Shown here: piece after piece, positions 1-64,000 of the stretch
Position numbering within the stretch: the stretch's first letter is position 1
How the letters are laid out: each line of letters opens with the position of its first letter
Assembly: GCF_000211475.1 (NCBI RefSeq)
Contig: NC_015474.1
Coordinates: forward strand, 310,001 to 374,000
Length of the DNA: 64,000 nucleotides
From: Pyrococcus sp. NA2
GTDB taxonomy: Archaea > Methanobacteriota_B > Thermococci > Thermococcales > Thermococcaceae
Reading direction: 5' to 3'
Made by a program: the position numbers and the translations under genes
Notes under the pieces: generated by a model
The model's database searches: none
What the model was told of the DNA's origin: nothing
What the model saw: only the letters and a program-made list of their open reading frames with translations

Positions 1-75
1 GTCAATCCAAATCCTATTCTCACCACACTTTAACAGTTCAGCGGCAATTCTCCTCTGCATTTTAAGCGTGTTCAT
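1..75 (-). CDS. rpl19e: Ribosomal protein L19e, N-terminal 25 residues only (partial)
   Basis: The minus strand reads from an ATG at 75 into MNTLKMQRRIAAELLKCGENR and on to the window edge without a stop. This is the N-terminus of the archaeal/eukaryotic large-subunit protein L19e. It follows L32e by 9 bases with a GAGGTGAG ribosome binding site, as expected in the archaeal spc operon. The rest of the gene lies outside the window. Confidence 0.9.
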   Translation of the reverse strand, partial: MNTLKMQRRIAAELLKCGENRIWID

Positions 76-84
76 AATCTCACC

Positions 85-477
85 TCACAATCTTGGATTC
101 AGAACCTTAATGCCCAGCTCCTCGGCCCTCTTAAGTATCTCAATCCTCTTCTTCTTACCAACAGTGTGGGCTATTCTAGCTGCCTGTCTCTTTGGATCAA
201 GTTTCTCTAATTCCTTGACGTTGTGGATGAGGACTTCCTCATAACCACTTGGATGGAGGCCTCTAACAAGCCTTGGAGAGCTCCAACCAATGCTCGGTGA
301 CCTTGGTTTGCCCTTTAGCTTAAGCCTCATCTTGCTGTCTATACCCTTTGGTCTCCTCCACTTTGGATCGTTCTTGAACTTTGGATACCTCCACCACTCC
401 TGCCTAAGGAATCTTGGCTTCTTTCTTTTCAGCTTCGCCCTAACCCTAAGGAGCCTCCTAAATTCCCTCTCGTCCAT
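85..477 (-). CDS. rpl32e: Ribosomal protein L32e
   Basis: The 130-residue product is L32e, a large-subunit protein of archaea and eukaryotes that bacteria lack. It is very basic at the N-terminus ([17 protein letters not shown]) and has the conserved [12 protein letters not shown] and [12 protein letters not shown] segments. Length is normal for the family. It sits between L6 and L19e in the ribosomal operon with short gaps, so it is certainly co-transcribed. Confidence 0.97.
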
Positions 478-487
478 TTATCTCACC

Positions 488-1042
488 TCAGAACGTTATG
501 GGCTTTCCAGCCTTCTCAACTATGTAAATACCGTCCTGGAATACTCTCCTATCCCACTTCGTTATTCTCGTTGCCTGCTCGATGTTTGCTGCAGTTTGTC
601 CAACGGCCTCCTTGTCTATTCCCTCAACTATTATCTCCTGGCCCTTAACCTTGACTGTGACTCCAGGAAGTATTTTGGCCTTTCTTGGAGCTTTCTCACC
701 TAAGAAGTTCTCTATTATAACCTCATCTCCCTGAACCTTAACCGTTATTGGGAAGTGGCTGTAAACAACTTTAAGCTTGTAAGTGAAACCCTCAGTAACT
801 CCCTTGATCATGTTGTTTATGTGAGCCTTGAACGTCCTAACTATTGCCACGTCCTTCCTCCTTGGAAAGTCCTTGTATATTACTACTTTTCCATCCTCCG
901 TGAATATCTTAACTCCTGGCCAGAAGAACTTCCTCTCTAGCTCGCCCTTTGGGCCCTTAACCTTAACGGTATAATCTTGGACTGTAACCTCAACACCCTC
1001 TGGAATCTCAATCTCCTCTCTAATCCATGCATCCACTGGCAT
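488..1042 (-). CDS. rpl6: Ribosomal protein L6
   Basis: This 184-residue protein is L6 of the large subunit, which binds 23S rRNA near the sarcin-ricin loop and the GTPase centre. It has the usual two-fold internal repeat and the C-terminal segment [21 protein letters not shown] start it at the ATG at 1042 (MPVDAW). A longer reading from a GTG at 1051 would use the GTG that lies inside the GAGGTGG ribosome binding site. It is 10 bases from both S8 and L32e. Confidence 0.96.
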
Positions 1043-1052
1043 CTTTCCCACC

Positions 1053-1445
1053 TCAGTAGACGTAAGCTATCAATCTCCCTCCAATTCCCTTCTCTCTAGC
1101 TTCCTTATGACTCATAACTCCCTGGGACGTGGAGACTATTAAGATTCCAAAGTCGAAGGCAGGCAAGAACCTCTTCTCCCACTTCTCGTATTCGTCAGCC
1201 TTTACTGGAAATCTTGGCTTTATTGCGCCGGCCTTGTTTATTCTTCCCAATAGCTGAACTCTGTAAACTCCAGCCCTTCCATCGTCTATGAACTCAAACT
1301 CTCCGATGTATCCGTATTTCTGCATCACTCTGAGTACCTCACCTATTAGCTTTGACGCTGGCTTAATGTATATCTCCCTCTTTCCAACCCTCTCACTGTT
1401 CGTTATGTGTGATAAGGCATTTGCAAGTGGATCGAGTAGCGTCAT
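1053..1445 (-). CDS. rps8: Ribosomal protein S8
   Basis: The product is 130 residues, the normal archaeal length for S8, a primary 16S rRNA binder of the central domain. It opens with [14 protein letters not shown] and ends in the conserved [13 protein letters not shown] and GGRLIAYVY segments. It lies between S14 and L6 in the spc part of the operon. Confidence 0.97.
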
Positions 1446-1456
1446 CTTTTTTCACC

Positions 1457-1627
1457 TCACTCATACTTCCTGAAGCCCAATTTTGGAGCTACCTCTCTAA
1501 AGCAGTGCCTACAGAGCATTAAGCCATGAATTCTGATGATAGGACCATATTGACCACACCTAATACATCTCCTCGCTCCCTTCCCAAATTTCCTTGGCTT
1601 CCTCTTATTATAATCAGCCTTAGCCAT
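1457..1627 (-). CDS. rps14: Ribosomal protein S14 (zinc-binding, 56 aa)
   Basis: I translated this small gene directly from the minus strand: ATG at 1627, 56 codons and a TGA at 1457. The sequence begins [20 protein letters not shown] and has Cys21-x-x-Cys24 and Cys39-x-x-Cys42, the zinc ribbon of archaeal S14. It fills the gap between L5 (ends 1631) and S8 (starts 1445), its canonical place. S14 binds the 3' domain of 16S rRNA in the small-subunit head. Confidence 0.97.
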
Positions 1628-1630
1628 ACA

Positions 1631-2197
1631 TCACCCCTCCTCTTCAACTATCTCAACCCCAAACTCTTCCATCATGTATAACATTCCCTCCTCTCTCGTT
1701 AACTTGTGCCTCGTGGGTATTTTAGCTCTCTTCCTCTTTCTCCTCTTAACCCTAAAGCCTGGCCTCTCAAGTGTTACACAGACATCCATTCCAAATATGC
1801 CGATTTCTGGATCGTACTCAACTCCTGGGATGTTGATGTGCTCATCTATTCCAAAGCAAACATTACCGTGTTCGTCAAAGCTTGAAGCTTTTAACTTGTA
1901 ATCAACGGCAGCGAGCAATCTCTTGAGCATCTCATAGGCTTTCTTACCCCTTAAAGTAACCTTGACAGCTATCGGCTCTCCTCTCCTAATTCCAAAGTCC
2001 CTGTTTGTCTTCTTTGCCTTTCTTCTAATAGGCTTTTGTCCTGTTAGCCTCTCAAGCATTATCTCCGCTTTAGTTAATCTTTCACCGCTCTCTCCAACAC
2101 CTATGTTTATCGTCACCTTCTCTATTCTAGGTCTCCTCATTGGATGAGCTTCCCAGTCCGCAAGTATCTCTTCCCTGTTTGGAATGGTTATTGCCAT
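1631..2197 (-). CDS. rpl5: Ribosomal protein L5
   Basis: The 188-residue protein is archaeal L5, which binds 5S rRNA and contacts the P-site tRNA in the central protuberance. Typical segments are [28 protein letters not shown] and the ribosome-facing loop around [13 protein letters not shown]. Its stop is 3 bases upstream of the S14 start, so the two are translationally close. Confidence 0.97.
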
Positions 2198-2208
2198 TTT
2201 GAATCACC

Positions 2209-2940
2209 TCATGGTAGGGATATCTTCGGCTTGTCCCTGCCAACAACGAATGCATATTCCTTTAAGGTATCGAACAGTTCACCTTCCTCATCCTCAATCG
2301 TCACAACATCTGGCCAACCCATTGGGAACTTCTTAATCTCAACGATCCTTCCTTTTCTTGCAACGTTCTTACCCTGAGTAACGAAGACATAGGCTCCCTT
2401 CTCGAATGGTAGAACCTCTAGGATTTCCCTCTCTGGCACCTTCATGAGGACTGTGTAAGATGTGAAGTAATTGTCCTTCTCACTGAATGGGACTAAGTGA
2501 TTCGTTCCATCGTGGAAGTTGAGCTGAACCTTTGCTCCCTTAACCATTCTCTTGTTCCTAATTCTCAGTGGCTTTATGTTTGCTTCCTCCTCACTTATTG
2601 GATGAAGTATTAACTTTCCAATCCTATTTGGAAGAACCCTGTAGTGTTCACCTGTCTCTGGAATGGAAACAACGTCCATTATTCCAACTGGGAATTTGTA
2701 GTCCTTCCTAACCCTTCCATCAACTAAGAACTTGCCCTCGTTGAGTATCTTCCTTGCTTCTCTGGCCGTCTTAGCATAGCCAAGATAATCCCTGACTATG
2801 TAGAGGAGTGGAATTGAAGTTCTCATGTTGTGTGGGCCCGGCCTTGGCCTTACAGCCCACTTATAGGCCTTTCTCTCAATGTACCAGGATGGAGGAGCGG
2901 CAAGCCTCTTAAGATGCCTCTTCGGACCCTTTCTCGCCAT
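2209..2940 (-). CDS. rps4e: Ribosomal protein S4e
   Basis: This 243-residue protein is S4e, specific to archaea and eukaryotes. An S4-like RNA-binding domain (around [18 protein letters not shown]) is followed by the S4e central domain and a C-terminal KOW-type segment ([16 protein letters not shown]). Its ATG overlaps the stop of L24 by one base (TAATG), implying coupled translation. Confidence 0.97.
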
Positions 2941-3305
2941 TATCCAGCCCTCCTTTCAATTATCTTTTTCCTCTTCTCATCCTCAAGGTTCAACTCAATA
3001 ATCATGACATTTGAGGGGTGAATCGGATAGAACACTTCGGTTCCATTGGCCTTCCTAATAGTTGCACCCTCCACGTAAATCCTGTACCTCTTCAGATCAA
3101 CCTCAACGACCTTCCCTTCGTGGCCCTTGAAATCACCCCTCATTATCCTGACCTTGTCACCAACCCTAACTGGCAAGTTTCTAACCTTGTACTTCTCCCT
3201 GAGTTCCCTACTCAATGGAGCTGACATCATCTTCTGCCTTAGGTGGAGAGGAGCATTATAAAGGAACTTCCTTTGCTTCCTTGGTTGCTTTGAATCCAGC
3301 TTCAT
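2940..3305 (-). CDS. rpl24: Ribosomal protein L24 (L26e type)
   Basis: The 121-residue product carries a KOW motif ([19 protein letters not shown]) typical of archaeal L24, an early assembly protein that binds domain I of 23S rRNA. I place the start at the ATG at 3305 (MKLDSK). A GTG three codons upstream lies inside the GAGGTGAG ribosome binding site and is unlikely to be used. Confidence 0.96.
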
Positions 3306-3315
3306 AATTCTCACC

Positions 3316-3741
3316 TCACACGATGATGCTAGCTATACTCCCTATCCTAACCCACCTTTCAGCAGCTTCCCTAGCGACGGGACCTCTTATTTCAGTTCCC
3401 CTTGGAACTCCCTCAGGGGTCACTATTACAGCAGCATTATCCTCGAATTTAACTCTCATCCCATCAAGCCTTCTGTACTCTTTCCTCTGCCTTATTATTA
3501 CAGCCCTCACTACTTGGTGCCTCATATCTGGCCTTCCCTTCTTAACCGTTGCAACAACCATGTCACCAACACCTGCTGAAGCAAGTCTTCTCCTTGTTCC
3601 GTGATACTCAACGACGCCTATTACTTGGATGACCTTTGCACCGCTATTGTCAGCCACAGTTAGATAAGCACCGACTGGAATTGCCCTCGTTGGTCTTACA
3701 GGCGTGACACCCCTAGTTGCACCCGCACCCTTCTTTGCCAT
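3316..3741 (-). CDS. rpl14: Ribosomal protein L14
   Basis: This 141-residue protein is archaeal L14, which forms an intersubunit bridge and part of the factor-binding face. The diagnostic run [15 protein letters not shown] is present, as is the C-terminal [13 protein letters not shown]. The start is the ATG at 3741 (MAKKGAG); the upstream GTG is part of the GAGGTG ribosome binding site. Confidence 0.97.
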
Positions 3742-3746
3742 TGAGC

Positions 3747-4088
3747 TCACCTCCTCTCTTCAGCTCTCTCCAAGACTGCAACGACAACGAAATGCTTTGT
3801 CTTACTAAGGGGTCTTGTCTCAGCTATTAGCACCCTGTCTCCAACCTTAGCGTTTATGCATGGAGGATTATGAGCGTGGATTCTGCTCCTTCTTAGCTCG
3901 TATCTCTCGTATTTCTTAAGGTAGTGATAGTACTGCCTTTCGACCGTCACAGTCTTTCTAGGCTTGTCGCTGATGACTATTCCCTCAAATACCCTACCAT
4001 GGATCTTTAAATGGCCGTGCCAGGGACATTTTGGATCGTCACATTTTTCAGCTGGAGGTTGAACCCTTAATCCTATATCTCTCACCAT
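3747..4088 (-). CDS. rps17: Ribosomal protein S17
   Basis: The 113-residue product is the archaeal form of S17, longer than the bacterial one, with an N-terminal [10 protein letters not shown] segment and the OB-fold body ending in [12 protein letters not shown]. The ATG at 4088 (MVRDIGLRV) follows GAGGTGG by 5 bases. Its 5' end overlaps the end of the Rpp29 gene by 7 bases, so it is tightly linked to that RNase P gene. Confidence 0.96.
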
Positions 4089-4465
4089 CTCTTCCACCTC
4101 TTCTTCAGTCTCATCTCAGGCCTGCCAACCAATCTTTCTCCAGGTATTATAATTTTTGTCCCATCCTCAGTCTCAAACTCAAACATGCATACATCCTTTG
4201 GAACTTTCCAAACTTTGTCTCCAACTATCACGAGCATGTTCCTCGTCTCATCGACAACGTAGCCTTCGATTCCTATGAAACCCGGATGCATAGAGTTAAC
4301 TACCCTAACCTTGAGACCGATGAGCTCATGCCATATTATGTTTTTCTTGGTTACTCTACCTCTATGAGCTCCTCTGAAAATCCAAGTTCTGCCAACAATT
4401 TCTTGATACGGTCCCTGTGATCTCCCTGGAGTTCTATTCTTCCGTTCTTTGCTGTTCCTCCGCAT
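4082..4465 (-). CDS. rnp1: RNase P protein component 1 (Rpp29/Pop4)
   Basis: The 127-residue protein is the archaeal homologue of eukaryotic Rpp29/Pop4, which with Rpp21 supports substrate recognition by RNase P RNA. The core from WIFRG to [10 protein letters not shown] contains the Sm-like fold segments [25 protein letters not shown] and KDVCMFEFE. Its first 115 bases overlap the end of the SUI1 gene in another frame, so its first 38 residues share DNA with that gene's C-terminus. No good ribosome binding site is visible at 4465, so translation may depend on coupling. Location inside the ribosomal operon is standard for archaea. Confidence 0.93.
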
Positions 4466-4650
4466 GCCAACTTCGCCTTCAACTTCTTTGCTATCTCCTC
4501 AAGGTCGAACTCCTTCTCGTCGATTCCCTCTATTATCGTCTTCACCTTTCCATATCTTGCCCTTTCTATGTATACCCTAATTCTCTGCTGCTCCTTCAGG
4601 ACCTCCTTAAAGAGCATTTCATCGAGTGGGTTTACAATCCTCGGCACCAA
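4351..4650 (-). CDS. sui1: Translation initiation factor eIF1/SUI1 homologue
   Basis: The 99-residue protein has the SUI1 fold signature: [21 protein letters not shown] near the C-terminus. Archaeal aIF1 binds the 30S P site and enforces start-codon fidelity. It lies between L29 and Rpp29, the usual archaeal position, and its 3' end overlaps the Rpp29 reading frame by 115 bases on the same strand. Confidence 0.95.
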
Positions 4651-4659
4651 ACACCACCT

Positions 4660-4866
4660 TCACTTTTTGCGCATTTCCCTAAGCTTTTCCCTCTTAATTG
4701 TCAGGAGGCGGGCTATATCCCTTCTCAAATTCCTAATAATCATCGGATTCTCAAGAGAGGTACCCATCGTAAGCATGCCTCTTTCCTTAGCGAGCTGTAA
4801 CCTGAGTTCTCTAATCTTCTTGTCTATTTCCTCGATACTCATCTCCCTAATTTCACTCGGCTTCAT
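4660..4866 (-). CDS. rpl29: Ribosomal protein L29
   Basis: This 68-residue helical protein is L29, which sits at the polypeptide exit tunnel. It begins [18 protein letters not shown] and has the typical two-helix pattern rich in Leu, Arg and Lys. Its start overlaps the end of S3 by 14 bases, which suggests translational coupling. Confidence 0.96.
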
Positions 4867-5485
4867 TGGTGCTCACCTCTTCCTCAACCGGCTTTTCAAT
4901 TATCTCTATTTCATCTGGCAACCTTGCATCTGGAGGCATTATTGCAACCTTGACTCCTATGACACCTAGCTTAAGTAATGCTTGAGCATAACCCTTACTT
5001 ACGAGCGTTTCTGCAGGGTTACCTACCTTTGCAAGATAACCTTGGTAGAACCTTATGCTCTTAGCTCTCTCTCCAGTCAGCTTTCCACTAAGCCTAATTT
5101 CAACACCCCTAGCTCCGTTGTTCATTATAGCCCTCATTGCTGCATAGGCAGCTCTCCTGAAGTGTATACCCCTCTCTAGAGCTTGAGCAATTCTAACCGC
5201 CTGAACCTTTGCGTTTAGATATGGATTCTTAATCTCCTGGACATCAATCTGTGGGTTCTCAAGGCCAAACTGCTTCTCTAGTATCCTTGTTAGCTCTCTA
5301 ATTCTCCTTCCACCCCTACCTATGACGTAACCTGGATTAGCGGCAAAGATTATGACCTTTGTCCCAAGTGGGGTCTTCTTTATGTCCAATCCACCATAGC
5401 CAGCTCTCCTTAATTCCTTCTCAAGGAACTCATCGATGAGCATCTCCCTTACTGCCTCGCGGATAAAGTACCTCTCAATTGCCAT
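4853..5485 (-). CDS. rps3: Ribosomal protein S3
   Basis: The 210-residue protein is S3, which lines the mRNA entry tunnel. A type II KH domain is visible ([14 protein letters not shown]), followed by the C-terminal domain ([17 protein letters not shown]). I use the ATG at 5485 ([10 protein letters not shown]), preceded by GGGGGTG at 5 bases. A longer open frame reaching 5560 runs into L22 and has no conserved sequence. The C-terminus is acidic ([14 protein letters not shown]). Confidence 0.96.
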
Positions 5486-5489
5486 GGCT

Positions 5490-5957
5490 TCACCCCCTAA
5501 TTTCCTCAACCACAACCTCAATGTGAGTTGTCTGCTCGTTAAATGGGGTTGCCCTACCAAATGCCCTTGGATACCATCCCCTTAACACTGGCCCTCTGTG
5601 AGCGGCTATGTGGATTATCCTTAGCTTATCCGGATCCAAGCCCTTCTGCTCAGCATTGTTCTTAACGTTGAGGAGTACCTTCTTTATCGCTTTTGCAACC
5701 TTCACTGGATACCTTCCTGGGCCAAACCCCTTACCTGGTTTGTGTCCTTGGCTATCGTTATACCTCTTCAGGGGAACTGGTCTCTTCAATGCGATAACCT
5801 CATCAAGATACCTTAGAGCATCTTTGAGCATCATGCCTCTAAGTTCCCTACACACTTCGACGGCAAACTTTGGGGATATCCTTAAGTCTCTACCGCTGGC
5901 CCTTGCCATCCTTTCTGGATCAAAATTTTGGAAAGAGTAATCGAAGCGCCTGCCCAT
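5490..5957 (-). CDS. rpl22: Ribosomal protein L22
   Basis: The product has 155 residues, normal for the archaeal form, with an N-terminal extension before the segment [13 protein letters not shown] and the C-terminal loop [20 protein letters not shown]22 extends a hairpin into the exit tunnel. It sits between S19 and S3 with gaps of 10 and 4 bases. Confidence 0.97.
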
Positions 5958-5967
5958 TCAAACCACC

Positions 5968-6366
5968 TCACTTGACCGCAACGAACATCGAGGACCTTGT
6001 AGCACCGATACCAGGAGCTCCGTGCTGTACTCTCTTTCTTGTTGGGGCAAATTCTCCGAGGTAGTGTCCAATCATCTCTGGCTTTATCTCAACTGGAACG
6101 AACTCCTTTCCATTGTGGACATAAATCGTCAAACCTACCATCTCTGGAAGGACTATCATGTCTCTGCAGTGGGTTCTAATTGGCTTGTTGTACTTACCCT
6201 TCTTTGCTAACCTTATCTTCCTAAGGAGCTTCTTCTGCTCTGGGGTTAGACCCCTCTTCAAGCTCCTCCTCTGTCTTGCTGGGAGTAGCTTTGCAAGTTC
6301 CTCAAGGGACATGTTCATCAACTGCTCAAGCGTATAACCGCGATATCTAAACTCCTTTCTCGCCAT
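5968..6366 (-). CDS. rps19: Ribosomal protein S19
   Basis: This 132-residue protein is archaeal S19, a head protein that contacts A-site tRNA. Conserved segments include [21 protein letters not shown] and [14 protein letters not shown]. The start at 6366 ([10 protein letters not shown]) follows GAGGTGGTGTG; an upstream in-frame alternative adds five non-conserved residues. Confidence 0.96.
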
Positions 6367-6377
6367 ATCACACCACC

Positions 6378-7097
6378 TCACTTCCTTCTACCCGTTCTCC
6401 TCGCGGCGATATGACCAACCTTCCTTCCTGGGGGAGCCCTTCTCGAGGTTGTAGTTGGTTTACCTGGATGGTGCTCCTTACCACCGAATGGGTGGTTAAC
6501 GGCATTCATCTTAACACCTCTTGGTGTTGGCCAGAACCTGTTTCTTGCCTTATACTTGTAGTAAGCCTTACCAGCCTTAACCAATGGCTTCTCCAACCTT
6601 CCACCACCAGCTACAACGCCAATTGTCGCTCTACAGTTAGGATCAAATGCCTTCAGCTCACCACTTGGAAGCTGAACGATAACCTTGTCCTTCTCCCTGG
6701 AAACTACTAGAGCGTAAGTACCACCAGCCCTAACGTACTTCCCACCATCTCCAGGAACACCTTCGATGTTGTAAATGTAAGTTCCCTCCGGGATCTTGGC
6801 AAGTGGGAGTGTATTTCCTATTGCTATTGGAGCATCTGGACCGATGTATATTTCCTGTCCAACAAGTAGACCTTCAGGAGCTATTATGAGCTTCTCCATT
6901 CCGTTTTCGAACTTAACCCTAGCGACTGGAGCAGTCCTACCTGGATCGTGCATTATCTCCTCAACAACTCCCCTAAGGGTCTTGTCCTGAGTGTAGTTCA
7001 AAGGAATGTATTTGACAGCTCCCCTAAACCTGTGTGAAGGAGACTTAAACGTTGGACTTCCTTTACCTCTCCTCTGTTGAATTAGACTCTTACCCAT
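6378..7097 (-). CDS. rpl2: Ribosomal protein L2
   Basis: The 239-residue protein is L2, required for subunit association and peptidyl transfer. It starts [17 protein letters not shown] and contains the near-catalytic loop [17 protein letters not shown], the counterpart of the bacterial loop with the functionally important His. It lies between L23 and S19. Confidence 0.98.
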
Positions 7098-7108
7098 CTC
7101 ATCTCACC

Positions 7109-7369
7109 TCAGAACAATCCCAATCTAGCGGCTATTTCACTCGCACTATACTCGGGTTTCAACTTAACATACGCCTTCTTCTCTCCCTTGGGAGTTATTA
7201 GTGTGTTCACCTTCTCCACCTTAACGTTGAAGATCTCCTCTACTGCCCTCTTTATGTCCTGTTTGGTTGCCCTTCTGTCCACTATGAATGTAAGCTTGTT
7301 CTCCTTTTCTATTAGTGATATAGCCTTCTCCGTAACAACCGGCCTTATTATCACCTTGTATGGATCCAT
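7109..7369 (-). CDS. rpl23: Ribosomal protein L23
   Basis: This 86-residue protein is L23, at the tunnel exit where signal recognition particle docks. Conserved segments are [35 protein letters not shown] read in pieces, and the C-terminal ARLGLF. It is followed after 11 bases by L2. Confidence 0.97.
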
Positions 7370-7375
7370 AATCCA

Positions 7376-8143
7376 TCACCCGTAAATCTCCCTAAGCCTC
7401 TCTATAGCACTAACGGTCCAAACGGTTAACCTTCCAGGATGAGTTCCAGGAGCTAGGTGCTCAACTCCAAGGTTATCAACGACGACGACATCAACTCCAG
7501 GGTGATTTCTCGCTCCAAACACTATTCCCTCGTTCTTCCCGACGACAATCAATGGCCCCTTAGCCTTCTTATACCTCCTACCCCTCATCTTACCCTTTCC
7601 AGCTCTTATTCCACTCTTTTCCTTTGCCCTCATAATATCATCCCATATTCCAAGCTTCTTAAAGATCTCCCTGGTCTCCCTGGTCTTGCTTATCTTCTGA
7701 AGCTCGTCAACAACTATCAGTGGGAGTTGTGGAACATTATCGATGATGTGGCCTCTGGCTCTAACTATGTCGTAGTTCGCAGTTGCTGCAATTGCACTCA
7801 TGAGGGCTAGTCTCTTCTCCTTCTTGTTTATGTCTTCCCAAATTATCTTTTCAACCTTTGGCGGATGGGTTCTCCTACCACCCCTTGCAAATGGAACGAA
7901 GGCTGCATACCTTGGAGGAGTCTTGAGCCTCTCAACCCTGGCCATTCCATGACCTTTTCCTATGTTCTCAGTGACCCTTCTTTTACCTGCCATTGGATCT
8001 CTTCCCTGGGGTTGAATCCTATGAGTCCAGGATGCTATTACAGCTCTCCTAATGAGATCTGGCCTAAACGGAGTAAAGAATACCTTGGGAAGCTCTATCT
8101 CGTCAACAGGTTGACCGTTAAGGTCAAAGACCTTAACCTTCAT
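7376..8143 (-). CDS. rpl4: Ribosomal protein L4 (L1e type)
   Basis: The 255-residue product matches archaeal/eukaryotic L4 (L1e). The extended loop that reaches into the exit tunnel is recognisable ([15 protein letters not shown] and [15 protein letters not shown]), as is the C-terminal [18 protein letters not shown]. Position between L3 and L23 is canonical. Confidence 0.97.
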
Positions 8144-8153
8144 TTATCTCACC

Positions 8154-9242
8154 TCACTGCTTTGACTCAACACTAACATAAGTTATCTGAGGCCTCTGAA
8201 CAGGAGGTTTCTTCTTTGGAGGCCTTATAGCTGGCCTAACTCTTATAATTCTCTTAACGGGCCCAGGAACACTTCCAGCAATCATCATGAAGTCACTCCT
8301 GACGATTCCATAGTGTGGGAATCCCCCCTTTGGAGTAATCTCAATCTCATTACCATCAATCACAAGCTTCCCGTTCTCGCCAATCGCTATTAACCTCTTA
8401 TTGAGTTCAGTCCTGTGGTGAAATCCCATCTGTCCAGCCATTGGAACGGTCCACATGACTCTAGCCGGATGCCATGGGCCTATTGAACCGACCTTCCTTC
8501 TACCTTTGCTGTCCTTGTGGGCCCTAAGCTTAATTCCCCACCTCTTAACTGGACCCTGAGTTCCCTTCCCTTTTGTGACGGCAATAACATCCAACAGTTC
8601 GCCTTCCTTGAGAACTTCACCGACCCTTATTTCCTTTCCGAGCCTCTCTTTGATGTAGTTGAATTTCTCTTCGACGCTTGTTCCACCAATAGCATACTCC
8701 ATTACCTCAGGTTTCTTCTTCAACTTGATTACCCAGGGCTGTGTTGAGACAAGGGCCCTGACCTCAACAATTTCCCCTTCCTTGATCATGTCCTCAAGTG
8801 TTCCTAACTTCTGCTCGAAGTCTTCCTGAGTGTAATCCTTTGGCAAAGTAGCTATCCTCCTTCCAAGGAACTGGTAGAATGTAAACTTCCTACCCCTACC
8901 CTTCTTACTTGGAACATAGTTATCGAGCTCAAAGTCTGGAACTATCACCTCAGTTGCCGTCTCAAGTCCAAGGTATCCCTGTCTATAGGCCCTAACACCA
9001 AAGATTCTTAGAGGCGGAGTTTCTATTATTGTCACTGGCATGAAGATTTCCTTTCCATTTGTTAACCCTGGCTCGTCGTCTATCATTAGTATATGTGTCA
9101 TTCCTGCCTTATATCCAGCAAATCCAAGCATTCTTACCTCAGTCTCCTTTGGCCAACTCCTTATCCTTGGAACTATACTCTTCGCCCTTTTTCTTGGGCT
9201 AAATGCCAGTGAACCTCTCCTTGGTCTGTGAACCTTACCCAT
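8154..9242 (-). CDS. rpl3: Ribosomal protein L3
   Basis: The 362-residue protein has the archaeal/eukaryotic length, longer than bacterial L3. It begins [20 protein letters not shown] and has the conserved central segments [17 protein letters not shown] and [14 protein letters not shown], which approach the peptidyl transferase centre. It is the first ribosomal protein of the operon, one base downstream of the SPOUT methyltransferase gene. Confidence 0.98.
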
Positions 9243-9243
9243 C

Positions 9244-10020
9244 TCAATCCCTCCTCATGATATTAAATATCGCGAGTGTCGCCAACACGGCCTCTTCAGT
9301 TCTTACGGTTTTCGTCTTTTGTCCAGGGATCGTATTTAACACGAGGTCAAACTCAAATTCTTCATTAAAGCTTCTCAATATTTCGAACACCCCTTTCTTG
9401 GGTGAGCCGAACACAATACCAACCTCGCCCTCGAGGGGCACTTCGGCCTCTCTCACGTCAACACCCAATCGAGAGGTTGCGATGACTACGTCAAGGTCAG
9501 CATTTTTAAGTGTTTTTGCCAAAGTTTTCCTACTTAGATGAACCTTATATCCCCAATACGTTGGAGGCTCAGCGGGAACGACTCTTAAGGGTTTTACTGA
9601 GATTATCTTGAACGTTCCTCTTCCTTCCTCCGCAATTCCCTTCACTAAGGCTGGTCTCTCTAGACCTATGTCTGCGAACAACTTCTTGCCTCTTCTGAAG
9701 GCAAAGCCTTCTCTTATCTCTCCTATTCTCGGACTCGTTTTTTCCTTGTGACTTGGTATCTGCAATGGAGGCATGACGCCTGCATACCTCAGCTCTGGCA
9801 TTATTGGGAACAGCCTCTTTCTTAGGTATTGAGGAGTTTCAGCGTATTCAAGGAGAGTCTTAATGAACCTCCCGTCTTTTCCTCCCGCTTTGTATATCCA
9901 TATGTGCTCCACTCCGAAGATTGCGCAAGCCCTTGCAATCTGCCCTACCTTATAGGCCTTGAGTTTTGGGTCGTTAGTTTCCTCCAACAGCGAATCTGGT
10001 ATGAAGACGTGCCACGCCAT
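9244..10020 (-). CDS. SPOUT-family RNA methyltransferase (COG2106/DUF171 type)
   Basis: This 258-residue protein resembles the DUF171/COG2106 branch of SPOUT (trefoil-knot) RNA methyltransferases, relatives of human SPOUT1/C9orf114. Visible features are the N-terminal [20 protein letters not shown], an internal OB-like insert ([18 protein letters not shown]), and the knot region with [16 protein letters not shown] and [21 protein letters not shown]. It heads the ribosomal operon, one base before L3, a position conserved in archaea, which suggests a role in rRNA modification or ribosome assembly; the exact target is not visible here. Confidence 0.8.
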
Positions 10021-10025
10021 TTTTG

Positions 10026-10095
10026 CCCTCCAAGGTGGTTTCTTATCCTGAAAGCTGTTGTGGTGTTTCTATACCTAATTTAAAAGGCTTTCGAA
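10026..10095 (-). promoter_or_regulatory. Promoter and leader start of the S10 ribosomal operon
   Basis: On the minus strand a BRE-like CGAAAGCC (10086-10093) precedes TTTTAAAT (10078-10085). Transcription should start about 25 bases downstream, near 10055, giving a leader of about 35 bases. GGAGGG at 10026-10031 is the ribosome binding site of the first gene. I see no other strong promoter before L19e, so this one probably drives at least the first part of the operon. Confidence 0.7.
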
Positions 10096-10103
10096 GGTTT
10101 CCA

Positions 10104-10140
10104 CCCTCGAGTTTGAAAAAATTTTGAAAAATTTTTGCAA
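10104..10140 (-). terminator. Oligo-T terminator after the CBS-domain gene
   Basis: Directly downstream of the CBS gene, the minus strand carries three T-rich runs of 4 to 6 T separated by CAAAA (within 10104-10140). Archaeal RNA polymerase stops at such oligo-T stretches without a hairpin. It would separate the CBS transcript from the ribosomal operon on the same strand. Confidence 0.5.
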
Positions 10141-10159
10141 AAGGTTTTAGAAGAGAGAA

Positions 10160-11008
10160 TTAACATTTCTGCTTGACAAGAACCTTCAAAAGATCAAAAT
10201 CTCTTATCAGACCAACTAGGTCGCCATCTCCTTTGATCACAGGCAATTGTTCAATCTTGTATTTAGCCATCTTTCTCGCAACTTCATGGATCGTCATATG
10301 TGGGGTTGCCACAATGACATCAGTTGTCATGATATCCTCAACTGGTTTATTTGGTAACTGAAGCTCAAATTTCTCGAAGAGTAAGGTTGGATGACTCTCG
10401 AGTATCCACTCCTCCTCACTTGATGCAGCTAACTCCGTGCTCTTCATTATCCTAACTATCTCGCTATCCCTAAGTAAATCCGTCTCATCAACTATGCCCA
10501 CCAAGTTGCCATTGTCATCGACAACTGGTAATGCCATGGCATTTGACAATAGTAATGCCTTCAGGGCAACCTTTAAGGGAGTTCCCTTCCACACTATGCT
10601 CACATATCTCTGATAATAGGGCTCTATCGTCACGTCCTTATATTTCTCAGTTTTCGCAAAGTACCTTCTTATGATATCTCCCACCGTGAGAATTCCAATT
10701 GGTCTGTTTTCCTCATCAACGACTATTATTCTTCTATAATCATGCTCAAGCATTAACCTTGCAGCTTTCCTTAGATCATCATTTCCTTTTATCGTTGGTA
10801 CATCCCTTTTAACAAGCATCGCGAGTTGTTCTTCGTCGGGATTCGTTAAGACCCTTTTTATGCTTATTATTCCAACGAGCTTGCCCTCCTTATTCACTAC
10901 TGGGAAACTCCTAACCTTATATCGTTTAAAAAGTTCAAGAGCATAATTTCTTGTTGCTGGCAATGTTATTGTCACTGGGTTCTTTGTCATTATAGTCTTT
11001 ACTTTCAT
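10160..11008 (-). CDS. Four-CBS-domain protein, putative adenine-nucleotide sensor
   Basis: The 282-residue protein is made almost entirely of four CBS domains, visible as repeats of a V-x-T/I-x-x...A...M/F...Y-x-x-x-x-x-P-V-V-D/N...G-x-L-V-G-I pattern near residues 5-55, 67-120, 125-180 and 225-282. The first and fourth start with TIMTKNPVTITLPA and DIMTTDVIVATPH. CBS pairs usually bind AMP, ATP or SAM and act as regulators. No enzyme domain is attached and the neighbours do not reveal a partner, so its target is unknown. The gene has its own promoter with a palindrome at 11027-11040. Confidence 0.85.
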   Translation of the reverse strand: MKVKTIMTKNPVTITLPATRNYALELFKRYKVRSFPVVNKEGKLVGIISIKRVLTNPDEEQLAMLVKRDVPTIKGNDDLRKAARLMLEHDYRRIIVVDEENRPIGILTVGDIIRRYFAKTEKYKDVTIEPYYQRYVSIVWKGTPLKVALKALLLSNAMALPVVDDNGNLVGIVDETDLLRDSEIVRIMKSTELAASSEEEWILESHPTLLFEKFELQLPNKPVEDIMTTDVIVATPHMTIHEVARKMAKYKIEQLPVIKGDGDLVGLIRDFDLLKVLVKQKC

Positions 11009-11026
11009 AATTAACCACCTAATGAC

Positions 11027-11056
11027 ATTTAGGCCTAAATTGCCATATTTAAATCT
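11027..11056 (-). promoter_or_regulatory. Promoter of the CBS gene with a 14-bp palindromic operator candidate
   Basis: The minus strand has a TATA box ATTTAAATA (11046-11054). Between it and the expected start site (about 11023) lies a perfect palindrome, ATTTAGGCCTAAAT at 11027-11040. A dimeric regulator bound there would block RNA polymerase recruitment. The gene's ribosome binding site (TTAGGTGG) lies just downstream. Confidence 0.5.
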
Positions 11057-11079
11057 TATGAAAAAGGGAAAACCTGAGA

Positions 11080-11481
11080 CTACTCCCTGAAGATTCTTAT
11101 ATTTGGAGGCGTGATTATTACCTTGGATTCATTTTTGCACAATTTTGCTATATCCCATCCAAACGTCTCAGCAGTCATCCTTAATTGTTCAGCAACCTTT
11201 GTCAGTAGTTCCGGCTTAGACTCCAAAGGCGTTAAATCTGCTATCACTATATTTCCGGCACTAATCTCTTCTGAAATGTTTTTGAGATCTGCATAAGTTG
11301 ATATCTGGATCTTCTTTATGTAGGTTATTTTTGGCTTTATTATTTCTTTTACTAGTTTGTCCTCCTCAATGGGAACTAACTCCACCTCTGAAGCCTTCTC
11401 CTCCTTTTTTACCTTATCCTTTAGCTGAGGTAGAGACCTCTTTTGAGTATCATGTTTTTTCAGTTTGTCAAAGAGGCCCAC
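11080..11481 (-). CDS. sepF: Archaeal SepF-like cell division protein
   Basis: The 133-residue protein begins MGLFDKLKKHD, followed by a charged linker and a C-terminal SepF domain (about residues 50-133) with the pattern ISTYADLKNISEEISAGNIVIADLTPLES. Archaeal SepF anchors FtsZ to the membrane through its N-terminal amphipathic segment. I choose the GTG at 11481; a GTG three codons earlier is part of the GAGGTG binding site. FtsZ is not in the window. Function rests on family resemblance. Confidence 0.82.
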   Translation of the reverse strand: MGLFDKLKKHDTQKRSLPQLKDKVKKEEKASEVELVPIEEDKLVKEIIKPKITYIKKIQISTYADLKNISEEISAGNIVIADLTPLESKPELLTKVAEQLRMTAETFGWDIAKLCKNESKVIITPPNIRIFRE

Positions 11482-11547
11482 TTTTATCACCTCTATCCTC
11501 GTGATAGCTTATCAAATCCATTTTCAGTCAAATACTTATAACCTTTG

Positions 11548-12804
11548 CTAACCTCCAAATACGATTTCCCTCCATATCCCTCTAACTTTCTCAAGATATT
11601 CAGGAGAAGTTGCAATGATTAGTACCCATCTAGGAGTTTGCCTTCTTTTAATGGCAGAGGCAAGAGGAGTGACCTTTGCAATAGGTTCAATTCTGTTTCC
11701 ATCCAGTAATACGTTAACTTCAACCTGCTTAAGCCTAGGTTCACTTAATATTAATTCTGGTATTGATAATTCAAGTATTACCTCCCCCTCCCTTGCTCCA
11801 ACACTTTCTGCAAGTTCATTTTCAATTCTCTTCCTCTTCTTGACGCTCCTATACAAAGATGTTAAAACTTTCCTATCCTCTGGGGATAAATTCTCTGGAC
11901 CAACGACAACAGCAGCCTTAAACAACCTCCTCGTTCTTATCCTTTTAATTATTTCTCCAGGGTAATCTCCGAGATCTTCGAGCTCTATCATCAACCTGTC
12001 ATCGGTCATCTTCCAGAAGTCTCTAAGCTCACCCTCATCAAGAGCAAACTCAACTGCCCTTATAAGCATGCCCTCGGCTATCTTTACCGTTCTATGGAAG
12101 TACACCCTAGAGTACATGAGAGACCTAGCTACAAGCATTCCTTCAACGGCCTCAACGCCCTTCTCATCTATTACAAGTTCCCCATCGTGTACTTTCATGA
12201 CGGTCAATAATCTCTCTAAGTCTATTATACCATGGGCAACTCCAGTATAATGAGCATCCCTTGTAAGGTAATCAAGCTGATCAACGTCTATGTCCCCATG
12301 AATGATCATTCTAAGATATTTCTTCTCGTGTTCACCAACTATGAGGGCACTAACTTCCCTGGGATCATATCCCAGGGAGGATATTAAATCTTGCAATTCT
12401 CCTCCATCCTCACAAATCTGGATTTTTCCCTCGATTATTTCCTTACTAACCTCCATGTGATCCTGAAAACCCAGTCTATCTCGATACACTCTTTCGAATG
12501 TATGACTGAAGGGACCATGACCAATATCGTGGAGAAGTGCTGCTAACTGAATTAATAAGCTCTCTTCAGGAGGAAGCGATAACTCAAAAGCAAGCTTTCT
12601 CGCCAAATACCAGGTGCCTAAAGAATGCTCGAATCTGGTATGATTTGCTCCAGGATAAACTAGGTTAGCTAAACCTAGTTGCTTAATCCCTCTAAGTCTT
12701 TGGAATTCGGGAGTATCGACAAGCTTTATTATCTCTTCAGGGATCTTCATGCTACCATGAACGGCGTCGTGAATTACCTTACCATCTTTCAACACTATCC
12801 CCAT
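11548..12804 (-). CDS. HD-superfamily phosphohydrolase (dNTPase/SAMHD1-like)
   Basis: The 418-residue protein matches the COG1078 family of HD phosphohydrolases, related to dGTP triphosphohydrolase and SAMHD1. The metal-binding residues are in RFEHSLGTWYLA and LHDIGHGPFSHTFE, and the later Asp in HGDIDVDQLDYLTRDA. The N-terminus VIHDAVHGSMKIPEEI and TPEFQRLRGIKQLG is typical. I prefer the ATG at 12804 (MGIVLKDG); a TTG at 12822 gives six more residues. Likely substrate is a nucleotide; the exact one cannot be told. Confidence 0.82.
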   Translation of the reverse strand: MGIVLKDGKVIHDAVHGSMKIPEEIIKLVDTPEFQRLRGIKQLGLANLVYPGANHTRFEHSLGTWYLARKLAFELSLPPEESLLIQLAALLHDIGHGPFSHTFERVYRDRLGFQDHMEVSKEIIEGKIQICEDGGELQDLISSLGYDPREVSALIVGEHEKKYLRMIIHGDIDVDQLDYLTRDAHYTGVAHGIIDLERLLTVMKVHDGELVIDEKGVEAVEGMLVARSLMYSRVYFHRTVKIAEGMLIRAVEFALDEGELRDFWKMTDDRLMIELEDLGDYPGEIIKRIRTRRLFKAAVVVGPENLSPEDRKVLTSLYRSVKKRKRIENELAESVGAREGEVILELSIPELILSEPRLKQVEVNVLLDGNRIEPIAKVTPLASAIKRRQTPRWVLIIATSPEYLEKVRGIWREIVFGG

Positions 12805-12842
12805 AGGTTCATCACTCGCCAACCTTTAATTTCTTTTCTTAG

Positions 12843-12901
12843 GAATACTTGTATTCATGACTTCCTCCCTGTCCTGAAAGGGCGAGGCTTTTAGAAGGAA
12901 G
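12843..12901 (-). mobile_element. Relic of an IS200/IS605-type right end (tnpB 3' end)
   Basis: Read on the minus strand, 12890-12855 resembles the last codons of TnpB transposon nucleases: A-S-P-F, then R-T-G-R-K-S-stop one frame over, so a single extra base separates the two parts. Related tnpB genes end in a similar ...A-S/P-P-F-R-x-G-R-K-S motif. The segment is bounded by CTTCCT (12861-12866) and its complement AGGAAG (12896-12901), and by a GAATAC-TT-GTATTC palindrome at 12843-12856. No transposase gene or left end is visible. Confidence 0.4.
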
Positions 12902-13075
12902 ATGTAACATCCCACAGATGTCTTAATATTGTCAAAAGTTTAACATATACTCTAGTGGTAAGTAATTATCCAAATGTTTTTCCACACAATTATAGCGGAT
13001 TAGCTTACGCTGTTAGGAGAGTTCATCAATTGTGGTGAACTATTAATGTGAATTGATTGCGAGAAGGCTCAATTT
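12902..13075. other. Intergenic region before the histone gene; no gene seen
   Basis: AT-rich and without a convincing open frame. One forward frame across 12897-13033 stays open for about 45 codons (ending in AYAVRRVHQLW-stop) but has no start codon with a ribosome binding site; it may be a decayed remnant linked to the IS-like relic at 12843-12901. No RNA gene motif was recognised. Confidence 0.4.
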
Positions 13076-13091
13076 CCGAAAAGTTTATATA
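13076..13091 (+). promoter_or_regulatory. Strong BRE/TATA promoter of the histone gene
   Basis: CCGAAAAG (BRE, 13076-13083) is followed directly by TTTATATA (13084-13091), a near-ideal Pyrococcus promoter. The start site should be near 13115, giving a 40-base leader that includes GGAGGTG at 13142-13148. Confidence 0.8.
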
Positions 13092-13154
13092 TCTCTATTT
13101 TCAAAAAACAGATTGCAGATACCCCACAAATGACAAAATCTGGAGGTGTGGATG

Positions 13155-13358
13155 ATGGGAGAGTTGCCAATTGCCCCAGTTGACAGACTCATTAGAAAGG
13201 CAGGTGCCGAGAGGGTTAGTGAGCAAGCAGCAAAGGTCCTCGCCGAGTACCTTGAGGAGTACGCAGTTGAAGTTGCAAAGAAGGCAGTTGAGTTTGCAAG
13301 GCACGCTGGCAGAAAGACCGTTAAGGTCGAGGATATTAAGCTTGCTATTAAGAGCTGA
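13155..13358 (+). CDS. hpyA1: Archaeal histone (HpyA1 type)
   Basis: The 67-residue protein is a single histone fold: [22 protein letters not shown], helix 2 [24 protein letters not shown] (in part) and helix 3 [14 protein letters not shown]. It has the RD-clamp-like and DNA-contact Arg/Lys residues of the HMf family. Dimers stack and wrap DNA into hypernucleosomes. The start at 13155 lies 6 bases after GGAGGTG; an ATG immediately upstream would add one Met. A T-rich stretch at 13375-13384 probably ends the transcript. Confidence 0.96.
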
Positions 13359-13436
13359 ACCCCTTCTCTAGCCTTTTTAATTTTGACCCATTATCTTTTA
13401 AAGCAACCCCCTTTTCTTAACTCATGGTGAGTAGTA

Positions 13437-14237
13437 TTGTTCGTGGAAACTCAAGAGGAAGAACCCGAGATAAAGATCCCTCTCCCCAGAGTTGGAATAA
13501 CGAACCTCAGAACCATCGCAAAAATAAACTGGAAGGGTAGGGTTTATACGTTCATCCCAACTTTTGAGATTACAATAGACTTACCCAGGGAAAAGAAGGG
13601 TATACACATGAGCAGGCTTGTGGAGAGCATAACTGATGCAATGAGTGAGGCTGTTGAGGAAGAAGTTAGGAAGATCCATACGTCTCTAGAAGATCTTGCT
13701 TTGGCGGTTATAGAGAGGCTTGAAAAGAAACACAAACATAAAAGGGCTGAGGTGTGGATAAGAACTACCCTAATCCTCGAGAGGAGAACACCAGCAAGCA
13801 ATAAGATAAGCTATGAACCTTACGATGTCGAGGTTGGAGTTATTAAGGAAAATGGAGAAATCAGGAAGGTTCTCAAAGTTAAGGTTATAGGGAACACTGC
13901 ATGTCCTCATGCATTAGCAAACAACCAAGGGAAAACGCATATCCAGAGAGCTATAGGAGAGTTAGAAATAGTAACTGACTTCAGGAATGATATTGCATTG
14001 GAGGATATGATTGAGGTGGTAGAAAGCTCATTTAGCTCTCCAACATATACCCTCCTAAAAACTCCCGACGAGAACGCCGTCGTCAGGAGAATGTATGATA
14101 ATCCAAAGTTCGTGGAGGATGTTGCAAGAGAGATATTGATAAAGGCAAGGAATAGGTTCCCAGGAAAGATACACGTCAAGGTAATCAGCAATGAGAGCAT
14201 TCATAAACATGATGTGATAGCCGAGGCATGGGCCTGA
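13437..14237 (+). CDS. mptA: GTP cyclohydrolase MptA (FolE2-like)
   Basis: The 266-residue protein belongs to the COG1469 GTP cyclohydrolase family. In archaea MptA makes 7,8-dihydroneopterin 2',3'-cyclic phosphate, the first step to methanopterin- or tetrahydrofolate-type cofactors; the same family also feeds queuosine/archaeosine synthesis. Conserved features are [16 protein letters not shown], the metal/active-site stretch [19 protein letters not shown] and the [11 protein letters not shown] end. The likely start is TTG at 13437 after GGTGAG; a GTG at 13443 is an alternative. Its 3' end overlaps the opposing archaemetzincin-like gene by 53 bases. Confidence 0.88.
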
Positions 14238-14826
14238 GTTTTCTTCTCAATTCGGCCAAACAGGAATTACAGTAAGAGGGAGCCCTCCTGTCCCAATCTT
14301 CAATATCCCTTGGAGGGTTCATTACACAGTCATTATTGCAGTGAGATAATCCATAAAGGTGACCTATCTCATGAAGGACCCCCTTGAAAACTCTCTCAAC
14401 AAAAAGCTCCCTATTTTCGGTATAAAAAGGCCTAATAGAAAGAACCAGGACATTATAATTCCCGATAGAAACCTGGATTCCAAGGTATTTTTTATAGATA
14501 TCAAAGTACTCCTTTCTGGATCCTATTGGAAGGGTTGTTATTCCAAATATCTTCGTAAAGCTGTCGTCGTTAACACTATTTCTCATCTCAACTAATTTCC
14601 CATAGAGGGCCTCAACCACAGCTTCAAAAGAATACATTTTCACGTAACCATTATTAACCTTTACCCTAATGACAACTCCAGGAGGAAGTTTTAGTTTGCC
14701 AGCGTAAACTGGAAGTACTCCAAGGTCAATGTCTTTAAAATATCTCTTGACCCTATCAAATACCTCGAAGAACAACCACTTGTACTCATTCCCTCCCATA
14801 TAAACGAATGCTATCTTATCCATCAT
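14185..14826 (-). CDS. Archaemetzincin-like zinc metalloprotease, divergent paralogue
   Basis: The 213-residue protein has the extended zinc motif [12 protein letters not shown] (His152, His156, His162) followed by Cys167 and a late Cys186-x-x-Cys189 pair, the archaemetzincin arrangement in which four Cys bind a second zinc. Compared with the window's other archaemetzincin (41804-42361) it has one residue fewer between the first two Cys and a longer, different N-terminal half. A metal-dependent aminopeptidase or protease role is inferred. It converges on mptA with a 53-base overlap and probably has a leaderless transcript from the TATA at 14848-14857. Confidence 0.82.
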
Positions 14827-14847
14827 CCAGTTACCAAAAAGCTTTCC

Positions 14848-14857
14848 ATATATAAAA
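14848..14857. promoter_or_regulatory. Single symmetrical TATA serving two divergent genes
   Basis: ATATATAAAA lies 17 bases before the DUF998 gene's ATG (14875) and 22 bases from the archaemetzincin-like gene's ATG (14826). Both distances place the start codon at or very near the expected transcription start, so both mRNAs are probably leaderless or nearly so. Confidence 0.55.
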
Positions 14858-14874
14858 TTTGGCGAGGGAGTAAA

Positions 14875-15345
14875 ATGAAGAGGGCTACAACAATACTAAT
14901 GGCATTATATTTTGCCATTGGGCTAGCCATTGTAATTTCTCAAAATCCATGGTTTTCATTTATGAAGAACGCGTTAAGCGATATGGGCTCTCTAAGGAAT
15001 CCAAAGGGATGGATCTTCAACGCATACATAATAATACTGGGAATTCTAGGAGTGATAAATGCTAAACTCCTTAAAAGGAAAATCTTGGAAATTGCAATGA
15101 TATTTCTGATTTTAGTTGGTGTATTTCCCGAAGAAAAGCCATTACATACACCTTCAGCAATTTTGATGTACATACTCTCCTTTATTGACATGGGAACCTA
15201 CAGCAGAACATGGGCAGTTGTGGCCATAACAACATTTGGAACAATGCTCCTATTGATAATCTTTAAAATAGGGCTTGCAATCCCAGAAATGATAGGGGCC
15301 ATAGCAATCCTCTCCTACATCCTTTACCTAGGGTGGAGAGAATGA
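14875..15345 (+). CDS. DUF998 family membrane protein
   Basis: The 156-residue protein has about five hydrophobic segments and the DUF998 hallmarks: NALSDMGS after the first membrane helix and VFPEEKPLHTPSA in the middle. The family is found across archaea and bacteria and has no established biochemical role. Its TGA overlaps the ATG of the following ThiI-type gene by 4 bases, so the two are translationally coupled. Confidence 0.8.
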   Translation: MKRATTILMALYFAIGLAIVISQNPWFSFMKNALSDMGSLRNPKGWIFNAYIIILGILGVINAKLLKRKILEIAMIFLILVGVFPEEKPLHTPSAILMYILSFIDMGTYSRTWAVVAITTFGTMLLLIIFKIGLAIPEMIGAIAILSYILYLGWRE

Positions 15346-15938
15346 GAGTTGTTGCACTTTTAAGCTCAGGCATAGATTCACCTGTTGCAATACATCTGAT
15401 GGCAAGTAGGGGAGCTGAAGTTTATCCACTGCACTTTAGACAGGATGACATAAAAGAGAATAAAGCCAAGAGAATAGTAAAAAGACTCCAAGAAATCCAT
15501 GGAGACAAGGTTAGAGACTTGAAGATAGTGGATGCATTTGAAGTTCAGGGACCAGTTTTTGAAAAACTCAAGGAGATAGGAAAAGTAAAGTGGACATGCA
15601 TATTCTGTAAGTACACAATGTACATGGTTGCCGAGAGGTATGCGAAAGAAGTTAACGCTGAAGCTATATTAACTGGGGATTCCCTGGGACAAGTTGCATC
15701 TCAAACCTTGGACAACCTACTGGTTATCAGCACGGCGACAAAATTGCCAGTTATAAGGCCCTTAATAGGGCTTGACAAGGAAGAGATAGTCAAGATCGCA
15801 AAAGAAATTGGGACATTTGAAATCAGCATAGAAAGCGAACCTTCTTGCCCCTTCGTTCCAAGATTTCCAGTAGTTAGGGCCGGTTTAGGAGAGTTTAGGA
15901 AGATACTTGAAAAGGTAGAACCATTACTACCTAAGTAG
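15342..15938 (+). CDS. ThiI-type PP-loop protein without THUMP domain
   Basis: The 198-residue protein is a stand-alone PP-loop (AANH) domain of ThiI type. The loop is SSGIDSPVA (residues 8-16), there is a Cys86-x-x-Cys89 pair, and the family signature GDSLGQVASQTLDN follows at 112-125; Cys169 lies near the end. Full ThiI adds a ferredoxin-like/THUMP part for tRNA binding, absent here. A role in sulfur transfer (4-thiouridine or thiamine) is plausible; an alternative is another adenylation-dependent thiolation. I start it at the ATG at 15342, overlapping the DUF998 stop. Confidence 0.78.
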   Translation: MRVVALLSSGIDSPVAIHLMASRGAEVYPLHFRQDDIKENKAKRIVKRLQEIHGDKVRDLKIVDAFEVQGPVFEKLKEIGKVKWTCIFCKYTMYMVAERYAKEVNAEAILTGDSLGQVASQTLDNLLVISTATKLPVIRPLIGLDKEEIVKIAKEIGTFEISIESEPSCPFVPRFPVVRAGLGEFRKILEKVEPLLPK

Positions 15939-15940
15939 CG

Positions 15941-16243
15941 ATGTTGAGATTGGCAACCTACCTATTACTTGTGAATGGGATAATATTGATGGTCTATTAT
16001 CAAAGCATGGGTGGGTTAAGTTACCTTCTTTTCTCAATTCTCTGCTTTTTATTAGCATTCGGGGTCAGAAATGAGGTTAAGATTGCAATAAAGATAGCAC
16101 TAATATATTCTGGTCTAGAATTCCTGTTGGCATTGCTCTTACTAATAGCTGGCAACATACTTTCAGGGGTAGATGCAGCAATCTCGCTGCTAATAGCTTA
16201 TGACATTCTAGGGTATATTCAGAAAAAATATGGACAAAGCTAA
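15941..16243 (+). CDS. Small hypothetical membrane protein (100 aa)
   Basis: The 100-residue product is almost wholly hydrophobic, with three to four membrane helices (residues about 4-20, 24-42, 48-70 and 74-92) and a basic C-terminus. It begins 2 bases after the ThiI-type gene and probably shares its transcript. I do not recognise a family. It overlaps the end of the opposing acdB gene by 4 bases. Confidence 0.65.
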   Translation: MLRLATYLLLVNGIILMVYYQSMGGLSYLLFSILCFLLAFGVRNEVKIAIKIALIYSGLEFLLALLLLIAGNILSGVDAAISLLIAYDILGYIQKKYGQS

Positions 16244-16956
16244 GCCCTTGGCTTTAGTATTATCCTTGCATCTACTATAACAGCCCCTTCTCCTTCGTTG
16301 TAAACGAATACTGGATTGAGATCCATTTCCTTTATGTAATCTTTAAGCTCATCAACGAGCTTTGAAACCTTAAGTAGCATGTCCACTATTGCCTCTATGT
16401 CAGCTGGCTTTTCTCCTCTCGCCCCAGCTAGTATGGGGTATGCCTTTATCTCCCTTATCATCTTCCTTGCATCCTTTTCAGTTATCGGAACTAGTCTGAA
16501 TGTTACGTCCTTGAGAATCTCAACGAATATTCCACCAAGTCCAAACATTATCGCATGACCAAACTGAGGATCTTCGGTAACTCCTATTATCACTTCCCTC
16601 CCTGGTTTAAGCATTGGAGCTATCAAAACCCCTAAAATCTCTGCATCCGGCCTGTACTTCCTTGCGTTTTCATGTATCTCCTCCCACTTCTTCTTTAACT
16701 CTTCCTCGTCCTTTATGTTGAGCATTACAACCCTCGCATCACTCTTGTGAAGTATCTGAGGTGACATAAGCTTCATGGCAATTGGATAGCCTATTTCCTT
16801 GGCGTACTCTATTGCCTCATCAAGGGTCTTGGCCAGCTTTTCCTCAGGAACTGGTAGGCCATAAGCCTTTAAAACCTGCTTTGCCTCATATTCGACCATC
16901 GCAGTTCTACCCTTAGAGAGAACCTCCTCAATAACTTTCACGGCCTCCTCCTTCAT
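16240..16956 (-). CDS. acdB: ADP-forming acetyl-CoA synthetase, beta subunit
   Basis: The 238-residue protein is the ATP-grasp beta subunit of an ADP-forming acyl-CoA synthetase. This enzyme converts acyl-CoA, ADP and phosphate to the acid, CoA and ATP, the main substrate-level ATP step of sugar and peptide fermentation in Thermococcales. The phosphorylated His is in PQILHKSDARVV (about residue 71), and nucleotide-binding segments VEYEAKQVLKAYGLPVPEE and MFGLGGIFVEILKDV are present. Its ATG overlaps the alpha-subunit stop by 4 bases, so both subunits are made together. Confidence 0.93.
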   Translation of the reverse strand: MKEEAVKVIEEVLSKGRTAMVEYEAKQVLKAYGLPVPEEKLAKTLDEAIEYAKEIGYPIAMKLMSPQILHKSDARVVMLNIKDEEELKKKWEEIHENARKYRPDAEILGVLIAPMLKPGREVIIGVTEDPQFGHAIMFGLGGIFVEILKDVTFRLVPITEKDARKMIREIKAYPILAGARGEKPADIEAIVDMLLKVSKLVDELKDYIKEMDLNPVFVYNEGEGAVIVDARIILKPRA

Positions 16957-18371
16957 TCCCCATTCCCCCTAACATATTTAGCATATCTAACTAAGCCTGC
17001 AAGAGCCCTAACTCCACGTTCAGGTGTCGGATAAACGGGAACTCCCCTCTCCTCAAGCATCCTTGCAAATTTATCAGTCTTATAACCACCCATTGAAACG
17101 GCAACAATCGGTTTGTCACTCTTCCTTGCATATTCGCTGATTATTTCTATTACCTCCTCCTCGTTCAGTAATGGAACCTGGAAGAGTACTATGACCAATA
17201 TAGCATCGACGTTTGGATCCTTTGTGAATGCCTCCAATGCCAGTCTGTATCTCTCAGCATCCGTATCTCCGACTACATCTGTTGGATTTCCAACGACCGC
17301 ATGGGGTGGAAATCTCTCCCTGAGAAATCTTATTGTATCCTCACTAAGCTCAGCAAGCTTTAGACCAAACTTCGCTACAGCATCACTCGCCATAACTCCA
17401 GCTCCACCGCCATCGGTGATTATGCCTATTCTGTCCCCTTTAGGTAGCTTGCACTTTGCAAAGGCTTTAGCCAAGTCAAACATGTGCTCAAAGTCTTCTG
17501 CCCTTATTATTCCAGTTTGCTTGAAAACGGCATCGTAAATAACATCTTGACCAGCTAGCGATCCTGTATGACTTGAGGCGGCTTTTGCTCCATATTCACT
17601 CCTACCGCTCTTCAAAGCTATTACAGGTTTTATCTTGGTAACCCTCTTCGCTGTTTCCATGAACTTCCTACCATCCTTAACGCCCTCAATGTAGAAGGTC
17701 ATTACCTTTATCTGGTCATCATTGGCAAAGTATTCCATTAAATCCGCGTCATCTACATCTATCTTGTTTCCATAACTCACCATCTTTCCAATTCCAATTC
17801 CTGCCATAGCAGCCCAGTCAAGCATTGCAGCAGCAAAAGCACCACTTTGGCTTATGAATGCAATTGGGCCACTTGGAGGTCTATCCATCTTTTCTTCTGG
17901 AAGGAAAACAGTGTCAACTCCAGTATCTGGAGCGTAAACTCCAACACAGTTAGGTCCAATAACCCTTATTCCATGGCTCCTTGCTATCTCCAGTATCTCC
18001 CTTTCCATTCTCTTCCCTTCTTCTCCTAGCTCTCCAAATCCTCCTGTAATTATAATTACCGCCTTTATTCCCTTCTCAGCAATTTTCCTCATCGTTTCAG
18101 GCACAGCTGGGGCGGGAATCGCGATAACCGCTAAATCGGTGTCATCAGGCAATTCAGAGACATCGTGATAAACTTTATAACCATCTATTTCATCAAGACG
18201 TGGATTTACCGGATATATGTTGCCTTTGAAAATGCCCTTTTCTTTATTCCTCTTGAAGTTCTCGAAGATAACGTTTCCAACTTTCCCCTTTTTGTTTGTT
18301 GCTCCAATGATTGCAACGGCCCTAGGTTCAAAAAATGGCTTAAGTTGATCCTTAATCTCAGAATTACTCAT
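16953..18371 (-). CDS. acdA: ADP-forming acetyl-CoA synthetase, alpha subunit
   Basis: The 472-residue alpha subunit has a CoA-binding Rossmann domain (PRAVAIIGATNKKGKVGN) and two succinyl-CoA-ligase-like domains. The catalytic His that carries the phosphate is in AASSHTGSLAG (about residue 268); DGGGAGVMASDAV and GNPTDVVGD are also typical. The start at 18371 (MSNSEIKDQL) follows GAGGTGA; a longer open frame reaches 18416 without support. Thermococcales have several isoenzymes with different acid preference, and the sequence alone does not tell which this is. Confidence 0.93.
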   Translation of the reverse strand: MSNSEIKDQLKPFFEPRAVAIIGATNKKGKVGNVIFENFKRNKEKGIFKGNIYPVNPRLDEIDGYKVYHDVSELPDDTDLAVIAIPAPAVPETMRKIAEKGIKAVIIITGGFGELGEEGKRMEREILEIARSHGIRVIGPNCVGVYAPDTGVDTVFLPEEKMDRPPSGPIAFISQSGAFAAAMLDWAAMAGIGIGKMVSYGNKIDVDDADLMEYFANDDQIKVMTFYIEGVKDGRKFMETAKRVTKIKPVIALKSGRSEYGAKAASSHTGSLAGQDVIYDAVFKQTGIIRAEDFEHMFDLAKAFAKCKLPKGDRIGIITDGGGAGVMASDAVAKFGLKLAELSEDTIRFLRERFPPHAVVGNPTDVVGDTDAERYRLALEAFTKDPNVDAILVIVLFQVPLLNEEEVIEIISEYARKSDKPIVAVSMGGYKTDKFARMLEERGVPVYPTPERGVRALAGLVRYAKYVRGNGE

Positions 18372-18400
18372 TAATATCACCTCTATCGTCCTTTTTTCAT

Positions 18401-20520
<2,120 letters not shown>

Positions 20521-20538
<18 letters not shown>

Positions 20539-20892
20539 AACTGCCTTAGCTTTCGTCATTGTGCCTATAGCAATAAGGGCTGTAACGATGATTCCACCTA
20601 TTCCAGCATTAAAGAAGATCTTCCAAAGTGGATAACCCAGCATCAGTGCTAAGTAGGAGCATAGGAACTCCCAGAGAGAGGCTAACAAAAACGCTAGTGT
20701 AGTAGAATACCTAGATTTCTTCTTTGAAACTGTGGAAATGATAGCCCAGGGAACTAAAATAGCTAGCACAGTGTTTCCAAAGGCTAAAGCTACTGCCATT
20801 GCCGGAGGATAATGTTCTACTAATGAAATGACCATCCCAACAAAGAATATTGTGAAAATTACTAAGAGGTACTTCTTCCCAACTTCCATCAT
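20521..20892 (-). CDS. Small four-helix membrane protein
   Basis: The 123-residue protein has four predicted membrane helices (about residues 8-26, 30-52, 63-85 and 90-113) with a short basic loop SKKKSR. I do not recognise the family. It has its own strong promoter on the minus strand and a GGAGGGCTC ribosome binding site, which supports it as a genuine gene. Confidence 0.65.
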
Positions 20893-20956
20893 ATTGAGCC
20901 CTCCCGCTTACCATACTCTTATTTGGGATTAGAATTCAATATTACATTCTCCATGA

Positions 20957-20977
20957 ATTAATATATAAACCTTTCTC
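20957..20977 (-). promoter_or_regulatory. Strong promoter of the small membrane protein gene
   Basis: The minus strand reads GAGAAAG (BRE, 20971-20977) then GTTTATATATTAAT (20957-20970). The start site should be near 20938. The gene starts at 20892, so the leader is about 45 bases and contains the GGAGGG site. Confidence 0.65.
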
Positions 20978-21023
20978 ATTAAAAAGATCGAAAAAATTCG
21001 TAAAAGGAATCACTACTCATGTT

Positions 21024-21671
21024 CTAAACAGGAACTACTAAGATCTCGCCGAAGGGCTCTTCCTGAATCATCTCAACCTTTCCCATGTTCTCGAGGAATA
21101 GGAGGTATAGGAAAGTTCTCGCTATAATCTTAGGATCGATATCAAACACGAGATCCCAGAACCTTATCGGCTTCCCCGTTTCGTTGTAAAGTTCCTTAAT
21201 GATCTCATATAGCCTATTAACGTGCTTCTCTATGTCTACCCTAAAGTCGTCAACTACGAATATTTCCTCTTCAATTTCAACCTTTTTCTTCTTCCTGGGC
21301 TTTCTTCTTTCAGCCTCCTCAAGCGCATCCATTAGGGCTTCAATCAGGTCATCGAGAGTGTAGTACCTTTCAACCCTCCTTAATGGAGGAACAAGGGGAT
21401 CAACCTCAACCCTTATCTTCTCCTCCTTCTCTTCCTCCTCCCTTTCTTCGTCCTCCCTTAAGAGGGCTTCACTCTTCATCCTGACCAAAATGGAAGCCGC
21501 TAGAATAGCCCTAGCGGATATTCTAAGGTCAAGCTCCTGCATTTGTCTAAGCATCTTTATGTACTTCTCGGTTAGGTCTACTATGTCGATGTTCCAGGGA
21601 TCCACTTTCCCCATCTTGACCAACTGGAGGAGAATGTCAATAGGTGTTACCTCTGGCTCAAACCTTTCCAT
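21024..21671 (-). CDS. scpA: Segregation and condensation protein ScpA (kleisin)
   Basis: The 215-residue protein is the kleisin subunit that bridges the heads of SMC. The conserved N-terminal helix region (VTPIDILLQLVKMGKVDPWNIDIVDLTEKYI, in part) and the C-terminal winged helix (FWDLVFDIDPKIIARTFLYLLFLENMGKV, in part) flank a highly charged linker. It overlaps the 3' end of smc by 14 bases, so the two form one operon. No ScpB gene lies in the window. Confidence 0.92.
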   Translation of the reverse strand: MERFEPEVTPIDILLQLVKMGKVDPWNIDIVDLTEKYIKMLRQMQELDLRISARAILAASILVRMKSEALLREDEEREEEEKEEKIRVEVDPLVPPLRRVERYYTLDDLIEALMDALEEAERRKPRKKKKVEIEEEIFVVDDFRVDIEKHVNRLYEIIKELYNETGKPIRFWDLVFDIDPKIIARTFLYLLFLENMGKVEMIQEEPFGEILVVPV

Positions 21672-24600
21672 AGCTATCCCCTTGTCCTCTCCTTATATCC
21701 TCAAGTATTCTCATCGCCTTTTCGAGGCTTAACGAAACGACTTTACTAACTCCGTCTCTCATGCTAACTCCGATTATCTTTTCTGCGTTCGCCATCATAA
21801 CATCCCTTAAGGTTATCACTATGAACTGGCTCTCCTTGGAGGATTCCTTAATTAAGTCGGCAACCCTCTTAACATTTGCATCATCTAGGTGAGCATCGAT
21901 CTCATCGAACAGATAGAACGGAGCTGGCTTAAACTTCTGAATTGCGAAGATGAATGCCAATGCAGTTAAAGCCTTCTCTCCTCCGCTCATGGCTTCTATT
22001 CTCTTAACATCCTTTCCGGCTGGCTTTGCTTCTATCTCAAGTCCCCCAGAGAACGGGTCTTCTGGGTTCTCTAGGATTAACCTTGCACTTCCCCCTGGAG
22101 AGAGCTTAGCAAAGAGTTCTGAGAAATTTTTCGCTATAGCCTCAAACGTCCTCATGAAGACGTTCTTCTTCTCCTTCTCTATCTCGTTTATAAACTCTAT
22201 TATGCTCTCTTTCTCGGCTTCGAGCTTCTCCCTCTTGCTCTTTAGCTCTAAGTACCTCCTCTCGACAACCTCGAAGTCCTCTATGGCCTTCATGTTCACG
22301 GGCTCTAGGGATCTAATTTCCTCTTCCATCTCTTCTATTTCTTTCCTTAGCCTATCCAAGTCAAGTGATATCTCCTTTATCGATTTTATCACTTCCTTTG
22401 GGAAGTGCCTTAGCTGAGAATTCTTCTCATTTAAAATGCTCCTCAGCTGAGTGTTTCTGACCCTTAAAGTATTTGCCTCTATCCTAAGCTCCTGCATCCT
22501 CTTTGAGAGTTCTTCCTTCTCTTTCCTAAGCTCTTGTATCTCCCTTTCAAGTTCTTCCCTCCTTCTCCTGTATTCGTTTATCTTTGAGTGAACGCTCTCT
22601 TCCTTAGCTTTTAACTCCTCCAATTTCTTGTTTAGTTCCTTGAGAGCCTCTTCGTTCTCTGCTATGTTGGCCTTTAGCGCGTTTATCTTATTTACAAGCC
22701 CCTCTATCTCCTCCTCGAGTGAAGCTTTCCTTGGAATTAACTCTTCATTTAGCCTAGAGTTCAAGGATTCCAATCTGCTTTCAACCCTGCTAAGCTCTTC
22801 CCTCAGCTTTCCTATCTCTCCCTCAACTTCCCTTATCTTCTCCGTGACTTCTCTGGCCTCGGGATTCTCCAGGGCTTTTTTCAGCTTCTCCCTCTTCCTC
22901 TCTAGCCTTTCAATTTTCCCCTTTAACTTCGCTATTTCTCCCCTCTTTTCATGTATAAGCCTGTCTATTTCCTCTATTCTCCTCTGAGAATCTTCTATCT
23001 CCGAGTTAATTAACTTCTCTTCGCTAAGAAGCTTCTCAATGTCCCTCGTTAGTAGCGTTATCTCCTTTTCAATTTCGCTCATCTTTATTCTCAACTCGAA
23101 CCCCTGGTTCTCTAAACCCCTTAACTCAACTTTCAATGAATTTACTTCTCCCTCTAATGCCTCTTTCCTAAGCCTTAGCTTCTCTACCCTTTCTTTTAGT
23201 TCCTTTGTATCTACGAGCAATCCCCTGGGTTTGTAGTGACCTCCCGTTATTGCTCCGCTTCTCTCGTAGAGCTCTCCATCGAGGGTTACCATCCTTACCT
23301 TCCCAATATGCTCTCTTGCCTCCTCCATGGAGGAAACTATGACGGTATCTCCAAGGGCGAACTTGACGGCATTGTCTATCCTGGGGTCGTAATCTATTAC
23401 ATCTATAACGGGAGTGCCCACGGAGTCGCTAGCTTTCCTGGGCTTTATCTTGTTGAGGGGAAGGAACGTCAATCTTCCCAACTTATTCTTCTTAAGGAAT
23501 TCTATTGCCTTTTCAGCTACAATCTCATTTTCCACGACGACGTTATCGGCTCTATTCCCAAGAGCTACCTCAACGGCTATGGAATAACTCTCATCCTTTA
23601 CCCTAATTAACTCCAATAAGGTCCCGTATATCCCGCCAATTCCAGACCTCTTAAGCTCTTCAACTGCCCTATTCGCTCTAATTTCGCTTTGGGCTTCAGC
23701 CTTTATTAGCTCTTTTTCAAGGCTCTCAAGCTCTGAGGAAACTTTCTGAAGTTCAGATGTCTTCTTCTCCAGGGCTTCTTCAACCCTTCTCCTCCTCTGC
23801 GAAATCGATGAAATTTTATTTTCAACGTCGCTCAGTTCAGCTTTCTTTTCGTTTAGAACCTCCCTAAGCTTCTCAACTTCTTCCCTAATCCCAGGAAGTT
23901 TGGCTTTGAGAACCATTATCCTAGAAGAGAGCCTTTCCTTCTCGCCCTCTAACCTTTTTATGTCAGCTTCGTTCTCATACAATGATTTCCTAGTGCTTTC
24001 AAGTTCTTTAACGACGTTGTCAAATTCTTCCCTAGCGACGGCAAATGTTCTGTCTATCTCCCCTAGCTTGACCACCAGCTTGTTCCTCTCCTCTTCAAGC
24101 TCCTTTATCTTGCTAAGTAGGGCTTCCCTCCTCTTCCCCCACCTAGTTATTGCTCCTTTCGATCTCTCTATCTCGCTTAAAACCTTTTTCAGTTCATCTT
24201 TGGCTTTTATGAGCCTTATTTGGGCTTCATCGAGTTCCCTCTTTGCTACCTCTATATTCCTCTTTGCCAAACTTATCTTTGAGCTTACATTGCCAATTTC
24301 CCTTGTAACCTTGAGCGCCTCTTCGCTACTTTCCTTCTCTATTAGCTCCTCAACTTCCTTGAGCTCTTTCTCTTTCCTAACTATTTCCTTTGCTATTTCT
24401 TCCAATTTTCCTTCTATCTCTTTTATTTCTCCCTCTATTTCCTCAATTCTCTCGTCGTTACCCTTAATCTCGCTTTCAACCTTCTTTATCTCACCAAGAA
24501 TCAGCTCAACTCTCGCCCTCTCCAACCTATCCTTAAGATCTAAGTACCTAAGGGCGTCGTTCCTCTCCTTCTCAAGCTTATCGAGTTGCTTCTTAACTTC

Positions 24601-25194
24601 CCTTATAAGTAGATCAACCCTGGCAAGATTCTCTTCTGCCTGCTTGAGCTCTTGTAGGGCTTTCTCCTTCTTGGCATCGTACTCTGCGATTCCAGAAATG
24701 TCATCCAGGATTAGCCTCCTCTCAATTGGGGACATCTTTATGAACTTCGTTATATCCCCCTGGAGGATTATGTTGTATCCTTCTGGCGATATCATTGCAG
24801 AGCTCAACAAGTCCAGTATCTCACTCCTCGTTGCTCTCTTTCCGTTCAACCAGTAGTGACTTCTACCATCTGGATAGACTCTCCTCTTTATTACAACTTC
24901 ATCCTCATCAATTGGAAATCCCCTATCTTCATTGTTGAAGTATATTGTGACTTCAGCGTACTTTGCTGGCCCCTCACTTTTACTTCCAGCAAAAATTAAA
25001 TCGCTAATTCTACTAGCCCTCATGGCCTTGGCAGATAACCCACCGAGGACGAAGAGTATTGCATCTCCTATGTTACTTTTCCCCGAACCATTTGCTCCAA
25101 CTATCGCTGTGAAACCCTTTGAAAAGGGTATGACAACCTTCCTATTACCGTAAGATTTGAAGCCTTTCAGCTCAAGCTTTTCGATGTAGGGCAT
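21658..25194 (-). CDS. smc: Chromosome segregation ATPase SMC
   Basis: This 1178-residue protein is a full-length SMC. The Walker A box GANGSGKS is at residues 33-40. Two long coiled-coil arms flank a hinge near the middle (from GIGGIYGTLLELIRV to GAITGGHYKPRG). The C-terminal head has the ABC signature AMSGGEKALTALAF and Walker B FYLFDEIDAHLDDAN. It compacts and segregates chromosomes with ScpA by loop extrusion. Codon use and length are ordinary for the genus. Confidence 0.97.
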   Translation of the reverse strand: MPYIEKLELKGFKSYGNRKVVIPFSKGFTAIVGANGSGKSNIGDAILFVLGGLSAKAMRASRISDLIFAGSKSEGPAKYAEVTIYFNNEDRGFPIDEDEVVIKRRVYPDGRSHYWLNGKRATRSEILDLLSSAMISPEGYNIILQGDITKFIKMSPIERRLILDDISGIAEYDAKKEKALQELKQAEENLARVDLLIREVKKQLDKLEKERNDALRYLDLKDRLERARVELILGEIKKVESEIKGNDERIEEIEGEIKEIEGKLEEIAKEIVRKEKELKEVEELIEKESSEEALKVTREIGNVSSKISLAKRNIEVAKRELDEAQIRLIKAKDELKKVLSEIERSKGAITRWGKRREALLSKIKELEEERNKLVVKLGEIDRTFAVAREEFDNVVKELESTRKSLYENEADIKRLEGEKERLSSRIMVLKAKLPGIREEVEKLREVLNEKKAELSDVENKISSISQRRRRVEEALEKKTSELQKVSSELESLEKELIKAEAQSEIRANRAVEELKRSGIGGIYGTLLELIRVKDESYSIAVEVALGNRADNVVVENEIVAEKAIEFLKKNKLGRLTFLPLNKIKPRKASDSVGTPVIDVIDYDPRIDNAVKFALGDTVIVSSMEEAREHIGKVRMVTLDGELYERSGAITGGHYKPRGLLVDTKELKERVEKLRLRKEALEGEVNSLKVELRGLENQGFELRIKMSEIEKEITLLTRDIEKLLSEEKLINSEIEDSQRRIEEIDRLIHEKRGEIAKLKGKIERLERKREKLKKALENPEAREVTEKIREVEGEIGKLREELSRVESRLESLNSRLNEELIPRKASLEEEIEGLVNKINALKANIAENEEALKELNKKLEELKAKEESVHSKINEYRRRREELEREIQELRKEKEELSKRMQELRIEANTLRVRNTQLRSILNEKNSQLRHFPKEVIKSIKEISLDLDRLRKEIEEMEEEIRSLEPVNMKAIEDFEVVERRYLELKSKREKLEAEKESIIEFINEIEKEKKNVFMRTFEAIAKNFSELFAKLSPGGSARLILENPEDPFSGGLEIEAKPAGKDVKRIEAMSGGEKALTALAFIFAIQKFKPAPFYLFDEIDAHLDDANVKRVADLIKESSKESQFIVITLRDVMMANAEKIIGVSMRDGVSKVVSLSLEKAMRILEDIRRGQGDSYGKV

Positions 25195-25227
25195 TTATTA
25201 CACCAAAATGGAAGGAGACAGAGAATT

Positions 25228-25237
25228 CTTATATAAG
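25228..25237. promoter_or_regulatory. Palindromic TATA shared by smc and lrgA
   Basis: CTTATATAAG is a perfect palindrome that can be read as a TATA box on either strand. On the plus strand it lies about 25 bases before the lrgA ATG (25258), implying a leaderless mRNA. On the minus strand the start would be near 25210, giving smc a leader of about 15 bases. Confidence 0.5.
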
Positions 25238-25257
25238 TTATCCCACAATGTAAAAAC

Positions 25258-25587
25258 ATGTACAGGGGAATAACCATAATATTTGGCTTTTTATTCCTGG
25301 GAGAAATTGTTGAATATCTAGGAGTTCCAGTACCCGGAAGCGTGCTTGGAATGATCATGCTTACTCTGTCTCTCATTCTAGGAATAGTCAAGCTTGAATG
25401 GGTGGAGAAGGAGGCTAACTTCTTAGTTAGAAACATGAGTGTAATGTTCATTCCTCCAGGAGTCGGAATAATACTGTATACAGACATCCTAAAGGAGAAT
25501 GCAATTCCACTAACGGTAGCTTTGATATTAAGCTTCCTAATCACCCTAGCTGTCACGGCAAAAACCGTGGAGGTGCTAAGAAGATGA
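25258..25587 (+). CDS. lrgA: LrgA/CidA-family membrane protein
   Basis: The 109-residue protein has four membrane helices and the LrgA/CidA pattern YLGVPVPGSVLGMIML and NMSVMFIPPGVGII. In bacteria the family is described as holin-like and, more recently, as part of a pyruvate or glycolate transport system with LrgB. Its TGA overlaps the ATG of lrgB by 4 bases. No ribosome binding site precedes it, in line with a leaderless start. Confidence 0.85.
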   Translation: MYRGITIIFGFLFLGEIVEYLGVPVPGSVLGMIMLTLSLILGIVKLEWVEKEANFLVRNMSVMFIPPGVGIILYTDILKENAIPLTVALILSFLITLAVTAKTVEVLRR

Positions 25588-26258
25588 ACATTTTCGGGGC
25601 GTTCATAACGGTTGCTTTCTACACCCTTTTCTCTCTACTGTACTCCAGGAAGAAAAGTCCATTCCTCAATCCAGTTCTTCTCTCTATAATAGCGATAGGG
25701 ATAACGCTGAAACTATTTAAGATAAGCTACGAAGAATATATGAGTTCAGCAAAGGTAATAAGTTTCTTCCTGGGACCAGCTGTCGTTAGCTTAGCCGTTC
25801 CACTGTACAAACAGCTTAAGATAATAAGGGAGTATTCGAGGGAGATAACTGCAGGAGTTATCGTTGGTGGTTTAACTGCCATACTCTCAGCGGTTTACAT
25901 ACTAAAGCTTTTCAATGCTCCAGAGATACTACAAAGGAGCTTTGCACCGAAGAGCGTGACAACTGCCATAGCAATGGGAGTAAGTGAGAAGATAGGAGGG
26001 ATTCCACAGCTGACAGCAGTTCTGGTGATAATAACGGGAATTCTAGGAAATGCTTTCGCTCCAGAGTTATTGAACCTTTTAAAAGTTAAAGACAGCGTTG
26101 CGAGAGGATTGGCAACAGGAGTTTCATCTCACGGCTTAGGAACTGCAAGAATAATCGTTGAGGATGAACTCGCTGGAGCCGTTAGTGGATTGGGAATGGC
26201 CCTCAACGGGATATTTACAGCCTTCATACTTCCAGCGATCATAGAGGTGATAGTTTGA
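25584..26258 (+). CDS. lrgB: LrgB-family membrane protein
   Basis: The 224-residue protein is LrgB, the partner of LrgA. The family signature around FLGPAVVSLAVPLYKQ, RSFAPKSVTTAIAMGVSE and ATGVSSHGLGTARI is complete, with about seven membrane helices. Coupled translation with lrgA and with the CPBP gene downstream (4-base overlaps both sides) shows a three-gene unit. Confidence 0.88.
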   Translation: MNIFGAFITVAFYTLFSLLYSRKKSPFLNPVLLSIIAIGITLKLFKISYEEYMSSAKVISFFLGPAVVSLAVPLYKQLKIIREYSREITAGVIVGGLTAILSAVYILKLFNAPEILQRSFAPKSVTTAIAMGVSEKIGGIPQLTAVLVIITGILGNAFAPELLNLLKVKDSVARGLATGVSSHGLGTARIIVEDELAGAVSGLGMALNGIFTAFILPAIIEVIV

Positions 26259-26839
26259 AAGATAAGGATATAGTCCCAATAATTTTGGTTCCTTTATCCT
26301 TTGTTCCGTTAATCGCAATGAGCTTTAGGGACTGGATTCTATCGCTTCTTCTATTTTACCTCCTAATTCCGGGGATTGTCTTCAAAATCTTGAAGATCCC
26401 GTTGAAAGATCTTGGCTTCAAGATGCCAAAGAGCTTTAGATCAACGCTTGTGCTCTTGCTTTTCTCGATAATTTTAAGCTTCATTGGAACTCTTTTTCCA
26501 GAAATGAAGAACTATTATCCTAGATTTACGTATTCTACTCCTCTAGATTTCTTATTTTATGAGCTACTCTTTGGATTAATAATGTTCGCACATGAGGCAT
26601 TCTTTAGGGGGTTCCTACTGTTTCCCTTGGCTAGAAAGAATAAAATTCTGGGGATAATCCTTCAGGATATCCCGTACACAATAATCCACGTTGGAAAGCC
26701 CACGATGGAAATTCCCTATGCATTCGTGGCTGGAGTGATATTTGCAATGATAGATTTAAAAGAGGAAAGTATAGGGCCCAGTTTCATAGTTCATTGGTTA
26801 GGCTCAGCTTTCTTTGATGTTCTCTGTGCCATCACTTGA
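26255..26839 (+). CDS. CPBP-family (Rce1-like) intramembrane protein
   Basis: The 194-residue protein has about six membrane helices and the three CPBP motifs: AHEAFFRGFLLFPL, IPYTIIHVGKP and FIVHWLGSAFFD. CPBP proteins are glutamate intramembrane proteases related to Rce1. Motif 1 is usually EExxxR; here the first Glu is a His (HEAFFR), while the second Glu, Arg and both later His residues remain. The start is a TTG at 26255 placed 3 bases after GAGGTGA and overlapping the lrgB stop. Its end overlaps the opposing TIP49 gene by 8 bases. Confidence 0.75.
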   Translation: MKDKDIVPIILVPLSFVPLIAMSFRDWILSLLLFYLLIPGIVFKILKIPLKDLGFKMPKSFRSTLVLLLFSIILSFIGTLFPEMKNYYPRFTYSTPLDFLFYELLFGLIMFAHEAFFRGFLLFPLARKNKILGIILQDIPYTIIHVGKPTMEIPYAFVAGVIFAMIDLKEESIGPSFIVHWLGSAFFDVLCAIT

Positions 26840-28157
26840 GCATTCCCTCAAGCTTTTCAACGAAGGCTATGCTCCTCTTGACGTCGGCGAAGTACTCCTT
26901 AGCCTTTTCAACATGCTTCCTTTCAACCCTCTTTCCTCCAGCTATTATGCTCGCTGGAGCCAAGAGTTGAACGGCGTACCTCAAACTCGTCTTTTCACCA
27001 AGCTCCGCTAAGTACTCTAGAGCTTCTTCACTTAGCTCAACCTTCTCTTCCTTGGCCCTTATCTTTATTATCTCCCTGATCTCATCCCTCTTGTATGGCT
27101 CCGTGTTTATTATGAGCAATCTGTCAAGCATGTCCAATGGAATTCCGTGTGGGGCTTCGATGTCAGTTCCCCTTATCTTCGTCATTCCCCTGTTGGTTGC
27201 CAGGATAAGTATTGGAGACAATTCGTTCTCCATAGCCCTGGCTAAGAAGGAGAACGCCTCGATGTCTAGCATATGGCACTCGTCTATGAAGAGAACTCCA
27301 GGTACGAGAGTGGCCTTTCCTTCCTCAATCCACTGCTTAACCGTCTGGTCAACTCTCTCTCTAATCTCGTCGTTTATTTCCATTCCTCCACCAAATATCA
27401 GGCTGAATATTCCTCCAGCCCTAGCGTTCACCACGTCTAAATCGTGGAGCGTCACTGTATAGGTAAACTCCTTTATCTTGAGAACAGGGCCACTTGGAAG
27501 CTCAACTTTCCTTCTGAAGAATAAGCCTTCTTCCTCTTTCGTTGTTCCAACCCTAGAAACCCTACCAGTTTCGGCATCTATCTGAATAACATCCCCTTCT
27601 TCAACTCCGAGTTCGAGTAGCTGGTACGCTATCTCCCTTCCCGCCCTTATGGTCTTCCTATCATCTTTGGTCTTTAACGTTATGACGACACTCTCTGGTA
27701 TCTCTATGTAAGGATTAAAGGGATGTCTCGTCTTCCTAAGCTCAATCTTTTCCACCATTCCCTCGTAAACTTTCCTCTCCTCACTTATCCTAACTCCAAT
27801 TGCCCTTCTTAAGGCTTGCTTCAGAAACTCAGTCTTCTTAACTTCTGCCGAATATATCTCGCTACCGCTTATTTGAACGAAGGGTACATCTTCACCCAAT
27901 TCCTTAGCTATTCCCATTGCTATTGCTGTCTTTCCACTTCCAGTTGGCCCAACTAGAAGGATTCCCTTTCCAGCCAGCTTTCCTTGTTTTATCAGCTTCA
28001 CGGCGATTCCAGCTGCTTCTCTAGCCTTTATTTGACCTACCATTCCATCTCCAATGAACCTAGCCTTCCCGTTTTCGTCGAGGCCAAGACCTCTAATGTG
28101 AGAATGTGCTCCAACTCTCTCAAATTTTACGGTCGGGAGCTCCTCTATTACCGGCAT
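26832..28157 (-). CDS. TIP49/RuvB-like AAA+ ATPase (archaeal Rvb)
   Basis: The 441-residue protein is an archaeal homologue of eukaryotic RuvBL1/RuvBL2. It has Walker A GPTGSGKT (residues 70-77), an OB-fold domain II inserted after it (to about residue 220), Walker B LFIDECHMLD, sensor 1 ILATNRG and the lid domain with KTSLRYAVQLL. Eukaryotic relatives serve in chromatin remodelling, snoRNP and PIKK assembly; the archaeal role is unclear. The promoter carries a Phr-like operator shared with hsp20 and cdc48. Confidence 0.92.
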   Translation of the reverse strand: MPVIEELPTVKFERVGAHSHIRGLGLDENGKARFIGDGMVGQIKAREAAGIAVKLIKQGKLAGKGILLVGPTGSGKTAIAMGIAKELGEDVPFVQISGSEIYSAEVKKTEFLKQALRRAIGVRISEERKVYEGMVEKIELRKTRHPFNPYIEIPESVVITLKTKDDRKTIRAGREIAYQLLELGVEEGDVIQIDAETGRVSRVGTTKEEEGLFFRRKVELPSGPVLKIKEFTYTVTLHDLDVVNARAGGIFSLIFGGGMEINDEIRERVDQTVKQWIEEGKATLVPGVLFIDECHMLDIEAFSFLARAMENELSPILILATNRGMTKIRGTDIEAPHGIPLDMLDRLLIINTEPYKRDEIREIIKIRAKEEKVELSEEALEYLAELGEKTSLRYAVQLLAPASIIAGGKRVERKHVEKAKEYFADVKRSIAFVEKLEGMLK

Positions 28158-28172
28158 TTCATCACCCCCGAA

Positions 28173-28211
28173 TTTTTTTCCAATTGGTTATTAAAATAGG
28201 GGGCTTAAAAA
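28173..28211 (-). promoter_or_regulatory. Promoter of the TIP49-like gene with a Phr-like operator
   Basis: The minus strand has TATA-like ATTTTTAAG (28203-28211). The sequence at 28173-28194, reading TTTAATAACCAATTGGAAAA on the minus strand, covers the expected start site. It matches the Phr heat-shock operator pattern (TTTA, TGGTAA, AAAA at about 10-bp steps) except that TGGTAA is TTGGAA. The same pattern occurs at cdc48 and hsp20 in this window. Confidence 0.5.
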
Positions 28212-28244
28212 TGTTACCTTCTATATAACAAGAGAAAAGGGAAG

Positions 28245-29471
28245 CTATCTTCCGAGCATCTTATGTGCCCTGGCCAAATGCTTAGCGGCTATGGCAGCCA
28301 AAAGGGAAAGTTCTCCAGCAAGAACTGCTCCAGCAACTATTTCAGCAAACTTCTTCGCATTGACTCCTGGAGGATCTCCTCCACCAGCAACTCCCATTAT
28401 CTCAAGGGCTTCCCTTTGCGTGGGAACCCTCGTTCCTCCTCCAACGGTTCCTATCTCTAGGCTGGGCATTGTTATACTTATGTATAAATCTCCTTCGGGA
28501 GTTACCTCCGCCAAGGTTATTCCATGAGCCCCTTCGGTTATCTGTGCCTCATCCTGACCAGTTGCTAGGAATATAGCCCCAACTATATTGGCAAAATGAG
28601 CATTGAAACCATAAGACCCAGCCTGGGCCGATCCAACTAGATTCTTTAGATAGTTTACTTCAGCTATAAGCTCAGGTGTCGTCTTCAGTTTCCTCTCAAC
28701 TATTTCCCTAGGAACTATTGCTTCAGCTATGACCGTTTTGCCCCTTCCAAGGATGAAGTTCACAGCGTTAGGCTTCTTATCGACGCAGAGATTCCCGGAG
28801 AGAGCTAAGTACTTAACGTCTGGGAAGTGTTTCTCTATGACTTTCATTATCTCCTCACTTGCTATCGTAACCATGTTCATTCCCATGGCATCGCCCGTCT
28901 CAAATTCAAATCTGAGGTATAAGTTGTTCCCAACTATGAAGGGCCTAACTCCCCTCAGCTTTCCATGCCTCGTAACCTTACTCACGGCTTCCCTCTGTAG
29001 GTAATCAATATTTTCCTCAACCCAGTGTGCAACCTCTCTAGCTCTTCTCGCATTTGGACACCTTATCAACGGGGCCCTTGTCATCTTATCGTCGAGTAGT
29101 GTTGTTACAACTCCACCTGCCTCGGTTAGAGCTGAACATCCCCTGTTTACGGAAGCCACCAAGGCACCTTCCGTGGTTGCTAGAGGGATGTAGAACTCAC
29201 CCTTAGCGTATTCTCCGTTTATCTTTAGTGGACCAGCAACTCCCATTGGAATCTGCACAACCCCAATCATGTTCTCTATGTTTCTTCCAATCAACTCATT
29301 TGGATCGATGGAGTAGTGACCTATGTGTTTAAGCTTTATCCCCAACTTCTTCTCCAAGGCCTTCCTCCTGATTTCCGTAGCAAGCCTTTTATCACCGTTT
29401 ACGTAGTTCTCAACTTGATGGAGCTTTATCTCTCCCCTAGCAACTTTCTCAATGATTTCATCAACGTTCAA
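28245..29471 (-). CDS. hmgA: HMG-CoA reductase (class I)
   Basis: The 408-residue enzyme reduces HMG-CoA to mevalonate with NADPH, committing carbon to archaeal ether-lipid isoprenoids. Class I features are VQIPMGVAGPLKING, GDAMGMNMVTIASE, the Lys of DKKPNAVNF, GTVGGGTRVPTQ and the late catalytic His in KHLARAHK. I choose the TTG at 29471, 6 bases after GGAGGTG; an ATG at 29477 directly abuts that site and would leave no spacing. It follows the MinD-like gene closely. Confidence 0.95.
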   Translation of the reverse strand: MNVDEIIEKVARGEIKLHQVENYVNGDKRLATEIRRKALEKKLGIKLKHIGHYSIDPNELIGRNIENMIGVVQIPMGVAGPLKINGEYAKGEFYIPLATTEGALVASVNRGCSALTEAGGVVTTLLDDKMTRAPLIRCPNARRAREVAHWVEENIDYLQREAVSKVTRHGKLRGVRPFIVGNNLYLRFEFETGDAMGMNMVTIASEEIMKVIEKHFPDVKYLALSGNLCVDKKPNAVNFILGRGKTVIAEAIVPREIVERKLKTTPELIAEVNYLKNLVGSAQAGSYGFNAHFANIVGAIFLATGQDEAQITEGAHGITLAEVTPEGDLYISITMPSLEIGTVGGGTRVPTQREALEIMGVAGGGDPPGVNAKKFAEIVAGAVLAGELSLLAAIAAKHLARAHKMLGR

Positions 29472-29476
29472 GGACA

Positions 29477-30238
29477 TCACCTCCTTTCCGTAGAAGAGCC
29501 AAAGATCCACTCTTCAGTAAGTTGGCCTGCCTCTTTAAAAGCTAGGGCCGCATCACTTCTAGGCTTATAAACGAGAACAGGTATTCCAACATTTATCGAT
29601 TCTGGAACGGCATCGTCAAAGGGAATCACACCAAGAACTGGGACACCAATGTCCTCTTCAATCACCTCAACTATCTTATCTATAACGTCGGCGGCTTCTC
29701 TAACTTTGTTTATAACAACCCCAACCTCAAGCTTAAACCTATCACCCAATGCCTTAAGCTTCAGAACCTCGTTCTCGACCATCGTCTCAAAAGAATATAT
29801 TGGAGATCTCTCAATTTCAACGACTATTATTTGATAGTTGAAACTTTCAAAAGCGGGAAGGGTGTCAAAGGGAACTCCTGTAGGAGAATCAACAAAAATT
29901 ACTGGATACTTATACTTCAAATTCTCAATTACATCCTTCAGCCTTTGACCAGAAACCCCAAGCACATCCTCGAGCCTCGGACTTCCGGGCATCACATAGA
30001 CTCCAGTTTGTTCATGCCTATAGATGGCCCATTCAGGATCCATATTTGGATTTTTCACAACAGAGTGTAGGGTGTATTTGACGTTGTCAAGGGCAAAGTG
30101 GAGACCCAAATTAGGAAGGTACAGATCGCCGTCTATCGCTAAAACTCTATATCCCGCCTGTGCAAAATAGGTACTTAAGTTTGCAGTCGTTGTAGTTTTT
30201 CCGGCTCCTCCTCTTCCCGTGACAACAATTACCGCCAT
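29477..30238 (-). CDS. MinD/ParA-family ATPase
   Basis: The 253-residue protein is a MinD-type P-loop ATPase. The deviant Walker A is TGRGGAGKTTT (residues 7-17): the signature Lys of the usual KGGxGKT is Arg here. Other features are AIDGDLYLPNLGLHF, VIFVDSPTGVPFDT and VVINKVRE. Archaea have several MinD paralogues, involved in protein positioning or iron-sulfur assembly; which task this one has is unknown. It is upstream of hmgA in one transcription unit, though no functional link is established. Confidence 0.85.
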   Translation of the reverse strand: MAVIVVTGRGGAGKTTTTANLSTYFAQAGYRVLAIDGDLYLPNLGLHFALDNVKYTLHSVVKNPNMDPEWAIYRHEQTGVYVMPGSPRLEDVLGVSGQRLKDVIENLKYKYPVIFVDSPTGVPFDTLPAFESFNYQIIVVEIERSPIYSFETMVENEVLKLKALGDRFKLEVGVVINKVREAADVIDKIVEVIEEDIGVPVLGVIPFDDAVPESINVGIPVLVYKPRSDAALAFKEAGQLTEEWIFGSSTERR

Positions 30239-30389
30239 ACCAGTCAGCCCCTGGGAGTAAAACTATTAGTTTTTCACATAATCTCCAATTATAAGATTTT
30301 TGTTTGGAATGTCGTCCAGTTTTATCAGAAAAAGCTTTTAAGTTATCATGTCCCTTTAACCGCTTAGACCATGATTAGAGTGAAAGGCC

Positions 30390-31781
30390 ATGAGCGAAAT
30401 TAGGAGGAGATTATGGGAGCTAGCGTGGCCAGCAATAGCTGGTAACATAAGCCAAACTCTTCTTAACTTAGTGGACACAATGATCGTTGGTCACGTGAGT
30501 GCAATAGCCCTTGGAGCCGTGGGCCTAGGGGGACAGGTAAGCTGGTTCATGTTCCCAATAATGATGGCAATATCAACGGGTACACTAGCCTTAGTGGCTA
30601 GAAGAGTTGGAGAGGGAAATTATGAGGAGGCCTCAAGAATAGCAGAACAAAGCATGTACATAGCATTCCTTATTGGAATTCCAGTCATGCTATTCGGGGT
30701 GTTCCTCGGAGATGAAGTTCTGCAAATTATGGGAGCTAGAGGAGAGGTACTAGAGATAGCTTATGAGTATCTGAAAGTCCTATTCCTTTTTTATCCGATC
30801 AGATTCGTTGGATTTGCATTCTTCTCAGCACTAAGGGGTGCTGGGGATACGAAAACTCCAATGAAGCTGAACATCATGATGAACGTTATAAATGCAATTC
30901 TTGATTATCTCCTCGTATTCGGAAAATTTGGCTTTCCAAAGCTTGGTCCAGTTGGGGCCGCTTGGGCCTCTGGAATAGGAATAACAACGTCATTCTTAGT
31001 GGGATTATATCTGTTTTTAACCCATAGACTAGTTTTGAAACCAGTATTCGAGCTCAGAATCAGGTTCAATATAGTGGAAAAGATACTTAGGATAGGGACT
31101 CCCACCATGCTTGAAAGGGGACTTTTCAGCTTTTATAACTTCCTTTATGTGAGTATTGTGGCAAGATTTGGAAAGATTGCCCTCTCAGCCCACTATATAG
31201 GATTAAGAGTGGAGAGCATTGCGTATATGCCGGCATTTGGATTCAGCATTGCCACATCAGCTTTAGTCGGTCAAAAACTTGGAGCGAAAAGACCTGATGA
31301 AGCTGAAAGGACTGTAAAAGAGGCTCTTAAGATGACAACTGCATTCATGACGGCCATGGCCTTCATACTAGTTGCCTTTCCAGGATATTTAACGGAACCC
31401 TTCCTCTCACATAGCGATCCAAACTACGAAGTTGTGAAGAGATTGGCAATAATATACTTAATAATAGTTGGAATAAGCGAAATTCCCCTGGGGATAACCT
31501 TCGTCCTTAGTGGAGCCCTGAGGGGAGCTGGAGATACTAAAAGTCCCCTGTATGTCACTTCAGTTAGCAAGTTGCTATTCCGTATAATCCCCTCCTATCT
31601 GCTTGGATTTGGATTTACGATTCCGGCATTTAACATAGGTCCCCTCATTTTCCCTGGATTCACATTTAAAGGACTTGGAGTTGTTGCTGCATGGATAGGG
31701 ATGAGCTTAGAAACGTTCATAACTGCAGGATTGTTCTGGCTAGTATTTAGAAGAGGAAGATGGAAGACAATCAAGATTTAG
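30390..31781 (+). CDS. MATE-family multidrug/cation exporter
   Basis: The 463-residue protein has twelve membrane helices in two homologous halves, the mark of MATE (NorM/DinF) exporters. Typical segments are AIAGNISQTLLNLVDTMIVGH at the N-terminus and the paired FSALRGAGDTKTP and LSGALRGAGDTKSP between the helices of each half. It would export organic cations in exchange for sodium ions or protons. A TATA-like CTTTTAAG near 30335 lies upstream. Its end overlaps the opposing regulator gene by 11 bases. Confidence 0.92.
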   Translation: MSEIRRRLWELAWPAIAGNISQTLLNLVDTMIVGHVSAIALGAVGLGGQVSWFMFPIMMAISTGTLALVARRVGEGNYEEASRIAEQSMYIAFLIGIPVMLFGVFLGDEVLQIMGARGEVLEIAYEYLKVLFLFYPIRFVGFAFFSALRGAGDTKTPMKLNIMMNVINAILDYLLVFGKFGFPKLGPVGAAWASGIGITTSFLVGLYLFLTHRLVLKPVFELRIRFNIVEKILRIGTPTMLERGLFSFYNFLYVSIVARFGKIALSAHYIGLRVESIAYMPAFGFSIATSALVGQKLGAKRPDEAERTVKEALKMTTAFMTAMAFILVAFPGYLTEPFLSHSDPNYEVVKRLAIIYLIIVGISEIPLGITFVLSGALRGAGDTKSPLYVTSVSKLLFRIIPSYLLGFGFTIPAFNIGPLIFPGFTFKGLGVVAAWIGMSLETFITAGLFWLVFRRGRWKTIKI

Positions 31782-32721
31782 CCTTTTTGAGTTCCTTTAT
31801 TATTTCAAGCAATTCATCGACGTCCCTTACTTCCTCTAGCATGTCCTTTGGAAGTATTGGAACGCTCTTAATGACTCCAGCTTTAGCCTTCTTTAGAACG
31901 AATATTCCCTCACTACCTATTACTTCTACCATCTGACTTACAAGTTCAGCTCTTCTAAGGGTTTTTCCGGTTTTTCTCTCATCTATACCCGTTAATAACT
32001 CTATCTCATCTTCTTCTTCCTTAGTTATTGCATTAAAGGGAGCGTTCTTTATTTTAACAACACTCATTCCCAGCTTCCTTAGTCTGTCAAATACTTCTCT
32101 CTCCAAGGCACTTTCCGGCTCAGATGTTAGGGAAACATCTTCAAGTCTTGCCTTTAGAACATCTATCGGTTTGACGAGAGGCTCGTCAAATATCTCCTCA
32201 AGTCTCAATGCGACCTCAACGCTTACGACTGATTCCCCCTTTTCGTACCTCTGAAGGCTTTTCCTAGAGATTCCCAAGATCCTTGCCAACTCAGCCAAAG
32301 TGTACCCATGTTCTTCCCTTAGCATCTTCAGCTTTCTACCGTCTATCTTAACATAGAATCCCCCTCTCTCAGCCATTATTAATGGAGGTTCACCCTCGGC
32401 AAACAAGGAATACAACGTTCCAGGAGTTATCGCGTATATCCCAAATCTCTCGTAAACAACACCATCTTCAAGTTCCGAGTTCTTACTTCTTAGACCAACT
32501 AGGAGAGGAGAAGCTCTAAAGAGTTTCGCCAACTTTTTTAAGTCTTTGGCCTGTTCCTCGCTGAACTTATCGATATTTGCAAGGGCCTTTATGAAGAGAA
32601 GAAGCAATCTCCTAGTTGCCACTAAGTCAAAACATCCACCTCTAAACTCAAGCTTCAACGTTTCGAACCCTATCCTTTTCAATATATCTTCGACAAAGTT
32701 TACAAGCTCTGATCTCTCCAT
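31771..32721 (-). CDS. HTH (XRE-type) transcriptional regulator, archaeal COG1395 family
   Basis: The 316-residue protein has an N-terminal nuclease-like fold domain (LRGGCFDLVATRRLLLLFIKALANID, in pieces) and a central XRE helix-turn-helix (LKMLREEHGYTLAELARILGISRKSLQRYEKGES, read in pieces) at about residues 130-165, then a charged C-terminal domain. This arrangement is typical of a conserved archaeal regulator family with unknown targets. Its TATA box at 32745-32752 lies about 25 bases before the ATG, so the mRNA is probably leaderless. Confidence 0.83.
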   Translation of the reverse strand: MERSELVNFVEDILKRIGFETLKLEFRGGCFDLVATRRLLLLFIKALANIDKFSEEQAKDLKKLAKLFRASPLLVGLRSKNSELEDGVVYERFGIYAITPGTLYSLFAEGEPPLIMAERGGFYVKIDGRKLKMLREEHGYTLAELARILGISRKSLQRYEKGESVVSVEVALRLEEIFDEPLVKPIDVLKARLEDVSLTSEPESALEREVFDRLRKLGMSVVKIKNAPFNAITKEEEDEIELLTGIDERKTGKTLRRAELVSQMVEVIGSEGIFVLKKAKAGVIKSVPILPKDMLEEVRDVDELLEIIKELKKAKS

Positions 32722-32744
32722 CGATATGAACTACGATAGAAAGG

Positions 32745-32752
32745 TTTATAAA
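32745..32752 (-). promoter_or_regulatory. Promoter of the HTH regulator, leaderless
   Basis: TTTATAAA at 32745-32752 is centred 27 bases from the regulator's ATG (32721), and the intervening sequence shows no ribosome binding site. Confidence 0.55.
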
Positions 32753-32807
32753 TACTTGGGCCTAGCCAACCTAATTATTTTTATTCTCCAAGGAGAGATT
32801 TTGAAAC

Positions 32808-33587
32808 ATGAAGCTCCTGATCACGGCATCATCGAGAGGGATAGGGTTCAATCTCGCTAAACAATTACTGGAAGCGGGACATGAAGTAACAATAACCTCA
32901 AGCAATCTTGATAACCTCAGGAAGGCCTATGAGGAACTAAAGGATATTGGTAAGATCCATTATTTCAAAGCTAACCTCCTCTCAAAGGAAGATGTTAAGC
33001 TCTTAATAAAAGAGGCATGGGAGAGCATGGGACGTATCGAGGGTTTCATTTGGAACGCACCGAACATAAAGTGTGAGCCCTGCATGGTTCATGAGGCTAG
33101 ATATACAGACTGGGAAGAAGCAGCATTGCTACATCTTGCTATTCCAGGCTATATAACAACTTTGCTAGTCCAAGCTTGGTTAGAGATGAAAATTAGAGGC
33201 GTGATAATTTACTTAAGCTCTGCTTCAGTTCTCGAACCAATGCCCCCCCTACTTTTAGCTGACTCTGCAAGGGCTGGACTTGTTCAATTGGCAAAGGGGG
33301 TATCGAGAACTTATGGAAGAAAAGGAATCAGGGCCTATACGGTTTTACTTGGAAGCTTTGATACTCCTGGGGCCAGAGAAAATCTCAAAAAATTAGCCGA
33401 AGAAAGAGGAGTAAGCTTTGAGGAGTTGTGGAAAAAGGAGGTCATAGAAAGAACACCATTGAGAAGAACAGGAAAATGGAAAGAACTAGGAGCTCTTATA
33501 AACTTCCTACTTAGCGAAAATGCAGAATACATGTTAGGCTCAACCATAATCTTCGACGGAGCAATGACGCACGCTGTAAACCTCTAA
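32808..33587 (+). CDS. Short-chain dehydrogenase/reductase homologue lacking the YxxxK motif
   Basis: The 259-residue protein has the SDR fold: a TxxxRGIG nucleotide loop (TASSRGIGFNLAKQL), a segment WNAP in place of NNAG, the catalytic Ser region IIYLSSASV and the C-terminal GSTIIFDGAMTH. The usual YxxxK catalytic pair is replaced by A-D-S-A-R in LLLADSARAGLVQL, so Tyr is Ala and Lys is Arg. It may still bind NAD(P) but its chemistry is uncertain. The neighbours give no substrate clue. Confidence 0.82.
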   Translation: MKLLITASSRGIGFNLAKQLLEAGHEVTITSSNLDNLRKAYEELKDIGKIHYFKANLLSKEDVKLLIKEAWESMGRIEGFIWNAPNIKCEPCMVHEARYTDWEEAALLHLAIPGYITTLLVQAWLEMKIRGVIIYLSSASVLEPMPPLLLADSARAGLVQLAKGVSRTYGRKGIRAYTVLLGSFDTPGARENLKKLAEERGVSFEELWKKEVIERTPLRRTGKWKELGALINFLLSENAEYMLGSTIIFDGAMTHAVNL

Positions 33588-33599
33588 AAGGTGAGAACA

Positions 33600-34076
33600 A
33601 TGATTTTAGAGAAAGTAATAAGGCCTAGATACAAGATCATGGTGATGAAGAAGGCCAATGTTGAAGACCTAAAAAAGGGAGGACTTCAAGTTGTAGAACT
33701 CATGGACAATTCCGAATTAGCGATCGAGTACTTCGTCGATTCAACGTTTGGAAAGTTCATCTATATAATCAAGACTGAAGATGGCAGAATATTCCTTGCT
33801 AGAGGAGATAAGGAATTAAAGAATCCAGAAAAAACGTTCCTTGTGAAAGATGAAAATGGCCTGAAAAAGTCGCTAATTTCACAAGTAAATGGAAAAGAAA
33901 GGATAAAATTTAGAGGTATTTCACTAGGAATTGCAGTAGTCCTCGGATTCCTGTTGTCTATCTTGACGAATAAAGAGGACTACGTGTTCGTCTTCATATT
34001 CATTATGAGCATGCTTGAGAGTTTTCTCGAGAGGATCGTCATGTTCTACTTCCTCGGTTACTGCGAGGCTCTTTAA
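33600..34076 (+). CDS. Hypothetical membrane-anchored protein
   Basis: The 158-residue protein has a soluble, mixed-charge N-terminal part (about residues 1-100) and two hydrophobic helices at the C-terminus (about 107-123 and 127-150). Start is the ATG at 33600 after GGTGAG. It follows the SDR gene by 12 bases and is probably co-transcribed. Family not recognised. Its 3' end overlaps the opposing moaC gene by 38 bases. Confidence 0.65.
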
Positions 34077-34533
34077 CCTTCTCTACAACCCTAATATCTT
34101 CTATCCTTGTGAAGGGGTACTGTCCTTTCTCATCCTTCTCAACCGCCTTCACCATATCCCAAATCGTTAATAACGCAACAGTGACTCCCGTAAGAGCCTC
34201 CATCTCGACTCCAGTCTTGTAGTAGGCCCTAACCTCGCAGGTAACCTCTATGTAATCCTCTCCGAATTCAAAGGTTATGTCAACTCCAGTAAGAGGTATT
34301 GGATGACACAGGGGAATTATTTCAGGTGTCTTTTTGACGGCCAATATACCAGCTATTTGAGCTGTGGCTAAGACATTTCCTTTCTCTATCTTTCCTTCTT
34401 TTATCAGCCGTACTGTTTTGGGCCTTAACCTTATCCTCCCCTTGGCGATCGCCCTTCTAAATACCACATCCTTATGTCCTATCTCAACCATCTTAACTCC
34501 TCTCTCATCAACGTGAGTCAACTTCTCCACCAC
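34039..34533 (-). CDS. moaC: Cyclic pyranopterin monophosphate synthase MoaC
   Basis: The 164-residue enzyme forms cyclic pyranopterin monophosphate in molybdopterin (here tungstopterin) synthesis. Conserved parts are [28 protein letters not shown] and [20 protein letters not shown] (in part). I choose a GTG at 34533 because GAGGAGGTGG lies 5 bases upstream and the family starts here; a longer open frame reaches 34599 and would overlap the tiaS start. Thermococcales depend on tungsten enzymes. Confidence 0.93.
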
Positions 34534-34558
34534 GAAAACCACCTCCTCAAGGTTAGAT

Positions 34559-34566
34559 TTTATAAA
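34559..34566. promoter_or_regulatory. Palindromic TATA between moaC and tiaS
   Basis: TTTATAAA at 34559-34566 lies 22 bases before the tiaS ATG (34588), so tiaS is probably leaderless. On the minus strand the same box would start moaC near 34535, which would cut off its GAGGAGGTGG; an A/T-rich box at 34570-34577 would place that start near 34547 and keep the site, so moaC more likely uses the latter. Confidence 0.5.
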
Positions 34567-34587
34567 CCTAAAATTTTTCTCACAAAC

Positions 34588-35856
34588 ATGCTCCTCCACA
34601 TTGGAATAGACGACACTGACTCTCCAAATGGCATGTGCACAACTTATATAGGTGCCGTCTTGTATAGGGAGCTCTCTAAATTCGGTGAGCCTATTGATTT
34701 GCCCAGACTAATCCGGTTAAATCCAAATATCCCATACAAGACAAGGGGCAATGGAGCGGTCGCATTAACGTTTGACATCCTTGAAGAATACGTTGATGAG
34801 GCAAAGGAGCTTGTGATTGAAAAAGTTAGAGAGCTTGCAGAGATTAATGATGAGAATACAAATCCAGGAATAGCATTCTTAGAAGGAGATATTCCTGAAG
34901 TTCTAAGGAGATTTTCCATTAAGGCGTTAAGGGAGCATGTAACTATAAAGGAAGCTGAGGAGATATCCAAGAAAATAAAAGCTGAGATCATAAAATTTAA
35001 ACTTGGAAGGGGAATTATTGGAGCTCTTGCAGCCATAGGATATCCGCTAGATAAGTACACTTATGAATTGCTTGCATACAGAAAACCAGAGAATAGAAAA
35101 AAGGAGAGAAACGTAGACAGGGAAAGCGTCTTTAAAATGGACGAAAGGTTTTATCCATTCACATATGATAATGTAGATCCTTACAAGAGAACCGTGCTTA
35201 TAACTCCACACGGTAGGGATCCTGTTCTCTTAGGTATAAGAGGGATAGACAGAGGAAAGGTTCTCCAAGCCTTTGAAGAGCTCATAATTAAGGAGGAGGT
35301 AACCCTAGTTCAGCTTTACAAGACCAATCAAAGTACCGACGACCATCTAGTTTGGAAAAAAGTGAAGGACATTAGGTTGTACGACAACGTTATAGTTAGG
35401 GGAAAGGTTGCATCCAAATATTGGGAAAAAGGGAGGCACGTGTTCTTTGAGCTTGAAGATGAAACGGGAAAAATTAGGGTTGCAGCGTTTGAACCTACAA
35501 AGAAGTTTAGGAACTATGTAAGAAAACTGATTCCAGGAGACGAGGTGATAGTCGCCGGTGGAGTTAAGGAGCATGAGGGGGTTTTAACTATAAACCTAGA
35601 AAAGCTATATCCCGTAAAACTCGTTCCAAAGGTCGAATATAGGAAACCAAAATGTCCAAAATGCGGGGGAACTATGAAAAGCAAGGGAGATTACTTGAAG
35701 TGTAAAAGATGCGGTTATAAGATGCCAAAGATCTTGATCCCGATCAAACTGCCAAGAGATCTTAAGCCTAAAATTTATGAAGTTCCTCCAGATGCCAGGA
35801 AACATCTTGCAAGGCCACTAGTCCTCTTCGGTTCCGAAGAAAAGTTTGTGAGATAG
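34588..35856 (+). CDS. tiaS: tRNA(Ile2) 2-agmatinylcytidine synthetase TiaS
   Basis: The 422-residue enzyme attaches agmatine to C34 of the tRNA-Ile with a CAU anticodon so it reads AUA. The N-terminal catalytic segment is [20 protein letters not shown]; later come an OB-fold ([21 protein letters not shown], in part) and a zinc ribbon with Cys pairs in CPKCGG and CKRCGY. The start at 34588 fits both the family N-terminus and the TATA distance; an upstream extension of the open frame covers the moaC leader and is spurious. Confidence 0.93.
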
Positions 35857-35901
35857 CAAAAATCTTTTATCGCCATTCTCAGAGTAAGGGGACGAAGGCC
35901 T

Positions 35902-37383
35902 ATGCCAAAGCTACGAAGGTTCATAAACATCTCAGAGGACATTTTTGTCATAAGGAATTTAATTGGAGCAATACTTCAAGGTATAGGTCTAGCATATCTA
36001 ATTCCGATTCTGCTAGCCTGGTTCTATCCAGAGGAGATAAAATACGTTGTATATTTCGCTATTCCTGGAGTAGCCAGCATAATCCTTGGATTCCTGCTTT
36101 CCCTTCACATAGAACACATTGAAGATGTAAACTTAAGACAGGCCATGATGGCTTCAGCGTTCGTATGGCTTTTTGCATCTTTAGTTAGCGTTGTTCCATT
36201 CCTCTTCATAGCAAAGATGAGCTTTATAGATTCCCTCTTTGAGACAATGAGTGCATGGACTGGAACTGGATTAACGATGATGAGCAACCTAGAGAGCTAT
36301 CCAAAGATGATCCTCTTCTGGAGAGCCTGGATGCAGTGGCTCGGTGGAATAGGAATAGTTCTCGTGGCCCTTACCGTCTTGATAAGACCCGGAGTTGCGG
36401 CAGCCAGGCTATATAGGGCCGAGGCCAGGACTGAGAGAATCCTTCCAAACTTCGTGAACACCGCCAAAATAATTGTACAGATATATACAGCATTAACCCT
36501 CGTCGGAGCTTACCTTTACTATATAAATGGGATGGACCTGTTTGATGCGTTCATACACTCAATGACAGGGCTTGGAACGGGTGGTATGAGTAGTCATGAT
36601 CTCAGCATAGGTTACTTCCACTCCCTTGCAATAGAGACGATAACGATATTCCTAATGATAATGGGTGCCACAAACTTCACCGTCCATTACAGGATTTTCA
36701 GGGATAGAACTCTGAAGAGCTTTTTTAAAGACATCCAGGTAAAAACGATGTTATACCTGCTTGGTATAACGATCCCCCTCATCACGATTTCCCTGATATC
36801 TTTCGGTCACATCAATCCAATTAGAGCACTAAGAGAGGCAATGTTCCATGCTGTATCGGCAATAAGTTGTACTGGATTCAGCATAGGAGATTTATCAAAG
36901 TATCCGGAGGTTGACAAGGTTCTATTGACCCTCCTCATGATTATAGGAGGTAGCGCGGGTAGTACCTCTGGAGGAATAAAACTAATAAGAATAGCCTTAA
37001 CTTTTGAAAGCCTTAAATGGACGATTCAACAAGCCATACTTCCAAAGGGAGCAATAATAAGGAGAAAGGTCGGAGAATACGAGTTCTCTGAGGATGAAAT
37101 CCAGGAAGTTCTTGGCTTTACAATGACGTACTTCGCGTTCCTATTCCTGGGAACTATGTACATGATGCTAAGATTGGGAGCTAGATTTGCAGATGCTCTC
37201 TTTGAGAGTGCATCCGCTATAGGAAATGTCGGACTCAGCGTAGGCATAACTTCTCCTCTCCTTCCTCCAGACATAAAGATTCTCCTAATAATCCTGATGT
37301 GGGTTGGTAGGCTTGAGATATTCCCGACCCTAGTGTTCATCGTGGGAGTTGCCATGATGATACCTAGGAGGGCCGAGAGGTGA
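35902..37383 (+). CDS. trkH: TrkH/KtrB-family potassium transporter subunit
   Basis: The 493-residue membrane protein has the four-fold M-P-M organisation of Trk/Ktr transporters. The filter-like segments are visible: AWTGTGLTMM, SMTGLGTGGMSS, AISCTGFSIGD and SAIGNVGLSVG, plus the usual WMQWLGGIGIVLVAL and WVGRLEIFPTLVF. It would take up potassium ions, usually with a TrkA-type regulatory protein; none is in the window. Its stop overlaps the GTG of the following ATPase gene by 4 bases. Confidence 0.93.
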   Translation: MPKLRRFINISEDIFVIRNLIGAILQGIGLAYLIPILLAWFYPEEIKYVVYFAIPGVASIILGFLLSLHIEHIEDVNLRQAMMASAFVWLFASLVSVVPFLFIAKMSFIDSLFETMSAWTGTGLTMMSNLESYPKMILFWRAWMQWLGGIGIVLVALTVLIRPGVAAARLYRAEARTERILPNFVNTAKIIVQIYTALTLVGAYLYYINGMDLFDAFIHSMTGLGTGGMSSHDLSIGYFHSLAIETITIFLMIMGATNFTVHYRIFRDRTLKSFFKDIQVKTMLYLLGITIPLITISLISFGHINPIRALREAMFHAVSAISCTGFSIGDLSKYPEVDKVLLTLLMIIGGSAGSTSGGIKLIRIALTFESLKWTIQQAILPKGAIIRRKVGEYEFSEDEIQEVLGFTMTYFAFLFLGTMYMMLRLGARFADALFESASAIGNVGLSVGITSPLLPPDIKILLIILMWVGRLEIFPTLVFIVGVAMMIPRRAER

Positions 37384-38240
37384 ACATAATCGAGGTTGAA
37401 AACGTCAGCTTTAGGTATGGTAACTCAAGGAGATATTCTCTCAAGGATGTGAGTTTAGAGGTTAAAAAGGGAGAGTTCATAGGGATAATAGGGCCAAGCG
37501 GAAGTGGAAAGTCAACCTTCTGTTTAACATTAAACGGGCTAATACCTCATTCAATAAGCGGTGATTTTAAGGGGAACGTCATCGTTGATGGTTTAAACAC
37601 TAGAGATCATTCCGTTGCTGAATTGTCAACAAGAGTTGGTTTGATATTCCAAAATCCAGATTCACAGCTGTTCAACATGACCGTTCTTGAAGAGGTAGCC
37701 TTTGCCTTGGAAAATTTAGGAGTTGAGAGGGATGAAATGTGGAGGAGAATTAAGTGGGCACTTAAGCTAGTGAGACTTTGGGACAAGAGGGAGGAATTTC
37801 CTCCGAACCTCAGCGGAGGGGAAAAGCAGAGGTTAGCGATAGCGAGCGTTCTTGTTATGAAGCCAAAGGTGATAGTCCTTGATGAGCCAACATCCCAGCT
37901 TGACCCTATTGGCAGAGAAGAAGTTCTAGGGTTAGTCAAGCTACTCAATAGAGAGGAGAATATAACGATAATTCTTGTTGAGCATAACACCGACTTTTTA
38001 CTGGAATACGCAGATAGGATATTCGTTTTCAATGAAGGTAGAATTGTCATGGAGGGGAAGCCTGAGGAGGTATTTGAAAACGTTGAGATGCTGGAAAAAA
38101 TTGGAGTTAAGATACCCACAAGGGTGAAGATAGGCTATGAATTAATGAAAAGGGGAATAATCAACAGGGCTGTTCTAAGCAGGGAAGAAGTGGTGGAGGT
38201 CTTAAGATGGGCATATCAGCGAACAAATTACTCAAAGTAA
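37380..38240 (+). CDS. ABC transporter ATPase, EcfA/CbiO type
   Basis: The 286-residue protein is an ABC ATPase closest to the energy-coupling-factor (CbiO/EcfA) group. Walker A is GPSGSGKS (residues 38-45), the Q-loop is FQNPDSQLFNMTV, the signature is LSGGEKQRLAIA and Walker B is VIVLDEPTSQLDP, with the His switch in LVEHNTDFL. It starts with GTG at 37380, overlapping trkH, and its end overlaps a DppB-type permease gene by 34 bases. ATPases of this subtype normally pair with EcfT, not with Dpp-type permeases, so the combination is unusual. Confidence 0.88.
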   Translation: MNIIEVENVSFRYGNSRRYSLKDVSLEVKKGEFIGIIGPSGSGKSTFCLTLNGLIPHSISGDFKGNVIVDGLNTRDHSVAELSTRVGLIFQNPDSQLFNMTVLEEVAFALENLGVERDEMWRRIKWALKLVRLWDKREEFPPNLSGGEKQRLAIASVLVMKPKVIVLDEPTSQLDPIGREEVLGLVKLLNREENITIILVEHNTDFLLEYADRIFVFNEGRIVMEGKPEEVFENVEMLEKIGVKIPTRVKIGYELMKRGIINRAVLSREEVVEVLRWAYQRTNYSK

Positions 38241-39196
38241 TTGGGATATACGTCTCACTATTCTTAATTGTGATAGTTATAGCTGGAGTCACTGGGATTA
38301 AGATAACAAAGATCTATGCAGAGGAAGCAATTGGATACATAAAAGTGAACAATCCAAGTTTTTACGAGCAATTAGCCAAAAATGCAAGTAGGGAGGGAGT
38401 GCCTGTTGAAAAATATTACTACAAGCTCCTCTTGTCTAGGGTTAGTGAAAAAGATAATGTAATATCCGTTGGCCTTGGAATGCTTAGAAAGTCAAAATTA
38501 TATCTTAAGAACACGCCAAATCTTAATTTGAGCAGGGCTATAGTGGTAAGCCTTGGTATTATTGGAGTATCCTTTTTCATTGCAACGCTTGTGGGGGCAG
38601 TTTTAGGTTTTAAGTTCCCAGGTAGTAGAGGTATTAGGGTTATGGCCAAATTCTTCAATGGACTCCCCTCATGGTGGGTAGGGGTTGCATTAATTCTACT
38701 CCTCGTTATAAAGCTCAAAGTCTTCTCAGTTTCGGATATAGCGACAAACAACCCATCCCTAGCTAGGTACCTCCTACCGATAATAACGTTGGTGTTAATC
38801 TATATTTGGGAAATTGCGGACTTCATTTCACACGAGGTTCCCAGGGAATTGAACATGCCCTACATCATGGCAGACAGAGCTAAAGGATTGCCCGAAAGGA
38901 TTGTGAAGAGACATGTTCTCAGAAACATGGCAATAACATTAAGTGCATTCAATTTCCAAAAATTTGGAGAAATATTCACGGATTTTATGATCATCGACGT
39001 GCTCTTTGGGCTTGGAGGACTAGGTTCTCTATTGAGGAGAAGTTTCGTGAGAGAAATAGTTCCTCCCTATGGAGTGATAGTTCAATTCAATTATCACCTG
39101 TTCTTTGTAGTCACGCTGACCATAATGACGATCTTGTTCATTATTTCCCTGGTACTAGAGGTTGTGAAGGGAATACTTGACCCCCGGGTGAGCTAA
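38207..39196 (+). CDS. ABC permease, DppB/OppB type
   Basis: The 329-residue protein has a first membrane helix, a soluble segment of about 75 residues, and five further helices. The coupling (EAA) loop is MADRAKGLPERIVKRHVLRN, and FGLGGLGSLLRRSFVR and a C-terminal DPRVS are typical of the DppB/OppB peptide-transport group. It is translated right after the EcfA-type ATPase (34-base overlap) and abuts the DppC-type gene with no gap. Substrate unknown. Confidence 0.83.
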   Translation: MGISANKLLKVIGIYVSLFLIVIVIAGVTGIKITKIYAEEAIGYIKVNNPSFYEQLAKNASREGVPVEKYYYKLLLSRVSEKDNVISVGLGMLRKSKLYLKNTPNLNLSRAIVVSLGIIGVSFFIATLVGAVLGFKFPGSRGIRVMAKFFNGLPSWWVGVALILLLVIKLKVFSVSDIATNNPSLARYLLPIITLVLIYIWEIADFISHEVPRELNMPYIMADRAKGLPERIVKRHVLRNMAITLSAFNFQKFGEIFTDFMIIDVLFGLGGLGSLLRRSFVREIVPPYGVIVQFNYHLFFVVTLTIMTILFIISLVLEVVKGILDPRVS

Positions 39197-40369
39197 ATGA
39201 AGGGTAGAAAAATTGGAATAACGATACTTATATTTTTTGCAATATTCATGATAGTCTCAAACCTATCCGTGAAAGATGAGGACATTAAGAATTGGAACAA
39301 TGGAAACTACTGGATTAACAATCCAAAATCGGCATATCCAGTATGGATATGTCACCTCTATCACAAAACCAGGGATACTCGACTAGAGGGAGAGGTGTAT
39401 GTGCACAACTATACTGACCAACCCAATGACATCATATTTTACGACGTCAAAAAAGGGACTAAAATAACGATAATAAGACCCGACGGAAAAGAAATAAGTT
39501 TTAAGGTAAACTCTTACAAGGAAAAACTGTCATTAAACACCTATGCGAAACACATCATTGTTTCTCAACTGAACATTCCTCCCGAAAAAGCAGCCTTAAA
39601 AACCGCCACATTCCTGCTCTTTTCAACGGAGAACTTCCAAGTTCTAAAGGGAAAATACATATTCAAAGTCAAAAACGGTGGAAAAATCGAGATAAAAGGA
39701 AACTGTTATGGCCTACTTGGAACAGATAGATACGGTAGAGATATGTGGGTGGGATTCGTAGCTGGAATGAACAATACAATAATATTGACCTTGCTGATAA
39801 GTGGATTAACCCTTGTACTAGGAATAGTTCTTGGTATAATATCTGCTTACGTTAAATGGTTTGAGATAATCCTCGAGATTCTTACGGCAATTCCAATGTT
39901 ACCTTTCTTCATTGTTCTTGTCTGGCTATTTTCCACCCAGGGAATTGGATACAGTGTTAATGTCTCGACTGTGGATTTTGTAACAATTTTCACGCTGATA
40001 ACATTCGGAAGATTTGCAAAATCGATCAGAATGATAACGATAAAAGAAAGAGCAATGGAATATGCCAAGGCAAGTAGAGCCCTAGGAGCCGGTGAATTCT
40101 GGCTAATAAGAAAACATGTCCTCAAACCTGTTCTCACATTTTCAATTTCTTATGCAACTTCACTGATAGCAAAAACAATAGCCCTTATCTCGAGTTTAGG
40201 ATTCTTTGGTCTTTCGCCTGGAGTAAATTGGGGAAGCTATTTAATAGAAGCCATGAGAGAAGGAGCACTCTATGGAAGCAATTGGTGGTGGATAATTACC
40301 CCGGTACTTGCAATAGGGACACTAAGTTTGGGGCTAGCTCTTACATCCGAGAATTTGCCGGAATCATAA
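39197..40369 (+). CDS. ABC permease, DppC/OppC type with large external domain
   Basis: The 390-residue protein has an N-terminal helix (residues 5-23), then about 150 residues predicted outside the membrane, then the DppC hallmark GTDRYGRDMWVG and five helices. The EAA loop is YAKASRALGAGEFWLIRKHVLKP. The external domain is larger than usual and could replace a separate binding protein, which is not encoded nearby. Directly follows the DppB-type gene. Confidence 0.8.
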   Translation: MKGRKIGITILIFFAIFMIVSNLSVKDEDIKNWNNGNYWINNPKSAYPVWICHLYHKTRDTRLEGEVYVHNYTDQPNDIIFYDVKKGTKITIIRPDGKEISFKVNSYKEKLSLNTYAKHIIVSQLNIPPEKAALKTATFLLFSTENFQVLKGKYIFKVKNGGKIEIKGNCYGLLGTDRYGRDMWVGFVAGMNNTIILTLLISGLTLVLGIVLGIISAYVKWFEIILEILTAIPMLPFFIVLVWLFSTQGIGYSVNVSTVDFVTIFTLITFGRFAKSIRMITIKERAMEYAKASRALGAGEFWLIRKHVLKPVLTFSISYATSLIAKTIALISSLGFFGLSPGVNWGSYLIEAMREGALYGSNWWWIITPVLAIGTLSLGLALTSENLPES

Positions 40370-40411
40370 AAGAGTTAAAGCACCTTCAACCATGTTGACT
40401 CGGTGAGGAAC

Positions 40412-41330
40412 ATGAACGTATTTTCAAATACTAGAGAACTCTTCGAAAGGTACAAGCCAACGCCACTCGTCAAGCTTAGCATAGGGAGGGATGTCTTTTG
40501 CCAAACTTGAGTTCTTCAATCCCTTCAGCAGAAGCATCAAAGATAGGCCTGTATACAATATGATAATGAAAGCAATTGAAAGAGGAGAAATCAATGGAAC
40601 AAGAGTTCTGTATGAAGCTACTTCAGGAAATGTCGGGATTTCCCTCGCCGCATTGTCAGCAGTATTTGGCCTCAAGTACAGGGCATACGTGCCCAAGAAC
40701 ACCCCAAAGGTTACTGAGATTATAATAAGACTCTTCGGGGCAGAAGTAGTTAGGACTGATTTTGAGACGATAGATGAGAGATTTGTTGAGTTCGTTAAGA
40801 GGGAAGCAAGGAGGGATAATGCATTAAATCTGAATCAATTTGAGAACGATGCAAACTTCGAATCTCACTACTATGGGACAGCTAAAGAGATTGAAGAGCA
40901 ACTTAGAAGCATAGGAAAAGTCCCAGATACTATCATAGCTGGAATTGGAACCTCTGGTCACATAGCGGCATTATCCAAGTACTTCAAGGAGAGATATGGA
41001 ACCAAGATAATTGGAGTTGTACCGAGAAAAGGAGAGACTATCCCAGGGATAAAGAGGATAGAAACAAAGCCAAAGTGGTTCTTCCAAGTTGAAGTTGACA
41101 AGGTCATGGAGATTACAACAAGAGAGGCATTTGAGGGAGTCATAGTGATAGCCAGGAAGGAGGGACTCCTAGTAGGCCTAAGCTCAGGAGCCGTCGTAAA
41201 GGCATATGAAAAGCTAAAACCAGAGGGAACAACCGTGCTCATATTTCCAGACGACGGATTCAAGTACGTTGAGATTTTTGAGACCTTTCTAAGAGAAGCT
41301 CAAGATATGACCTCCTCTCAAAAGTGTTAA
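40412..41330 (+). pseudogene. Cysteine-synthase-like PLP enzyme with a one-base frameshift
   Basis: From the ATG at 40412 (after GGTGAGG) the frame reads 26 codons ending ...VKLSIGRD, then hits a TGA at 40508. In the +1 frame the sequence goes on as FAKLEFFNPFSRSIKDRP to 41330. Removing one T from the TTTT at 40496-40499 joins the two parts into GRDVFAKLEFFNP, exactly the family pattern. The rest is complete: PLP Lys in SIKDR, ATSGNVGIS, GIGTSGH and SSGA. The product would be a cysteine synthase/beta-substitution enzyme of about 305 residues. It may be a real lesion, a sequencing error in a T run, or slippage. An ATG at 40491 (279 residues) would lack part of the N-terminal domain. Confidence 0.75.
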
Positions 41331-41811
41331 CTCCTAGATCTCTTAAGATTTTCTCGAGTTTATTTACAATCCCTGGAATCTCTTCTCTTTCTTTAGCCAG
41401 TGTTTCTATCTCAACAAATTTCCCAAGTCCCTCCACTTCATCCAAGGTTATTGTTATGCCCTTGCTAACGTAGTACTTCTCTCTTGTTTTCACTATCCTT
41501 AGCACTTCTCTAAACCCCAATTCTTCAAGTAGCTTGAAGTACTTTTCAGGCTCACTGATCTCAATCTCTATCTCCAGCCTTGTCTTAGACCTCTCGTCAA
41601 TCTTAGGACCCTTATAAGTTAGGAAAACTTCATAATGACCATTAAATTTCTTTATTCTAATTCTCAATGCCTCATCTGTTTTTGAGAAGTCTCTACATGG
41701 GTGTTGGTAGTAAATATCTTCATGTACTTCTTTCCTTATAAATTCAAATCTCTCACGAACTCTCTTAAATATCTCATCATTCGCATAACCCTTCAACTCA
41801 ACTTCATACAT
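41260..41811 (-). CDS. cyaB: CYTH-family protein (CyaB / thiamine triphosphatase type)
   Basis: The 183-residue protein has the CYTH signature EVELKG near its N-terminus (ExExK) and the usual charged strands: DEALRIRIKKF, EVFLTYKGPK, TRLEIEIEI, ITLDEVEGLGKFVEIE. These line a triphosphate-binding tunnel. Members are class IV adenylate cyclases, thiamine triphosphatases or tripolyphosphatases; sequence alone does not decide. The 3' end overlaps the opposing PLP-enzyme gene by 71 bases, and its start overlaps amzA by 8 bases. Confidence 0.83.
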   Translation of the reverse strand: MYEVELKGYANDEIFKRVRERFEFIRKEVHEDIYYQHPCRDFSKTDEALRIRIKKFNGHYEVFLTYKGPKIDERSKTRLEIEIEISEPEKYFKLLEELGFREVLRIVKTREKYYVSKGITITLDEVEGLGKFVEIETLAKEREEIPGIVNKLEKILRDLGVNTFERRSYLELLLERSQKSQRT

Positions 41812-42361
41812 GGCTCCTCGTTAGGTTCTTCTCAAGCTTTCTTAAACACCTTTCGCAATACATCCAGGATTTTATATCGGTATCTATTATCGAATTTGAA
41901 AAATGCATCACGCATCTTGGATTCGGACAATGTTCCAATCCAAAGACGTGTCCGAGCTCATGCATCGCCTCCTTTAGGGCTCTCTCTTTAAGAAGTTTCC
42001 TGTCCGGTGGATTTCCATAAAACTCTGGATAAAGCCTATAAAGGGAGATTATTGCAACTTTTAAGCTTGGATGTGCCAATCCAAAGATAAAGTTGAGCCC
42101 TGGCTCATATATATCCACATTGACAACTCCCAAGGCTGCCAGAGCATTAAAGTCCTTCTTTATGTAAGAGAGAACTGGCAAGAAATGCCTTGCAAGAAAC
42201 TGATTTCTCTCAACATCAAATGCATGGTAAAACCTAGATAGAGAGAGACCCCCCACAAGTCTTACATCTATCCCATATTTAGCGTAAAATCCTGCCAAAG
42301 AAGATTGGAGGAAAGAAAGGACATCTCCGGGAACCTCGCCTATTGGAACTATAATTATCAT
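41804..42361 (-). CDS. amzA: Archaemetzincin (zinc metalloprotease)
   Basis: The 185-residue protein is a canonical archaemetzincin: HELGHVFGLEHC with His134, His138 and His144, then Cys145, Cys150, the Met-turn CVMHFSNS and Cys169-x-x-Cys172. One zinc is catalytic and the second is structural. It lies between the TET aminopeptidase and the CYTH gene on the same strand with a 6-base gap and an 8-base overlap, so a peptide-degradation context is possible. Confidence 0.92.
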   Translation of the reverse strand: MIIIVPIGEVPGDVLSFLQSSLAGFYAKYGIDVRLVGGLSLSRFYHAFDVERNQFLARHFLPVLSYIKKDFNALAALGVVNVDIYEPGLNFIFGLAHPSLKVAIISLYRLYPEFYGNPPDRKLLKERALKEAMHELGHVFGLEHCPNPRCVMHFSNSIIDTDIKSWMYCERCLRKLEKNLTRSHV

Positions 42362-42367
42362 GGCACA

Positions 42368-43435
<1,068 letters not shown>

Positions 43436-43520
43436 TTAGTGCAACTATTTATGTTTAAATATTTTAGGGGAGGTCAAAAGTATTAAAACTTCCAGAGCTA
43501 TAAAATAGGGGGTGAAATTA

Positions 43521-46157
<2,637 letters not shown>

Positions 46158-46192
46158 GATCGTCACCCCGCTAACGCAACATCCCCCGACAC

Positions 46193-46208
46193 TTATATAA
46201 TTTTCGGC
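46193..46208 (-). promoter_or_regulatory. SAM synthetase promoter
   Basis: On the minus strand GCCGAAAA (46201-46208) precedes TTATATAA (46193-46200). The start is expected near 46170, giving a leader of about 13 bases that includes GGGGTGA. Confidence 0.65.
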
Positions 46209-46327
46209 ATATATTCAATCCCTAAGATATTCCTGCCAGTTATTAATTGTTGAGACAAATCATTTTTAAGTCAACAGACTTAGACAACCTTTAATTAGAC
46301 GAGGCTAAATTGTTAGGGGGGAGGGGA

Positions 46328-47200
46328 ATGACGATAGTTGATGTTAGGATTCTTGTTGAAGGGGCAAGTGACGTAGAGGTGATTAGTAAGGCACTTCAAG
46401 GTCTAGCTCTCGGAAGTGAATACAATATCACAATCTCATCGATAATACCAACGACAAACGTAGAGATAGCAAAAAGTGCAGCTGCGGGGGCAGATCTATT
46501 GATAATAGCAACAGATGCAGATAGAGTTGGAAGAGAGCTTGCAGAGAGACTCTTTAACGAACTCAGTGAAATGGTTGGACATATAGAAAGAATGAAGATA
46601 CCTCTAGGTCACGACCTTGAGCATATTGATGTTGAACTGGTTAGGAAGGAGCTCAAGAATGCCCTTGTAAGGGCCGGCCTAAAGACACTCCAAAGACTAC
46701 CCGAATATATGGAGCTTAGAAGAGATTATCTTGATTTAAAAGGTAAGTTTGAGGAGCTGGAAAAAGAAAGAGAAGAGCTACTAAAAAGGATTGAGGAATT
46801 AGAAGAAAAGTACAACGAAGTCCAGGAAGAATTAAAAAGATTAGAGGCAGAGAATGCAAGACTCACGGAAGCACTGAAGAAGAGACCAAAGGTGTACAGT
46901 TTAAAAGAGAAGTGGGAAGAAATGTTCCCTGGAACCGAAATTCCTGATGAAAGTATATTTAGCAAGGCCGTTGAAACTCTAAATTTAGCTGGAAAAGTCG
47001 TCGTTGGCCAAGGATATATCTATGCAGAGGATGAAAAGCTGGTTGAGGACTTACTCAGAACGGTCTACTTATCCATTAAGTTTACGGAAAAGACTGAAAG
47101 TAAAGGAGAAGAGGAAAAGGAAATAGAAGTAATAGAGAGAATAGATGAAATTATACCAGGGATAGAGGACAAGAGCGAGGGAGGCGAGGGTGAACAGTGA
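46328..47200 (+). CDS. TOPRIM-domain protein with coiled coil
   Basis: The 290-residue protein has an N-terminal TOPRIM domain: [16 protein letters not shown] with Glu11 and [13 protein letters not shown] with Asp63/Asp65, the metal-binding Glu and DxD of the fold. Residues about 118-185 form a strong coiled coil ([19 protein letters not shown] and so on), and the C-terminus is acidic. TOPRIM occurs in primases, topoisomerases and OLD nucleases; no further catalytic domain is present here. It overlaps xerA by 11 bases, so it may work with the recombinase, but this is inference. Start ATG after GGGGGAGG. Confidence 0.8.
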
Positions 47201-48029
47201 AACAATAGAGGAATTTGCAACGTACTTAGAGTTGGAAGGGAAAAGCAAAAACACAATTAGGATGTACACCTATTACCTTTCAAAATTTTTAGAGGAGGGG
47301 TATTCCCCAACTGCTAGAGACGCACTCAGATTTTTAGCAAGACTAAAGAAAAAGGGGTATTCTATAAGGAGCATAAACTTGATTGTGCATGCACTAAAGG
47401 CGTACTTTAAATTTGAAGGTTTAGAGACAGAGGCCGAAAAACTCAAAACCCCAAAGATTCCAAAAACCCTCCCAAGGAGCCTCACAGAGGAAGAGATAAA
47501 GAAGGTTATAGAAGCGGCTAAAAACCTCAGAGACAGGTTAATATTATTGCTACTCTACGGAGCTGGACTGAGAGTTTCGGAGCTCTGTAATTTAAAAATT
47601 GAAGATGTTAACTTTGAAAAAGGATTCCTGATTGTTAGAGGAGGAAAAGGGGGAAAGGACAGAATTATTCCACTCTCAGAGACTCTACTCCAGGAAATAC
47701 AAAGGTACTTGAAGACAAGGAAGGACAACAGCCCCTATCTATTCGTCGAAATTAGGAGGGGAAAGAAAGACAAGCTATCACCAAAGACTGTATGGTGGAT
47801 AGTTAAGAAATATGGAGAGGAGGCTGGAATAAATTTAACACCACACCAGCTTAGACACAGTTTTGCCACACACATGCTTGAAAGAGGGATCGATATAAGG
47901 ATAATCCAAGAACTCCTGGGGCATGCAAGTCTTTCAACAACCCAAATATATACAAAGGTAACAACAAAGCACCTGAAGGAAGCAGTTGAAAAGGCCAGGC
48001 TCATTGAAACGATTATTGGGGGTAAGTGA
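47190..48029 (+). CDS. xerA: Tyrosine recombinase XerA
   Basis: The 279-residue protein is the archaeal Xer recombinase that resolves chromosome dimers at dif, acting without XerC/XerD partners. The catalytic set is complete: Arg128 ([10 protein letters not shown]), Lys156 (GGKGGKDRI), His219 and Arg222 ([12 protein letters not shown]), His245 ([11 protein letters not shown]) and nucleophile Tyr254 (TQIYTKV). The N-terminal SAM-like core-binding domain is residues 1-85. GTG start at 47190, inside the end of the TOPRIM gene. No dif-like sequence was recognised in the window. Confidence 0.93.
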
Positions 48030-48935
48030 ATGCTAATAAGGTCATTCATACCCGCACATATAACGGCGTTCTTCGTTCCAATAATTAGAGAGGATCCACA
48101 AATGTCAGGATCGCTTGGGGCTGGAGTAAACCTCAGTAAGGGAACCAACGTTTTCATTAACATTGAAGAAGGACTTGAAAGGCACATTCATGTAGCGTTC
48201 AATGGGGAACCAATGAGCAGAAAAGAAGCGACAATAACTTATCATGTCGCTGAAAAGCTTATACAAAGAGATTTTAAGGGAGAAGTTGAGATATGGCAAT
48301 ACTTCGATTTTCCAACGGGGTATGGTTTTGGGAACAGCGCTGGAGGGGCTCTAGGAACGGCACTGGCTTTGGCATATATCTTTAAGAAAACTCTCCTGGA
48401 GGCTTCAAAGATCGCCCATGAAGCTGAAGTTATCTATAGAGGAGGTCTAGGAGATGTTGTAGCACAGCTAACTGGCGGAATAGATTTGAGGATTAGGGAG
48501 GGAGGACCAGGAGTTGCAATCGTTGATAACATCTTAGCAAATGAATACAAGGTCTTCACGATCATGATGGGGAAATTAGAAACAAAGAGAGTTCTCGACA
48601 GTGAGGTTGTTGAAAGGATAAGGAAAGTTGGAAGGATTGCACTTGAAAATTTACTTAGGAACCCAACCCCTGAAACCCTAATGAAGGAAGCTAGAAAATT
48701 TGCCGTTGAAACGGGATTAATGGAGGGGGAGTTACTTGAAATAGCTAAGGAGGTAGATAAGATAATTAGGCTCCCATCCTCAATGATAATGCTTGGTAAA
48801 TGCATTTTTGCCTTGATTAGAGATGATGAAGTTGAAAAGGTAAAAGAGCTTGCTAGAGATTTAAATGTCAGTTATGACATAGTCGATATATACTGGGGAA
48901 AACCAAAGATTGGAAGGTGGATACCAGAGGAATAG
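48030..48935 (+). CDS. Pantoate kinase (archaeal CoA pathway)
   Basis: The 301-residue protein is a GHMP-family kinase of the COG1829 type, the archaeal pantoate kinase that phosphorylates pantoate to 4-phosphopantoate, replacing the bacterial PanC/CoaA route to coenzyme A. Key segments are RSFIPAHITAFFVP, the ATP loop PTGYGFGNSAGGALGTALA and YRGGLGDVVAQLTGGIDLR (in part). It starts directly after the xerA stop. Confidence 0.9.
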   Translation: MLIRSFIPAHITAFFVPIIREDPQMSGSLGAGVNLSKGTNVFINIEEGLERHIHVAFNGEPMSRKEATITYHVAEKLIQRDFKGEVEIWQYFDFPTGYGFGNSAGGALGTALALAYIFKKTLLEASKIAHEAEVIYRGGLGDVVAQLTGGIDLRIREGGPGVAIVDNILANEYKVFTIMMGKLETKRVLDSEVVERIRKVGRIALENLLRNPTPETLMKEARKFAVETGLMEGELLEIAKEVDKIIRLPSSMIMLGKCIFALIRDDEVEKVKELARDLNVSYDIVDIYWGKPKIGRWIPEE

Positions 48936-48957
48936 TATAATCAAGGAGGTTAGCAAG

Positions 48958-49170
48958 TTGAGAGATCTATTATTTTGGCTGGCAATCATCTTCATATTCG
49001 CATCAGGCTACTTCGACTTTAAGAAGAGGAAAGTTGAGTCCACAATTTTAGCTGGACTCGCTGGAGGTTTCGCCTTAGCATTTGCGCTATACTATAGGGC
49101 CCCACTGCTGCTTTCCTTCCTTGTTGGATTCATAGCCACTGCTCTGTTTGAGTGGTCAAGAAAACGTTAG
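48958..49170 (+). CDS. Small hypothetical membrane protein (70 aa)
   Basis: The 70-residue protein has two or three hydrophobic helices (about 4-18, 30-48 and 50-62) and a basic C-terminus (EWSRKR). I start it at TTG 48958, 7 bases after AGGAGGT; the frame stays open further upstream into the pantoate kinase gene. Family not recognised. Ends 4 bases inside the opposing trm1 gene. Confidence 0.6.
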   Translation: MRDLLFWLAIIFIFASGYFDFKKRKVESTILAGLAGGFALAFALYYRAPLLLSFLVGFIATALFEWSRKR

Positions 49171-50303
49171 ATCCTCTTTATAACTTCTATGAAAACGTCA
49201 TATGGAGCATTCGTTTTAACGCCTGTTGGTGAAAAGTGCGTCCTCGTTGCCTTATAACCTAAATCTTTCAATGCATTAATTATTTCAGATATCTTCTTAG
49301 TTTCCAGTTTCATCCTTTTCCCAATGGCATGGGTGTCATAGAAAAAGGGAACATCCAATTCACTTTTTATGATCTCGAGTAGCTTTATCGCTTGTTTACC
49401 TTTTGCCAGTGGCAGCGACTTAGCAATCTCAGCCATCTTCTCAACTATCTTTTCGTCTTTAAGTGGGCCAAGCCAAACTGGGCCATAAGCATTTGGCTTT
49501 GTTGGAAGGAAACCTTGCTCAACTTCAAATCTTCCAGTTTTTTCGTCAAAATATATGTATCCCAGCTTTTCCAGACTTTCATCTCCCTTCTTGGCACCAT
49601 CCCTCAGCCTAACGAATGCCCTGAAATAATGATCCTTGTAATAGGCGAGTATCACATCAATTCCAAGGTCATACTTGGCGGCATACCTAGCTATGACCCC
49701 AACCAGAATCCTTGTACCAACCTCATGGCACAGCTCACCTCTCAGGGGAACAGCTAGATATTTTCTCAAGCATGCTTTTGGATGAGCACCACAAAGAGGA
49801 GCACCATCTGTTGCCGTTACTCCCAAAATCCCTTTCTTCTTAACGCTTCTCAAGGAAGTATCAAGGAATTCCATAGGAGAACCAAAAGGATCTAGATCTA
49901 TAAAGTGGAAATATCTATGCTTCTCGGCCATTAACCTGTTTGCATCATCATTGTTAATTACAACAATTTTTTCTCCCTGGAGCACGGTTCTCTTTTCATA
50001 CTCTTTTAGTTCTCCCGTGAAGTTCAACAAAACGTTCTTCTTCATGAGTTCATATGCTTCCTTGCTTATATCATTAAGCCAAACCTCCTCAACTGGTGAC
50101 TCAAGGGCAAATCTAATTCCCCTGATTCCAGTGGCCGAGAGTGCATCTAGGGCTATCTTTGGCTTTAAAACGTTCAACAGAACAACGACGATATCCCTAT
50201 TAAGGGCCATTCGTGGATTATAAAAAACGGGAGAATCATATATGCTTTCAACCTTTGGAACGAGTATTTTCGCCTTTCCTTCTTTTACCTCAACTAGCTC
50301 CAA
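49167..50303 (-). CDS. trm1: tRNA (guanine26-N2)-dimethyltransferase Trm1
   Basis: The 378-residue enzyme makes N2,N2-dimethylguanosine at position 26 of tRNAs. The SAM-binding core has LDALSATGIRGIRFALE and the catalytic IDLDPFGSPMEFLD; GAPLCGAHPKACLRKYLAVP and the C-terminal THFSPTGVKTNAPYD are diagnostic. I use the TTG at 50303 (MELVEV), 6 bases after GGTGG; a TTG two codons upstream overlaps that site. Confidence 0.95.
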   Translation of the reverse strand: MELVEVKEGKAKILVPKVESIYDSPVFYNPRMALNRDIVVVLLNVLKPKIALDALSATGIRGIRFALESPVEEVWLNDISKEAYELMKKNVLLNFTGELKEYEKRTVLQGEKIVVINNDDANRLMAEKHRYFHFIDLDPFGSPMEFLDTSLRSVKKKGILGVTATDGAPLCGAHPKACLRKYLAVPLRGELCHEVGTRILVGVIARYAAKYDLGIDVILAYYKDHYFRAFVRLRDGAKKGDESLEKLGYIYFDEKTGRFEVEQGFLPTKPNAYGPVWLGPLKDEKIVEKMAEIAKSLPLAKGKQAIKLLEIIKSELDVPFFYDTHAIGKRMKLETKKISEIINALKDLGYKATRTHFSPTGVKTNAPYDVFIEVIKRI

Positions 50304-50330
50304 TTCCAACCACCAAAAGAAAAGATATAG

Positions 50331-50594
50331 TTAGATTATCTCAACGTAATCCCCAAGGGCCTGGCCAGGAAGGCCCTTCTCAAACCTAGCCCTCACAGCT
50401 CCTTTCGTTCCATGAACCCTAACTATCTTTCCCTTGAGCACTTTACCACTTGGACTTCTCCAAATAACTAACCTCCCAATCAACTTTGAAGCTTCCTCTC
50501 TGCTGTTTATATCGAGGGGTTTAATTATCATGACATTTGTATGCTGATTTTCCTTGCTCCTCCTGTAACTTAGAACAACACCCTTTATTCTCAT
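50331..50594 (-). CDS. rpl35ae: Ribosomal protein L35Ae
   Basis: The 87-residue product is L35Ae, a small beta-barrel protein of the archaeal/eukaryotic large subunit. It begins [18 protein letters not shown] and has [34 protein letters not shown] (in part). It is upstream of trm1 in the same direction with a 27-base gap and is probably co-transcribed with it. GGTGGTGAG precedes the ATG. Confidence 0.95.
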
Positions 50595-50628
50595 CTCTCA
50601 CCACCGGCCTAACCTATTCCTAAGGGTC

Positions 50629-50637
50629 TTTTAAAAA
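50629..50637. promoter_or_regulatory. Shared TATA region of rpl35ae and gap
   Basis: TTTTAAAAA at 50629-50637 can serve both strands. On the minus strand the start would be near 50607, just before GGTGGTGAG (50597-50605) of rpl35ae. On the plus strand it would be near 50659, giving gap a leader of about 34 bases with GGTGAG. Confidence 0.5.
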
Positions 50638-50692
50638 TTATCCCAGGCATAATAGTTAAGAAACTCCTTTAGAAGATGTGTTTGGTGAGAAG

Positions 50693-51697
50693 ATGAAGGT
50701 AAAGGTCGGAATAAATGGATATGGAACTATAGGGAAGAGAGTTGCATACGCTGTAATGAAGCAGGACGACATGGAGCTAGTGGGAGTTACAAAAACAAAA
50801 CCAGATTTTGAAGCCTACAGAGCAAAGGAACTTGGAATAGATGTTTATGCAGCGAGTGAGGAGTTCTTGCCAAGATTCGAGAAAGCGGGATTCGAGGTTG
50901 CTGGAACACTTAATGATCTTCTTGAGAAAGTCGACATAATAGTTGATGCAACTCCTGGAGGAGTTGGAGCAAAGAACAAGCAACTATATGAAAAGGCAGG
51001 TGTCAAGGCAATATTCCAAGGAGGAGAGAAGGCAGATGTGGCTGAAGTTTCCTTTGTTGCCCAAGCAAATTATGAGAGTGCAATTGGAAAGAACTATGTT
51101 AGGGTAGTGTCATGTAATACCACAGGGCTCGTCAGAACACTTAATGCCCTTAGAGAGTACATAGACTATGTATATGCGGTTATGATAAGGAGAGCCGCAG
51201 ATCCAAACGATACAAAGAGAGGACCAATAAATGCAATCAAGCCAACCGTTGAAGTTCCTTCTCATCACGGACCAGACGTCCAAACTGTAATTCCCGTTAA
51301 CATTGAGACAATGGCCTTCGTTGTGCCAACAACATTGATGCATGTTCACTCGATAATGATAGAACTTAAGAAGCCGATTACAGAGAAGGACGTTATAGAC
51401 ATCTTCGAAAACACAACAAGAGTTCTCCTATTTGAGAAAGAGAAAGGATTTGAGAGTACTGCCCAGATAATAGAATTTGCAAGAGATCTACACAGAGAAT
51501 GGAATAACCTATACGAGATTGCAGTGTGGAAAGAGAGCATAAGCGTTAAAGGAAACAGATTATTCTACATCCAAGCTGTACACCAAGAGAGTGATGTTAT
51601 TCCTGAGAACATAGATGCAATAAGGGCGATGCTTGAACTAGCCGATAAGGAAGAGAGCATAAGGAAGACAAATAAGAGCCTCGGAATTCTCAAATGA
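50693..51697 (+). CDS. gap: Glyceraldehyde-3-phosphate dehydrogenase (archaeal)
   Basis: The 334-residue protein is the phosphorylating archaeal GAPDH. Features are the Rossmann loop [13 protein letters not shown], the catalytic Cys141 in [13 protein letters not shown] and [16 protein letters not shown]. In Thermococcales glycolysis runs through the ferredoxin-dependent GAPOR, so this enzyme mainly serves gluconeogenesis. I start it at the ATG at 50693 ([11 protein letters not shown]); five further upstream codons are unsupported. The next gene downstream is the DUF1884 protein discussed below. Confidence 0.96.
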
Positions 51698-51706
51698 TTC
51701 CCTTCA

Positions 51707-51728
51707 TTTTTTTAGAAATCTATATAAA
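51707..51728 (+). promoter_or_regulatory. T-run ending gap and TATA of the DUF1884 gene
   Basis: Seven T (51707-51713) lie 9 bases after the gap stop and could terminate its mRNA. TATATAAA follows at 51721-51728, with a predicted start near 51751, so the DUF1884 gene probably has its own short-leader transcript containing GAGG, though readthrough from gap is possible. Confidence 0.55.
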
Positions 51729-51762
51729 CACGTTCAAAAACTATTCTTAATGAGGACAGGAC

Positions 51763-52080
51763 ATGCAAAAGAACAACGTAATCGTGAGTCTCATAGAACT
51801 TTTGAATACAACCATAAACGAGCTCAAAAGAGAAGGAGTCGAGCCAGATATAATTCTCGTCGGTCCTGAATTCAAAAGGTACTTGAATGAGGAAGTCCTT
51901 AACATGATAAAGATGAAAGTGTACGTTATAGAGGAACTAGGTAGCGATGCCGTTATAGCTGATTCCCGATATTTAGGGCAACTTAAAAAAGCCTCCAGAA
52001 GAATTTCCATAGAACCCCTCATCCAAGAGAGTGAATGGGAAAAAATCTTGGAGGAGCTTCCGGAAGTTAAGCTAGAATAA
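51763..52080 (+). CDS. DUF1884 protein, candidate single-domain (A-domain) encapsulin-like protein
   Basis: The 105-residue protein is an alpha/beta domain: helix [15 protein letters not shown], strand [15 protein letters not shown], strand [23 protein letters not shown], then a charged C-terminus. The pattern 'x-P-D-x-I-L-V-G-P-E-F' and 'V-I-A-D-S-R-Y' matches the DUF1884 family as I remember it. From memory, a P. furiosus member (PF0899) has a known structure that resembles the A-domain of HK97-type capsid proteins, and such genes sit next to a few metabolic enzymes, including GAPDH, as Family 4 encapsulin-like systems. Its position right after gap fits. Assembly and cargo binding are not shown by sequence. 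Confidence 0.7.
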
Positions 52081-52671
52081 AGCTAAAAGGTTGCCAAGCC
52101 TCTTCTTTAGTATGTAGCCAAGACCTCCTCCTATCACTATTCCAGAAACTGCCTGTACTATGTCGTTATACAACTCTCCTATGGCTCCAGCGGGTCCATA
52201 TAGAACGTATGCCACCGAGACGTAACCAATGACCATCACAATACCACCAAGAACCGTTCCCAAGAGGATTTTACTGTAGTTTGCCTCCCCTCTCGAGAAG
52301 TAACCCACTATCAATCCCTCAGTTCCCTTGATGACCAAGGTGAAGAGAGCCCATGAGGGGTAACCAATTAGATCGGCCAACGCAGAGCCAACGCCTCCAG
52401 CAAAACCACCCACTAGAGGTCCAAAGAGAACGGCTGCTAGCATTATCATTATGTCACCAAAGTTAAGGTAACCCTGGGAGGCTGGAATTGGAATCCTAAC
52501 TACCATCGTCATTGCAGTGACCAGAGCCGCCATGACAGCCGATATGGCTACTGTTTTTGCAACCTTGAACTTTTCTCTATTTAGATATATGTAAACAAAG
52601 TACACGACAGTGATTATGGCAACGATTGCCTTAAAATACGGTACGTAAGCTTCCAATGTTGCCTCATTCAT
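52072..52671 (-). CDS. ECF transporter substrate-binding (S) component
   Basis: The 199-residue membrane protein has six hydrophobic helices and the S-component hallmarks: [43 protein letters not shown] and [25 protein letters not shown] (in part). S components capture vitamins and share an EcfA-EcfA'-EcfT module. The subtype resembles the riboflavin/HMP-like group, and its divergent neighbour is thiL, so hydroxymethylpyrimidine or thiamine is a reasonable but unproven substrate. Start ATG 52671 after GGTGGGGG. Confidence 0.8.
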
Positions 52672-52745
52672 TACCCCCACCATCTAAAAGTAAAACTTGA
52701 TCTAGAATATAAAGGTTAAGTCTGACTTTCATAGAGGTGATTGAC

Positions 52746-53675
52746 ATGAAGGAATCCGAAATAATAGAGATGTTCTTGAATGAATTTGAGAACCACAAGC
52801 TTGGAGATGATGCAGGATTCAGGAAGCTCAATGATTCCTGGCTATTGATAACAACTGACATGCTTGTTTGGAAGACTGATGTACCTGATTTCATGACACC
52901 AGAAGAGGTTGGAAAAAAGGTAGTAACTATGAATGTGAGTGATATAGCCGCAATGGGAGGCAAACCCTTATCATTTTTCTTCTCTCTAGCTGTTCCCAGG
53001 GATATAAAGAAGAATATCCTTAAAGGGATTGCCAAGGGGATAAGCAAGGGAGCTAAGGAGTACGACATCGAAATAGTGAGCGGAGACACCAACGAGGCGA
53101 GTGAAATAATTATAGATGGGGGTGCTCTAGGTATTGCAAGGAGACTCCTATTGAGGAGAAATGCAAAGCCAGGAGATGTTGTCTGTGTAACTGGTGAACT
53201 TGGAAGACCCCTTCTTGCTCTACTTCTCTGGCTGAGAGGTATCGACATACCAAAGGAAATTTTAGAGAAAGCAAAGAACCCAAAAGCTAGGGTTGAAGAA
53301 GGACTTGAGCTCTCAGAAGTTGCAAATTCTGCAATAGATATTAGCGACGGCCTATCAAAAGAGCTTTGGGAGATAGCAAGGGCAAGTGAAGTTAAAATTG
53401 TTATAGAAGAAGAAAAAATACCCGTAAACGAGAAGGTCGCTGAGATGTCAAGTGATCCGACAAAGATAGCCCTAGCAAGCGGAGAAGAATTTGAACTTGT
53501 ATTCACATTGCCAAAAGAGAGAACCAAAGAATTGAGTTTCGATTTTACGATTATTGGGAGAGTCGAGAGGGGAAGAGGGGTTTTTATAAAGAGAAGAGAT
53601 AAAGTTGAAAAGTTACCGATACTCGGATGGGAACACATGACGGGTGGGTTGGATGATAAGCTATGGAAGATTTAA
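52746..53675 (+). CDS. thiL: Thiamine-monophosphate kinase
   Basis: The 309-residue enzyme phosphorylates thiamine monophosphate to the cofactor thiamine diphosphate. Diagnostic segments are KLGDDAGF, ITTDMLVWKTDVPDF, TMNVSDIAAMGGKPL, VSGDTNEA and AIDISDGLSKEL. Start at ATG 52746, after GAGGTGA; the upstream GTG is inside that site. Its last 23 bases overlap the start of the ogt gene. Confidence 0.93.
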   Translation: MKESEIIEMFLNEFENHKLGDDAGFRKLNDSWLLITTDMLVWKTDVPDFMTPEEVGKKVVTMNVSDIAAMGGKPLSFFFSLAVPRDIKKNILKGIAKGISKGAKEYDIEIVSGDTNEASEIIIDGGALGIARRLLLRRNAKPGDVVCVTGELGRPLLALLLWLRGIDIPKEILEKAKNPKARVEEGLELSEVANSAIDISDGLSKELWEIARASEVKIVIEEEKIPVNEKVAEMSSDPTKIALASGEEFELVFTLPKERTKELSFDFTIIGRVERGRGVFIKRRDKVEKLPILGWEHMTGGLDDKLWKI

Positions 53676-54174
53676 CATCCTCGGGAGGGAGCTCACAATA
53701 GCCATAGTATGGAATAACAAGGGAATACAGGGAATAACATATTCCTTAGACGGCATTGAATTCTTAGAGGAGCAAATATCAAGGATAATCAACCATTTGA
53801 AAAGCAGAAACGTCAGAGTAAACTTATCTCAAGAAGAATCAGAATATCCGGAGCTTGTTTTTATGGTTCTAACAGGATACGTCAGTAATGAGGAAGCTTT
53901 TAAAGAGCTCTCACTTGAGGGACTAACGGAATTTGAAATTAAAGTGTACTCATGGTTAGTGAAAAATGTTAAAAGGGGTGAGGTAATAACGTATGGCAAG
54001 GTCGCCAAAGCTCTAAAAACTTCCCCTCTTGCAATAGGCGGAGCAATGAGGAGAAATCCTTACCCAATAATTGTTCCATGTCACAGGGTCATTGGAAAAA
54101 GGAACAAATTCCTTTATACACCGAAACCCTCCTATAAAAAGTTCCTACTGGAGGTGGAAGGATGGACAAGTTGA
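53653..54174 (+). CDS. ogt: O6-alkylguanine-DNA alkyltransferase
   Basis: The 173-residue protein removes alkyl groups from O6 of guanine onto its own Cys. The active site is VPCHRVIG with Cys143, the helix-turn-helix with the Arg finger is GGAMRRNPYPIIVPC and VITYGKVAKAL lies before it. The N-terminal domain (1-85) is divergent, as usual in archaea. ATG at 53653 follows GGGTGGG within thiL. It overlaps the next gene by 13 bases. Confidence 0.93.
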   Translation: MISYGRFNILGRELTIAIVWNNKGIQGITYSLDGIEFLEEQISRIINHLKSRNVRVNLSQEESEYPELVFMVLTGYVSNEEAFKELSLEGLTEFEIKVYSWLVKNVKRGEVITYGKVAKALKTSPLAIGGAMRRNPYPIIVPCHRVIGKRNKFLYTPKPSYKKFLLEVEGWTS

Positions 54175-55178
54175 AATTGTATTTAGGTCTTTTTGTAGCA
54201 TTAATATTGGGCATTGCAGGATTTATAGTCTGGAAATGGGGCCTAACTATGCTGATAAGGGTGATATTAAGCCTAGGATTCCTCGGATTAACACTCATCT
54301 TAGGATTTTTCTTTGCTTTAACAGTGTATGCAGAAAGCTGGAAATATGCCTTATTACTGCTACCTTTCACCCTGATATCAGCATATGGAACGTATCTCTC
54401 AGTTACATGGCAAAAACTTAAGATAGTTGGAGGAATAATAGTATTTTTCCTTGCAACATTGGCCTTCGGAATATGGTACATTAGCGAGCCTGACTTAACA
54501 ATAATGGACAGATTTAGGAGTGCAGAGAAGTTGGAAAAAATGGGAAGATACAAACAGGCAGCAAGAAAGTATGAAAAGTCCGGTAACTACAGGAAAGCAG
54601 CTGAGATGTATCTAAAGCTTGGATGGCTCGAAAGTGCTGCATGGGCCTATGAAAAGGCAGGGGAATATGCAAAAGCAGCTGAACTATATGAAAAGTTGTA
54701 CGAGAAGGAAAAGGACACTTATTACCTCAAGGAGGCTCACGAATACTGGAAGAAAGCCGGAGACATGGAAAGAGCCGCTAAGGCATTGGAGAGATATGCT
54801 CAAGAAGAGCCATGGTTCTGGGAGGACGTTGCGAAGTTATATGAGGAGATAGGAGATAAGGAAAAAGCTAGGGAGGCCTGGGAAAAAGCCCTTGAATACT
54901 ATATGGGGGAGGCCAAAGAGGAGGGAGTCTTCTGGGAAGACGTTGGAAACATAGCTAGAAAGCTTGGGAAGGAAGAACTTGCAAGGGAAGCTTATCAAAA
55001 GTTCCTAGAGTATTGCTTAAAGGAGGCTGAAGAGGATCCAATGTGGTGGAAGCACGTTGCTGAAGCTTATGAATACTTAGGAGAGAAGGAAAAGGCCGAA
55101 GAAGCTAGGAAAAAGTACGAAGAGTATAGAAAGAAGATCATTAAGACGAACGAAGAGACATCTAAGTTCCCTGAGTAG
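54162..55178 (+). CDS. TPR-repeat membrane protein
   Basis: The 338-residue protein has four membrane helices in residues 5-110 and then a cytoplasmic array of TPR-like helical hairpins. The first units are short and Tyr-rich (YKQAARKYEKSGNYRKAAEMYLK); the later three recur every 46 or so residues with a W-[FW]-[EK]-[DH]-V box (EEPWFWEDVAKLYEEIG, EGVFWEDVGNIARKLG, DPMWWKHVAEAYEYLG). The form suggests a membrane-anchored scaffold. Partner unknown. Overlaps ogt by 13 bases, and T-runs at 55179-55184 and 55211-55216 follow it. Confidence 0.75.
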   Translation: MDKLKLYLGLFVALILGIAGFIVWKWGLTMLIRVILSLGFLGLTLILGFFFALTVYAESWKYALLLLPFTLISAYGTYLSVTWQKLKIVGGIIVFFLATLAFGIWYISEPDLTIMDRFRSAEKLEKMGRYKQAARKYEKSGNYRKAAEMYLKLGWLESAAWAYEKAGEYAKAAELYEKLYEKEKDTYYLKEAHEYWKKAGDMERAAKALERYAQEEPWFWEDVAKLYEEIGDKEKAREAWEKALEYYMGEAKEEGVFWEDVGNIARKLGKEELAREAYQKFLEYCLKEAEEDPMWWKHVAEAYEYLGEKEKAEEARKKYEEYRKKIIKTNEETSKFPE

Positions 55179-55408
55179 TTTTTTATGAATATTTCGTTCT
55201 GGGCATGATTTTCCCCGTTTTTTACTGATTATGACTTGACTGATTTTGGGATTCTTTCTCGCGGTTCTAATTCTCCTACAAACTAACTAAAACATGCTAG
55301 AAAATTTTGTTAAGTTTAGATAATAGATCCAACAATTCTTGCAGATATCTACTACAATAAGAAAATTTAAAACTTGATTATGTACAACTAATTATTGGTG
55401 AATCTACT
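55179..55408. other. AT-rich spacer with terminator and promoter signals
   Basis: After the TPR gene there are two T-runs (55179-55184 and near 55211-55216) that probably terminate it. A TATA-like ATTTAAAA at about 55363-55370 precedes the secreted-protein gene, with GGTGA at about 55397. The middle is AT-rich with no open frame or RNA motif that I trust. Confidence 0.45.
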
Positions 55409-56845
55409 ATGAAACGTATAAAAATAATGCTTATTGTTATTGTGTTTATAGTTATGTTAGGAAATCTAGCAAATGCATACCATTATATAAAGAAATCGGA
55501 GAGAGGTCTGATTCTTGAACTCCCAAACCCCGATAGTGTTCTTGGAAGGAACATGCTTGCAAGCTTCCTTGCTCCTAAGTACAAGTATTATATTCAGGTT
55601 CAACTTCTCACTCCCGAAGGATTTAGAACAATCTACAGGGGAACATCACGTGGTAGCATTCTAATCCCATCTTTTGAGCTCTTCTATCTCAAATCTGAGT
55701 TGAAAGATGTTAATCCAGGAGTCCTCATCGATGTATGGATAGTGAACCCCGATACGGGGGAGTCTTATGAGGTTGGAACTTTCAGTGCAACGGTAACTGA
55801 AGATGCAGTTAAAGGTGTACAGAAACTCAAACTAAATGTGTCAAGGAAAAACCTTGTCAGACTACCCAAATCCTCCTTTAATAGAAAAGAAAGTCCCATA
55901 ACACCTAAGAGAGGATTTTTTGCAGGTTATCGCTGGAGAACAAAAAAGGAATATTTAACTGGGCAAATGTATCTACCAATTCTCATCCTCGATAATCGCA
56001 TAGGAAAGGCAACCATTGCAGGAGCCTACAAAGTTGAAGCTATTAGTAGTTCATATTCTTCTTCGGGAGTTGCCCTTGGGTTTTCAACAACAGTAATAAG
56101 AGGGTCAAGAATTAGTAGTAAAAGCGAGGTTGACATTGAGAAGGGATTGGCTTCTGGAGAGATACGGATAGAGCTGGAAAGAGGGAATGAGTTCATCAAG
56201 ACGATAATTGATGGGGAAGTGAAGAACGTTAAACCGGGACAGATTGGAGTTATAATGATTGAGGGGATTCCATATATTGCTCTCCAGGTTCTTCAAAAGT
56301 GCTATGTTGATGAGTTTAGACATGAATATTGCTTTGATACCGATGAGGAAAGAGTCTTGATAACAGTAACTGACATTAAAAGAGAATATAACTCCCAGGA
56401 AGATGTATATTTCGTGAAAACTATCTCTTACGTAGATCCTCCAAGAAGTATCTACCCCGTAGATAAAATGGATGAGCTTATCAACGATAACAAGGGTTAC
56501 CTAAGAGTTCTCACAACATTATATGGAGTACAACAAGAGGGAAGATCATTTTACATTGAAAACTTCATTGATAAGTGGACAACGTATTCTAGCACGTACA
56601 TTCCGATACTTGCCATTGTTGTGGCCTTCCAACCAGAAACATTGCCAGCTTTTTTAGTAGGATTGAGCGCTGTAGGAGGAATTTACATCACAAATGAAGA
56701 GCACGAGCTCGTCTACGGTTCATTTGTCATAAAAGATGAATCACCTAACAAAAAGGCCGTGGTTAAGTACCTTGGATTGAGGTATTCAATCAAGGAAACA
56801 ACGCACTTTACCAAGTTTCCTTTTGCCTATTTAAGGTTTGAATAG
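55409..56845 (+). CDS. Secreted or surface protein of unknown function (478 aa)
   Basis: Residues 1-23 form a signal peptide (KRIKIMLIVIVFIVMLGNLANA, then YHYIKK). The mature part is rich in beta-strand pattern, with a Ser-rich patch (ISSSYSSSGVALGFSTT) near residue 215, two Cys in QKCYVDEFRHEYCFD that may form a disulfide, and a hydrophobic segment near residues 395-428 (YIPILAIVVAF...LVGLSAVGGIYI) that could span the membrane. I recognise no family. Neighbouring intergenic DNA is unusually AT-rich, so recent arrival is possible. Confidence 0.7.
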   Translation: MKRIKIMLIVIVFIVMLGNLANAYHYIKKSERGLILELPNPDSVLGRNMLASFLAPKYKYYIQVQLLTPEGFRTIYRGTSRGSILIPSFELFYLKSELKDVNPGVLIDVWIVNPDTGESYEVGTFSATVTEDAVKGVQKLKLNVSRKNLVRLPKSSFNRKESPITPKRGFFAGYRWRTKKEYLTGQMYLPILILDNRIGKATIAGAYKVEAISSSYSSSGVALGFSTTVIRGSRISSKSEVDIEKGLASGEIRIELERGNEFIKTIIDGEVKNVKPGQIGVIMIEGIPYIALQVLQKCYVDEFRHEYCFDTDEERVLITVTDIKREYNSQEDVYFVKTISYVDPPRSIYPVDKMDELINDNKGYLRVLTTLYGVQQEGRSFYIENFIDKWTTYSSTYIPILAIVVAFQPETLPAFLVGLSAVGGIYITNEEHELVYGSFVIKDESPNKKAVVKYLGLRYSIKETTHFTKFPFAYLRFE

Positions 56846-56888
56846 TTCTCGTTTTCTTAATATTTTTATGACTTCATATGGGGTCACC

Positions 56889-56897
56889 ATTATAAAT
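56889..56897 (+). promoter_or_regulatory. Promoter of the H/ACA guide RNA
   Basis: ATTATAAAT at 56889-56897 is placed so that transcription would start at about 56919-56921, exactly at the first base of the GC-rich RNA stem. Confidence 0.6.
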
Positions 56898-56918
56898 GAT
56901 GGTTCCTTATTTTTATAT

Positions 56919-57134
56919 GCCCCCGCAAGCGAGGGCTTGGCCGATCTTAATGAGGCCAGGTGCGAAGCGGGGGCTACAGCCCGGCCTCAGCGAGGTCCCC
57001 TCGGGAGGTGCCTTCCGCGTCACGGAGTGCCGTGACCGGGGGTAACCCTGGCCGGGCACAGGCCCGTCTGGGTTAGCCCGCCCAATTTTGCCGAGGGCTT
57101 AAATGAGGGCGGGTGTTACGGACGGGCCACATAT
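56919..57134 (+). ncRNA. H/ACA guide RNA with three hairpin units
   Basis: A GC-rich island in an AT-rich gap folds into three consecutive H/ACA units. Unit 1: stem 56919-56926 with 56967-56974, upper stem 56936-56942 with 56954-56960 closed by a GA/UGA K-loop, ACA at 56976-56978. Unit 2: stem 56979-56986 with 57050-57057, upper helix starting at 56997/57042, ACA at 57058-57060. Unit 3: stem 57061-57068 with 57121-57128, upper stem 57077-57083 with 57107-57113, ACA at 57129-57131. In all three, 15 bases separate the upper stem from ACA, the known rule for pseudouridine guides. Targets should be rRNA uridines. Similar triple guides are known in Pyrococcus and Archaeoglobus. Confidence 0.85.
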
Positions 57135-57153
57135 AAAGGTCAAGGTGGTCAAG

Positions 57154-57768
57154 ATGATCCGTTTTGTTTTGGATACAAGCATCTTCGTTAATCCAGACGT
57201 AAGAAGGAAATTTGGGGAGACCCCTACAGAAGCCATGAAAACATTCCTAAATTATGCAGAGAAACTATTTGGAAAGGTTGAATTCTACATGCCTCCAGGA
57301 ATATATAGGGAATTAATGCACTTCGTCGAAGAAGAGGAGGTCTCTCCAGACATAGAACTTTACATAATAAAGAAGCCTCCAAACGTTCATGATATAAAGA
57401 TTCCAGCCTTCGTCGTTTATGAGCTAATAGAAGATATCAGGAGAAGAGTGGACAAGGGGCTTAGGGTGGCAGAAAAAGCTGTTAGAGAAAGCGTAATAGA
57501 TACAGAGAACGTTGACAAAATAATTCAGAAGCTTAGAAGAAATTACAGAAAAGCCCTCAGAGAGGGAATCTTGGACAGTAAGGAAGATTTTGAACTCATA
57601 CTTCTGGCAAAGGAATTGGATGGAGTGATAGTTTCAGCTGATGTTGGAATATTAACTTGGGCTGAGAAGATGGGAATAAAATGGGTTGATGCATTTAAAT
57701 TTAAAGAAGTTCTTGATGAGTTGGTTGAGAAGCTTGAGAGAAGTGAAAGTGAAAAGGAAAGAGAATGA
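57154..57768 (+). CDS. HARP, protein-only RNase P homologue (PIN family)
   Basis: The 204-residue protein belongs to the family first called 'RNA ligase partner' and now known as HARP, a small protein-only RNase P with a PIN-like nuclease fold. The metal-binding Asp pattern is seen in RFVLDTSIFVNP (Asp7) and GVIVSADVGILTWAEKMG near the C-terminus; the helical insertion (RRVDKGLRVAEKAV to KALREGILDSKEDFE) drives oligomerisation in the family. I start it at ATG 57154 after AAGGTGG; an extension to 57103 runs through the H/ACA RNA. Archaea that carry it also have RNA-based RNase P, as here (rnp1 at 4082). Confidence 0.88.
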   Translation: MIRFVLDTSIFVNPDVRRKFGETPTEAMKTFLNYAEKLFGKVEFYMPPGIYRELMHFVEEEEVSPDIELYIIKKPPNVHDIKIPAFVVYELIEDIRRRVDKGLRVAEKAVRESVIDTENVDKIIQKLRRNYRKALREGILDSKEDFELILLAKELDGVIVSADVGILTWAEKMGIKWVDAFKFKEVLDELVEKLERSESEKERE

Positions 57769-57771
57769 AAT

Positions 57772-58053
57772 TCAAGTCTTTCTTGCTAGAACAATCTCAA
57801 TTGTTGAGGTGTTTGTTGTCCTACCATCAGCGGTTGGAAGCTCCTCGGTTCCTATCTTGATCTCCTTAACATCAACATCGTCCTTGAGGAACCTGTTCCT
57901 GACGATCTCTGCAACGTCAACGGCCCTGCTGATGGCCCTACCACGTGCCTTAATGCTAACCTCCTTAGCTCCCTCGTGGAACTGGGTTATTACGGCCAAC
58001 ACATAGTTCATAACAGGCTTCTTTCCAATGTAAACAACGTGCTCCTCGGTCAT
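57772..58053 (-). CDS. albA: DNA/RNA-binding protein Alba
   Basis: The 93-residue protein is Alba, an abundant dimeric chromatin and RNA-binding protein. The nucleic-acid contact Lys pair is in [11 protein letters not shown] (residues 11-12 region), and [16 protein letters not shown] is typical. It lies 3 bases from the convergent HARP gene. A strong promoter (ACCGAAA then AGTATTTAAC on the minus strand, 58101-58117) and GGAGGTG precede it, as expected for a highly expressed gene. Confidence 0.96.
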
Positions 58054-58100
58054 CTCTTGACACCTCCTGGACTTTTGTCATGACTGAATGCTTAGGTCAA

Positions 58101-58117
58101 GTTAAATACTTTTCGGT
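58101..58117 (-). promoter_or_regulatory. Alba promoter
   Basis: On the minus strand ACCGAAA (58111-58117) precedes AGTATTTAAC (58101-58110). Start expected near 58078; GGAGGTG lies at 58062-58068 in the leader. Confidence 0.65.
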
Positions 58118-58142
58118 CTAAGAAGAAAAGTTAAAGTGGGAA

Positions 58143-60530
58143 TCATCCTCTAGCCTGCTTGAACTGCTCTTGTATTCTCTTGTAATATTCCATGGTCTCC
58201 TTGCTGACTGAAGGACCTATCTTCTTCAGAGCTTCCTCAAAGTCCTTCATCGTTACCTTAGCTTTCTGCCTTATCTCATCGGCTTTCATCTCTGGCGTTA
58301 TTATTCCCTTTTCTAGGGCCTTTCTCATTGCAATCATCGCTGCTTCTCTGCAGACTGCTGCTATGTCTGCTCCTGTGTAGCCTTCTGTTCTTCTTGCCAG
58401 TTCCCTCAAGTCAACATCCTCGCCCAACGGCATGTTCCTAGTATGAACCTTGAAAATCTCAAACCTAGCCCTCTCATCAGGAGCAGGAACCAGTATAAGC
58501 CTATCAAAACGCCCAGGCCTCAACAAAGCAGGATCCAAAATATCAGGCCTATTAGTAGCAGCGATGACGACAACTCCTGTGTTCTCCTGTATACCGTCCA
58601 TCTCCGTCAATAGCTGGTTGATTATTCTGTCAGTGACCCTGTTAACGTCAGTGCCTCTCCTTGGAGCTATTGCATCTATCTCATCTATGAATATCACAGT
58701 TGGAGCTGCTTGCCTAGCCTTCCTGAAGATCTCCCTGATGTTCTTCTCACTCTCTCCAACCCACTTGCTGAGTATCTCTGGACCCCTAACGGCTATGAAG
58801 TTGGCCTCGCTCTCAGTTGCAACTGCCTTAGCTAACAGCGTTTTACCAGTTCCTGGAGGCCCATACAGTAGGATTCCCTTAGGCGGAGTAATTCCATAGG
58901 CCCTAAACGCTTCTGGATATTTGAGTGGCCATTCTACCGCCTCCTTTAATTCCTGTTTCACTTCTTCTAGGCCTCCTATGTCGTCCCAGTGAACGTTTGG
59001 AACCTCAATGAGCACCTCCCTAAGAGCAGAAGGCTCAACCATCTTCAAAGCCTCATAAAAGTCAGCTCTAGTTACTTTGAGCTCATCTAATACTTCCCTT
59101 GGTATGGTCTCAGCCTCAAAGTCAATCTTTCCTTCCTTGATTAGCCTTCTTAGAGCAGCCATTGCCGCTTCTCTTGCCAGGGCAGCTAGGTCTGCACCGA
59201 CGAATCCATGGGTAACCTCGGCAAGCTCATCTAATAGCATGTCTATTAGCCTTGTCTTAACCTCATCATAAAGCTCTGAGCTTATCTCTTTGAGCACCTT
59301 TGGGATCTCCTCTTCCTTAGCCTTTGATACTCTTTCTATAGCCTTGTTCACTACATCTAGGTATTTCCTCTCCTCCTTAAGCTTCTTAAGCACCTTCAGC
59401 ACATCATCCTTTCTGAAGTCTGGTTCTATTGGCATTCCTCTTGTGTGTATTTGGAGTATTTCCTTCCTGCCCTTCTTGTCCGGGACTCCAACCTCAATCT
59501 CCCTATCAAACCTACCCGGCCTCCTCAAAGCAGGATCAAGAGCATCAGGTCTATTGGTGGCACCTATGACTATCACTTTACCTCTGCTCTTCAGTCCATC
59601 CATTAGGGCCAGTAACTGAGCTACTACCCTCTTCTCCACTTCACCTGTAACCTCACTTCTCTTTGGTGCTATTGCATCTATTTCGTCTATGAATATTATT
59701 GCTGGAGCGTTCTCCTCAGCCTCCTTGAATACCTCTCTAAGCCTCTCTTCGCTCTCTCCATAATACTTGCTCATTATCTCTGGCCCGTTTATCGCGATGA
59801 AGTAAGCGTTAGCTTCATTAGCCACAGCCTTAGCTAACAGCGTCTTACCAGTACCCGGCGGACCATAAAGAAGAACACCCTTAGGAGGCTCAATTCCTAG
59901 CTTCTCGAACAGTTCTGGGTGCTTTAGTGGTAGTTCTATCATCTCCCTTATCTTCTCTATGACGTCCTTTAGTCCACCGATGTCCTCATAGGTCACTCCA
60001 GTTGTCATTCTCTTCTCTACTTCCTTAACTGGCTTCTCGCTGATGTTAAAGTCCGTGAATTCCGTTATTTGAACGACACCACTTGGCTGGGTTGCCGTAA
60101 CAACGAAGGTCAACTCCTGTCCAAGAACTCCGACTTTAATGTAGTCTCCCCTGACCACTGGCCTCCCAACTAATCTCTCATGGAGCCATTCAACGAAATC
60201 CCTTCCAAACCTTATCGGTTCAGTTGGAGCTAGCGTAACCTTTTTAGCTTCCCTGACCTCAGCTTTCCTTACTGTAACTTCATCACCTAAACCAACTCCA
60301 GCGTTCTTTCTTATCGTACCGTCCATTCTGATTATCCCTAGCCCCTCATCCTCTGGATAGGCTGGCCATGCTATGGCTGCTGTGTTCTTTGTTCCAATGA
60401 TCTCAACGACGTCTCCTGGAGATATTCCTAGCTCTCTCATCGTTTTTCTATCCAATCTAACTATTCCTCGCCCTACATCCCTTTGATAAGCTGAGGCTAC
60501 CTTAAGCTTGACCTCCTTCTTCTCCGCCAT
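58143..60530 (-). CDS. cdc48: Cdc48/VAT AAA ATPase
   Basis: The 795-residue protein is an archaeal Cdc48 (p97/VAT): an N-domain of double-psi barrel and 4-beta parts (residues 1-190), then two AAA domains, each with [19 protein letters not shown] and GRFDR motifs. Domain 1 carries an additional charged helical insert before its lid (from [15 protein letters not shown] to [18 protein letters not shown]). It unfolds proteins for the proteasome. The promoter contains a Phr operator, which fits the known heat-shock control of a Cdc48-type ATPase in P. furiosus. Confidence 0.96.
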
Positions 60531-60550
60531 CTCACATCACCTCACCAATA

Positions 60551-60592
60551 TTTTCTTTACCAATGGTTATTAAAATCGCATCGATTTATAAA
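60551..60592 (-). promoter_or_regulatory. cdc48 promoter with Phr operator
   Basis: TATA box TTTATAAA at 60585-60592 (BRE-like ACCGAAAAC upstream on the minus strand). The sequence 60551-60574 reads TTTAATAACCATTGGTAAAG then AAAA on the minus strand: TTTA, TGGTAA at the predicted start site and AAAA about 10 bp on, the published three-part signature of the heat-shock repressor Phr. Confidence 0.75.
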
Positions 60593-60611
60593 GTTTTCGG
60601 TAAAAGGCAGA

Positions 60612-60854
60612 TTAAAGGAACCACAAGAGAATGATTATTGTCAAGTATAGGACAAAAATCGCCGTTATAATCATTCTGATGATCTTATTCCTCGTGAGTA
60701 GATAGATTCCAGCAACAATTAAAACTACTCCCCAAAACGCCCTCTTAAAGTACTCACCATATTGAAGGAATATCAAGTACACCTCTGGTTTTATACTCTT
60801 CAACAGGAGTAAAAATCCAAGGAAAGTTAGGAAAAACCCTATAACTCTCTTCAT
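60612..60854 (-). CDS. Small membrane protein downstream of PspC
   Basis: The 80-residue protein has three hydrophobic helices (residues 5-20, 38-55 and 60-79). It overlaps the PspC-domain gene by 4 bases (ATGA), so the two are co-translated. It resembles the C-terminal DUF5668-like hydrophobic pairs seen near PspC genes, but I cannot assign a family with certainty. Confidence 0.65.
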   Translation of the reverse strand: MKRVIGFFLTFLGFLLLLKSIKPEVYLIFLQYGEYFKRAFWGVVLIVAGIYLLTRNKIIRMIITAIFVLYLTIIILLWFL

Positions 60855-61276
60855 CTCTCTTCCCTCACAATCAGGTATACGCCAAGAAGGATTAGAAGTA
60901 CCCCAACAACTTCTCCAGTTCTAATTGTTATTGGGGTAAACTCCTTTACTATCAAAAGTAAGCCCAAGATTGTCAAGCCGATTCCAAGAAGCCTCGTTTC
61001 ATCTCTACTTCCAATCTCCGAAAATCTTTCCATGGTTTCCTTAGTCACCTTTTCTATCTTTTCTTGTATCTTATCTCCGGTTATTTCCTCTTCTTCCCCC
61101 TCTGGCATAACAATTGCAATTAGGAAGTAGGCTAGGATGAAGATAGGCTCAACAAGACAGAGAAGAATGTACAGGATCCTAACTATCGTTGGGTCTATCT
61201 CAAGATACTCGGCTATTCCGCCTAAAACTCCCAGAAGGATCCTATCCTTCTTGCTCCTTACGAGTCTCTTCTTCAC
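60851..61276 (-). CDS. PspC-domain membrane protein
   Basis: The 141-residue protein starts with a PspC domain (MKKRLVRSKKDRILLGVLGG, IAEYLEIDPTIVRILYILLC), a membrane helix, an acidic linker (PEGEEEEITGDKIQEK) and two more helices. PspC proteins take part in envelope stress responses in bacteria; the archaeal role is unknown. I choose GTG 61276 as start, 5 bases after AGGTGG, because PspC domains begin there. It sits next to hsp20 and cdc48 in a stress-gene cluster. Confidence 0.82.
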   Translation of the reverse strand: MKKRLVRSKKDRILLGVLGGIAEYLEIDPTIVRILYILLCLVEPIFILAYFLIAIVMPEGEEEEITGDKIQEKIEKVTKETMERFSEIGSRDETRLLGIGLTILGLLLIVKEFTPITIRTGEVVGVLLILLGVYLIVREER

Positions 61277-61329
61277 AGATGCCACCTACGTTAATCTGAA
61301 CAAATGTATATAAAAATATTGGAAAGAGA

Positions 61330-61830
61330 TCATTCAATCTTTACCTCGAAGCCTTCTCCTTCCCTCTTGCTTGGGTGCTTCTTTGGAATCCTTATCTCAA
61401 GGACACCGTTATTGTACTTAGCCTTTGCCTTCTCTGGAATAACTTCCTCTGGAAGTCTTATGACTCTTCTGTAACCACTGTAATATCTTTCTATCCTAAC
61501 GGCCCCCTCCTCCTCAAGCTCCTTTTCTCTTCTCACCATTGCCTCAAGATATACACTGTCCTCGGTTACTCTGACCTTTATGTCCTCCTTCCTAACTCCT
61601 GGGAGCTCAGCTATTATGACGAACTCGTCACCCCTGTCGAATATATCGACAAATGGCTCTCTCCAGACTTCTCTGGCACTTTCTTCATAAAGTTCAGGCT
61701 CTCTCCACCTTCTGTACGTCCACAGCCTTGGCCTGCTGAAGAACTCATCAAACATTGCATCGATTTCTTCTTGGATCTCTCTTATTAGGTCGAATGGATC
61801 CCAAATGTCCCACCTTCTCCTCCTCACCAT
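61330..61830 (-). CDS. hsp20: Small heat shock protein Hsp20
   Basis: The 166-residue protein has a charged N-terminal region (RRRRWDIWDPFDLIREIQEEID, in part), an alpha-crystallin domain from about residue 58 (FVDIFDRGDEFVIIAELPGVRKEDI, in part) and the C-terminal IXI-type IRIPKK anchor. It holds unfolding proteins in large oligomers. ATG 61830 (MVRRRRW) lies 5 bases after GGGGGTGA; two earlier start codons crowd that site. Phr operator upstream. Confidence 0.94.
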   Translation of the reverse strand: MVRRRRWDIWDPFDLIREIQEEIDAMFDEFFSRPRLWTYRRWREPELYEESAREVWREPFVDIFDRGDEFVIIAELPGVRKEDIKVRVTEDSVYLEAMVRREKELEEEGAVRIERYYSGYRRVIRLPEEVIPEKAKAKYNNGVLEIRIPKKHPSKREGEGFEVKIE

Positions 61831-61850
61831 ACCCATCACCCCCTCTCACT

Positions 61851-61891
61851 TTTTGTTACCAATAGTTACTAAAGTATACTTCCTTTATAAA
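61851..61891. promoter_or_regulatory. hsp20 promoter with Phr operator; TATA shared with the PfkB gene
   Basis: TTTATAAA at 61884-61891 is palindromic. On the minus strand it is preceded by GCGAAACC and serves hsp20; the sequence 61851-61873 reads TTTAGTAACTATTGGTAAC then AAAA, with TGGTAA at the predicted start site, the Phr signature. On the plus strand the same box would start the kinase mRNA near 61914. Confidence 0.72.
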
Positions 61892-61933
61892 GGTTTCGCT
61901 ATCACTAAAAACTTTGATGAATAAAAGGATAGC

Positions 61934-62815
61934 ATGAAGCTGGACGTAATTTGCATGGGAAATCTAAATTACGATATTGTTTTTTTAATGGAAAGATTTC
62001 CAGGGATTCACGAGAAAGTAAACGCCATTAGTGTGTTCACGGGACTTGGAGGCTCTGCTGGTAATACTGCAACATGGCTAGCTCACCTTGGAATGAAGGT
62101 TGGATTTATAGGAGCTGTCGGTAATGATGACTTTGGAAGACTCCATTTAGAGTTCTTCAAAAAAATAGGAGTTGATACAAGGGGGATTAAGGTAGTTGAT
62201 GAACCAACTGGAATAGCCGTGACAATGGTCAGGGGAGAGGATAAGAGAATAGTGAAATATCCTGGGGCCAATAGATTTAAGGAGATAAACATGGATTACC
62301 TAAAGCTCGCAAAACACCTACATCTATCCTCAAATCCAGTTGAATTGATAAGGGATGCAGTAAATAAAGCAAAATCCCTTGGATTAACGGTCTCCTTTGA
62401 TCCAGGAGAGATGGAGGTTCCCCAAGACATAGAGGAGAAGATTGATATCCTAATGATGAATGAGGATGAGTTTAAGGCAAAATATGGGAGCCTAAAGAAC
62501 ATCAAAAATATAAGATCAAAGATCGCAATAGCAACGTTAAACGGAGGAGGAGCACTGGTTAAGGATGAAATAAGAAACGTCCATGAAGTTAGAGGCCTTT
62601 CAGCAGAAGCTGTGGACACTACAGGGGGAGGAGACGCTTTTAATGCTGGATTTATATACGGGTTCCTAAATGGATGGGACGTCGTTAGCTCGGCCAAGCT
62701 TGGAATGTTATTGGCCTACCTAACGGTTCAAAAGGTTGGAGCCAGAACTGCAGTGAGACCAATTAGCGATATAAGGAAGATTGCCAAGGAATTAAATCTT
62801 AGCATACCTCTTTAA
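61934..62815 (+). CDS. PfkB-family carbohydrate or nucleoside kinase
   Basis: The 293-residue protein belongs to the PfkB/ribokinase family. The first signature is [17 protein letters not shown] and the second is [17 protein letters not shown], with the catalytic Asp (GGGDAF replaces the usual GAGDAF). The N-terminus [11 protein letters not shown] is typical. Relatives in Thermococcales include sugar, nucleoside and ribose-1-phosphate kinases, and the substrate cannot be fixed by eye. Ends 4 bases inside the opposing permease gene. Confidence 0.85.
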
Positions 62816-63630
62816 TAAGCCTTCAACCCTATTTCTCTTGCCCTCCTTTCACTCCACCTGTAGGTTAAGAAACCCAAAACTGCATAGACCATTGATATCA
62901 AGGTTAGGTAAATTATCTCATTAAGGCTACCTCCAAAACCATATACAACGACCCTTCTAACGGCTGAGGTAGTCGGGGCGTAAGGGAGTAAGTTTGCCAA
63001 TATTTGCAGGGGTCTTGGCAATATTTCCAGGGGATACATTGCACCACTCAATGCGAATACTAGCATCTCAAGTATATTTATGAAGGGCCCTGGATCTCTC
63101 AAGTAGAGCACTATCCCACTCGCCATCAATCCAAGTCCAATCATCCCAACGGTGCCTATTAATAACACGACCAAACCCTTAAGCAAACCCACCAAGTTAA
63201 GGTTCAGTCTAAAGAGAATATAGAATATCGGGATGTATATTGCCATGTAAAGAAAGCTCAGGACTAGTCTAACTAGGATGTTCCCAAGGAAGAATGTTAT
63301 TCTTCTCATAGGGGATGCAAAGGAATATTCAAGTGTTCCAGCGTATAACTCATCAACGATTGTCCAAGCAAAGCCACTTAAAAATGTTAAACCAAAGCCC
63401 AGAACCATAAAGCCAAGGACGGCAAATGTTAAGTAATCTGAATATCCAGTTAACTTAGCTAAAGCCTCAGAAGTTCTCTTCCCGGTTAGTCCTATTCCTA
63501 TCAAAAGGGCATTACCAACGAAGAACAAGCCCATTAACAACTCACTCACAAACCATGCTCTATAACTCAGAAATATCTTCCAATTCTTCCTGGCAACTCC
63601 GAGGAGAGCCCTAATCTCAGTAACCTCCAT
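62812..63630 (-). CDS. ABC-2 type transporter permease
   Basis: The 272-residue protein has six membrane helices and the ABC-2 permease pattern ([19 protein letters not shown] near the start, [25 protein letters not shown] in part, and [33 protein letters not shown] in part). Its start overlaps the end of a second ABC-2 permease gene by 14 bases, so a heteromeric exporter is likely; the ATPase is probably upstream outside the window. Confidence 0.85.
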
Positions 63631-64000
63631 AGCCCATCATCCTCGCTATTCTCTCAGCCCACTTAAAGATAATCAAGCTTATGATCCAATATATCGCAAG
63701 GAGTGCAAGCATCATCGCCATGTCTCCCAAAACAGCTGAGTATCCAAGGCCCATGAATATCTTCCTAACCGCATTTGAAGCGTGAGTTAGAGGAATTAGC
63801 ATTGACAAATCTCTAATTGGCTTTGGAAGAGTCGAGAGTGGGAAGAACACACCTGAGAGAAACAGAATTGCAAACTCAACGATATTTGCCATTGGACCTA
63901 TGTTCTTCAACATCATGACCAAGCCTGAGAATATCAGTCCGAATCCAAGGAACGTCAAGAATGATATTGCAAGTATTGGAATTGCCTTAATTATCGTGAG
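63617..64000 (-). CDS. ABC-2 type transporter permease, C-terminal part (partial)
   Basis: The frame is open to the window edge at 64000, so only the last 127 residues are seen. They contain the conserved LFLSGVFFPLSTLPKPIRDLSMLIPLTHASNAVRK (in part) of ABC-2 permeases and two further helices. It is the upstream partner of the permease at 62812-63630. An internal TTG at 63958 is not the real start. Confidence 0.82.
   Translation of the reverse strand, partial: LTIIKAIPILAISFLTFLGFGLIFSGLVMMLKNIGPMANIVEFAILFLSGVFFPLSTLPKPIRDLSMLIPLTHASNAVRKIFMGLGYSAVLGDMAMMLALLAIYWIISLIIFKWAERIARMMGYGGY

What the first reader, a model, noticed from the sequence alone, without database searches (positions are those of the whole stretch)
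50693..52080. GAPDH followed by a DUF1884 protein: a possible single-domain encapsulin-like system
A 105-residue alpha/beta protein follows gap by 65 bases on the same strand. From memory, its family (DUF1884) has a structure resembling only the A-domain of HK97-fold capsids, and such genes in hyperthermophilic archaea lie next to a few enzymes, GAPDH among them, as 'Family 4' encapsulin-like systems. What it does to GAPDH is not known. The sequence shows the pairing, a T-run after gap and an independent TATA, so the stoichiometry could be set separately from GAPDH. An oligomer that binds or coats the tetrameric enzyme would be a new way of compartmentalising or stabilising gluconeogenesis.
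Basis: partly seen in the sequence, partly recalled or inferred. Interest (0 to 1): 0.85.

Follow-up and report, generated by a model that had tools for sequence, protein, structure and literature searches.

The report
Pyrococcus GAPDH–A-domain encapsulin gene pair
A heat-loving archaeon carries, right after a sugar-metabolism enzyme gene, a tiny relative of virus-shell proteins; the pairing was already published in 2021, and here it turns out to be special to Pyrococcus, where it took the place of an older partnership with another enzyme that this lineage has lost.

Summary
Its predicted fold matches 2PK8 and then mostly HK97-fold capsids and encapsulins.

What is added here: the pairing is not conserved across Thermococcales. 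It occurs in 8 of 8 assessable Pyrococcus genomes, one of them with a gene inserted between, and in 0 of 75 other 4B loci. In those 75 the upstream gene is deoC, usually overlapping by 4 nt. All eight near-complete Pyrococcus genomes lack deoC, yet the convergent ribU gene next to 4B is the same. Five other genomes lost 4B cleanly and kept deoC. So 4B is a dispensable accessory whose enzyme neighbour was swapped once. Within Pyrococcus the adjacency is no better conserved than the surrounding eight-gene block.

Most likely it is an accessory that binds GAPDH, not a closed compartment (moderate confidence). A separate promoter is plausible but not statistically supported.

The parts
50693..51697 (+). 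gap: phosphorylating type II (archaeal) glyceraldehyde-3-phosphate dehydrogenase, 334 aa
   Evidence: TIGR01546 608 bits, PF02800; phmmer to PDB 2czc 4e-208
51707..51713 (+). run of 7 T after gap, possible terminator; not present in all Pyrococcus
   Evidence: read from sequence; comparison
51714..51728 (+). BRE/TATA-like element AGAAATCTATATAAA, candidate promoter of the 4B gene
   Evidence: aligned block kept in 7 Pyrococcus; not above shuffles by matrix score
51752..51755 (+). GAGG, candidate ribosome-binding site
   Evidence: read from sequence
51763..52080 (+). Family 4B A-domain encapsulin-like protein (PF08967/ENCP4, formerly DUF1884), 105 aa
   Evidence: 2PK8 by sequence 1.9e-9 and by fold 9.9e-07; model pLDDT 81.6
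52072..52683 (-). ribU-like ECF riboflavin transporter S component, convergent, overlaps the 4B 3' end by 9 nt; the conserved neighbour of 4B across Thermococcales
   Evidence: PF07155; cluster c0 downstream of 4B in 71 loci
50331..50594 (-). ribosomal protein L35Ae-like gene, divergent from gap; part of the eight-gene block shared by all Pyrococcus compared
   Evidence: name of the family from general knowledge, not searched

Best explanation
The gene encodes a Family 4B A-domain encapsulin-like protein: a single small domain with the fold of the HK97 capsid A-domain (shown by profile and fold comparison). In the other Thermococcales it is the second gene of a tight deoC-4B operon. In the Pyrococcus ancestor deoC was lost and a rearrangement placed the 4B-ribU pair behind gap; the gene was kept under purifying selection (shown by comparative genomics). 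Most likely (inferred) it forms small homo-oligomers that bind the surface of an oligomeric enzyme, here the GAPDH tetramer and elsewhere DeoC. It would act as a dispensable accessory that stabilises or organises the enzyme under heat or oxidative stress, rather than as a closed shell.
For: 4B model score. AlphaFold model matching 2PK8, then Mtb encapsulin (rmsd 2.1 over 70 columns, prob 0.98), T. maritima encapsulin and HK97. gap directly upstream in 7 Pyrococcus and separated by one inserted gene in an eighth; deoC upstream in all 75 other loci; deoC absent from all 8 near-complete Pyrococcus. Purifying selection. PMC8346489 reports that GAPDH and this A-domain protein form a stable complex in P. 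furiosus, citing Menon 2009. DeoC and GAPDH of T. kodakarensis are both among stress-abundant proteins (PMC4473059).
Against: Binding to GAPDH was not tested here and Menon 2009 could not be read; from memory, it scored co-fractionation of adjacent-gene products, so adjacency was part of the evidence. Adjacency arose once and is no better conserved than the flanking genes. G011 has a permease-like gene between the two. Few 4B residues are Pyrococcus-specific (I11 and the C-terminal tail), so no clear sign of a new interface.
Confidence: 0.42

Rival explanations
1. The gap-4B adjacency is a relic of the rearrangement that removed deoC. 4B has its own promoter and serves another partner, common to all Thermococcales, so the neighbour enzyme says little about function.
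For: One event only; the whole trm1-L35Ae-gap-4B-ribU-thiL-ogt-TPR block is kept in all 8 Pyrococcus. Spacing is 48-70 nt rather than an overlap. P. furiosus gap is listed as a single-gene transcript (PMC4706686). One Pyrococcus has a gene between. 4B and deoC are lost independently of each other.
Against: Reported complex with GAPDH in P. furiosus (PMC8346489). Other A-domain genes also keep an enzyme gene just upstream (PMC8346489).
Confidence: 0.3
2. 4B proteins assist enzymes that make or use glyceraldehyde 3-phosphate (DeoC releases it, GAPDH forms and consumes it), by shielding or channelling this heat-labile metabolite.
For: The only two 4B partners, DeoC (75 loci) and GAPDH (8 loci), share this metabolite (pathway knowledge).
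Against: Only one swap event, so the shared metabolite may be chance. No ligand pocket was tested. deoC persists without 4B in five genomes.
Confidence: 0.15
3. 4B self-assembles into a closed shell that encapsulates GAPDH, a true miniature encapsulin.
For: A-domain fold; hypothesis offered in PMC8346489.
Against: The 105-aa protein has no counterpart of the HK97 E-loop, P-domain or N-arm that join capsomers (length and model; general knowledge of the fold). 2PK8 crystallised as a dimer (PMC8346489). No GAPDH-specific cargo peptide: its C-terminal SLGILK is also in Sulfolobus GAPDH.
Confidence: 0.08

Closest known systems
Family 4B A-domain encapsulin, GAPDH operon type (Andreas & Giessen 2021, PMC8346489; Pfam PF08967; NCBIfam NF041191)
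   Same: Same family, same upstream enzyme, same genus; essentially the published system.
   Different: The paper calls it a two-gene operon; here the spacing, a candidate own promoter and one interrupted pair make a shared transcript doubtful, and the pairing is confined to Pyrococcus.
Family 4B A-domain encapsulin, DeoC operon type
   Same: Orthologous by sequence and by the shared convergent ribU neighbour.
   Different: deoC overlaps the 4B gene (usually 4 nt) in the other genera; deoC is missing from Pyrococcus.
Family 4A A-domain encapsulin PF0899 (PDB 2PK8), sulfhydrogenase type
   Same: Same fold; a second member lies in this genome.
   Different: About 33-38% identity, an extra loop between the helices, other partner enzymes.
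Classical (Family 1) encapsulins and HK97-fold capsids
   Same: A-domain fold (Foldseek).
   Different: Full capsid proteins with E-loop, P-domain and N-arm that form shells; 4B has the A-domain only.

Membership tests
Family 4B A-domain encapsulin-like proteins | Match above the curated cut-off of the family model | tested here: met
   NF041191 136.3 bits (cut-off 90); 4A model 49.2 and 4C 14.2, both below cut-off
Family 4B A-domain encapsulin-like proteins | About 100 residues with the A-domain fold of HK97 capsids | tested here: met
   105 aa; model pLDDT 81.6; 2PK8 E 9.9e-07, then about 35 of the first 50 PDB matches are HK97-fold capsids or encapsulins, none of these with E below 0.001
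Family 4B A-domain encapsulin-like proteins | Enzyme gene (GAPDH or DeoC) directly upstream | tested here: met
   gap 65 bases upstream
Family 4B A-domain encapsulin-like proteins | Two-gene operon (co-transcribed) | tested here: inconclusive
   Spacing 48-70 nt, TATA-like block kept but not above shuffles; P. furiosus gap listed as singleton
Encapsulin nanocompartments (strict definition) | Complete HK97 fold | tested here: not met
   Only an A-domain-sized protein
Encapsulin nanocompartments (strict definition) | Self-assembly into an icosahedral shell | not testable with these tools
   Needs purification and electron microscopy
Encapsulin nanocompartments (strict definition) | Dedicated cargo-loading signal on the enzyme | tested here: not met
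   GAPDH C-terminus TNKSLGILK resembles a Family 1 cargo peptide but is shared with S. solfataricus GAPDH 1b7g (TNESLGILK)

The most novel reading that the evidence does not exclude
4B is a portable accessory for enzymes of glyceraldehyde 3-phosphate: when Pyrococcus lost DeoC, the protein was handed over to GAPDH, keeping a role in holding or channelling this heat-labile metabolite near 100 C.
Probability: 0.12. Interest if true: 0.75.

Novelty: already known. Interest (0 to 1): 0.36.

Why it matters
The pair itself is published. The partner swap found here turns a vague hypothesis into a natural experiment: the same small protein sits with DeoC in most Thermococcales and with GAPDH in Pyrococcus, and is missing from a few species that keep both enzymes. 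Comparing these tells whether A-domain proteins are enzyme-specific, metabolite-specific or generic, and whether they form shells at all.

Tried and rejected
1. A cargo-loading tag on GAPDH (C-terminal [10 protein letters not shown]): rejected, since Sulfolobus GAPDH ends in the same letters. That Sulfolobus lacks DUF1884 rests on the published distribution and on the control genomes, in which the family rang in none. 2. A viral source: no relatives in phage or plasmid records or viral contigs and no PHROG match. 3. A statistically supported promoter: a matrix trained on 36 divergent-pair upstreams did not separate the intergenic regions from shuffles (114 of 500), although they score above the matching stretch of deoC. 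4. deoC in Pyrococcus: the one weak hit (G009 contig C134) is on a contig 99% identical to a Thermococcus genome, so probably a contaminant. 5. Menon 2009, the source of the co-purification claim, is not held. 6. The T. kodakarensis interactome paper mentions neither protein.

Full report
OBSERVATION. The stretch is as described. gap runs from 50693 to 51697 and is the phosphorylating type II archaeal GAPDH. After 65 bases comes a 105-aa ORF at 51763-52080. It hits PF08967, now titled 'Putative type 4B encapsulin shell protein', and the NCBIfam 4B model at 136 bits, with 4A and 4C below their cut-offs. The family is in 92 of 94 Thermococcales genomes and in none of the other genomes searched in the same phylum. 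No relatives were found in phages, plasmids or viral contigs. The gene is under purifying selection but evolves faster than gap.

FOLD. A model built from 22 window and locus sequences has pLDDT 81.6. The only PDB match with E below 0.001 is 2PK8, the Family 4A protein PF0899. About 35 of the following top-50 matches are HK97-fold capsids or encapsulins, such as M. tuberculosis encapsulin (rmsd 2.1 over 70 columns, prob 0.98), T. maritima encapsulin and HK97 itself. The viral library likewise returns many major capsid proteins, none with E below 0.001. The A-domain assignment therefore holds by consistency of the matches, not by any single strong score.

ALREADY PUBLISHED. Andreas & Giessen 2021 (PMC8346489) define Family 4, place GAPDH and DeoC systems in 4B, and hypothesise binding or encapsulation. 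They cite a P. furiosus proteome study for a stable GAPDH-A-domain complex. That study could not be read here. From memory, it called complexes by co-fractionation of products of adjacent genes, which would make the adjacency part of the evidence.

NEIGHBOURHOOD. Positions of gap and 4B across 94 genomes and 82 extracted loci show a clean split. In Pyrococcus the gene upstream of 4B is gap: 7 direct pairs including the window, plus one genome (G011) with a divergent permease-like gene between them. In all 75 other 4B loci it is deoC, usually overlapping by 4 nt (coordinates). deoC is absent from all eight near-complete Pyrococcus genomes. The single trace, in a Pyrococcus MAG, sits on a contig 99% identical to a Thermococcus genome. 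The convergent downstream gene, an ECF riboflavin transporter S component, is the same in both groups, which marks the 4B genes as orthologous. Hence deoC-4B-ribU is the likely ancestral order and gap-4B a Pyrococcus replacement.

INDEPENDENCE. Five genomes without 4B (G073, G076, G078, G087, G093) keep deoC and ribU next to each other with roughly 15 to 180 nt between the tblastn-matched stretches, so 4B was cut out cleanly. These fall in three genera, so probably at least three losses. DeoC and GAPDH sequences of these genomes are not visibly more diverged than in relatives. So 4B is dispensable for both enzymes. Within Pyrococcus the eight-gene block trm1-L35Ae-gap-4B-ribU-thiL-ogt-TPR is found in all eight genomes, so conservation of the gap-4B pair is not special evidence for function.

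PROMOTER. Direct gap-4B spacings are 48-70 nt. A TATA-like block aligns in all seven, but its matrix score is within that of shuffled sequence. The T-run is absent from three of the seven. In P. furiosus gap is listed as a single-gene transcript with TrmBL1 bound upstream under gluconeogenic conditions (PMC4706686). A separate promoter is likely but not shown.

MECHANISM. Shown: A-domain fold, 4B membership, partner replacement, purifying selection, dispensability. Reported by others: a complex with GAPDH. Inferred: binding of small oligomers to the enzyme surface with a stabilising or organising role, perhaps under stress; in T. kodakarensis both partner enzymes are among stress-abundant proteins (PMC4473059). 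Unproven: any shell. The absence of the other HK97 domains and of a GAPDH-specific cargo peptide argue against a classical compartment. That the two partners share glyceraldehyde 3-phosphate is suggestive but rests on one swap.

IDENTITY OF GENOMES. Genome names are not given by the tool. Lengths 1738505, 1765118 and 1716818 match, from memory, P. horikoshii, P. abyssi and P. yayanosii. The L128 GAPDH matches PDB 2CZC over the residues compared by eye. 'Pyrococcus' for genus g1 rests on this.

Noticed in passing
L144 4785-9765 (G000:C1, about 1551284-1556264): The second A-domain protein (4A) of this genome is separated from the sulfhydrogenase genes by three opposite-strand ORFs (including an ABC transporter ATPase), while in other Pyrococcus it follows the hydrogenase subunit by about 35 nt.
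   Followed up: partly
L010-L031 (4A loci): 4A also shows a neighbour difference: sulfhydrogenase in Pyrococcus; OsmC-like, MarC-like or other genes elsewhere, with a convergent conserved gene (MERWKIIKAFTLGPLLEATIPKPGNV...) downstream.
   Followed up: partly
G000:C1:1486201-1486761 (L092, L151): The genome also holds a Family 1 (Linocin_M18) encapsulin.
   Followed up: no
L127, L109, L115, L108, upstream of gap: TCAC-N5-GTGA, the core of the Thermococcales glycolytic motif bound by TrmBL1, lies upstream of gap in these genomes; it is not seen upstream of gap in the window, G006 or G004.
   Followed up: no
G009:C134 (L180): Contig of a Pyrococcus MAG that is 99% identical to a Thermococcus genome: probable contamination.
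   Followed up: yes
L175-L179 (G073, G078, G087, G093, G076): Clean loss of the 4B gene with deoC and ribU left side by side.
   Followed up: partly
window 52072-52080: The 4B gene and the convergent riboflavin transporter gene overlap by 9 nt at their 3' ends; overlap or near-contact at this junction recurs across Thermococcales.
   Followed up: no
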